Positions 1 to 40,809 of a DNA stretch of 40,809 bases are shown here, piece after piece. The notes beneath the pieces are model-generated. The model had not been told where the DNA came from, made no database searches, and saw only the letters and a list, made by a program, of their open reading frames with translations. Where the stretch lies: assembly GCA_030527165.1 (NCBI GenBank), contig JAUNBH010000008.1, forward strand, positions 1-40,809, read 5' to 3'. The DNA is from Clostridia bacterium. GTDB lineage: Bacteria > Bacillota > Clostridia > Christensenellales > CAG-138. The position numbers and the translations under genes were made by a program. The first letter of the stretch is position 1. Every line of letters starts with the position of its first letter.

Positions 1-84
1 CATCCTTTTTCTTCTTGCCCCCTTCCTTTGTCCAATATGTATTGTAATCCTACACTGAGTCACGGCTAATATATCAAAACCCTG

Positions 85-113
85 TTGACAACCCTGGGCA
101 ATGGTGTTAAAAT
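85..113 (+). promoter_or_regulatory. Sigma-A promoter of tRNA-Pro
   Basis: A perfect -35 box TTGACA (85-90) and a -10 box TAAAAT (108-113) are separated by 17 bases. Transcription would start near 120, about 11 bases before the tRNA. Read directly from the sequence. Confidence 0.85.
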
Positions 114-130
114 ACCACACGTTTGAATGC

Positions 131-207
131 CTGGGTGTGGCGCAGTTTGGTAGCGTGCTTGAATGGGGTTCAAGAGGCCGGAAGTTCGAATCTTCTCACC
201 CAGACCA
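131..207 (+). tRNA. tRNA-Pro (anticodon GGG)
   Basis: The acceptor stem CTGGGTG (131-137) pairs with CACCCAG (197-203), followed by A and an encoded CCA (205-207). The D arm, the anticodon stem CTTGA/TCAAG with loop ATGGGGT, and the T arm with loop TTCGAAT all fold in the canonical way. Loop positions 34-36 read GGG, so it decodes CCC and CCU proline codons. Encoding the CCA end is common in this lineage. Confidence 0.95.
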
Positions 208-219
208 CGAATAACCCAC

Positions 220-251
220 GAAGCCTGCCGTTTACGCGGCACGGCTTCTTT
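220..251 (+). terminator. Intrinsic terminator after tRNA-Pro
   Basis: GAAGCC-TGCCG (220-230) pairs with CGGCA-C-GGCTTC (237-248, one bulged C) around a six-base loop, followed by a short T run. It ends the tRNA transcript, so the acetyltransferase at 280 probably relies on read-through or its own weak start signal. Confidence 0.75.
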
Positions 252-279
252 AGTTGTAATTGAACGCGGAGGTGCACTC

Positions 280-795
280 ATGGCTGCTGAAGCCCTCATA
301 ACCGATAGACTGACGCTCGCTCCCGTCACGCGCGCACATGCCGCGAGCATTTTTGCCTGCTTTGACGAGCGCGTAACTAAATACATGTATCCCTCCCCTG
401 CGAAAGAGTTGAGCGAAACGGAGCGCTTAGTCGATAGGTTCATCGAGGAGCACGCCCGCGGCACCGACTACGTCTTTGCAATAGCGCTTAAGGATGGGGG
501 CGAATTCATTGGTCTCGCCGGACTGCATCGCCTGCAGAGCGCCACACCCGAGCTCGGCATATGGACGAAGACAGCCGCACACGGTCATCACTACGGCCGC
601 GAGGCGATTGGCGCGCTGATCTCACTTGCACGCTCTCTCAAATACGAATCCCTGCTGTATCCAGTTGACCGCAGGAACATACCCAGCGCAAAAATACCTC
701 AATACTACGGCGGAGCGATCGCAGGTGAGCTCGTTGAAACGCCGACTGCGGACGGCAGGACGCTTGAGATCATAACATATCGGATTAAGCTTTAG
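280..795 (+). CDS. GNAT N-acetyltransferase, RimJ/RimL type
   Basis: 171-residue protein of the GNAT fold, which transfers acetyl from acetyl-CoA to an amine; the substrate is not predictable. The N-terminal strand has the usual form TDRLTLAPVTRAHA, where the family begins with TERLxLRPxxxxDA. The acetyl-CoA loop is HGHHYGREA (the family R/QxxGxG/A pattern, about residues 109-117). The tail YPVDRRNIPSAKI matches the RimJ-type pattern in which a conserved Asn precedes the last helix. ATG 280 is preferred over the longer frame from 163, because that would overlap the tRNA, and a GGAGGT ribosome site lies at 268-273. It may be a stand-alone gene. The substrate could be a ribosomal protein N-terminus or a small molecule. 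Confidence 0.85.
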   Translation: MAAEALITDRLTLAPVTRAHAASIFACFDERVTKYMYPSPAKELSETERLVDRFIEEHARGTDYVFAIALKDGGEFIGLAGLHRLQSATPELGIWTKTAAHGHHYGREAIGALISLARSLKYESLLYPVDRRNIPSAKIPQYYGGAIAGELVETPTADGRTLEIITYRIKL

Positions 796-902
796 TCCGT
801 TAGCGTTTTTCCGCTGTCGCATCACATGCGGAATAACAGTATTGCTTCGTATAACACTCTGCTTATATGTGATGCATATAATTGACGAAGGAGCTTTTAC
901 AC

Positions 903-1409
903 ATGATTAACACTGAGAGATTAAGACTAATGCCATTAACAGCCGAGGAATTAGCGTTATGGTCTAGTGACTGTGGAAAATTTGAGATGGCTTTGCATAT
1001 AAAGTATTGTGGAGAACCTGTCGCTGGTGATTTTATCTCATTTGTGAAGACTGCTATGGAAAACATTCGAAAAGATAGCCAGAGCTCTCTTTTTAACACA
1101 ATATGGCTCATTGTAAGAAAGCGAGATAATGTGGCGATGGGTGAACTTGCGTTTTATGGTCCTCCGAATCAGCAGGGAGAAGTAGAAATCGGATATGGAT
1201 TAAATGAATCATTCTGGGGAAATGGATACATGGCTGAAGCCGTTCATGCTGTTGCTAAATGGGGTCTTACTAACAGTGCTGTGCATAGCGTCATAGCTAT
1301 TACTGATAATAATCCGAAATCCGAGAAAACATTGGAGCGGGCTGGATTCAGGGCATCATCTTTCAACGGTACCTCTAAACGATGGGTATTTACAGAGGAC
1401 AATGATTAA
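903..1409 (+). CDS. GNAT N-acetyltransferase, AT-rich, probably acquired
   Basis: 168-residue GNAT protein. It starts with the family pattern INTERLRLMPLTAEEL and carries the acetyl-CoA loop in GNGYMAEAVHAVAKWG, followed by DNNPKSEKTLERAGF, the Acetyltransf_3 (RimJ-like) signature. AAGGAG at 888-893 sets ATG 903 as the start; an in-frame TTG at 882 lies upstream of that site. A TATAAT at 877-882 could be a -10 box, but no convincing -35 is seen. Base composition and codon use are clearly more AT-rich than the preceding GNAT and most of the window, which suggests horizontal acquisition. The substrate is unknown. Confidence 0.85.
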   Translation: MINTERLRLMPLTAEELALWSSDCGKFEMALHIKYCGEPVAGDFISFVKTAMENIRKDSQSSLFNTIWLIVRKRDNVAMGELAFYGPPNQQGEVEIGYGLNESFWGNGYMAEAVHAVAKWGLTNSAVHSVIAITDNNPKSEKTLERAGFRASSFNGTSKRWVFTEDND

Positions 1410-1790
1410 AACCTGTTCATACACCGACAAAACGCACCCCCTCACGATGGCGAACACCCTGAATGAACTGATACGGAATGTGAAGCAGTAACAACCAGGA
1501 GACTGTACAGGGCGACTTCGCCATACTAGATGATTACGCCATGATTAGCCATATAAAGCAAAGCGAAACCCCCTCCATCGGAATATTCCTTAAAACGAGA
1601 ATTATTCCGCTAAAGGCGCCTTATACACCGTACAAAGCAATTCCCGCCTTCCGCTCCCGCTCCACGAATTATGTAAGTAATATACTTTCGAGGCGCTGCC
1701 ACCTTTTCAGCATTTACTCAGTCTATATTCCGGCATCGATATGCAGATGCTAAAGCTGAACTATACTTTACTAGCAAAAAGGAGACCTCT
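1410..1790 (+). other. Gene-poor stretch with a possible gene-tail remnant
   Basis: No gene with a convincing start is visible. From 1414 to 1491 one frame reads a protein-like tail containing THPLTMANTLNELIRNVKQ and then TAA, with no start codon or ribosome site of its own; it could be the C-terminal scrap of a lost gene, but I do not recognise the family. A frame at 1541-1753 looks like chance coding. TATACT at 1762-1767 could be a -10 box for the lipoprotein that follows. Confidence 0.4.
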
Positions 1791-2291
1791 ATGCCTAAGA
1801 AAGCTATTACCATCGTACTCGCCATCACACTCATGTTTGCCGCATTCGGATGTACGCCTCAGCCCGACGCCGGCTCGTCCGATAATCTGGAAGGAACGCT
1901 TCCCGAAATACTGAACAAGATATATGAATCAGCCGAGCTTGACGCCGACACAAAGTCGTGGCTCGCTGGCATGTCCAACGCGGAGGTTCCCGACGACAAT
2001 AAAGAGTGGTTCTTCGGGACGAGCGATATCGAGTACGCAGAGGCGTTTGCGTCCGAACCCATGATAAGCTCGCAGCCATACTCGCTCGTTCTCGTCAGGG
2101 CGAACGAAGGTCAGGATATCGAGGCGCTGAAGGCCACTATCAGAAACAATGTCGACCCCGTCAAATGGCTTTGCGTCTTTGTGGATGAGAGCGACGTGGT
2201 AGTCGACAACATAGGCGATGTAGTCATACTCATAATGAGCTCGGATTCCGCCGCATTGCACGAGGCGTTTCTCAGCCTCAACGCGGAATAA
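1791..2291 (+). CDS. Small secreted lipoprotein of unknown function
   Basis: 166 residues. Two lysines, a hydrophobic run and AAFGC at residues 17-21 form a signal peptide with a lipobox-like site, so the mature protein probably starts at Cys21 and is lipid-anchored outside the membrane. Phe at -2 is unusual for a lipobox. The mature part is acidic and has no motif I recognise. AAAAGGAG lies just before ATG 1791. The O-acyltransferase gene starts 66 bases after the stop on the same strand, so co-transcription is possible, but a shared function is only a guess. Confidence 0.75.
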   Translation: MPKKAITIVLAITLMFAAFGCTPQPDAGSSDNLEGTLPEILNKIYESAELDADTKSWLAGMSNAEVPDDNKEWFFGTSDIEYAEAFASEPMISSQPYSLVLVRANEGQDIEALKATIRNNVDPVKWLCVFVDESDVVVDNIGDVVILIMSSDSAALHEAFLSLNAE

Positions 2292-2357
2292 TTCCGCACA
2301 AATTCGCACGAGGGCGACGCCTTGCCGCGCCGCCCCCTCCATTCTACGGGAGAACGC

Positions 2358-3757
2358 ATGGTATTCTCGAGCCTCAGCTTCCTATATGGCTTCTTGCCAA
2401 TCGTGCTCACAGTGTATTTTGCAGTGCCGCACAGTTGGCGAAACGCCGTGCTGCTCGTCGCCAGTTTGGGCTTTTACTTTGCGGGCGAACCCGTGTACTC
2501 GCTGCTGATGCTGGGCGTCAGCTTGGTAACATATGCCTTCGGACTGCTCTTAGACAGGCTTCACGGGAGACCCGCCGCAAAACCCGTTCTCTTTGCCGCA
2601 ATAGCCGTTGTACTCGCGCCGCTGCTGTTCTTTAAGTACACCGACTTCGCAATAGCAAACGTCAACGCGCTCTTTGACGCCGACGTCCAACTGCTGAACA
2701 TAGCGCTCCCCATAGGGATCAGCTTTTATACGTTCCAATCCATCAGCTACTTAATCGATGTGAGCAGGCGCACGGTTGCGGTACAACGCAACCCCGTAGA
2801 CCTCGCTGCGTATATCGCGCTGTTTCCTCAGCTCATAGCCGGCCCGATAGTGCGCTACAGCGACATCTCGCGCGAACTCGACCAGCGCGCTACATCCGTC
2901 GATGGGTTTTCTTACGGAATACGGCGATTTGTATTCGGGCTGGCGAAAAGGTGCTCGTGGCGAATCAGTTGGGCGAGTTTACGGCGGCGGCCCTCGCCTC
3001 TTCACAGATGGGTACTCTGGGAACTTGGGTGTACGGCGTGGCGTTCTCGCTTCAGGTGTACTTCGACTTTTCCGGCTATTCCGACATGGCAATCGGGCTT
3101 GGCAGCATGCTCGGTTTTAAGTTTCCCGAGAACTTCAACTACCCCTTTATCTCAAAGAGCGTTTCAGAGTTCTGGCGCAGATGGCACATGACGCTCGGCT
3201 CATGGTTCAGGGATTATGTGTACATTCCTTTGGGCGGCAACAGGGTGCGGCTGCCTCGCTGGTTGCTGAACATGCTCATAGTGTGGCTGCTTACCGGCTT
3301 TTGGCACGGAGCGGCCTGGAACTACGTCGTCTGGGGGCTCTACTTTGCGCTGTTGCTTGCTGTGGAAAAACTGTTCCTCGGCAAGCTGCTCGACAGACTG
3401 CCAGCATTCGTGTCCCGCCTGTACACACTGCTCGCATTGCTCGTCAGCTTTATCATATTCGGCTCTGAGAGTCTATCAGACGGTATGGAATTGCTGCGCG
3501 CCCTGTTCGGCGCCGGTCAAACTGCCTCAAGCGTCGACATGGTATACGCGATGCGCAATTACGCGGGCGTGCTGCTCGTAGCTTTGATAGGATGCACCCC
3601 TCTTCCAAAATACGCTATCGGCAAACTATCCGGGAGCGGAAAGGTAAAAAACGTACTCAACGTGTTGGAGCCGGCGGCATGCGCTGCCCTGCTATTGGTC
3701 GCGACTGCGCATTTAGTCGACGGTTCGTTCAACCCGTTCCTGTACTTTAGGTTCTGA
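2358..3757 (+). pseudogene. MBOAT O-acyltransferase (AlgI/PatB-like), frameshifted
   Basis: Membrane-bound O-acyltransferases of this type move acyl groups across the membrane for acetylation of surface polysaccharides. Two adjacent frames together give a full-length protein of about 466 residues, usual for AlgI. The first carries the N-terminal membrane helices and FPQLIAGPIVRYSD. The second carries FDFSGYSDMAIGLG, EFWRRWHMTLGSWFRDYVY and LLTGFWHGAAWNYVVWG, which includes the catalytic His. The frames meet at a run of four A's (2946-2949). One extra A would restore the family sequence GLAKKVLVAN, so this is a one-base deletion or a read error. ATG 2358 follows GGGAGA (2348-2353). The partner gene starts five bases downstream. 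If the frameshift is real, the acylation pathway is probably inactive. Confidence 0.85.
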
Positions 3758-3762
3758 TTGCC

Positions 3763-4869
3763 ATGCAAGACCGCGTGAAGGATATAGCGCTCACGGTGGT
3801 ATTCGCCCTCATAATCGGCGTTATCGCCATCGCCAATGTAATCGTGCCCGACTCCGAGATCTCTGAAGCTGAGCGGCGCAAACTGGCGTCGTTTCCGCAG
3901 CTTTCACTCGAGAGCGCGTTTACGTCCGATTTCTACATCTCTGTCGATGAGTATGCAGCCGACCAGTTCGTGCTGCGCGACAGTTTCAGGGCGCTCAAGG
4001 CGTTGACACAGCTGTGCGCGTTTCAAAGATTGGATAACAACGACGTATATGTTCAAAACGGTCACCTCGCTAAACTCGAGTATCCGCTGAACGAACATGC
4101 CGTGATCCAAGTGGCCAACGCGATTAACCGTGTACTCTCCGACTACCTGGACGGCATGAACGTCTACTACTCCATCGTGCCGGACAAGAACTACTATCTT
4201 GCTGCTCAGAGCGGGCGGCCTTCGTTGGACTACGACGCGCTCGCGCGCATAGCGCGTGAAAACATAAGCCCCGACATCACATACATAGATTTATTCGATT
4301 CGCTCGACATCACATGCTACTTCAACACCGATTCACACTGGCGTATCGAGCGGTTGGAATCGGTGGTCGGCAAACTCGCCGCCGGCATGGGGTTTGAAAG
4401 CGATTTCCGCATGGAGGATTACGACCTGCACTCCATCACGGGATTCCGCGGAGTGTACTATGGACAAGCTGCGCTGCCGTTTCCCGGCGAGGAGCTGTGC
4501 TATCTCGTAGACGACAGCACGAGGAACGCCATTGTGACAGACCTTGAAAGCGGGAAACAACTTCCCGTATATACGCTTGACGAGTTCGACAATGTGGACC
4601 CGTATGACGTCTATCTCTCCGGCGCCTCTCCCCTGCTATCCATCAAGAGCGGCGACTCTGCGACGCAAAAACGCCTCATAGTATTCCGCGACTCGTTTGG
4701 CTCCAGCCTCGCGCCGCTGCTTCTGGGGGAATATGAGCGTATAGACCTCGTTGACCTGAGATACGTCTCCGCGGATGTTATCGGCGAATACCTGGATTTT
4801 GACGGAGACGCGGACGTGCTGTTTCTGTACAGCGCGACGCTGTACAACTCGTCCGGCATACTGAGATGA
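3763..4869 (+). CDS. DHHW/AlgJ-like acyltransferase partner of MBOAT
   Basis: 368 residues with one N-terminal membrane helix (about 8-28) and an extracellular domain. The motif NTDSHWR (D190, H192, W193) matches the DxHW signature of the AlgJ/AlgX/DHHW family, a SGNH-hydrolase-like fold. RDSFGSSLAPLL near residue 303 is the matching serine block. These proteins act with an MBOAT partner to move acetyl groups onto exported polysaccharide. The gene starts five bases after the frameshifted MBOAT, the usual arrangement in Firmicutes. This frame is intact, which argues that the MBOAT lesion is recent or is a sequence error. The acceptor polymer is unknown. Confidence 0.85.
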   Translation: MQDRVKDIALTVVFALIIGVIAIANVIVPDSEISEAERRKLASFPQLSLESAFTSDFYISVDEYAADQFVLRDSFRALKALTQLCAFQRLDNNDVYVQNGHLAKLEYPLNEHAVIQVANAINRVLSDYLDGMNVYYSIVPDKNYYLAAQSGRPSLDYDALARIARENISPDITYIDLFDSLDITCYFNTDSHWRIERLESVVGKLAAGMGFESDFRMEDYDLHSITGFRGVYYGQAALPFPGEELCYLVDDSTRNAIVTDLESGKQLPVYTLDEFDNVDPYDVYLSGASPLLSIKSGDSATQKRLIVFRDSFGSSLAPLLLGEYERIDLVDLRYVSADVIGEYLDFDGDADVLFLYSATLYNSSGILR

Positions 4870-4893
4870 GCGCGTGGGCGCCGATTGTTGGCG

Positions 4894-5421
4894 TCAAACA
4901 ATGCCGCGCTCACGCATGTCAGCGACTATCCTGAGGTAGAGCAAGTCTCGGTTTTCCGCATCCAAACGATAGCGGCACACGCTTTCCATAATACGGATTT
5001 GATTCAGCAGCGGCACATCGACGTCCTGCTTTATCGCCGCAATGGCTATCGCATCGGAGTTGAACACCTCTAAGACCCGCGCGCAGAATACCGCGGCGTT
5101 CCGCTCCAGGAACCCCAGTTCATCCATTATCACGACGCTCCCCTCGCCTGCGCTTGCGAGGTACTCTCGTGCAGCCGCGTCAAAAAGTCGCTCCCGCACA
5201 TTCCATTCGCCATCATTGCGCACGCATACGGCGTTCGCATCCGAATACGTCCGCTCGTCTCCTGCGGCGTCGTGTATGTATACTACGCTGAGCCCCGCAT
5301 CAAAATCCACCTTTTCGGTGTAAAATCCGGTTATGCGCTCACGCGGGAAGCCTGCTGCCAGCCTTTTTATCAGCGTGCTCTTGCCGGCGCCCCTCGAGCC
5401 CTCTATTACGTACTTAAGCAT
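4894..5421 (-). CDS. THEP1-like P-loop nucleoside-triphosphatase
   Basis: 175 residues, matching the NTPase_1/THEP1 family in length and motifs: Walker A GSRGAGKST (about 8-16), the segment RITGFYTEKV typical of THEP1, and Walker B VVIMDELGFLE. Family members hydrolyse NTPs in vitro; the cellular role is unsettled. ATG 5421 is the first possible start. No good ribosome site is visible upstream. It is transcribed toward the DHHW gene and away from cdaA. Confidence 0.8.
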   Translation of the reverse strand: MLKYVIEGSRGAGKSTLIKRLAAGFPRERITGFYTEKVDFDAGLSVVYIHDAAGDERTYSDANAVCVRNDGEWNVRERLFDAAAREYLASAGEGSVVIMDELGFLERNAAVFCARVLEVFNSDAIAIAAIKQDVDVPLLNQIRIMESVCRYRLDAENRDLLYLRIVADMRERGIV

Positions 5422-5507
5422 GCAACTATGTTAGCACTTAACGCGCGAACGCGCTACAAAAAAACGCGCCCGTGGAAAGTCCCGGCCGAACGCGGCATAA
5501 ATCCGCT

Positions 5508-5535
5508 TTTACATTGGGGCGTTTTGCTGTATAAT
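5508..5535 (+). promoter_or_regulatory. Sigma-A promoter of cdaA-cdaR
   Basis: A -35 box TTTACA (5508-5513, five of six) and a perfect -10 box TATAAT (5530-5535) with 16 bases between. The start would be near 5542, leaving a leader of about 24 bases that holds the ribosome site AAGGGGTGA. Confidence 0.75.
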
Positions 5536-5565
5536 GCTATTGTACCGGACGAAAGGGGTGAGTGA

Positions 5566-6408
5566 ATGTCGATACAGGAGATTCTGGAAACCATTGCGAG
5601 CGGGTTTTCTCAGTTTTCATTTTTCTATGTGATTGATATAATTCTCACAGCAGTGCTCATCTATAACCTCATCGTACTCACAAAAGGTACGAGGGCTTTT
5701 CAGGTGCTCAAGGGCGTTGCTATCATCTTTGTGGTGACTGTTGTGTGCGCCCTGTTTGACCTCACCGTCATCAACTGGCTGCTGAACTCCCTGCTCATGT
5801 CCGGACTTATAATCATCATCGTGCTGTTCCAACCGGAGCTTCGCCGCGCGCTTGAACACATAGGGCGAGGCGCGGTAATAGACAAGGCGCGGGATTCGCT
5901 CGGCGAATCCGCGGAGAACATCATCAACGAAATACATCGCGCCGTGCTATCGCTTTCAAAGCGCAGAGTAGGCGCGCTCATAGTCATCGAACAGAAAACC
6001 GGACTGGAGGACATAGTCTCGACCGGCACGCGAATCGAGGGCATAATATCAGAGCAGCTGCTCGAAAACATATTCGAGCCCAAAACCCCCCTCCACGATG
6101 GCGCAGCGATATTGCGCGCAGGGACAATAGTTGCCGCGAGCTGCTTCCTGCCGCTGTTCGACGATACAACTGTCGCAAAGGAGCTCGGCACGCGCCACAG
6201 GGCCGGACTCGGCGTGTCCGCCATATCCGACTCGGTGACTATAATAGTTTCCGAGGAGACCGGAGTGATCTCCATTGCGCAGAACGGCAAACTGACACGC
6301 TACATAGATTCCAAGGCGCTGCTCGACTCGTTGAAGTCAATCTATCTGGCTGAGAGAACCGGCGTCTTTGGCTGGCTGAAAAGGAGGAGTACAGATGGAA
6401 GAAATTAA
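5566..6408 (+). CDS. cdaA: Diadenylate cyclase CdaA (c-di-AMP synthase)
   Basis: 280 residues. It makes cyclic di-AMP from two ATP at the membrane. Three N-terminal membrane helices span about residues 18-90, followed by the DAC (DisA_N) domain. The catalytic signatures DGA (178-180, within LHDGAAIL) and RHR (210-212, within TRHRAGLG) are both intact. ATG 5566 follows AAGGGGTGA. The regulator cdaR overlaps its end by 14 bases. In most Firmicutes glmM follows cdaR, but here an FAD protein does. C-di-AMP controls potassium and osmolyte uptake and cell-wall balance. Confidence 0.97.
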   Translation: MSIQEILETIASGFSQFSFFYVIDIILTAVLIYNLIVLTKGTRAFQVLKGVAIIFVVTVVCALFDLTVINWLLNSLLMSGLIIIIVLFQPELRRALEHIGRGAVIDKARDSLGESAENIINEIHRAVLSLSKRRVGALIVIEQKTGLEDIVSTGTRIEGIISEQLLENIFEPKTPLHDGAAILRAGTIVAASCFLPLFDDTTVAKELGTRHRAGLGVSAISDSVTIIVSEETGVISIAQNGKLTRYIDSKALLDSLKSIYLAERTGVFGWLKRRSTDGRN

Positions 6409-7765
6409 GCGCGGCTTCCTCCGCATCGTCTGGGACGGAATCAAGACTTTCTTCACCACAAACATCGCGACGAAGATCGTGTCCATACTATTTGCCATGC
6501 TCCTATGGGGATTCGTGCTGACGAGCGTCAACCCCGAGCGTACAAAGCTAATAGAGGACGTTCGCGTCAGCTCTGTCGGTGACTCCGACCTCGCTACCAG
6601 GAACCTCGTCGTGCGCGGCAATATGAGCGAGATACTCGGCACCGTGGACGTGCGCGTTATTACTGACGTCAGTCACTACTTCGACGTCACCGCAGATGTG
6701 ATAACCGCCCGCATAAACCTCGGTTCCGTGATGGGCGCAGGCATAGTTACCGTCCCCATCACCGTCGACTCGTTATCACGTTCTACTGTAACGCTCGAGA
6801 TTGACAGCCTCATCACCAAGAGCGTCCCCATAAGCATCAGTTACACCGGCAGCCTCCCCACGGGCTATTGGACTTCCGGTGCGACACTCGGTCAGCGTGA
6901 AATCGAGGTCACGGGCCCGGAACAGGACGTGTCCAGGGTCGTTTCCGCAGTATGTGAGATTCCTCTTGAAAACAGGACGGAGAGCTATAACCGCACGTTT
7001 GACCTCTTGCTCTATGACGAGGACGGCAACACCGTCGAGATCAATTCCGCATACTCTACCACCACGCCGTCCGTCGCAGTCCGCATGGAGGTCTTGCGCA
7101 CAAAGACTGTGCCCGTTACCGCCATGTCCGCGCTCGCAGGGCTTGAGAGCATACCCGACACGCATGTCTTCAACGGCGCGACATGCAACCCAAGCTCCGT
7201 TCAGATAGCAGCAGACGAGTCCATTATTGACAGCGTAAGCTCCCTGTCGGTATCTACGATAGACGTCTCCAATCGCACTGACTCGTTTGTCACAACTGCG
7301 TCCATCGTGCTGCCCACAGGGGTAACTCTCGTGAGCGCGTCCCGCAGTGTCGATGTTACTATTGATATCTCCGAGAGAATGCACACATACGAGGACAGCA
7401 CCGACGCCATCGAGCTGTTGGGTGTCAATCAGCGGTACAATTACAGGCTGTCTTTGAGCACTGTGAACTACAGCGTGACCCTTCCGATTCGCTTTGTGCC
7501 CCTGATAGAGAGCGGTGATATCGTATTCGGTTTCACGGTTGATGTGACAGATGTACCCGTGGGTACCGTCGATCTCAGTCTGCCGGTCATACCGACGATA
7601 ACCCTCAGCAACAGATCAGGTTTTACATTCGTCGAAGTAACCGACAATGGGAACGGGACGTTTGTGTTTACCCTGCTCGGCAATGACGAGGATAACGCCG
7701 GCGTGATAATTGAGATTACCATGATAATGTCCGAATACCTCACCAATGTGACGGTCGCTTGGTAA
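6395..7765 (+). CDS. cdaR: CdaR, YbbR-domain regulator of CdaA
   Basis: 456 residues with a single N-terminal membrane helix (about 24-44) followed by repeated beta-rich YbbR domains predicted to lie outside the cell. The stretch FTTNIATKIVSILFAMLLWG followed by VNPE is characteristic of the family. CdaR binds CdaA and tunes c-di-AMP synthesis. The start ATG lies inside the end of cdaA, indicating translational coupling. The number of YbbR repeats (probably four) is inferred from length and spacing rather than counted by profile. Confidence 0.92.
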   Translation: MEEIKRGFLRIVWDGIKTFFTTNIATKIVSILFAMLLWGFVLTSVNPERTKLIEDVRVSSVGDSDLATRNLVVRGNMSEILGTVDVRVITDVSHYFDVTADVITARINLGSVMGAGIVTVPITVDSLSRSTVTLEIDSLITKSVPISISYTGSLPTGYWTSGATLGQREIEVTGPEQDVSRVVSAVCEIPLENRTESYNRTFDLLLYDEDGNTVEINSAYSTTTPSVAVRMEVLRTKTVPVTAMSALAGLESIPDTHVFNGATCNPSSVQIAADESIIDSVSSLSVSTIDVSNRTDSFVTTASIVLPTGVTLVSASRSVDVTIDISERMHTYEDSTDAIELLGVNQRYNYRLSLSTVNYSVTLPIRFVPLIESGDIVFGFTVDVTDVPVGTVDLSLPVIPTITLSNRSGFTFVEVTDNGNGTFVFTLLGNDEDNAGVIIEITMIMSEYLTNVTVAW

Positions 7766-7769
7766 AGGT

Positions 7770-9392
7770 ATGCCGATACTGGTAAAAGACATCAGACTGG
7801 CGCTCGACGACGACGAAGCATCGTTGGGCGGCATACTGGCAAGGAAACTGGGCGTCCCGTTGGACGCTTTGGTTTCGTTTCGCGTTGTGCGCATATCTCT
7901 GGACGCAAGGAAAAAAGCGGACATTCGATTTGTGTACACAGTGTTGCTAAGCTTGCGCGATGCAGCGCTTGAAGCGACATTGCTGAAACGCGGTATGCCC
8001 AACGTTTTCCCGGCGCCCGCCGTGCAGAGCGAAGCGTTGTCAATAGGCACCAAACCAGCCTCCGGGCGCATAGCCGTTATAGGCGCAGGCCCAGCCGGAT
8101 TGTTTGCAGCTTACACACTTGCAAAAAACGGATATGCCCCGCTCCTGATCGAACGCGGTAAACCCGCGCTGCAGCGTGCAGCAGACGTCGAGCGCTTCTT
8201 TGCCGGCGGTGCGCTGAATCCACAAAGCAACATAATGTTCGGAGAGGGCGGTGCTGGCGCTTTCTCGGACGGCAAACTGACAACTCGCATCAAGGACCCG
8301 CGGGCGGGCGCGGTGCTCGACATACTTGCAAGTCACGGCGCGCCCGAGGATATCTGTATTCAAGCAAAGCCCCATTTGGGAACTGACGTGCTCACGGGCG
8401 TCGTATCCAACATACGGAAAAGCATAGAGCGATACGGCGGTGAAACGCGCTTTGAGACGACGCTTACCGGATTCCGGTTCGACGATGGCAGGTTGACCCA
8501 CATAACACTGCAGCACAACGGCGTCGAGGAGCACATCGAATGCGCTGCCTGTGTGCTTGCAATCGGCCAAGGCGCGCGCGACACATACCGCGCGCTCAAA
8601 GACGCGGGGTTCGAGCTCACACCCAAGCCATTTGCCGTGGGCGTACGCATCGAGCACCGCCAGGAGGAGATCAACCGGGCGCAGTATGGCAAGGCGTTTG
8701 AACATCCGCGGCTCGGCGCTGCGGAGTACAGAGTTGCATCGCGTCATTGCGGGCGCGGAGTTTACTCTTTCTGCATGTGTCCAGGCGGCTATGTCATAGC
8801 GTCATCTTCCGCTTACGGCGAGGTGGTGACAAACGGCATGAGCCGCCACTCCCGCAATGGCGTAAACGCCAACGCTGCGCTCGTAGTTGCCGTGTCCCCC
8901 GACGACTACGGCTACGGTTCACTCGACGGAATGCGCTTCCAGGAGGCGCTCGAACACGCCGCTTTTGCGATGGCCGGCGGCGATTACGCTGCGCCCGTTC
9001 AGTGTGCCGGCGACTTCGTGCTGCACAGGCGAACGCGGCGTTTCGGCTCTGTTACGCCAACATATTTGCCGGGCGTCACGCCTTCTGATCTAAACGAGCT
9101 GTTGCCCGAGTACGTCTGCAGCGCGCTTAAAGCCGGATTGCGAGATTTCGGCAGGCAGCTTCGCGGATTCGACGCACATGACGCCGTACTGACCGCGGTT
9201 GAGACGCGCACCAGCGCACCATTGCGGATTGTGCGAAACGAGCCCGGTGAAGCTACGCGCTATGGCGGCGTATACCCCGCAGGCGAGGGTGCAGGCTACG
9301 CGGGCGGCATAGTGAGCGCCGCCGTTGACGGAATTAACGCCGCCGAACAGATTATGCGCATTTATGCGCCAATACTACCCCGGGAGGCCTGA
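7770..9392 (+). CDS. FAD-dependent dehydrogenase of the COG2509 type
   Basis: 540 residues. A short N-terminal domain (to about 90) precedes a Rossmann FAD-binding motif VIGAGPAGLFAAYTLAKNG. Conserved blocks of this family follow: FGEGGAGAFSDGKLTTR, YSFCMCPGGYVI and the C-terminal FAD motif GVYPAGEGAGYAGGI. The family is annotated as an uncharacterised FAD/NAD-dependent oxidoreductase; neither substrate nor electron partner is known. It starts four bases after cdaR and stops three bases before the P-loop ATPase gene, so all four genes from cdaA may share a transcript. Confidence 0.85.
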   Translation: MPILVKDIRLALDDDEASLGGILARKLGVPLDALVSFRVVRISLDARKKADIRFVYTVLLSLRDAALEATLLKRGMPNVFPAPAVQSEALSIGTKPASGRIAVIGAGPAGLFAAYTLAKNGYAPLLIERGKPALQRAADVERFFAGGALNPQSNIMFGEGGAGAFSDGKLTTRIKDPRAGAVLDILASHGAPEDICIQAKPHLGTDVLTGVVSNIRKSIERYGGETRFETTLTGFRFDDGRLTHITLQHNGVEEHIECAACVLAIGQGARDTYRALKDAGFELTPKPFAVGVRIEHRQEEINRAQYGKAFEHPRLGAAEYRVASRHCGRGVYSFCMCPGGYVIASSSAYGEVVTNGMSRHSRNGVNANAALVVAVSPDDYGYGSLDGMRFQEALEHAAFAMAGGDYAAPVQCAGDFVLHRRTRRFGSVTPTYLPGVTPSDLNELLPEYVCSALKAGLRDFGRQLRGFDAHDAVLTAVETRTSAPLRIVRNEPGEATRYGGVYPAGEGAGYAGGIVSAAVDGINAAEQIMRIYAPILPREA

Positions 9393-9395
9393 AAC

Positions 9396-10109
9396 ATGAA
9401 AGCAACAACAGTCCTAATAGGCAATTTTGGTTCCGGCAAGTCCGAGCTGGCGCTAAACCTCGCCATGCGCTCCGTCCGCGGCGGCAGCAGCACGGTGCTG
9501 GTAGACCTTGACATCATCAACCCGTACTTCCGCTCCGCTGAGCGCAAGCATATGCTGGAACAAAACGGCGTCAAACTCATCTATCCGACATACGCCATGA
9601 CGGGAGTGGAATCACCCACCGTCCCGCCAGACGTCTACTCCGTGTTCATAGATGAGCATGAAACGGTGCTGTTCGATGTCGGCGGAGACCCATCAGGCGC
9701 CGTCGCACTGGGCCAGTTTAAGCGCAATTTTGACGAACTGGGGCAACTCCATGTGCTCTGCGTCGTCAACTGTATGCGCCCCTTCTCCGCTACGCTCGAA
9801 CAAAACCTCACCATGATGGCTCAGATCCAAACGCGCTGCAGGCTCGCGATTACCGGCATCGTCAACAACGCGAACCTCTCATATGAGACCACGCCCCAAG
9901 TCATTGCCGAGGGCTATTCCATGGTAGAGCGCATATCTCGTGAGACCGGCATACCGGTCGTAATGACTTCAGGGATGAAAGCTCCTCTCTCGGGCTTCGT
10001 CCGGCTTGCGCGCGAGCTTGAACTCGACCCCTCGTATATGGGCGAGACGTATGAAATCGAGCGCTATATGCGTCGCGACTGGGAGAGCTTCACCACACTC
10101 GGCATCTGA
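9396..10109 (+). CDS. P-loop ATPase next to the 2-oxoacid oxidoreductase
   Basis: 237 residues in the MinD/CobQ-like nucleotide-binding superfamily. Walker A is GNFGSGKS (9-16), VLVDLDIINPYFRSAE is the switch region with paired Asp, and LFDVGGDPSG is the Walker B-like block. There is no DNA-binding or cysteine-cluster domain. ATG 9396 follows GGGAGG. I recall similar proteins beside VorB-type oxidoreductases in clostridia; a role in assembly or regulation of the enzyme is inference only. A terminator separates it from the oxidoreductase operon. Confidence 0.7.
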   Translation: MKATTVLIGNFGSGKSELALNLAMRSVRGGSSTVLVDLDIINPYFRSAERKHMLEQNGVKLIYPTYAMTGVESPTVPPDVYSVFIDEHETVLFDVGGDPSGAVALGQFKRNFDELGQLHVLCVVNCMRPFSATLEQNLTMMAQIQTRCRLAITGIVNNANLSYETTPQVIAEGYSMVERISRETGIPVVMTSGMKAPLSGFVRLARELELDPSYMGETYEIERYMRRDWESFTTLGI

Positions 10110-10114
10110 CGCGC

Positions 10115-10138
10115 AGCACCCACGCTTGGGGCTTTTTT
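10115..10138 (+). terminator. Intrinsic terminator after the P-loop ATPase gene
   Basis: AGC-A-CCCA (10115-10122, one bulged A) pairs with TGGGGCT (10127-10133) around loop CGCT, followed by six T's (10133-10138). It starts six bases after the stop codon, so the transcript from cdaA probably ends here. Confidence 0.65.
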
Positions 10139-10196
10139 CTGCGCAAGTCAGTCTTTCACGATTAGTCATAAAGCGATATTATATTCCACTATACCT

Positions 10197-10225
10197 TTGA
10201 ATACACAGTAATGCGGTGGTATAAT
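10197..10225 (+). promoter_or_regulatory. Extended -10 promoter of the vor operon
   Basis: A -35 box TTGAAT (10197-10202), 17-base spacer and perfect TATAAT (10220-10225), with the extended -10 TGG just upstream. Transcription would start near 10232, giving a leader of about 50 bases. No further regulatory structure was recognised in it. Confidence 0.75.
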
Positions 10226-10280
10226 TGGCTGAAGACTCGTGTCCGCACGGATGCATTCGCTTAGAAAGAGAGGATTGAGT

Positions 10281-10499
10281 ATGGCGAAATTCACTATTAT
10301 CATCAATGAAGATCGTTGCAAGGGTTGCGGTCTCTGCTCGCGCGCGTGCCCCCAGCATATAGTCGCGCTGTCAAAGACCAAGCTCAATGCAAAAGGGTAC
10401 CGTCCTGCCGAGATAATGGACATAGAAGCATGTGTGGGCTGCGCCGCATGCGCCCGCACCTGCCCAGACGCTGTAATCACAATCGAAAAGAACGCTTGA
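10281..10499 (+). CDS. 2-oxoacid:ferredoxin oxidoreductase delta subunit (2x[4Fe-4S] ferredoxin)
   Basis: 72 residues with two ferredoxin cysteine motifs, CKGCGLCSRACP and CVGCAACARTCP, each able to hold a [4Fe-4S] cluster. In this enzyme family the subunit passes electrons from the thiamine site to free ferredoxin. ATG 10281 follows an AGAGAGGA ribosome site; a longer frame from 10239 lacks one. It is first in the four-gene operon, 28 bases before the alpha subunit. Confidence 0.92.
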   Translation: MAKFTIIINEDRCKGCGLCSRACPQHIVALSKTKLNAKGYRPAEIMDIEACVGCAACARTCPDAVITIEKNA

Positions 10500-10527
10500 T
10501 TTAATAACTTAGGTAAGGAGAAAATCT

Positions 10528-11598
10528 ATGGCTAAAAAACTCATGAAAGGCTGCGAAGCAGTCGCGGAAGCCGCGATTCAGGCGGGCTGCCGTTTCTTCT
10601 TCGGGTACCCCATCACGCCCCAGAACGACATACCTGAGTATATGTCCGCCAGACTGCCCAAGGTCGGCGGCTGTTTCCTTCAGGCGGAGAGTGAAGTCGC
10701 CGCTATTAACATGGTGTACGGCGCTTCCGGCTCCGGCGCGAGGGTTATGACCTCCTCGTCGAGCCCCGGCGTAAGCCTCAAGATGGAAGGCATATCCTAC
10801 CTCGCCGCAGCAGAGCTTCCCTGCGTCATAGTCAACATGATGCGCGGCGGCCCCGGCCTGGGCTCGATACAGGCGTCGCAAGGCGATTATTTCCAGACGA
10901 CGAAGGGCGGCGGACACGGCGATTACCACGTCATCGCGTTAGCTCCCTCATCCGTACAGGAGGCCATTGACCTGATGCAGGACGCATTTGACCTGGCCGA
11001 CGTATACCGCACTCCCGTGATGATGCTCGCGGACGGCATAATAGGTCAGATGATGGAGCCCGTCGAGTTCCATCCAGCCGAATCCAAGCGCGTCCTCCCC
11101 GAGAAGACCTGGGCGGCCAAGGGTTGGGACGCCGCTTCCGGACGTCCGCGCGCCATAATCAACTCCCTCTACATAGAGACTGAGGAACTGCAGGAACTCA
11201 ACGACAGGCTGCAGGCGCGCTATGACGCCATTAAAGCGAATGAGACTCGCTGCGAGCTCTACAACTGCGACAACGCCGAGATAATCCTTACGGCCTACGG
11301 CACTATATCGCGCATATGCAAGAGCGCGATAGCTTTGGCGGCGCAGGAGGGCATAAAGGTCGGCTTGGTTCGCCCAATAACTATCTGGCCGTTCCCCACC
11401 CAGGAAGTGCACGATGTGATTTGCGCGCCCAACGTTAAAGCCGCGCTAAACGTCGAAGTGAGCGCCGGTCAGATGCTGGAGGATGTAAGGCTCGCCGTAA
11501 ACGGCGAAAAGACCGTAGAATTCCTTGGCAGACCCGGTAGTTTCGTACCCACTGCGGAGGATATTCTCAACAGAATCAAGGAAATGAGGAGGGCGTAA
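10528..11598 (+). CDS. vorB: 2-oxoacid:ferredoxin oxidoreductase alpha subunit, VorB family
   Basis: 356 residues. The start MAKKLMKGCEAVAEAAIQAG, then FGYPITPQNDIPEYM, VMTSSSSPGVSLK and MMRGGPGLGS, closely match the family annotated as 3-methyl-2-oxobutanoate dehydrogenase subunit VorB. It carries the pyrimidine-binding half of the thiamine diphosphate site plus the C-terminal domain II. The complex oxidises a 2-oxoacid and CoA to acyl-CoA and CO2, reducing ferredoxin. Branched-chain oxoacids are the annotated substrate, but 2-oxoglutarate cannot be excluded from sequence. AAGGAG precedes ATG 10528. Confidence 0.93.
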   Translation: MAKKLMKGCEAVAEAAIQAGCRFFFGYPITPQNDIPEYMSARLPKVGGCFLQAESEVAAINMVYGASGSGARVMTSSSSPGVSLKMEGISYLAAAELPCVIVNMMRGGPGLGSIQASQGDYFQTTKGGGHGDYHVIALAPSSVQEAIDLMQDAFDLADVYRTPVMMLADGIIGQMMEPVEFHPAESKRVLPEKTWAAKGWDAASGRPRAIINSLYIETEELQELNDRLQARYDAIKANETRCELYNCDNAEIILTAYGTISRICKSAIALAAQEGIKVGLVRPITIWPFPTQEVHDVICAPNVKAALNVEVSAGQMLEDVRLAVNGEKTVEFLGRPGSFVPTAEDILNRIKEMRRA

Positions 11599-11600
11599 CC

Positions 11601-12335
11601 ATGGCTACCATATTCAAGAAGACGCCTGTTCTGACCGATACGATAATGCATTACTGCCCAGGTTGCGGGCATGGAATCGTCCATCGTCTTGTGGCGGAAG
11701 TCATCGATGAGCTCGGCATTGCCGACAGGGCGATAGGCGTAGTGCCCGTCGGCTGCGCGGTTTTCGGCTATAAGTACTTTAACATCGATGTCATGGAGGC
11801 GGCGCACGGTCGCGCTCCCGCCGTAGCAACGGGCATCAAGCGCGTTCACCCGGACAGCATTGTGTTCACATACCAGGGTGACGGAGACCTCGCGTCCATT
11901 GGCGCGGCGGAAATCGTTCACGCCGCCCACAGGGGTGAGAAAATAACCACTATATTTATCAATAACGCCATTTACGGCATGACCGGCGGCCAGATGGCTC
12001 CAACTACACTCGTTGGACAAAAGACCACCACTTCGCCCTACGGTCGCGACAAAGACCACTGCGGCAGCCCCATTCGCGTTGCAGAGATGCTCGCTACCAT
12101 TAACGGCGCCGCATACATAGAGCGCACCGCTGTCAACAGCACGGCCAATATCATCAAGACGAAGCGCGCCATTAAGAATGCATTTGCCGCACAGATGGAG
12201 CGCAAGGGCTTCTCGCTTGTTGAAGTGCTCTCCAACTGTCCTACCAACTGGGGCATGAGCGCGGTGGAATCCATGGAGTGGCTGGAGCAGAATATGATTC
12301 CGTACTATCCCCTCGGCGTCAAGAAGGAGGTTTGA
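11601..12335 (+). CDS. 2-oxoacid:ferredoxin oxidoreductase beta subunit (thiamine diphosphate)
   Basis: 244 residues. [16 protein letters not shown] near the N-terminus is the family's thiamine-contacting block. [20 protein letters not shown] followed by [11 protein letters not shown] is the GDG...N thiamine diphosphate/magnesium motif. It starts two bases after the alpha stop and ends two bases before gamma. It contains no [4Fe-4S] cluster of its own, which fits the four-subunit organisation with the ferredoxin on a separate delta chain. Confidence 0.93.
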
Positions 12336-12337
12336 CC

Positions 12338-12874
12338 ATGTTAGAGCAGAACATTTTCGCAGGCTTCGGAGGACAGGGCGTTCTCCTCATGGGCAAACTG
12401 CTCGCTGAAGCGGGCATGTTTGAAGGACGCGAGGTCACCTGGCTTCCTTCATATGGCCCTGAAATGCGCGGCGGCACCGCCAACTGCTCCGTCGTTATTT
12501 CAGATGAGCCCGTCGCTTCTCCCATTGTGACGAGAGCGACGACGGTAGTCGCGATGAACGAGCCGTCCCTCGATAAATTCGAGAGCTGTGTGCTCCCCGG
12601 CGGCAAGCTGTTTATCAACAGCTCCATTATCGGCAAAAAGGCCACCCGTACCGACATTGACGTTTATTACGTCCCCTGCAACGAGATAGCGGATGAACTA
12701 GGCAACTCAAAGGTCATAAACCTCGTCATGCTCGGCGCATATATCGCCAAGACGAAATGCGTAGAATTTGAATCCGTGCTCGATGCGCTGCTTGAGACGC
12801 TGGGCGAACGCAAGGCGCATCTCATACCGCTCAACAGAGAGGCGCTGAACAAGGGCGCAGCATCTATCGAGTAG
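12338..12874 (+). CDS. 2-oxoacid:ferredoxin oxidoreductase gamma subunit
   Basis: 178 residues of the POR gamma domain, with the glycine-rich [18 protein letters not shown] near the start and [16 protein letters not shown], which binds CoA in characterised relatives. The start at ATG 12338 is supported by GGAGG nine bases upstream; a longer frame from 12278 would overlap the beta gene. Homologous in fold to iorB at 26159-26728. Last gene of the operon, followed at once by a strong terminator. Confidence 0.92.
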
Positions 12875-12889
12875 CCACTCGTTCTTTCG

Positions 12890-12920
12890 GACGGCCGCGC
12901 GTTAGCGCGGCCGTCTTCTT
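12890..12920 (+). terminator. Strong intrinsic terminator of the vor operon
   Basis: A perfect 11-bp stem, GACGGCCGCGC (12890-12900) with GCGCGGCCGTC (12905-12915), has a four-base GTTA loop and is followed by TTCTTC. Confidence 0.88.
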
Positions 12921-13004
12921 CATGTAACCGACGCGCATAGTATAGTGCGCGTGCATTAGGCGGCATAATATGATATAATTGCGCAAATAGGATTGGAGCT
13001 GTCT

Positions 13005-13964
13005 ATGAAGTATATCAGGACATCGCTTATAGCATTGTGCATCGTCTGCTGCCTCGCGCTGTGCGCTTGCTCGCCGCAGCAGCCCGCCGATCCCAACGAT
13101 ATAGTGGACATCGGGTCGGACTTGATTATGTCCGCGCAGGAACTCGCCTCCTTTCTCGCCAATTCTACCGAGAGCTCCTGCGAACTGGGGGCAAACATTG
13201 AGATGTATCAGCAGATGCTGACGCTCAGCGCAGAGCGCGGGCATGTTACGATTAACGGAAACGGGCACGCCATCACCGGCGATGCGGACTGCATGCTCCG
13301 ACTCGACGATGGCGCAAGCATCACAATCAATGACGTTACGCTTTCTTGCGGTTCCGTATGCATAGGCGGGTTGGGAAGCGCCGTCATTTATGGCAATGAT
13401 CTCGTCATAGATTCCGTCAGCACTGGCATCTACCTGGATGGGGATCTTACCATCGGTGATAACAGTAATATATCCATTACCTCAAGCAACAGCGCCTGCA
13501 TCAATGCCTACTCGATACTCTTTAGCGCGAGCTCGCATGTTGAATGCACTTCCCTTGACGCGCTCCACACTATTAACGCGCATAAATCCGACATAACGAT
13601 AGACCAGAACGCCGCCGTGCGCTGCTCCGGCATGTCGTACAGCGTATTGTACTGTGAACGCACGCTCGTCATGCGCGACGGTTCATCGCTTAGCACTGTA
13701 AACGGCGGCATATATCACGGCGCGGAGATTGGCAAGCTCTCCGTTGACGGCGTCGTTACCATAAACGCAACCGGAGGCGAACAGGGCGTCGGAGTGTTCC
13801 TATTTGAGCTTCGCGAACACCTGTATGTTGTGGGAACCTGTGAACCCGCATATCGCTACGACCTCGGCAGAGGAAGCATAACTTTTGTGGAGAGCGCGGC
13901 GGACATCCCCACCCCAACGCCGAGTGCGTCTTTAGACGCAACCCCCGCGGCCACGCCGGGCTGA
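13005..13964 (+). CDS. Lipoprotein with beta-helix-like repeats
   Basis: 319 residues. The signal peptide ends in the lipobox LCAC (Cys at about residue 23), predicting a lipid-anchored surface protein. The body has repeating short hydrophobic strands with Asn/Gly/Ser turns (for example HVTINGNGHAITGD, ASITINDVTLSCG), the look of a right-handed parallel beta-helix. The tail is a Pro/Thr-rich stretch (PTPTPSASLDATPAATPG). No catalytic residues are recognisable; carbohydrate binding is possible but unproven. ATG 13005 follows TTGGAG. TATAAT at 12974-12979 may be a -10 box, but no good -35 is present. The next gene begins seven bases after the stop, so the two are probably co-expressed. Confidence 0.75.
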   Translation: MKYIRTSLIALCIVCCLALCACSPQQPADPNDIVDIGSDLIMSAQELASFLANSTESSCELGANIEMYQQMLTLSAERGHVTINGNGHAITGDADCMLRLDDGASITINDVTLSCGSVCIGGLGSAVIYGNDLVIDSVSTGIYLDGDLTIGDNSNISITSSNSACINAYSILFSASSHVECTSLDALHTINAHKSDITIDQNAAVRCSGMSYSVLYCERTLVMRDGSSLSTVNGGIYHGAEIGKLSVDGVVTINATGGEQGVGVFLFELREHLYVVGTCEPAYRYDLGRGSITFVESAADIPTPTPSASLDATPAATPG

Positions 13965-13971
13965 TACTGCT

Positions 13972-14565
13972 ATGAAACTCGATGCCAGACATAATACGGT
14001 CAAGTATACCGGACTGCGGCGAAACAGGGTATCAAATACGGGACCCGTGGCGCGCTTTGGCGTTGTCGTACGCGATCGCGGCGCGCGAATGCACAGGTTT
14101 GCCAAGTACAGCGGCTCTGCCATTAAGCTCATCGAGGATGCGCCCCGCTTCTCGCGATATGCCTCAAAGAGGCAGATAGCGCGCCGCCCGGTTAGCGCGC
14201 CGCGCCTTACAAGGTTTCCTGACATCCGGGATACTGCTCCCGACCCGTCCGTAGGCGCAACTGCAAATCTCAATCGTTTCGCGCCCACGGGTTCAACGGC
14301 CGAGGCTACGCGCAGCCGTTCGGCGCTGCCTCGCATCTCCAAGTATGCGCCACCCGCTGTTGAGACGCCGCCGGCGAAGAAAATACCGCGTTCAGCACGC
14401 TTTACGGAGACCTCGCTTCGCGCTACACAGCGCAGCCAGTACGTCGTCTCAAGGAAAATTGACATACCGTTTAAGCGAATCGCCGCATATGCGCTGCTCG
14501 CTGTGGTATTGGGTGCGGTGGGTTACGTTATCTACTTCATACTTACCGGCGACCCGACGCTTTAG
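13972..14565 (+). CDS. Unrecognised Arg-rich repeat protein with C-terminal membrane anchor
   Basis: 197 residues; family not recognised. A strongly basic region of about 165 residues is followed by one C-terminal hydrophobic helix (about 168-191) and six residues, so it looks tail-anchored with most of the protein in the cytoplasm. A short motif recurs with variation: RFAKYSG (42-48), RFSRYAS (59-65), RLTRFPD (78-84), NRFAP (101-105), RISKYAP (121-127) and ARFTE (142-146), roughly [RN]-[FIL]-x-[RK]-[YF]-[ASP] every 16-24 residues. The segments between are Pro/Ala-rich and probably disordered. It is seven bases behind the lipoprotein gene and faces priA head-on. Repetitive basic tails can mean binding to nucleic acid, acidic polymer or membrane; none is shown. 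Confidence 0.6.
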   Translation: MKLDARHNTVKYTGLRRNRVSNTGPVARFGVVVRDRGARMHRFAKYSGSAIKLIEDAPRFSRYASKRQIARRPVSAPRLTRFPDIRDTAPDPSVGATANLNRFAPTGSTAEATRSRSALPRISKYAPPAVETPPAKKIPRSARFTETSLRATQRSQYVVSRKIDIPFKRIAAYALLAVVLGAVGYVIYFILTGDPTL

Positions 14566-14576
14566 CCGCTACCGGT

Positions 14577-16838
14577 TTAGAACATATCTCCGGGGTTTAT
14601 CTCAGGATGCAGCGCGCACTCTCCCCCGTGCTCCGCGTGATACCTGTATATTGCGTCGAGTATCAGCGGGAGGTTTTTTGTGCGCGCAAAGCGAAGCAGC
14701 ACCTGATACCTGTACGCGTTCTGCTTTCTGCGAACCGGAGCCGCAGCAGCCTCTACCATGAGAATCTCGCCTTGGTTGGCCCCGCGTCCGTTGAGCTGCG
14801 CCTCTATCGCCGCCGACAGGCCGTCGGCGTACTCGCGCGCGCTAGCTGAAGCGCGCTCCTCATCCTCCGACACGAACAGTATCCGGGCAAACAATGAGAA
14901 CGGCGGGAACAGCGCCTTCCTTCGCTGTGCTATCTCATACGTGTAAAACCCCTTGAAATCGTGAGCTGACGCGAACCTGATCGCCTCGTGCTCGGGCGTG
15001 TATGTCTGCACTATTACCCTGCCCCGTTTGGCTTGCCTCCCCGCCCTGCCCGCAACCTGCGTGAGCAACTGAAATGTGCGCTCGCAGCTCCTGTAATCCG
15101 GAATATGCAGCATTGCGTCAGCCGCCACGACGCCAACCAATGTGACGTTCGGTATGTCCAAACCCTTTGCTATCATCTGGGTGCCGATTAAAACCTGCGC
15201 TTCGCCGCGCTCGAAGGCTGATAGTATCCGCTGGTGCGCATCCTTCGTTCCCGTGGTATCCATGTCCATGCGCAGCGCGGAGCACTCTGGAAACAACTCG
15301 TGCAGCTGGTTCTCCACCTGCTGCGTTCCTACGCCGAAGTACTTTATGAAGGCCGAGCCGCATTCCGGGCATTTTGTCGGCAGGGCACGCCTCGCACCGC
15401 AATAGTGACACATCAGTGCATTGTTCGCGCTGTGATACGTCATGGATACGTCGCAGTTATCGCATTCAAACACATGGCCGCACATCCTGCACGACACAAA
15501 AGTCGAGTAGCCCCTTCTGTTGATGAAGAGTATCGCCTGCTCGCCGTTTGCCATGCACTCACCCAGCGCCTGTTTGAGCTGGGACGAGAATACGCCGGTA
15601 TTTCCCGCCATGAACTCCGCGCGCATGTCGATAACTTCCACTGCCGGCATAGGTATGCTGCTTACGCGTTCATTGAGCTCCAACAGCCCATATCTGCCCT
15701 TGACCGCCTTGAGATAGTCACCCAATGACGGCGTTGCGCTGCCCAGCAGGAGCGCGGCGCCATTGAGCTTGCAGCGCTTGATCGCAACCTCTATGGCATT
15801 ATAACGCGGCGAGCTCTCGGATTGATACGACGCCTCGTGTTCCTCGTCAATCACAATCAGCCGCAACTGTGACAAGGGCGCGAATACTGCGCTCCGCGCA
15901 CCTACCACCACATCAACCATGCCCAGTCGTATGCGCCGCCACTCGTCATAGCGCTCACCGGCGCTTAACCTGCTGTGCAACACGGCTATGCGGTCGCCGA
16001 AGCGCCCCTTGAAGCGGCTCACCGTCTGCGGCGTAAGCGATATTTCAGGTACGAGCACTATTGCGCTTCCCCCGCGCTCGAGCGCATACGCTATGGAGCG
16101 CATATATACTTCCGTCTTGCCGCTGCCGGTTACTCCGTGCAGCAAGAACACGCCCTCGCGCGCGTCTATTCCGCCGCATACCGCTTCAAAAGCTGCGCGC
16201 TGCGCCCCGGTCAGCTCGGGTGCTTCCGCGGCACTGCCGCGCTCATATGCCGGCACTCTGAATTCCTCGCGCCCGGTCTCCGTGAGAATGCCCTTGGCTA
16301 CGAGCGCCTTGACGGCGCTTTGCGAGCCCGGTATGCGCTTGGATATATCCGCGGCTGACATTTCTCGCTGGACGAGCATGAGCTCAAACACCTCTCCCTG
16401 CAACCGCGAGCGGTATCTGCCGTCCTTCATCGTCAACGCGGCTCTCATCTCATCGTGCGGGCGGCATTCGCACAGTGCATAGAGCTTTACTACCTTCTCG
16501 CTTATACGCCCGCGCCTGAGCTGAGCGGGTATCATCAGGCGCAATGCGTCAACATACAGGCACCTGTATACATTTGCCATCCAACGCGCGAGCACGAGTT
16601 GATCCGGAAGCATTACGGTATACGGCTCCAGGGTCTTGGTCACAGTCTTGAGTTGCTTTAACCCCTCGGGCGCATCGCTATTAACGCTGACGACAAAGCC
16701 CTCCGTCGAACGGTTGGACGCGCCAAAAGGAACCGACACCCTGTGTCCCGGCTCTACTTGCATATTGTCGGGAATCCGATAGCAGAACACCCTGTCGACA
16801 TTCGTATTCCCGATGTCAACTATAACACTTGCGTACAT
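14577..16838 (-). CDS. priA: Primosomal protein N' (PriA helicase)
   Basis: 753 residues, full length. PriA recognises stalled or repaired forks and reloads the replicative helicase. Visible: N-terminal DNA-binding domain (VDIGNTNVDRVFCYRIP), Walker A GVTGSGKTEVYMR, DEEH box (VIDEEHEASYQSE), and the zinc-binding cysteine cluster CRMCGHVFECDNCD, CHYCGARR and CPECGSAF inserted between helicase motifs, then GTQMIAKGLDIPNVTLVGV and QVAGRAGR. Last gene of the minus-strand run, 36 bases after rpoZ. In many Firmicutes coaBC lies between rpoZ and priA; it is missing here. Confidence 0.97.
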   Translation of the reverse strand: MYASVIVDIGNTNVDRVFCYRIPDNMQVEPGHRVSVPFGASNRSTEGFVVSVNSDAPEGLKQLKTVTKTLEPYTVMLPDQLVLARWMANVYRCLYVDALRLMIPAQLRRGRISEKVVKLYALCECRPHDEMRAALTMKDGRYRSRLQGEVFELMLVQREMSAADISKRIPGSQSAVKALVAKGILTETGREEFRVPAYERGSAAEAPELTGAQRAAFEAVCGGIDAREGVFLLHGVTGSGKTEVYMRSIAYALERGGSAIVLVPEISLTPQTVSRFKGRFGDRIAVLHSRLSAGERYDEWRRIRLGMVDVVVGARSAVFAPLSQLRLIVIDEEHEASYQSESSPRYNAIEVAIKRCKLNGAALLLGSATPSLGDYLKAVKGRYGLLELNERVSSIPMPAVEVIDMRAEFMAGNTGVFSSQLKQALGECMANGEQAILFINRRGYSTFVSCRMCGHVFECDNCDVSMTYHSANNALMCHYCGARRALPTKCPECGSAFIKYFGVGTQQVENQLHELFPECSALRMDMDTTGTKDAHQRILSAFERGEAQVLIGTQMIAKGLDIPNVTLVGVVAADAMLHIPDYRSCERTFQLLTQVAGRAGRQAKRGRVIVQTYTPEHEAIRFASAHDFKGFYTYEIAQRRKALFPPFSLFARILFVSEDEERASASAREYADGLSAAIEAQLNGRGANQGEILMVEAAAAPVRRKQNAYRYQVLLRFARTKNLPLILDAIYRYHAEHGGECALHPEINPGDMF

Positions 16839-16874
16839 GGAAAAAACAGCGCGGGGTTAACCCGCGCCTACCCT

Positions 16875-17093
16875 TCAAAACGTAAAACCGCTTGAGATTG
16901 GTGCGCGACGGCCCTTGACAATGTGTAGTTTATCCTCGTATAGCTCGTTTACAGCCCGCGAAACCGGCTTCTCATTTGCAGCTACCGCCTGAGCTTCCAT
17001 GAGCTGCCGCGCCCGCTTTGAGACCGCGGTTACCAGCGCGTATCTGCACTCTGCAATGCCTAAGAGTTTATCAATCGGTGGGTAGTTTATCAT
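16875..17093 (-). CDS. rpoZ: RNA polymerase omega subunit
   Basis: 72 residues, matching the usual Firmicutes omega length. The start MINYPPIDKLLG and the block RYALVTAVSKRARQL are the family signature, followed by KPVSRAVNELYEDKL. Omega helps assemble and stabilise core RNA polymerase. The start lies inside the end of gmk (23-base overlap), so translation is coupled; the only GAGG sits directly against the ATG. Confidence 0.93.
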   Translation of the reverse strand: MINYPPIDKLLGIAECRYALVTAVSKRARQLMEAQAVAANEKPVSRAVNELYEDKLHIVKGRRAPISSGFTF

Positions 17094-17733
17094 CCTCGTT
17101 CAACTCCTCTTCATAATGCTTTATTAGTTCGCCGTTGCGAGAGACGCGACACTTTTCCGCGTCAACAATGTGGCACACGGCGTTAACCGCCTTATCTATG
17201 ACGTCGTTTACTACTACATAATCGTACTGCGGCAAGAACCGCATCTCGCCAAAAGCCTCCCTGTATCGACGCAGTATGGCGCTTTCGTTCTCGGTTCCGC
17301 GCCCATACAGCCTGGTCATGATGTCGCTCATAGTCGGCGGGGCTATAAATATGCACACGGAATCCGGATACGCGGCTTTGACCTTCATAGCGCCGTTGAC
17401 GTCTATCTCAAGCACGATATCGTTTCCGTGGTCGAGCTCCTCCTCTACAAATGCCCGCGGCGTTCCGTAGTAATTGAGCCCAAACACCTGTATATACTCC
17501 AAAAACTCGTCCGCCTCTATCATACGGCGAAACTCATCCTGGGTCTTGAAAAAGTAGTTTACTCCCTCTATCTCCTGAGGCCGCTTCGCACGGGTCGTGG
17601 CGGAAACGGAGAGCTTGGCGCCGGGGCTGCGCTCCAAAAACGCCTTGGTAACAGTACCCTTACCTACGCCCGAAGGCCCCGATATGACGATTAACAGACC
17701 TCGTCTTGAACGACTGACCAATTCTTCACACAC
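17071..17733 (-). CDS. gmk: Guanylate kinase
   Basis: 220 residues. It phosphorylates GMP to GDP with ATP. Walker A is GPSGVGKGT (19-27), followed by SVSATTRAKRPQEIEGVNYFF, the GMP-binding region of the family, and the lid segment. The longest frame uses GTG 17733; an in-frame TTG at 17721 is an alternative start, and the sequence does not decide. It begins two bases after yicC and overlaps rpoZ. Confidence 0.95.
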   Translation of the reverse strand: MCEELVSRSRRGLLIVISGPSGVGKGTVTKAFLERSPGAKLSVSATTRAKRPQEIEGVNYFFKTQDEFRRMIEADEFLEYIQVFGLNYYGTPRAFVEEELDHGNDIVLEIDVNGAMKVKAAYPDSVCIFIAPPTMSDIMTRLYGRGTENESAILRRYREAFGEMRFLPQYDYVVVNDVIDKAVNAVCHIVDAEKCRVSRNGELIKHYEEELNEDDKLPTD

Positions 17734-17735
17734 CC

Positions 17736-18617
17736 CTATTCTATATTCTGAATCTGCTCCCTGATCTTCTCCAACACTGCTTTGCCGGATACGACGCAGT
17801 CCGTAACGAGCGCATCATTCGCCTTAGATCCGATCGTATTGAACTCGCGGTTGAGCTCCTGCGTATAGAACTCGAACGTCCTGCCAACCGCTCCGTCCGT
17901 GCAGAGCAGCGAGCGAAGCTTCTCAATGTGGCTCGCAATTCGCACGAGCTCCTCGTTTATGCTGGCTCTGTCGGCAAATAAAGCTACTTCCATGGCAAGC
18001 CTGCCCTCGTCTATGATTGCGCTGCCGTCGAGATGCGCGGCAATCCGCTCATGCAGCTTCCTCGCGTACTCCTCAACCACAACGGGTTCCCTGTCCTCAA
18101 TGCGCTTCGCAAGGTCTTCGATTGCGTCCAGGCAATCGCAAAACGACTTCCGCAGCCGTTCACCTTCGTTCCTGCGCGAGGCAACCAACTGTTCGAGCGC
18201 AGCGTCCACAGCCTCCGACATCAATGCCAAAATCGCCTCTCTGTCGTCTTCAGCTTCTTCCAAAGCAGTCGCGTTCGGAAGGCGCAGCAGACTCAAAGCG
18301 TCCAAGTCGCACGCTACGCCGTATTTATCGGCAATCGCGCGGGCCGCGCCTATATAGGCGGCTACCACCAGTTCATCTACGGCAAGCCGCCTGGCATCCT
18401 CTCTGTTGTTGACGTACGACACATAGACGTCTACATGCCCTCTGGAGAGCTTAAGCCCTATGCGCTTGCGCAATGTGTCCTCACAGAATGAAATAGACTT
18501 TGACATGCGGTATGACAAATCGAGATACCGATGATTCACGCTCTTTAGTTCTATTTCCACTCTGCGCCCGTCGTGCTCTACGGCCGCCCGTCCGTAGCCC
18601 GTCATGCTCGAAATCAT
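17736..18617 (-). CDS. yicC: YicC-family endoribonuclease
   Basis: 293 residues, usual length for the family. The N-terminus SMTGYGRA and the block ELKSVNHRYLDLSYRM are the YicC_N signature; the C-terminus (FYTQELNREFNTIGSKAND) is the DUF1732 block. Family members cleave RNA, and in E. coli YicC targets the small RNA RyhB. In Bacillus relatives (YloC) the gene is followed by remA then gmk; remA is absent here. Confidence 0.93.
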   Translation of the reverse strand: MISSMTGYGRAAVEHDGRRVEIELKSVNHRYLDLSYRMSKSISFCEDTLRKRIGLKLSRGHVDVYVSYVNNREDARRLAVDELVVAAYIGAARAIADKYGVACDLDALSLLRLPNATALEEAEDDREAILALMSEAVDAALEQLVASRRNEGERLRKSFCDCLDAIEDLAKRIEDREPVVVEEYARKLHERIAAHLDGSAIIDEGRLAMEVALFADRASINEELVRIASHIEKLRSLLCTDGAVGRTFEFYTQELNREFNTIGSKANDALVTDCVVSGKAVLEKIREQIQNIE

Positions 18618-18645
18618 ACTAAGCCCCCTGTGCTAAATCAGAGTA

Positions 18646-23976
<5,331 letters not shown>

Positions 23977-23977
23977 T

Positions 23978-24847
23978 TCATTCCCCGCGCATGTAATTTC
24001 CTATATTGGCGTTATCATCTATTACGCCCTCAAGCGCACCGGTTCTCGACGTGAGAAGCGTCGTCACTCCGGGGCCGTGACCTGCCAGTATGCAGTCGCT
24101 GTGCACTACCACTCCAATGGTCGCTGCGCCGGTCAAATACCCGCGCCCGTAACTGGTATCGCAGTTTTCGAGCAAGACCAGATCGCCAAAGCGCAGCTTG
24201 TCCAATCCATAGCGCACTATCACGTCCCAATCGGCAGTCATTATGTCGTAGTCGCCGCTGTACGCGCTCGACGAACCTATGCCTGAGCCCATGAGATACG
24301 CCGGAACTCTACCCGCTACCGGCACATACAGCTTGCCGTCGCGCACCTCGATATTCATGGCGTCAAACAGCCTCGGATCCATGTTCATTGCCTTAACCGT
24401 ATCCTCGAAGCCCTCTATCACCATGCCGAGGCCTTGGGCGCGAATCTGTATCTTGTCTTTGATGCAGAGCTTGTCGAGAGTGCTCTCCTCGAAGTACACG
24501 AGAACGTGCTCTATTCCGCCGTGGGTGCCGGTTACATAGCCCTTTTCGCCCTTTGCGTCGCCGCTGACCACATACGCCGTATTTCCTACGCACGCGAGCG
24601 TGTTGAGCGCCGCGTTTTCGGCGACGTCGGAGTTCTTAATCGATACGCCGGGCTCGACATGGTCTGCGGCAAAACCGTAAACCGAGTCGCCTATCTTTAC
24701 ATTGTAGGTTATCGCACCCGTCCCGGGAAGGACGTATGGGACGCCGTTATCCTCCAGCCTGTACGCGCTCGCACGCATCGTCGGATGATGTATCTCACCC
24801 ATTACGCTCTGCATTACCAGTTTCTCTCTGTTGATACGCGGTTTCAT
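23978..24847 (-). CDS. DUF4438 protein, unknown function
   Basis: 289 residues with the DUF4438 look: MKPRINREKLVMQSVMGEI at the start, TMRASAYRLEDNGVPYVLPGTGAITYN-type segment, YVTGTHGGIEHVLVYF and DLVLLENCDTSYGRGY. A soluble fold without signal peptide or membrane helix. A Thermotoga member is known only structurally as far as I recall, and no activity is established. The conserved GIGSSSAYSGDYDI and CDTSYGRG may form an active site (inference). AGGAGGTGG precedes ATG 24847. It is first in the run with pcrA and ligA. Confidence 0.8.
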   Translation of the reverse strand: MKPRINREKLVMQSVMGEIHHPTMRASAYRLEDNGVPYVLPGTGAITYNVKIGDSVYGFAADHVEPGVSIKNSDVAENAALNTLACVGNTAYVVSGDAKGEKGYVTGTHGGIEHVLVYFEESTLDKLCIKDKIQIRAQGLGMVIEGFEDTVKAMNMDPRLFDAMNIEVRDGKLYVPVAGRVPAYLMGSGIGSSSAYSGDYDIMTADWDVIVRYGLDKLRFGDLVLLENCDTSYGRGYLTGAATIGVVVHSDCILAGHGPGVTTLLTSRTGALEGVIDDNANIGNYMRGE

Positions 24848-24876
24848 ACAATTCCACCTCCTGTTTTCTTGTAGTA

Positions 24877-24905
24877 ATTATATCATGTATTGGTGGGTAC
24901 TTGAA
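24877..24905 (-). promoter_or_regulatory. Promoter of the DUF4438-pcrA-ligA...priA run
   Basis: On the minus strand a perfect TATAAT (24882-24877) follows a weak TTCAAG (24905-24900) by exactly 17 bases. It is the only clear promoter seen ahead of the eight-gene minus-strand block. Confidence 0.65.
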
Positions 24906-24910
24906 GACAG

Positions 24911-24944
24911 AAATGCTCCTCCGACCGCAAATAATCGGAGGAGC
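24911..24944 (-). terminator. Terminator after malY
   Basis: GCTCCTCCGA (24915-24924) and TCGGAGGAGC (24935-24944) form a perfect 10-bp stem with a 10-base loop. On the minus strand it is followed by ATTTCTGTCTT, a moderate U-rich tail. It separates the ior-malY unit from the DUF4438 promoter. Confidence 0.75.
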
Positions 24945-24956
24945 GGAGTACGACTA

Positions 24957-26126
24957 TTAAAGCGACTTGATGGCGGATTCCAGCCTCTCAAGCGCGGCCT
25001 TGAGCTCTGAACGCGGAATAGCCAGGTTGATGCGCTCAAATCCGCTGCCATTGGCGCCGAAAATGTAACCCTCGTCGAGCGCCAGCAGCGCCTTGTTGAT
25101 ATTCATGTCCTCCAGGGCGGCGTCGTCCAACCCCAGGGCGCGCATGTCTACCCACGCGAGATATGTGCCCTCACAGCGGGTGCACTTGAGCATGGGCAAG
25201 CGCGCACTGATGAAATCGTACAAGTACTCGAAGTTGCCGTTGATGTACTCCAACAAGTCCCGCAGCCAATCGTCGCTCTCCGTGAAAGCGGCTATCGCCG
25301 CATACCGTGACAGCGCGGGTACGCCAAAGGAACCCATTGTCTTTGCAGCGTCGGCAAAGCGTGTGCGCAGCGCCTCATTTGGTATGAATATGTTGGAGCA
25401 CGCCATTCCCGCCAAGTTGAATGTCTTGCTCATCGCCGTGCATATTACGCAGTTCTCCTTCGCCTCTTCTATGGTGGCAAGCGTAGTATGCTTGTACCCC
25501 GGCAGTATCAGCTCGCCGTGTATCTCATCCGACAGGATTGTGACACCGTGGCGCAGCGCAATCTCGTTCATCGCAGCCAGCTCCCGGCGCGTCCACACCC
25601 TGCCCACCGGGTTGTGTGGACTGCACAGTATCAGCAGCTTTGCCGTGGGATCCGCGCACTTTCGCTCCAAATCGTCAAAGTCTATCTCGTAATGACCATC
25701 GTTGTTTATCAGCGGGTTCTCAAGGAGATTTCTGCCGGCATCGAGCACGGCTGACCTGAACGGAGGGTACACGGGAGGTTGTATTATGGCGGAATCACCT
25801 GCGCTCGTATAGGCGGCCACACATATCCTCAGCGCCTGAACCACACCCGCGGTTGTGTGCAGCCACTCGCGTTCGACATCCCAATCGTGATGGCGTTTCA
25901 TAAAGCCCTTGAGGGCGTTGAAGTACTCGTCATCCGGGTATGTGTAGCCGAATACGCCGTGAGATGCGCCGCGCTCGACCGCGCGGATTATCGCCGGGGC
26001 AGTCCGAAACTCCATATCGGCAATCGTCAGCGGCACATGCCCCGCGGAAGTTATATGCTTTGGCGCGAAATCCCACTTCGCGGCACCGGTGCCGGTGCGG
26101 TCTACTCTATTGTCAAAGTTGGTCAT
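24957..26126 (-). CDS. MalY/PatB-type PLP C-S lyase or aminotransferase
   Basis: 389 residues, fold type I PLP enzyme. The PLP lysine is Lys234 in AMSKTFNLAG, and SDEIHGEL (199-206) is the Asp/His block typical of MalY/PatB rather than general aminotransferases. IADMEFRTAP and CSPHNPVGRVW are further family marks. These enzymes split cystathionine or cysteine to a thiol, pyruvate and ammonia; some also transaminate. Being downstream of iorA-iorB suggests it could supply or consume aromatic oxoacids, but this is inference. Confidence 0.88.
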   Translation of the reverse strand: MTNFDNRVDRTGTGAAKWDFAPKHITSAGHVPLTIADMEFRTAPAIIRAVERGASHGVFGYTYPDDEYFNALKGFMKRHHDWDVEREWLHTTAGVVQALRICVAAYTSAGDSAIIQPPVYPPFRSAVLDAGRNLLENPLINNDGHYEIDFDDLERKCADPTAKLLILCSPHNPVGRVWTRRELAAMNEIALRHGVTILSDEIHGELILPGYKHTTLATIEEAKENCVICTAMSKTFNLAGMACSNIFIPNEALRTRFADAAKTMGSFGVPALSRYAAIAAFTESDDWLRDLLEYINGNFEYLYDFISARLPMLKCTRCEGTYLAWVDMRALGLDDAALEDMNINKALLALDEGYIFGANGSGFERINLAIPRSELKAALERLESAIKSL

Positions 26127-26158
26127 TCTTCCTCCGTCGCGCTTTTGTCAATCGCGCG

Positions 26159-26728
26159 TTACAGCTCGTACCCTCTGCGGAAAGCCTCTTTATTGACGTC
26201 GACAAACTTAGGCTTTACGTTTGCTTCAATGGCGCTCATCCACTGCTCGTATGTAAACGGCAGCTTCTTTGCGAGCACGCCTATCATCACCACATTCGCC
26301 GCCCGGTATGTGCCGCACTGATGGGCTATCTCCGTAGCGTCAAGCTCGACTGCGTTTCCCGTGCTGCGAATCAGCTCCAGCGAGTTCGCAGGATACTCCG
26401 CCTGCCCCGTGATAACCGGCATTGGCAGGATCTCCTGGGTGTTTACGATTATCGTTCCGTCGGGCTTTAGATACGGCAGAGCGCGCAACGCCTCAAGGTT
26501 CTCAAACGCGAGTACGACGTCCGCCTGCCCCTGCTCCACTATGGTCGAATGGAGCTTCTCATCCTTGGAGAGGCGCACATATGTCACAACGCTTCCGCCG
26601 CGCTGACTCATGCCGTGCACTTCGCTGACGCGCACATCGTATCCGTTGTCGAGGCCAATTGTGCCGAGTATTTTGCTCGCGAGGAGCGTCCCCTGGCCTC
26701 CTACTCCAACAATAACTATGTTAGTCAT
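26159..26728 (-). CDS. iorB: Indolepyruvate:ferredoxin oxidoreductase beta subunit
   Basis: 189 residues with the POR gamma fold: GVGGQGTLLASKILG at the N-terminus, then SEVHGMSQRGGSVVTYVRLS, which marks IorB specifically. With IorA it oxidises aryl pyruvates from Trp, Phe and Tyr to aryl-acetyl-CoA, reducing ferredoxin. ATG 26728 starts one base after the iorA stop. Confidence 0.95.
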   Translation of the reverse strand: MTNIVIVGVGGQGTLLASKILGTIGLDNGYDVRVSEVHGMSQRGGSVVTYVRLSKDEKLHSTIVEQGQADVVLAFENLEALRALPYLKPDGTIIVNTQEILPMPVITGQAEYPANSLELIRSTGNAVELDATEIAHQCGTYRAANVVMIGVLAKKLPFTYEQWMSAIEANVKPKFVDVNKEAFRRGYEL

Positions 26729-26729
26729 T

Positions 26730-28460
26730 TCATTCTCCTTTCGCGCTCAAAGCGTTAAACGGGCATATCGTCGCGCACAAGCCGCAACCTACGCACTGTG
26801 TCGCATCAACTTCTACTCCGCTCTCAGTTCGCCTTATCGCAGGGCAGCCTATCTTCATGCACATGCCGCAGCGCCTGCACTTCTCCAAATCGCATACATA
26901 CGGCACGTTTGGCTGCTTGACAATGAGGGCGCACGGTCTTCTCGATATGATTACCGAGAGCTCATCCCTCGCCGTCTCCTCACGGAGTACCCGCTCCAAC
27001 TCAGCGAGGTCGTACGGATCGACTGTGACGACGTGTTTTACGCCCATTGACTCGCAAAGCTTGATCAAATCGAGCTGCGGCGCAGCATTGCCGTGTATGT
27101 CAAACCCCGTAGACGGATTGTGTTGATGACCCGTCATGCCGGTTATCGAGTTGTCCGCAATTATCACGGTACCTGCAGACCTGTTGTACATCACGTTGAG
27201 CAGGCCCGTGATTCCGCTGTGACAGAAGGTACTGTCTCCAAGGACCGCGACGGTGCACTTCGCCTGCTCGACTCCCCTGGCCTTCTCCATTCCGTGCGCC
27301 ATGCCTATGGAAGCGCCCATGCACACGCATGTGTCAACGCCAGCCAGCGGCGGCAAAGCCCCGAGCGTATAGCAGCCTATATCCGAACATACGGTGAGCT
27401 TGAGCTTGCCCAGTATGTAGTACAGCCCTCTGTGCGGGCACCCCGGGCACAACACCGGCGGCCGCACCGGTATCCCCTGAGTCTCCATAGGGCCGGGCTC
27501 GGGTGCGCCCATGAATTTTGCAGCTATTCGCCTTGCGAACAGCTCTCCCTGCACGCCCGTCTTATCCTTGCCCGAGCACGCAATGCCCCAGGATTTAATC
27601 GTCTCCTCGTAGAAGGGCTCCATGTCCTCGACTACGAACAGCTCCGTGACCTGCGACGCAAACTCCTCTATGAGCTTTCTGGGCAGCGGATATGCCAAGC
27701 CGAGCTTTAGCACGGAGGCGTTCGGCATGGCCTCCTTGACGTAATTGTACGCTGCTCCGGACGTTATGACGCCAATTCCCCTGTCGCCCCACTCTATCCG
27801 GTTAATACCGAGCTCATTTGCGGCTTCCGCCAGGCGCCGCTCCCTGTCCTCCACTACGATATGCCGCCCCTTCATGTTGGCGGGCATGGACACGTACTTT
27901 TTGACATCCCGCACATACGGCCTCAATCCAACCTCACGCCTTTCGCCAAGCTCCACTATGGTTCTTGCGTGCGCAATGCGCGTGGTCAGTCTCAATATCA
28001 CAGGAGTATCGTATTCCTCGCTTATCTCGAGCGCCGTGCGCATAAAGTCCTTGCACTCCTGACTGTCGGAAGGATCAAGGCAGGGCGTATGCGACGCCTT
28101 GGCGTGCATCCTCGTGTCCTGTTCGTTCTGCGACGAATGCATCCCCGGGTCATCCGCGACGATTACAACCATGCCCGCGTTGACGCCGGTGTACGCCGCC
28201 GTGTAATACGGATCCGCGGCGACGTTAAGTCCAACGTGCTTCATGCACGCCATGCTCCTCGCGCCCGCAACCGAAGCGCCTATCGCCACCTCGACCGCGA
28301 CTTTCTCGTTGGGCGCCCACTCGCAGTATATCTCCGGATAGCCTGCGACACATTCGTTTATCTCTGTACTGGGTGTTCCCGGGTAAGCGCTCGATACGCG
28401 CACTCTCGCTTCATACGCGCCGCGCGCGATAGCTTCATTGCCGAGCATTAGCTTCTTCAA
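26730..28460 (-). CDS. iorA: Indolepyruvate:ferredoxin oxidoreductase alpha subunit
   Basis: 576 residues. N-terminal pyrimidine domain (LMLGNEAIARGAYEARVRV, YPGTPSTEIN), central domain, thiamine diphosphate domain with CPGCPHRGLYYILGK, GDSTFCHSGITG and DNSITGMTGHQHNP, and a C-terminal double [4Fe-4S] ferredoxin (CRRCGMCMKIGCP, CVGCGLCATICP). The longest frame would start far upstream, and an ATG at 28475 overlaps the ribosome site. The best start is TTG 28460, six bases after GGAGGTG (28467-28473), giving MKKLMLGNEA, the usual family N-terminus. First gene of iorA-iorB-malY. Confidence 0.95.
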   Translation of the reverse strand: MKKLMLGNEAIARGAYEARVRVSSAYPGTPSTEINECVAGYPEIYCEWAPNEKVAVEVAIGASVAGARSMACMKHVGLNVAADPYYTAAYTGVNAGMVVIVADDPGMHSSQNEQDTRMHAKASHTPCLDPSDSQECKDFMRTALEISEEYDTPVILRLTTRIAHARTIVELGERREVGLRPYVRDVKKYVSMPANMKGRHIVVEDRERRLAEAANELGINRIEWGDRGIGVITSGAAYNYVKEAMPNASVLKLGLAYPLPRKLIEEFASQVTELFVVEDMEPFYEETIKSWGIACSGKDKTGVQGELFARRIAAKFMGAPEPGPMETQGIPVRPPVLCPGCPHRGLYYILGKLKLTVCSDIGCYTLGALPPLAGVDTCVCMGASIGMAHGMEKARGVEQAKCTVAVLGDSTFCHSGITGLLNVMYNRSAGTVIIADNSITGMTGHQHNPSTGFDIHGNAAPQLDLIKLCESMGVKHVVTVDPYDLAELERVLREETARDELSVIISRRPCALIVKQPNVPYVCDLEKCRRCGMCMKIGCPAIRRTESGVEVDATQCVGCGLCATICPFNALSAKGE

Positions 28461-28480
28461 ACTGCACACCTCCATGAAAT

Positions 28481-28492
28481 GTCCCGTGGGAC
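28481..28492. promoter_or_regulatory. Inverted repeat in the iorA leader
   Basis: GTCCC-GT-GGGAC, five perfect base pairs around two bases, sits just upstream of the iorA ribosome site. The outer flanks extend it with T-A and G-T pairs. Could be an operator or a small mRNA hairpin; the matching regulator is unknown. Confidence 0.35.
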
Positions 28493-28594
28493 GTATTGTG
28501 TTAAGCCTACACAGTAAGTATAGTTCAGTTGCAACCGCGCATAAAGCAGATTGGCGCATATATACGATATATCTGCGTAATTGTCGAATACCGT

Positions 28595-28623
28595 TTGTAT
28601 TGCGCGCAATTTCAGTTTATAAT
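28595..28623 (+). promoter_or_regulatory. MFS promoter with a palindromic operator in its spacer
   Basis: TTGTAT (28595-28600), 17 bases, TATAAT (28618-28623). Most of the spacer is the perfect 12-bp palindrome ATTGCGCGCAAT (28599-28610), which starts inside the -35 box. A repressor bound there would block polymerase, so this is a good operator candidate. The transcript would start near 28630. Confidence 0.6.
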
Positions 28624-28651
28624 CACAGAAATACCAGGAGGTGTACCCCGC

Positions 28652-30082
28652 ATGCAGCTGAACTACAAACGCACTATTCTCGTTGGATTGGCCTTCCTGT
28701 CGATATGCGCGTTTTGGCAGGTATACGATACGGTTATACCGCTCATGTTACGCGATACGTTCGGAGTCCCGGACGGCCCCTCCGGCATCATCATGGCGTT
28801 GGATAATGTGTTGGCGCTCGTAATGCTGCCGTTCTTCGGAGCGCTGAGTGACAAAGCCGGAAAGCGCATACCATTCATCATCGGCGGCACCGCTGTCGCC
28901 GTGATAATGTGTATACTCCTTCCGATAGCCGACACCGAGCGGGTGTTCTGGCTCTTTTTCGTGGCGCTCGGCCTCGCGCTGATAGCCATGGGCACTTACC
29001 GCTCGCCGGCAGTCGCGCTCATGCCCGATGTGACGCCCAAACCCCTGCGCTCAAAAGCTAATGCAGTTATCAATCTCATGGGCGCGGTCGGCGGAGCATT
29101 CGCGCTGCTCATGATAAAACTGCTTACCGCTACCGAAGCGGGCGAGCGCGTCGATTACCTGCCCGTGTTCATCTGCATCGCCGCCGTCATGGTTATCGCG
29201 GTCGTGGTGTTGGTAATTACCATAAACGAAAAGAAGCTCAAAGCTGAAACGTCACTGATAAACGACAGACTTGACGCCATTGACGATACGTCGGTGCAGA
29301 GCGAATCTACCACCGCCGGAGTCAAACTCGCGCCCGCCGTCAGGCGCAGCCTCATACTGATACTGCTATCGGTATTCCTATGGTTCTTCGGCTACAACGC
29401 CATAACCACAGCTTTCTCCAAGTTCGCCACGCAAGAGCTGTACATGCAGGTAGGCGACGCATCGCTGTGTGTGCTGCTCGGCACCGTCGGCGCAATCGTT
29501 TCATACATACCCATAGGCATGATTTCGAGCAAGATAGGCCGAAAGCGCACCATACTCATAGGGATAACCATACTGACGCTCTGTTTCGCCATGGGCGCAG
29601 TGCTCTCCGGCTTTGTGGGCGAAATGGCGGATTCGGAGACGCTGAGGCTTGAGTCTACACTGGTCCCCTCATTAGTCGAGCAGGGCATGTCTTCCGAACA
29701 GATAGACGCGGAAGTCTTCAGCCGCATCGGCGAGGCGATCACGGCAGCATACATGATACCGTACTGCGTGCTGTTCCTGTTGGTGGGATTCGCGTGGGCA
29801 GCTATCAACGTGAACAGCTTCCCCATGGTCGTGGAAATCAGCCGCAGCGGCGATATAGGCAAGTACACCGGCTTCTACTACACTTTCTCCATGGCGGCGC
29901 AGACTATTACGCCCATAGTGTCAGGCTATCTGCTGCAACATCTCGGATATGGAATACTCTTCCCATACGGCGCGGTATTCGTGGGTCTGTCATTCGTCAC
30001 GATGCTTCTGACCAAGCATGGCGACAACAGACCCGACTTGGCAAAAGACAAGCTTGAAGCGTTTGGTGCGGACATGGATTAG
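28652..30082 (+). CDS. Major facilitator superfamily transporter
   Basis: 476 residues with about 12 hydrophobic helices. Motif A of the family appears as GALSDKAGKRIPF after the second helix, and a related GMISSKIGRKRTI is at the matching place in the second half. A hydrophilic central loop lies around residues 190-225. The overall style is like the SLC45/sugar-cation symporter-type MFS proteins of Firmicutes, but the cargo cannot be read from sequence. ATG 28652 follows AGGAGGTG (28636-28643); the longer frame from 28529 is discarded. Single-gene transcript between its own promoter and terminator. Confidence 0.88.
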   Translation: MQLNYKRTILVGLAFLSICAFWQVYDTVIPLMLRDTFGVPDGPSGIIMALDNVLALVMLPFFGALSDKAGKRIPFIIGGTAVAVIMCILLPIADTERVFWLFFVALGLALIAMGTYRSPAVALMPDVTPKPLRSKANAVINLMGAVGGAFALLMIKLLTATEAGERVDYLPVFICIAAVMVIAVVVLVITINEKKLKAETSLINDRLDAIDDTSVQSESTTAGVKLAPAVRRSLILILLSVFLWFFGYNAITTAFSKFATQELYMQVGDASLCVLLGTVGAIVSYIPIGMISSKIGRKRTILIGITILTLCFAMGAVLSGFVGEMADSETLRLESTLVPSLVEQGMSSEQIDAEVFSRIGEAITAAYMIPYCVLFLLVGFAWAAINVNSFPMVVEISRSGDIGKYTGFYYTFSMAAQTITPIVSGYLLQHLGYGILFPYGAVFVGLSFVTMLLTKHGDNRPDLAKDKLEAFGADMD

Positions 30083-30101
30083 CGATAGGCTGCAAAAGCA
30101 C

Positions 30102-30140
30102 AAGCCGCCGGCTGCTACACGCGCCCGGCGGCTTTTCATT
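30102..30140 (+). terminator. Terminator after the MFS gene
   Basis: AAGCCGCCGG (30102-30111) pairs with CCGGCGGCTT (30125-30134), 13-base loop, followed by TTCATT. Also useful as a terminator for the converging minus-strand gene. Confidence 0.8.
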
Positions 30141-30178
30141 CTGCTATGGATTTAACTGCGCACAGGCGCTGTCGGCGC

Positions 30179-31144
30179 TTAATCCATCTCCACAGGCGCG
30201 CTCTGTGCGCTCTTGGCACGCTTGAACACATCTCGCAGCGTCGAGAGCACTCCGAGCCCGGCAAACAGCCAGCCGAGCAATACGTCTCCCAAGCAGGACA
30301 ACAGTGCAGCGCTGTCTGTGGCAAGGGTATAGTTTACAGCCGTAAACACATCGCCAAACGTAAGCCCCGTGCCCGCAAACGAAGGGTCATTAAGTATGTA
30401 AATTGCGGAAGTGCAGATTATAGTTGCGTACTCCACAAAGACCACGACGAGCAGCAGCACTACTATCATCACTATTCCCTTGGCCCTGGTCTCCCTGCCC
30501 TTGCATATCTCATAGCCCTTCTTCGCCGCAATGCCAATCAAGAATCCCAACCAGCCGACGAATATCCCGAAATAGTACGCTATCGCCCAGGGTATCGCGC
30601 CTATCAAAGCGCCCAATGTTGCGCCGAGAGCGCCGGTGAGTATGCTGCCCGTCTGCTTCGCCTTCTCCGCGTTCTCTTCCGCTTGAGCGCTCAGCTCCTC
30701 AAAGCAGGCACGGTGTATAGGTAGGACGTCGTCGCCTATGAGTACCGTCTTTGCGTCCATGGAGTCGAGCGGCCGCATGCAATGGCTGCAGTGATCCGCT
30801 CCCTTGACCTCACTCGAGCACAGCTGCTCATATACGGCGTCGGTAGCCTCTCTTAGCCGCTTCATCGTGCCAAACGTGTCATGGAACACAATGCGAACCG
30901 TCCCGCTCGTGAGATCACAGCCCACTACGCGATGTTTCGTCTTGAACTCAGCGTCGTTGATCAGCGAGTGAAGCGCGTACTTTGCTCCGTCGTCCTGAAG
31001 CGCTACCGCAAAACAGACGGACTTCCAACCGACGCCCTCTCTCAAGGTGACCATGTACTTCCCTCTGTACAAGCCAAACGCTACTCCTTTTTCCACCCGA
31101 AACCCGTTCTCTTCGGCAAACTTTCTCAGCCCGCTTCCAATCAT
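30179..31144 (-). CDS. Zinc-ribbon-like membrane protein, unknown function
   Basis: 321 residues; family not recognised. The N-terminal 120 residues form a soluble domain of alternating strands and helices. Then CSHC (about 117-120) and HRACFEEL (about 142-149) give a C-x2-C...H-x2-C set that could bind zinc as a treble-clef or LIM-like half. A helical link (SAQAEENAEKAKQ) leads to three or four membrane helices, and the tail is short and basic. ATG 31144 is preferred over GTG 31147 because GGAGGAG lies seven bases upstream. Nothing nearby suggests a role. Confidence 0.65.
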   Translation of the reverse strand: MIGSGLRKFAEENGFRVEKGVAFGLYRGKYMVTLREGVGWKSVCFAVALQDDGAKYALHSLINDAEFKTKHRVVGCDLTSGTVRIVFHDTFGTMKRLREATDAVYEQLCSSEVKGADHCSHCMRPLDSMDAKTVLIGDDVLPIHRACFEELSAQAEENAEKAKQTGSILTGALGATLGALIGAIPWAIAYYFGIFVGWLGFLIGIAAKKGYEICKGRETRAKGIVMIVVLLLVVVFVEYATIICTSAIYILNDPSFAGTGLTFGDVFTAVNYTLATDSAALLSCLGDVLLGWLFAGLGVLSTLRDVFKRAKSAQSAPVEMD

Positions 31145-31221
31145 CACAGAACTCCTCCATACACCGAACTGCGCATATTATACGTTGGTTCTAAGTCATT
31201 GTCAACAACTGAGGCTACCTG

Positions 31222-32019
31222 CTACGCGCGCGGATACCCAGCCGATATAGGTGCGGCCGTCAATTCCGCTTCGAGCACATCCGCATACCGCTGTATCACC
31301 TCGCCCAGTTCCTCCGCCAAGTCCTGCAACGCAGCGTTCGCGTGATACGCCTGCGGTTCCCTTCTGACGGCCAGAGCGGTCCTGAGTGCGGCATCGTCGC
31401 CAAACAGGCGGCAGCTTAGCGCCCACTCCCCTGCAGCGGTCTTTGAAATGATTTGACCGGTGCGGAGCGTGTAAACACACCTGGCTATATCCAGAATCCA
31501 ACCGAATGAATAGATGCTTCTTCCCGAATGGCTTGCATACCTGCGGATAGCATCATAATGGGACTGTATGCTTGCTCTTATGTCCTCGTAGGACGGCGGA
31601 GCCAATTGCCCTCGCACGTCCTTCCCGTGCAGGTGACGGCCACAATCGAGCAGTTCCTTCATGCAGCACGCGTCAAAGCTATAGCTGTCTGTAATCCGCT
31701 GCCCGCTCGTGCCCCAATAGACAACTCTTGTAGGAACGCGGCGTACAAACGCATCCAATGTCAGCATGCCGCCCTCAAAGCACCGGTAAAAAGGATTGAG
31801 GGGCTCGTCTGCGGTCATGGTCTGCCTGAGTGAAACCAGTTCGTCCGCCTGCTGTTGCGCAATGGGCTTCTCGGTGAGCACGAGAATATCAATATCGCTC
31901 CAGCCCAATCTAAAGTCCGCTAAGACATAGGAGCCGTAAACATAAACGGATGGCGCGTTCGTCGAAAGTATTCCGGCAATGCGGGCAGTCATTCTCTCTA
32001 TCGCTGTATTCAATCCCAC
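31222..32019 (-). CDS. AadA-like nucleotidyltransferase
   Basis: 265 residues. Nucleotidyltransferase motif YGSYVLADFRLGWSDIDILV holds the G-S...D-x-D metal site. The C-terminal half, with TAAGEWALSCRLFGD, resembles the DUF4111/AadA tail of aminoglycoside 3''/9-adenylyltransferases. It may adenylylate an aminoglycoside or another substrate; resistance is not proven by sequence. GTG 32019 is chosen as start, six bases after GGGAGGG (32026-32032); upstream in-frame codons lack a ribosome site. Isolated gene. Confidence 0.75.
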   Translation of the reverse strand: MGLNTAIERMTARIAGILSTNAPSVYVYGSYVLADFRLGWSDIDILVLTEKPIAQQQADELVSLRQTMTADEPLNPFYRCFEGGMLTLDAFVRRVPTRVVYWGTSGQRITDSYSFDACCMKELLDCGRHLHGKDVRGQLAPPSYEDIRASIQSHYDAIRRYASHSGRSIYSFGWILDIARCVYTLRTGQIISKTAAGEWALSCRLFGDDAALRTALAVRREPQAYHANAALQDLAEELGEVIQRYADVLEAELTAAPISAGYPRA

Positions 32020-32205
32020 ACTATACCCTCCCATCGGGATAATCAAACTGAAACGACAGCCTCTCGTAAAGGAATCCCTTTTCGCCGGCATTGAGCTCAA
32101 TGATTATTGCAATGCACCTATAAATTGTGCACTACTCTCGCATCGCTTTCAAATAATATATTACGTTAAGGCGCCACTTAGTATTTGTATGATATGGACG
32201 TTATT

Positions 32206-32450
32206 CTCCTTTTCCGGATTTTGAACGGCTCTTATGCCCTATCGTTGTTTGGGAAAAACTTTTGAACATCTTCTTTTGGGCGTATGTAAAAGGCATTTGA
32301 TAGTAATTGTGCAGGTACAGTGATAAGCTGTATATTGTCAGAGAAGCAAAGAACAAAACAGGGAGCGTTTTTGTCATAAGACAACTTAAATCTTGCATTT
32401 GACCGCCGCAATATTGCCACTTGCCGGGAAAGCACAGACAAAACGGCAGG
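32206..32450. other. AT-rich remnant region with a cut-off Cys-rich KTR 5' piece
   Basis: From about 32214 the plus strand reads FERLLCPI, the start of a Cys-rich KTR gene, nearly identical over 20 bases to the second copy at 33423-33443. It is cut off right after the first Cys-Pro pair. The rest, 32240-32440, has a minus-strand frame (32232-32441, 69 residues, containing NAPCFVLCFSDNIQLITV) that looks protein-like but lacks a family match I know and may be another scrap. Confidence 0.5.
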
Positions 32451-32463
32451 ACCGCCTTATACT
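32435..32463 (+). promoter_or_regulatory. Promoter of the LytTR-DUF3021 pair
   Basis: CAGACA (32435-32440), 17 bases, TATACT (32458-32463). The start would be near 32470, downstream of the ATG at 32464, which argues for the GTG start of the regulator. Confidence 0.55.
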
Positions 32464-32496
32464 ATGTATGCAAGGAGAAAGCGAGGTGAGACACGA

Positions 32497-32937
32497 GTGA
32501 AAGTAGAAATCAGAATATCCGAAGAGGCCGTAAAGCCTTATGCTGTTATTTATACGAATGAAATGACGGCGGAGGTCAGCCGTATAGCGTCGCTCATAGA
32601 AGATAGTGCAGACACTAATCTGATTACCGTTACCGAGAACGAGCGCATTTTCGTTTTGCGCCCGGAGGACGTCTATATGATAAGGGTAGAGCAAGAAAAA
32701 ACTATCGTATATGCCAAGTCGGAAAAATATATCAGCAACAAACGCTTATACGAGTTTGAAGCTATGCTTGGCAATGACTTTATGAGGATATCCAAATCGG
32801 TATTGGTCAATCTAAAACACCTTGATTGTGTCGAGCCGTCTATCGGGGGAGTTATGCTTCTTGTTCTTAAAAATGGCTGTAAGGACTACATCTCACGAAA
32901 ATATCTGCCTGCTTTCAAAAAGTATCTTGGTATATAG
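32497..32937 (+). CDS. LytTR-domain DNA-binding regulator
   Basis: 146 residues with no receiver domain. The LytTR fold covers about residues 45-145: FVLRPEDVYMIRVEQEKTIVY, ISNKRLYEFEAML, FMRISKSVLVNLKHLD and the C-terminal NGCKDYISRKYLPAFKKYLG. These bind paired direct repeats in DNA through beta strands. GTG 32497 is used, since GAGGTGAG (32483-32490) precedes it and the ATG 32464 lies at the promoter. It is followed by the DUF3021 gene after 14 bases. This pairing is recurrent in Firmicutes, where the membrane partner is thought to hold the regulator inactive. AT-rich compared with the chromosome around it. Confidence 0.9.
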   Translation: MKVEIRISEEAVKPYAVIYTNEMTAEVSRIASLIEDSADTNLITVTENERIFVLRPEDVYMIRVEQEKTIVYAKSEKYISNKRLYEFEAMLGNDFMRISKSVLVNLKHLDCVEPSIGGVMLLVLKNGCKDYISRKYLPAFKKYLGI

Positions 32938-32951
32938 GGAGGTCGTGCTAA

Positions 32952-33386
32952 ATGAAAAAGGTATTACAGAGAATTGTGTTCGGGGTATTGATTGGCAGCT
33001 TTGCATTTGTTGCAATGCTTTTCATAGCTTCGGCTTTTACGGGAGGTGCGGACAACTTTATCGGGCAAAGATCAGGCGAGGAACTATTGCAGCTTGCAGC
33101 TTGCACCATTATGATTGCAGTTGGATTCTCCGTCCCCTCTTTGGTTTACGAAAAGGAAAACCTTGCAAACAGCCTGAAAGTGCTGATTCATATGGCGGCA
33201 GGAACGGTTGTCTATCTTATCACCGCTTTCCTTGCGGGATGGATAAAGAGAGACTTGGGTTCAATCGCAGTTTATATTCTGATAGCATTAGGCGCAGCGG
33301 CAATCTTTTGGGCGGTTTATATGCTTGTATTTAAGCTGCAAGCCAATAAAATCAACAGAAAAATCAGAGAAAAACAGGATGATTAG
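32952..33386 (+). CDS. DUF3021 membrane protein, partner of LytTR regulator
   Basis: 144 residues with four membrane helices (about 7-28, 45-62, 75-97 and 105-127) and a basic C-terminal tail rich in Lys/Arg/Gln. The layout and its position after a receiver-less LytTR gene match DUF3021. Function inferred as regulating its neighbour; no enzyme residues are visible. AGGGAGG lies 9-15 bases before ATG 32952. Confidence 0.88.
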   Translation: MKKVLQRIVFGVLIGSFAFVAMLFIASAFTGGADNFIGQRSGEELLQLAACTIMIAVGFSVPSLVYEKENLANSLKVLIHMAAGTVVYLITAFLAGWIKRDLGSIAVYILIALGAAAIFWAVYMLVFKLQANKINRKIREKQDD

Positions 33387-33418
33387 CAGTTGAAAATGCT
33401 CAGACAAGTGGTAGTAAT

Positions 33419-33588
33419 ATGAAAAACTTTGAATGGTTCTTATGCCCTGTTTGCAGGAGCAAAACACGGGTGAAGATACGCGGGATACAGAACTGAAAGA
33501 CTTTCCGCTGTTCTGCCCGAATGAAAACAAGAAGCATTGGTTAATGTGAAACAACCGAATATGTCAGTTATCAAATAGCCGGACGCAC
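33419..33588 (+). pseudogene. Degenerate Cys-rich KTR protein gene (conjugative-element passenger)
   Basis: ATG 33419 opens MKNFEWFLCPVCRSKTRVKI, the start of the small Cys_rich_KTR protein that travels with Tn916-type conjugative elements. One base is then missing (about 33483), so the frame stops at residue 27. Restoring frames gives DTELKDFPLFCP, then a second shift, then KQEALVNVKQPNMSVIK, a stop where the family has Glu, and PDARRRADNTR. Two frameshifts and stops make it a clear pseudogene. The function of intact members is unknown; two C-x-x-C pairs suggest zinc binding. Confidence 0.8.
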
Positions 33589-33596
33589 GACGCAGA

Positions 33597-33640
33597 GCCG
33601 ATAACACGCGGATAATAATGCGGTTATCGGCTTTTCTTTA
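33597..33640 (+). terminator. Intrinsic terminator at the end of the AT-rich patch
   Basis: GCCGATAAC (33597-33605) pairs perfectly with GTTATCGGC (33623-33631), then TTTTCTTT. It would end the LytTR-DUF3021-KTR transcript. Confidence 0.8.
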
Positions 33641-33740
33641 TAGCTGATTGATAAAAGGCTGCCGCACGACGGCAAAAGAAAAAGCCGCCGCGCACGGAAG
33701 TATTTTACCCGTAAGCTACGCCCCGCCGCAAAAAGAGCAT

Positions 33741-33790
33741 GAAAAAGCCGGGTGTTCTCACAACACACAAATGCTATAAGAACGCCCGGC
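33741..33790 (-). terminator. Terminator of tRNA-Leu
   Basis: On the minus strand GCCGGGCGTTCT (33790-33779) pairs with AGAACACCCGGC (33758-33747), with one G-T/mismatch step, 20-base loop, followed by five T's. Confidence 0.8.
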
Positions 33791-33791
33791 A

Positions 33792-33874
33792 TGGTGCGGT
33801 CGATGGGACTTGAACCCATACGGTCTCCCATACGCCCCTCAAACGTACGCGTCTGCCTGTTCCGCCACGACCGC
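33792..33874 (-). tRNA. tRNA-Leu (anticodon GAG)
   Basis: 83 bases with encoded CCA. Acceptor GCGGTCG pairs with CGACCGC; the D arm is the leucine type TGGCGGAACAGGCAGACGC; anticodon stem TACGT/GCGTA carries loop TTGAGGG, so positions 34-36 are GAG. A long variable arm and the T loop TTCAAGT follow. Reads CUC and CUU codons. Its 3' end faces the AT-rich patch at 32100-33640. Confidence 0.95.
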
Positions 33875-33886
33875 GCTGCAGGAGCT

Positions 33887-33915
33887 ATTATACAGAAACC
33901 GTAAAACGATGTCAA
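33887..33915 (-). promoter_or_regulatory. Consensus promoter of tRNA-Leu
   Basis: Perfect TTGACA (33915-33910), 17-base spacer and perfect TATAAT (33892-33887) on the minus strand, ending 12 bases before the tRNA. It lies 15 bases after the copA stop. Confidence 0.9.
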
Positions 33916-33930
33916 CACATTTTTGGTATA

Positions 33931-36168
33931 TTACAGCCCATCACTCAGCTTAATCCCGGACAGTCTGAGCGCGTTGAGCAGCACCGTGACGGAGCTCAGG
34001 CTCATCGCCAAAGCGGCTATCATTGGACTGAGCATGGGGCCTCCGAACACGTGCAGCAGCCCCGCGGCAATCGGTATACAGACGCAGTTATACGCGAAAG
34101 CCCAAAACAGATTCTGCTTTATCGTGCGCATTGTAGCCCTCGAAAGCGCTATGGAATCCGGCAGGCCGTTAAGATCCGAGCGCATAAGCACGATTGACGC
34201 GCCCGCAATGGCGACATCCGTACCCGTGTCCAGAGAGAATGCAACATCCGCCTTTGAAAGCGCTACCGCGTCATTTATTCCGTCGCCGACCATGCCGACG
34301 ACATTTCCCTGCGCACGCAGCTCGTCGATTATGTCGCCTTTATCCTGAGGAAGCACATTGCTGACTATGTCGTCTATGCCTGCGAGCGCGCCTATTGTGC
34401 GCGCCGTATTCTCATTGTCCCCGGTCACGAGCACACAGCGTATTCCCATGCGTTTGAGGCGCGAAACCGTGTCACGCGCCTCTGCGCGTATGGTATCCGA
34501 TACCGCGGCAAGGCCCATAACTTCACCGTCAACCGCCAGCAGCAATGGCGTCTTCCCCTCGCTGCTGAGGCGTTCAACATCTGAGCGGACTTGCTTCCCC
34601 ACCTCTATTGCGTTGTCATCCATGAACGCCGGATTCCCCATGTACAGGGTCGCTCCGCCAACGCGCGCAATAGCGCCCCGCCCGGATATGGCGTTAAAGC
34701 TGTCCGCCTTGTCCCGCGCTATGCCCATGTCATCTGCAAACTTGACTATGGCTCTGCCGAGCGGGTGTTCGGAAAGGCTCTCCCCTGAGGCGAAGCGGCT
34801 CAGGAGCGCTTCCTCGCTCCGCCCGCCGTACACTATTACGTCGGTTACGGCGGGCTTGCCCACCGTCAATGTGCCGGTCTTGTCCAGCGCCATGCAGCTC
34901 AGGCGGCACGCCGTCTCAAGGGATTCGCCATCGCGTATGAGTATGCCCATCTTGGCGCCCCTGCCCGTCCCCACCATGATAGCCGTCGGGGTCGCCAGGC
35001 CTAACGCGCACGGGCAGGCAATAACCAAGACGGATACGAACGCCCTGAGCGCCATCGCAAACGTCTCCCCGACAATGAGCCATATTGCTCCCGCCACCAA
35101 AGCTATAACGCCAACCGCCGGCACGAATACGCCGCTTATCTTGTCCGCGAGCCGTGCGATGGGCATTTTCTCCGACTGCGCCGCCTCAACGAGCCGTATT
35201 ATAGACGACAGGGTAGTGTCCTCGCCTACCTTGTCAGCTGTAAACTCAAATGCGCCGCCTATATTCACGCTGCCGCCGGTAACCCTGTCGCCACTCGCTT
35301 TATCTATGGGAAGGCTCTCACCGGTGAGCATCGACTCGTCCACAGAGGTGGCGCCCTTTGTCAATACGCCATCGACGGGTATCGCCTCGCCGGGGCGCAC
35401 CAGCAGTACGTCGCCCGGCAGCAACTCATCAGCTGCGACGAGCTTTTCGCTGCCGTCCGCCAGAACTACCGTCGCGGTGTCAGGCGACAGCTCGACAAGG
35501 CTGCGGAGCGCCATTGTAGTCCTGCCCTTTGCTTTCGACTCGAGGAATTTGCCCAGCATTACGAGCGTGAGTATCACGCCGACCGATTCAAAGTACAGCG
35601 CGTGCGCGGCGTGGGCGTCACCCCGGATTATCAGCGCCAGCGAGTAGAGCGAATAGCCAAACGACGCGAGCGTTCCCACAGCTATTAGCGAGTCCATATT
35701 CGGATGCAGCCGCAACAGGTTTGAAAAGCCCCGGACATAGAAGCCGTAACCCGCAGCAATCACTGGTATGAGCAGCGCGAGCTGAACCAAAGCAAACGCC
35801 AGCGGCATGTCCGCCGTCACCGGCGAGGGAAGCCCCACCATCGTGCCCATCGATATATAAAAGAGCGGTACGGTAAACACAGCCGCCACTATCAGCCGCG
35901 CGCGCATGCTCCTGAGCTCGCGCTCGTGGCGCTCATCGTCTATGCGCGCCTGTAGCTTGCGACTCTCACTGGGCGCCGCACCAAATCCAGCGCGCTTGAC
36001 AGCTGCCACTATCTCCTCTGTCAAATCTGCCTCGCTGCGCACACGGAGCTTCTCCGTTGACAGGTTGACAAATGCCGCATCGACGCCGGTTATGCGCTTC
36101 ACGGCGCGCTCCACGGATGCCGAACACGCAGCGCAGCTCATTCCGGTTATTGTGTACTCCTTTACCAT
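33931..36168 (-). CDS. copA: Copper-exporting P1B-type ATPase CopA
   Basis: 745 residues. One N-terminal metal-binding domain with GMSCAAC (9-15), then eight membrane helices. [11 protein letters not shown] (CPC at about 385-387) is the Cu+ transport site, DKTGTLT (429-435) holds the phosphorylated Asp, TGES (282-285) is the phosphatase loop, SEHPLG the nucleotide-binding HP motif, and VGDGIND the hinge. All key residues are present. Exports Cu+ from the cytoplasm. It follows mnmA by 31 bases and appears co-transcribed with copZ. No CsoR or CopY regulator gene is next to it in this window. Confidence 0.96.
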
Positions 36169-36199
36169 AAGACGCCTATAACTCCTCCGCTAAAGTATA

Positions 36200-37515
<1,316 letters not shown>

Positions 37516-37577
37516 CGTCCGAACCCTCCCGTCGTTCTATGTGCTCCGTCTATCTACGGATTCCCCATCTCAATGCG

Positions 37578-37606
37578 ATTCTATACCGAATAGCATCATA
37601 AATCAA
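37578..37606 (-). promoter_or_regulatory. Promoter of copZ-mnmA-copA
   Basis: On the minus strand TTGATT (37606-37601), 17 bases, TAGAAT (37583-37578). The leader is about 55 bases. No clear copper-regulator operator was recognised. Confidence 0.55.
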
Positions 37607-37642
37607 GGTCAAAACTATGGTATCAACCGAATCGGAGGAGCT

Positions 37643-38323
37643 ATGAACTACGTCAATACAATGCTAACTTCACTCGCCTCAATAGCGGTACTATTCCTGC
37701 TCGCCAAGATAGTGGGCAACAGGCAGATAGCGCAATTGAGCCTCTTTGACTACATCTGCGGCATCACCATAGGCTCAATCGCCGCGGAGATGGCGCTCGC
37801 CAAGGGCGACGACATACTTGAATCCATGGTCGCACTCGTAACTTACGGCTTGATAACAGTCGTCATAGCGCTGCTGACCGTAAAGAGCGTGCGCTTGCGG
37901 CGGCTGTTTGCCGGCCAGTCGGCTGTGCTGTTTGATAACGGAGAATTCCACATGCGCAACTTCCATATGTCGAAAATCGACTTGCACGAGTTCCTCGCCC
38001 TGCTGAGAAACCAGGGCTACTTTGACCTCGCAGACGTACAGACTGTGTTGTTCGAGTTTAACGGCTCGCTGAGCGTACTCCCGAAATCCACGAGCAAGCC
38101 GTTGACCCCCGAGGATATGCAGCTCTACCCCGCACAGGATAAGCTCGTGTATAACTTCGTCATCGACGGTAAGATAATGGAAAGCGCAGTCGAAGCCGCC
38201 GGAAAGACTGTGGAGTGGGTAGAGTCCTCACTCTCCAAGCTGGGACATGAGAACGCGAGCGACGTCATGCTCGCCACCTGTGACGCCAACGGCTTGCTGC
38301 GCGCGTATACGCGCGTGGATTGA
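37643..38323 (+). CDS. DUF421 (YetF/YcaP-like) membrane protein
   Basis: 226 residues. Three N-terminal membrane helices (to about 85) precede a cytoplasmic domain. The segment LLAKIVGNRQIAQLSLFDYICGITIGSIAAEMA is the DUF421 signature, and KIDLHEFLALLRNQGYFDLADVQ is the second family block. In Bacillus the YetF group is a spore-germination or envelope-related membrane protein of uncertain role. ATG 37643 follows GGAGGAG closely (37634-37640). It diverges from copZ and lies 127 bases before spoVT. Confidence 0.85.
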   Translation: MNYVNTMLTSLASIAVLFLLAKIVGNRQIAQLSLFDYICGITIGSIAAEMALAKGDDILESMVALVTYGLITVVIALLTVKSVRLRRLFAGQSAVLFDNGEFHMRNFHMSKIDLHEFLALLRNQGYFDLADVQTVLFEFNGSLSVLPKSTSKPLTPEDMQLYPAQDKLVYNFVIDGKIMESAVEAAGKTVEWVESSLSKLGHENASDVMLATCDANGLLRAYTRVD

Positions 38324-38450
38324 CGCGCCGTGCGCCCACAGTTGACGGAATCCAGGAGTTCCCAGCTTTGTCCATTTGGGACGGCGCATAGATTTTACCT
38401 CAAATTACAGATAATAGCGTCACATATACCAGACGCGCAGGAGGAGAAGC

Positions 38451-39002
38451 ATGAAAGCAACCGGCATAGTGAGAAGAATCGACGAACTCGGCAGGGTAGT
38501 GATCCCAAAAGAGATCAGAAGGACGCTGCGAATCCGCGAGGGCGACCCGCTTGAGATATTCACGGATAAGGACGGCGAAATCATACTCAAGAAGTACTCG
38601 CCCATTGGCGAGCTTGGCGATTTCGCCAGGGAATATGCGGAGGCGCTCTACGCTTCTTTCGGTCATACGGCCGTCATATGCGACAAGGATTGTGTAATCG
38701 CAGCCTCGGGCGCAGGCAAGAAGGATTACATTGACAAGTCGCTGAGCCTTGAGCTGGAAGCGGTTATGCAGAACAGGGAGAAACTCCTGCTGCAGAACGG
38801 CAATAAAGCGCTTCGGATAACCGCCGACGAGCGCGATGAAGTGCCATACAGCGCCCAGGTCATCGTGCCCATACTGGCAAACGGCGACGCCATAGGCGCG
38901 GTGATGCTTTTGAGCAGGGACGCTTCCATTGCCATGGGAAAGACCGAGATGAAATCATGTGAGACCGCCGCGAACTTCATGGGCAAGCAGCTGGAATGCT
39001 GA
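38451..39002 (+). CDS. spoVT: Stage V sporulation protein T
   Basis: 183 residues. The N-terminal AbrB/SpoVT swapped-hairpin DNA-binding domain MKATGIVRRIDELGRVVIPK is typical, followed by a GAF-like sensory domain (about 55-180). SpoVT controls sigma-G genes in the forespore of Bacillus and sporulation timing in clostridia. AGGAGGAG precedes ATG 38451. After the stop, GC-rich repeats at 39007-39033 could form a hairpin but lack a U tract. Confidence 0.95.
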   Translation: MKATGIVRRIDELGRVVIPKEIRRTLRIREGDPLEIFTDKDGEIILKKYSPIGELGDFAREYAEALYASFGHTAVICDKDCVIAASGAGKKDYIDKSLSLELEAVMQNREKLLLQNGNKALRITADERDEVPYSAQVIVPILANGDAIGAVMLLSRDASIAMGKTEMKSCETAANFMGKQLEC

Positions 39003-39195
39003 AGCTTCGGGCGCGTGCCGCGGACGCGCGCCCGCATTTACACAGAACGCATATTGCTCCTTACTCCTAAGCAGCACGCATCGTAAAAGCGCGTATCGCA
39101 GCGGCTATCGCTATCAACACGCGCCGACCGCGGCTCATTGCAATTTCGGCTCACAACAGGCAAATATTAACAAACCGTGAAATAGCCCCCTGAGT

Positions 39196-39224
39196 TTGCG
39201 CCTCCGAGAAACATGTGATATAAT
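39196..39224 (+). promoter_or_regulatory. Extended -10 promoter of the SpoIID-like gene
   Basis: TTGCGC (39196-39201), 17 bases, TATAAT (39219-39224) with the extended TGA before it. The ribosome site TAGGAGGGAG follows at 39241-39250. The rest of 39003-39195 shows nothing recognisable. Confidence 0.6.
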
Positions 39225-39252
39225 GTACTATCCGGTGTTTTAGGAGGGAGAT

Positions 39253-40809
39253 ATGCGGAAATATGTCGCCATTGCACTCGCGTTAGTATTTGTGTTGATG
39301 TACATTCCCACAGACGTTGCTTTTGCTGCGTCTGACTACGACTATGTCCGCGTTAAACTCACGACCAACAACGCCACTTCTCTCACGGTCTCCGTGTCGG
39401 GGCAGTACTTTATTGAGGAGAACTCGAAGTCCTTCTCCGATGGCACGCTGACGATAACTTCGCAGGACAATGGCAATGTTCGGGTGTACCATTCCACACT
39501 CGGCGTGCTCTACACCGGCTCGTCTGTAAGCATACTCCGCTGCTACCTCGACAGGACGCGCGGTTACCTCTTGCTCAACTCGTGCTATTACCTCGGGCAC
39601 TTCACAATCACTCGGACTTCCAACGGCTATCTCCAGGTAGTCAACACCGTTCCGTTCGCTCATTACCTGTACGGCGTCGTCAGCAAGGAGATGAGCAATT
39701 CCTATCCTCTGGAGGCGCTTAAGGCGCAGGCCATCGCCGCCAAAGGCTTCGCCATCAACAAAATACTCGCCGGCTCTTCGTCCGGCTACGACATAGGCGA
39801 CACCGCCTCAGATCAGGTGTACGCCGGCTATTTCCCCGAAAACACGCGCATTATCGAAGCCGTCGACGCAACTATCGACGACGTTCTCATGATAGGCGAC
39901 CGCGTGCTGATGACTTACTTCTCCGCGAGCAATGGCGGCGAGACGAATCTCCCCTCCTACGCCTGGAGCTCCGGCAGCAGCAATGCGGGCTACTCGCTTC
40001 AGCTCGACCCGTACGATTTCGCCGGCTCTGCAAGCGTACTGGAATCGGTCTTTGTCCCGACAGACGGTAGCCCCGTTTCAAACGGGGCGTTAAGCGCCCT
40101 GTTGCTCTCAAAAGCGGCGGCTGCTCTCGAAGTTGAGCTCGCCTCGCTGAAGTGCGTTTCAAGCATAAGCGCCAATACGCCAAAGTACCCCAATACGCTT
40201 CACAATATGTCGCTCATTACTGCGACCCTTATCGTTACCACGGCAACGGGCGACGGCGACTCCGAGGGCGATGAGTTGACGGTCGAGGTCAGCTTCCCCG
40301 TGTCGAACCTCTTGAGCGCAGGAGTATTTGCAAATGGCTCTTTGCGCATTTACTGGGGCGAAGAAACCGACGGCGGATATACCCTCTACCACGGCAGATG
40401 GGGCCACGGCGTGGGTTTAAGCCAATACGGGGCGCGCCAACGCGCGCTTGACAATCAAACCTACGCGCAGATACTCGCCTTTTACTACCCTGGAACCACC
40501 ATGGGCGACCTGAACATATCCATGCCGTCAGATCCGGTAATGCCCCAACCCACGGCTACTCCTATCTCCACGCCAACGCCTACGCAGAATCCGGACGACT
40601 ATGTGTTCATAGGCGAGGGCGTCGTGAACGCCAACACGCTTAATTTCCGCACTGAGCCCTCCACCGCTTCGGAGATAATCAGAGTACTCAGCCGGGGCGA
40701 GACCGTATCCATCATATCCAGGGTAGGCAACTGGTATTACGCTTTTGACTACGAGACGTCGCGCGTTGGGTATCTTTCAGCGCTCTACATATCGTTCACC
40801 CCTACGCCA
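39253..40809 (+). CDS. SpoIID/LytB-domain protein with SH3 domain, cut by window end
   Basis: 519 residues are visible and the frame is open to the last base, so the C-terminus is missing. The N-terminal signal peptide ends near DVAFAA. The SpoIID catalytic region has VSKEMSNSYPLEALKAQAIA and, later, WGHGVGLSQYGARQRA, where the conserved Glu and His blocks of this lytic transglycosylase family lie. A Pro/Thr-rich linker (PQPTATPISTPTPTQNPDD) leads to a bacterial SH3 domain (LNFRTEPSTASEIIRVL). SpoIID cuts glycan strands made by SpoIIP during engulfment; with an SH3 tail this may instead be a LytB-type cell-wall enzyme. ATG 39253 follows TAGGAGGGAG. Confidence 0.88.
   Translation, partial: MRKYVAIALALVFVLMYIPTDVAFAASDYDYVRVKLTTNNATSLTVSVSGQYFIEENSKSFSDGTLTITSQDNGNVRVYHSTLGVLYTGSSVSILRCYLDRTRGYLLLNSCYYLGHFTITRTSNGYLQVVNTVPFAHYLYGVVSKEMSNSYPLEALKAQAIAAKGFAINKILAGSSSGYDIGDTASDQVYAGYFPENTRIIEAVDATIDDVLMIGDRVLMTYFSASNGGETNLPSYAWSSGSSNAGYSLQLDPYDFAGSASVLESVFVPTDGSPVSNGALSALLLSKAAAALEVELASLKCVSSISANTPKYPNTLHNMSLITATLIVTTATGDGDSEGDELTVEVSFPVSNLLSAGVFANGSLRIYWGEETDGGYTLYHGRWGHGVGLSQYGARQRALDNQTYAQILAFYYPGTTMGDLNISMPSDPVMPQPTATPISTPTPTQNPDDYVFIGEGVVNANTLNFRTEPSTASEIIRVLSRGETVSIISRVGNWYYAFDYETSRVGYLSALYISFTPTP

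Follow-up and report, generated by a model that had tools for sequence, protein, structure and literature searches.

A tail-anchored protein with a periodic Arg-Phe motif array beside a predicted surface lipoprotein in a lineage of Clostridia

What might a strongly basic protein do that belongs to no described family, repeats a short arginine-aromatic motif along its length and ends in a single membrane helix? Such a protein is encoded in the window analyzed here (the whole 40,809-nucleotide stretch of DNA), directly behind the gene of a predicted lipoprotein. The features of the locus are as follows.

13008 to 13964, plus strand: beta-solenoid surface lipoprotein (predicted), from a weak Pectate_lyase_5 match, homologues, a model and a pairing kept in the sister species
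13972 to 14565, plus strand: tail-anchored Arg-Phe repeat protein of 197 amino acids; intact open reading frame with a sister-species orthologue, matching no family
14077 to 14433, plus strand: six degenerate repeats of about 20 residues (residues 36-154), from the motif chain and conservation against the orthologue; repeat cores RF42, RY62, RF81, RF102, KY124 and RF143
14470 to 14547, plus strand: C-terminal membrane helix (residues 167-192), from the hydropathy peak and a single-sequence model

The lipoprotein gene is co-oriented and upstream, with its stop 7 bases before the repeat gene (6 bases in the sister species). On the other side, 11 bases separate the stop of the repeat gene from the convergent end of priA (14577-16838).

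The first-pass annotation of this DNA had described the open reading frame, the positive charge and a single C-terminal membrane helix, and all three hold. Residues 1-170 contain 27 Arg, 10 Lys and 11 acidic residues, giving a net charge of +26; that of the orthologue is +51. The hydropathy profile shows one hydrophobic helix, at the C-terminus, with a peak of 2.37 at residues 174-192, followed by a tail of about 5 residues predicted to lie outside. With one helix at the extreme C-terminus and a very basic N-terminal side, the predicted topology is that of a tail-anchored protein, and by the positive-inside rule the N-terminal array would be cytoplasmic. In an AlphaFold2 single-sequence model, the helix at 167-192 has a pLDDT of about 77-96 and the rest of the protein stays below 60, a low confidence that, coming from one sequence, agrees with disorder and is not proof of it. 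Charge-hydropathy analysis also classifies the protein outside its anchor as unstructured. The array region is thus probably disordered, consistent with the layout suggested earlier of a cationic, disordered motif region leading into an anchor.

The repeats were examined with a strict and a relaxed form of the motif. The strict form, [RN]-[FIL]-x-[RK]-[YF]-[ASP], had been reported to occur at least six times; we count five copies, starting at residues 42, 59, 78, 99 and 121, where shuffling predicts 0.02 and none of 20,000 shuffles reached five. A count of six does apply to the relaxed core [RK]-[FY]. Of its 10 copies, where 2.6 are expected (p = 5e-5), six share one register (residues 42, 62, 81, 102, 124 and 143) with steps of 19-22 residues, and an extra RF at residue 28 is out of phase with them. 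A chain of six at 18-22 residue steps arose in 0 of 20,000 full shuffles and in 0.24% of dipeptide-preserving shuffles (3.7% with any spacing allowed), and the chain of ten in the orthologue was reached in no shuffle. Among 534 open reading frames of the same genome (567 kb, made up of the window and 0.53 Mb of other stretches), the next longest [RK]-[FY] chain is three. When the units of both species were pooled as disjoint rows, placed in register only after inspection, they gave the consensus [PA]-[RN]-hydrophobic-x-[RK]-[FY]-[SAP]-x-x-[GS], with enrichment at flanking positions -4 (P/A), -3 (R/N), -2 (hydrophobic), +2 and +5. No tandem repeat was found in the repeat gene at the DNA level and the codons of the cores vary between units, which argues that the periodicity is old and maintained. 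Taken as a property of the sequence, the periodicity is well supported.

The protein had been called an orphan, a description that does not survive comparison with the sister species. The genome of that species (G001) encodes an orthologue of 279 amino acids with 33% identity (E = 2.9e-14), and the lipoprotein neighbor is conserved with it. Because a sister genome of the genus carries this divergent, longer orthologue, the repeat frame is a real gene. The orthologue array has 10 cores, against six here, at steps of 19-22 residues, and in both proteins the sequence D-[PS]-T-L comes after the terminal membrane helix. As G001 is the only other genome of the genus available, conservation is read from one comparison of two sequences. 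The annotation had proposed checking whether the motif is kept while the linkers drift, and the answer with this one orthologue is positive: all 12 aligned core residues score positive in substitution against 50% of linker residues (Fisher p = 0.0004), in an alignment that can itself favor RF-to-RF matching. The stretches read from the two genomes differ by 15 points in GC (55.5% here, 40.7% in G001). Arg nevertheless occupies 9 of the 10 cores of the G001 orthologue, against 26 Arg to 28 Lys elsewhere in that protein (p = 0.015). Since the low-GC orthologue holds Arg in its cores and uses Lys freely elsewhere, Arg itself, beyond mere positive charge, appears to be under selection. Identity between the two species is 33% for the repeat protein, 37% for the lipoprotein, 59% for PriA and 65% for a second propeller paralogue; by this measure, the lipoprotein-repeat pair evolves faster than housekeeping genes.

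Further relatives were sought at several levels. The repeat protein matched no family in Pfam, NCBIfam, PHROGs, PADLOC or PDB sequences, in line with the earlier remark that no described family with this layout was known; the only sub-threshold matches were 16 residues of SecE (E = 0.25) and one PDB chain (E = 0.53). Neither the repeat protein nor the lipoprotein gave a match in scans of the genome contigs. Profile searches of 103 family, 396 order and 391 class genomes, sets that overlap, returned weak matches and no relative besides the two genus members. On inspection, the order-level matches were single membrane helices in some cases and antisense or shadow frames of a transporter in others, and a match in G069 (E = 1e-4) was a short helix protein, rich in Arg and Lys, that lacks the R-F motif. 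A profile of the repeats only, searched in the family, recovered the two genus members, and every other match had an E-value of 0.006 or higher. We found no description of such a repeat protein in the literature. As far as these searches reach, the protein is lineage-restricted and without a described family. Other genera could still encode proteins of this layout that the searches missed, since even the orthologues of the two sister species share just 33% identity; the role of the protein is either dispensable at the family level or performed elsewhere by proteins that went undetected.

The neighboring lipoprotein offers a second view of the locus. Its single-sequence model is a beta-solenoid whose best structural matches, SRRP adhesins of L. 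reuteri, are modest (E = 7e-4, TM-score about 0.4). At E <= 0.001, 11 of the family's 26 genera have a homologue of it; ten of these matches span the full length, and the eleventh is a weak one of 88 residues. In G001, the pair is flanked by a ppiB-like gene on one side and an exonuclease-like gene on the other (names from sequence), and priA lies on a different contig, preceded by gmk and rpoZ. Because the genome positions in the two species are unrelated, the pair has stayed together through changed surroundings. The two genes are probably co-transcribed, and their products may be linked in function. With the lipoprotein outside and the array on the cytoplasmic side by the positive-inside rule, the two could touch only near the membrane.

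Several other features were seen along the way. At 16838-17736, the window lacks the coaBC that the sister species has between rpoZ and priA, and it likewise lacks the RemA-like gene that the sister species has between yicC and gmk (L162; names partly read from sequence). A 237-residue protein with weak P-loop/ParA-like matches (9396-10109, plus strand) is encoded between genes for an FAD-dependent protein and a 2-oxoacid:ferredoxin oxidoreductase. The lipoprotein itself belongs to a fast-evolving beta-solenoid family (window 13008-13964, loci L004-L023) found in many genera of the family, often with a membrane-anchored BamB/PQQ-like beta-propeller, a pair for which we found no published description.

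We tentatively favor a reading, to which we give slightly less than an even chance, in which the protein ties a cytoplasmic partner to the membrane through a tail-anchored, multivalent array of Arg-Phe motifs. Its cytoplasmic part would be an unstructured, strongly basic chain of tandem units of about 20 residues, each carrying one short linear motif, [PA]-[RN]-hydrophobic-x-[RK]-[FY]-[SAP]. Many weak Arg-Phe contacts would together keep the partner against the cytoplasmic side of the membrane, and the same cells would carry the neighboring beta-solenoid lipoprotein on their exterior. The surface of the putative partner may be acidic or able to bind aromatics; a protein assembly would fit, a nucleic acid less well. 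This reading draws on cores that are conserved, evenly spaced and biased toward Arg, set in a free chain, as a multivalent short-linear-motif tether would have them, and the features of such scaffolds are present: several motif copies, a predicted-unstructured chain, a motif conserved in one orthologue, and free linkers. Neither the sequence nor the gene neighborhood yielded a candidate partner. The annotation had suggested that the array may bind a polymer and fix it to the membrane. A wall glycan is an unlikely target, because the array is predicted to be cytoplasmic by the positive-inside rule. Family searches usually miss fast-evolving disordered proteins, and in this familyless protein the regular spacing, together with Arg held against genome base composition, is direct evidence of function.

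The array might instead adsorb to the membrane surface, its Arg-Phe motifs inserting in the anionic inner leaflet and the chain zipping along it, altering local charge or curvature without a specific partner. The high charge of both orthologues, the Phe beside Arg and the tethering next to the membrane are all compatible with this, and a polycationic chain held close to an anionic membrane might do no more than rest on its surface. MARCKS-type basic-aromatic segments adsorb to membranes in this manner. However, the motifs are isolated at 20-residue steps and not clustered, and positions -4 to +2 are constrained, with Arg over Lys; a purely electrostatic mode needs neither constraint. We regard adsorption as unlikely, at about one chance in five.

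Somewhat less probable again is a membrane-tethered nucleic-acid binder that keeps DNA or RNA at the membrane. The array is Arg-rich, predicted to be disordered and net positive, and it prefers Arg over Lys, as such a binder might. Yet the protein matches no nucleic-acid-binding family, and the conserved neighborhood contains no nucleoid or RNA gene, its sole constant member being the exported lipoprotein.

The gene slot behind the lipoprotein raises a further alternative. In five other genera (g7, g12, g14, g21 and g26), the gene that follows the lipoprotein encodes a membrane-anchored BamB/PQQ-like beta-propeller with a short basic tail, and in g17 and g19 the slot holds a membrane protein that reads as peptidase-like from sequence. 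Genus g4 has in this slot (L164:2354-2665, G004, minus strand) a protein of 103 residues consisting of a basic tail, a helix and a Pro/Thr linker, without the propeller, which looks as if its beta-propeller domain were lost. In the lipoprotein tree, the genus studied here (g1) and g4 fall within the propeller-paired clade with support of 100/99; the inner order of the clade is unresolved, and both g1 lipoproteins and that of g4 lie on long branches. A propeller is encoded at another locus in both g1 genomes, and the one in G000 is 49% identical to the second paralogue of G014 against 35% to the lipoprotein-linked propeller. The repeat protein thus holds the slot of the lipoprotein-linked propeller, which seems to have been lost from this genus.

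The repeat protein could accordingly be a remnant anchor of little function, descended from such a propeller protein after loss of the external domain and drift and expansion of the basic tail. The shared slot, the well-supported clade, the propeller-less g4 protein and the long branches of the three lipoproteins speak for this. In both kinds of protein a basic cytoplasmic tail leads into a single membrane helix. The propeller proteins differ in a tail of only about 15-25 residues and a large external propeller, and homology of the anchors is not demonstrable: a propeller-anchor profile scored the repeat protein at 11.5 bits, below an unrelated basic-helix segment at 12.9, and the orthologue at 3.6. 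Drift, moreover, would not favor cores over linkers or hold a 20-residue period in both species. We consider a remnant about as improbable as a nucleic-acid binder.

Finally, a chance open frame, which might be entertained given an overlapping antisense frame of 177 amino acids (13932-14465, minus strand), no visible Shine-Dalgarno sequence and an undistinctive codon-position base composition, is refuted by an orthologue with the same frame and layout in the same place behind the lipoprotein at a GC content 15 points apart, and has almost no probability left; the antisense frame is itself probably fortuitous, because no antisense frame in the orthologue reaches 80 amino acids.

A bolder version of the tethering reading, which we hold to be improbable, would make the protein a membrane organizer of this lineage, its array recruiting or condensing a specific cytoplasmic assembly beneath the lipoprotein after replacing the propeller in the pair.

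Known multivalent scaffolds offer points of comparison for the proposed tether. EPYC1 of the Chlamydomonas pyrenoid is a multivalent protein with a repeated short motif whose partner is Rubisco, and RBMP1 and RBMP2 are transmembrane Rubisco-binding proteins with the motif and with a proposed role in linking the Rubisco matrix to membranes (PMC10473226). The repeat protein resembles all three in its repeated short motif and proposed multivalency, and RBMP1 and RBMP2 also in being in the membrane; they differ in belonging to a eukaryotic chloroplast, in having an established Rubisco partner, and in showing no sequence relation to the repeat protein. In bacteria, the N-terminal domain of CsoS2 from alpha-carboxysomes is a disordered scaffold whose Arg-rich repeats bind one enzyme multivalently (PMC12918739). 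Like the repeat protein, CsoS2 is bacterial, with Arg-rich repeats in a disordered chain (predicted, in the repeat protein); in contrast, it is soluble, has an R..RR..GK repeat pattern and acts inside a shell, and the repeat protein has no carboxysome link or sequence relation to it. If a partner is found, the repeat protein would extend the multivalent-motif scaffolds, described chiefly in carboxysomes and pyrenoids, to a membrane-tethered bacterial case.
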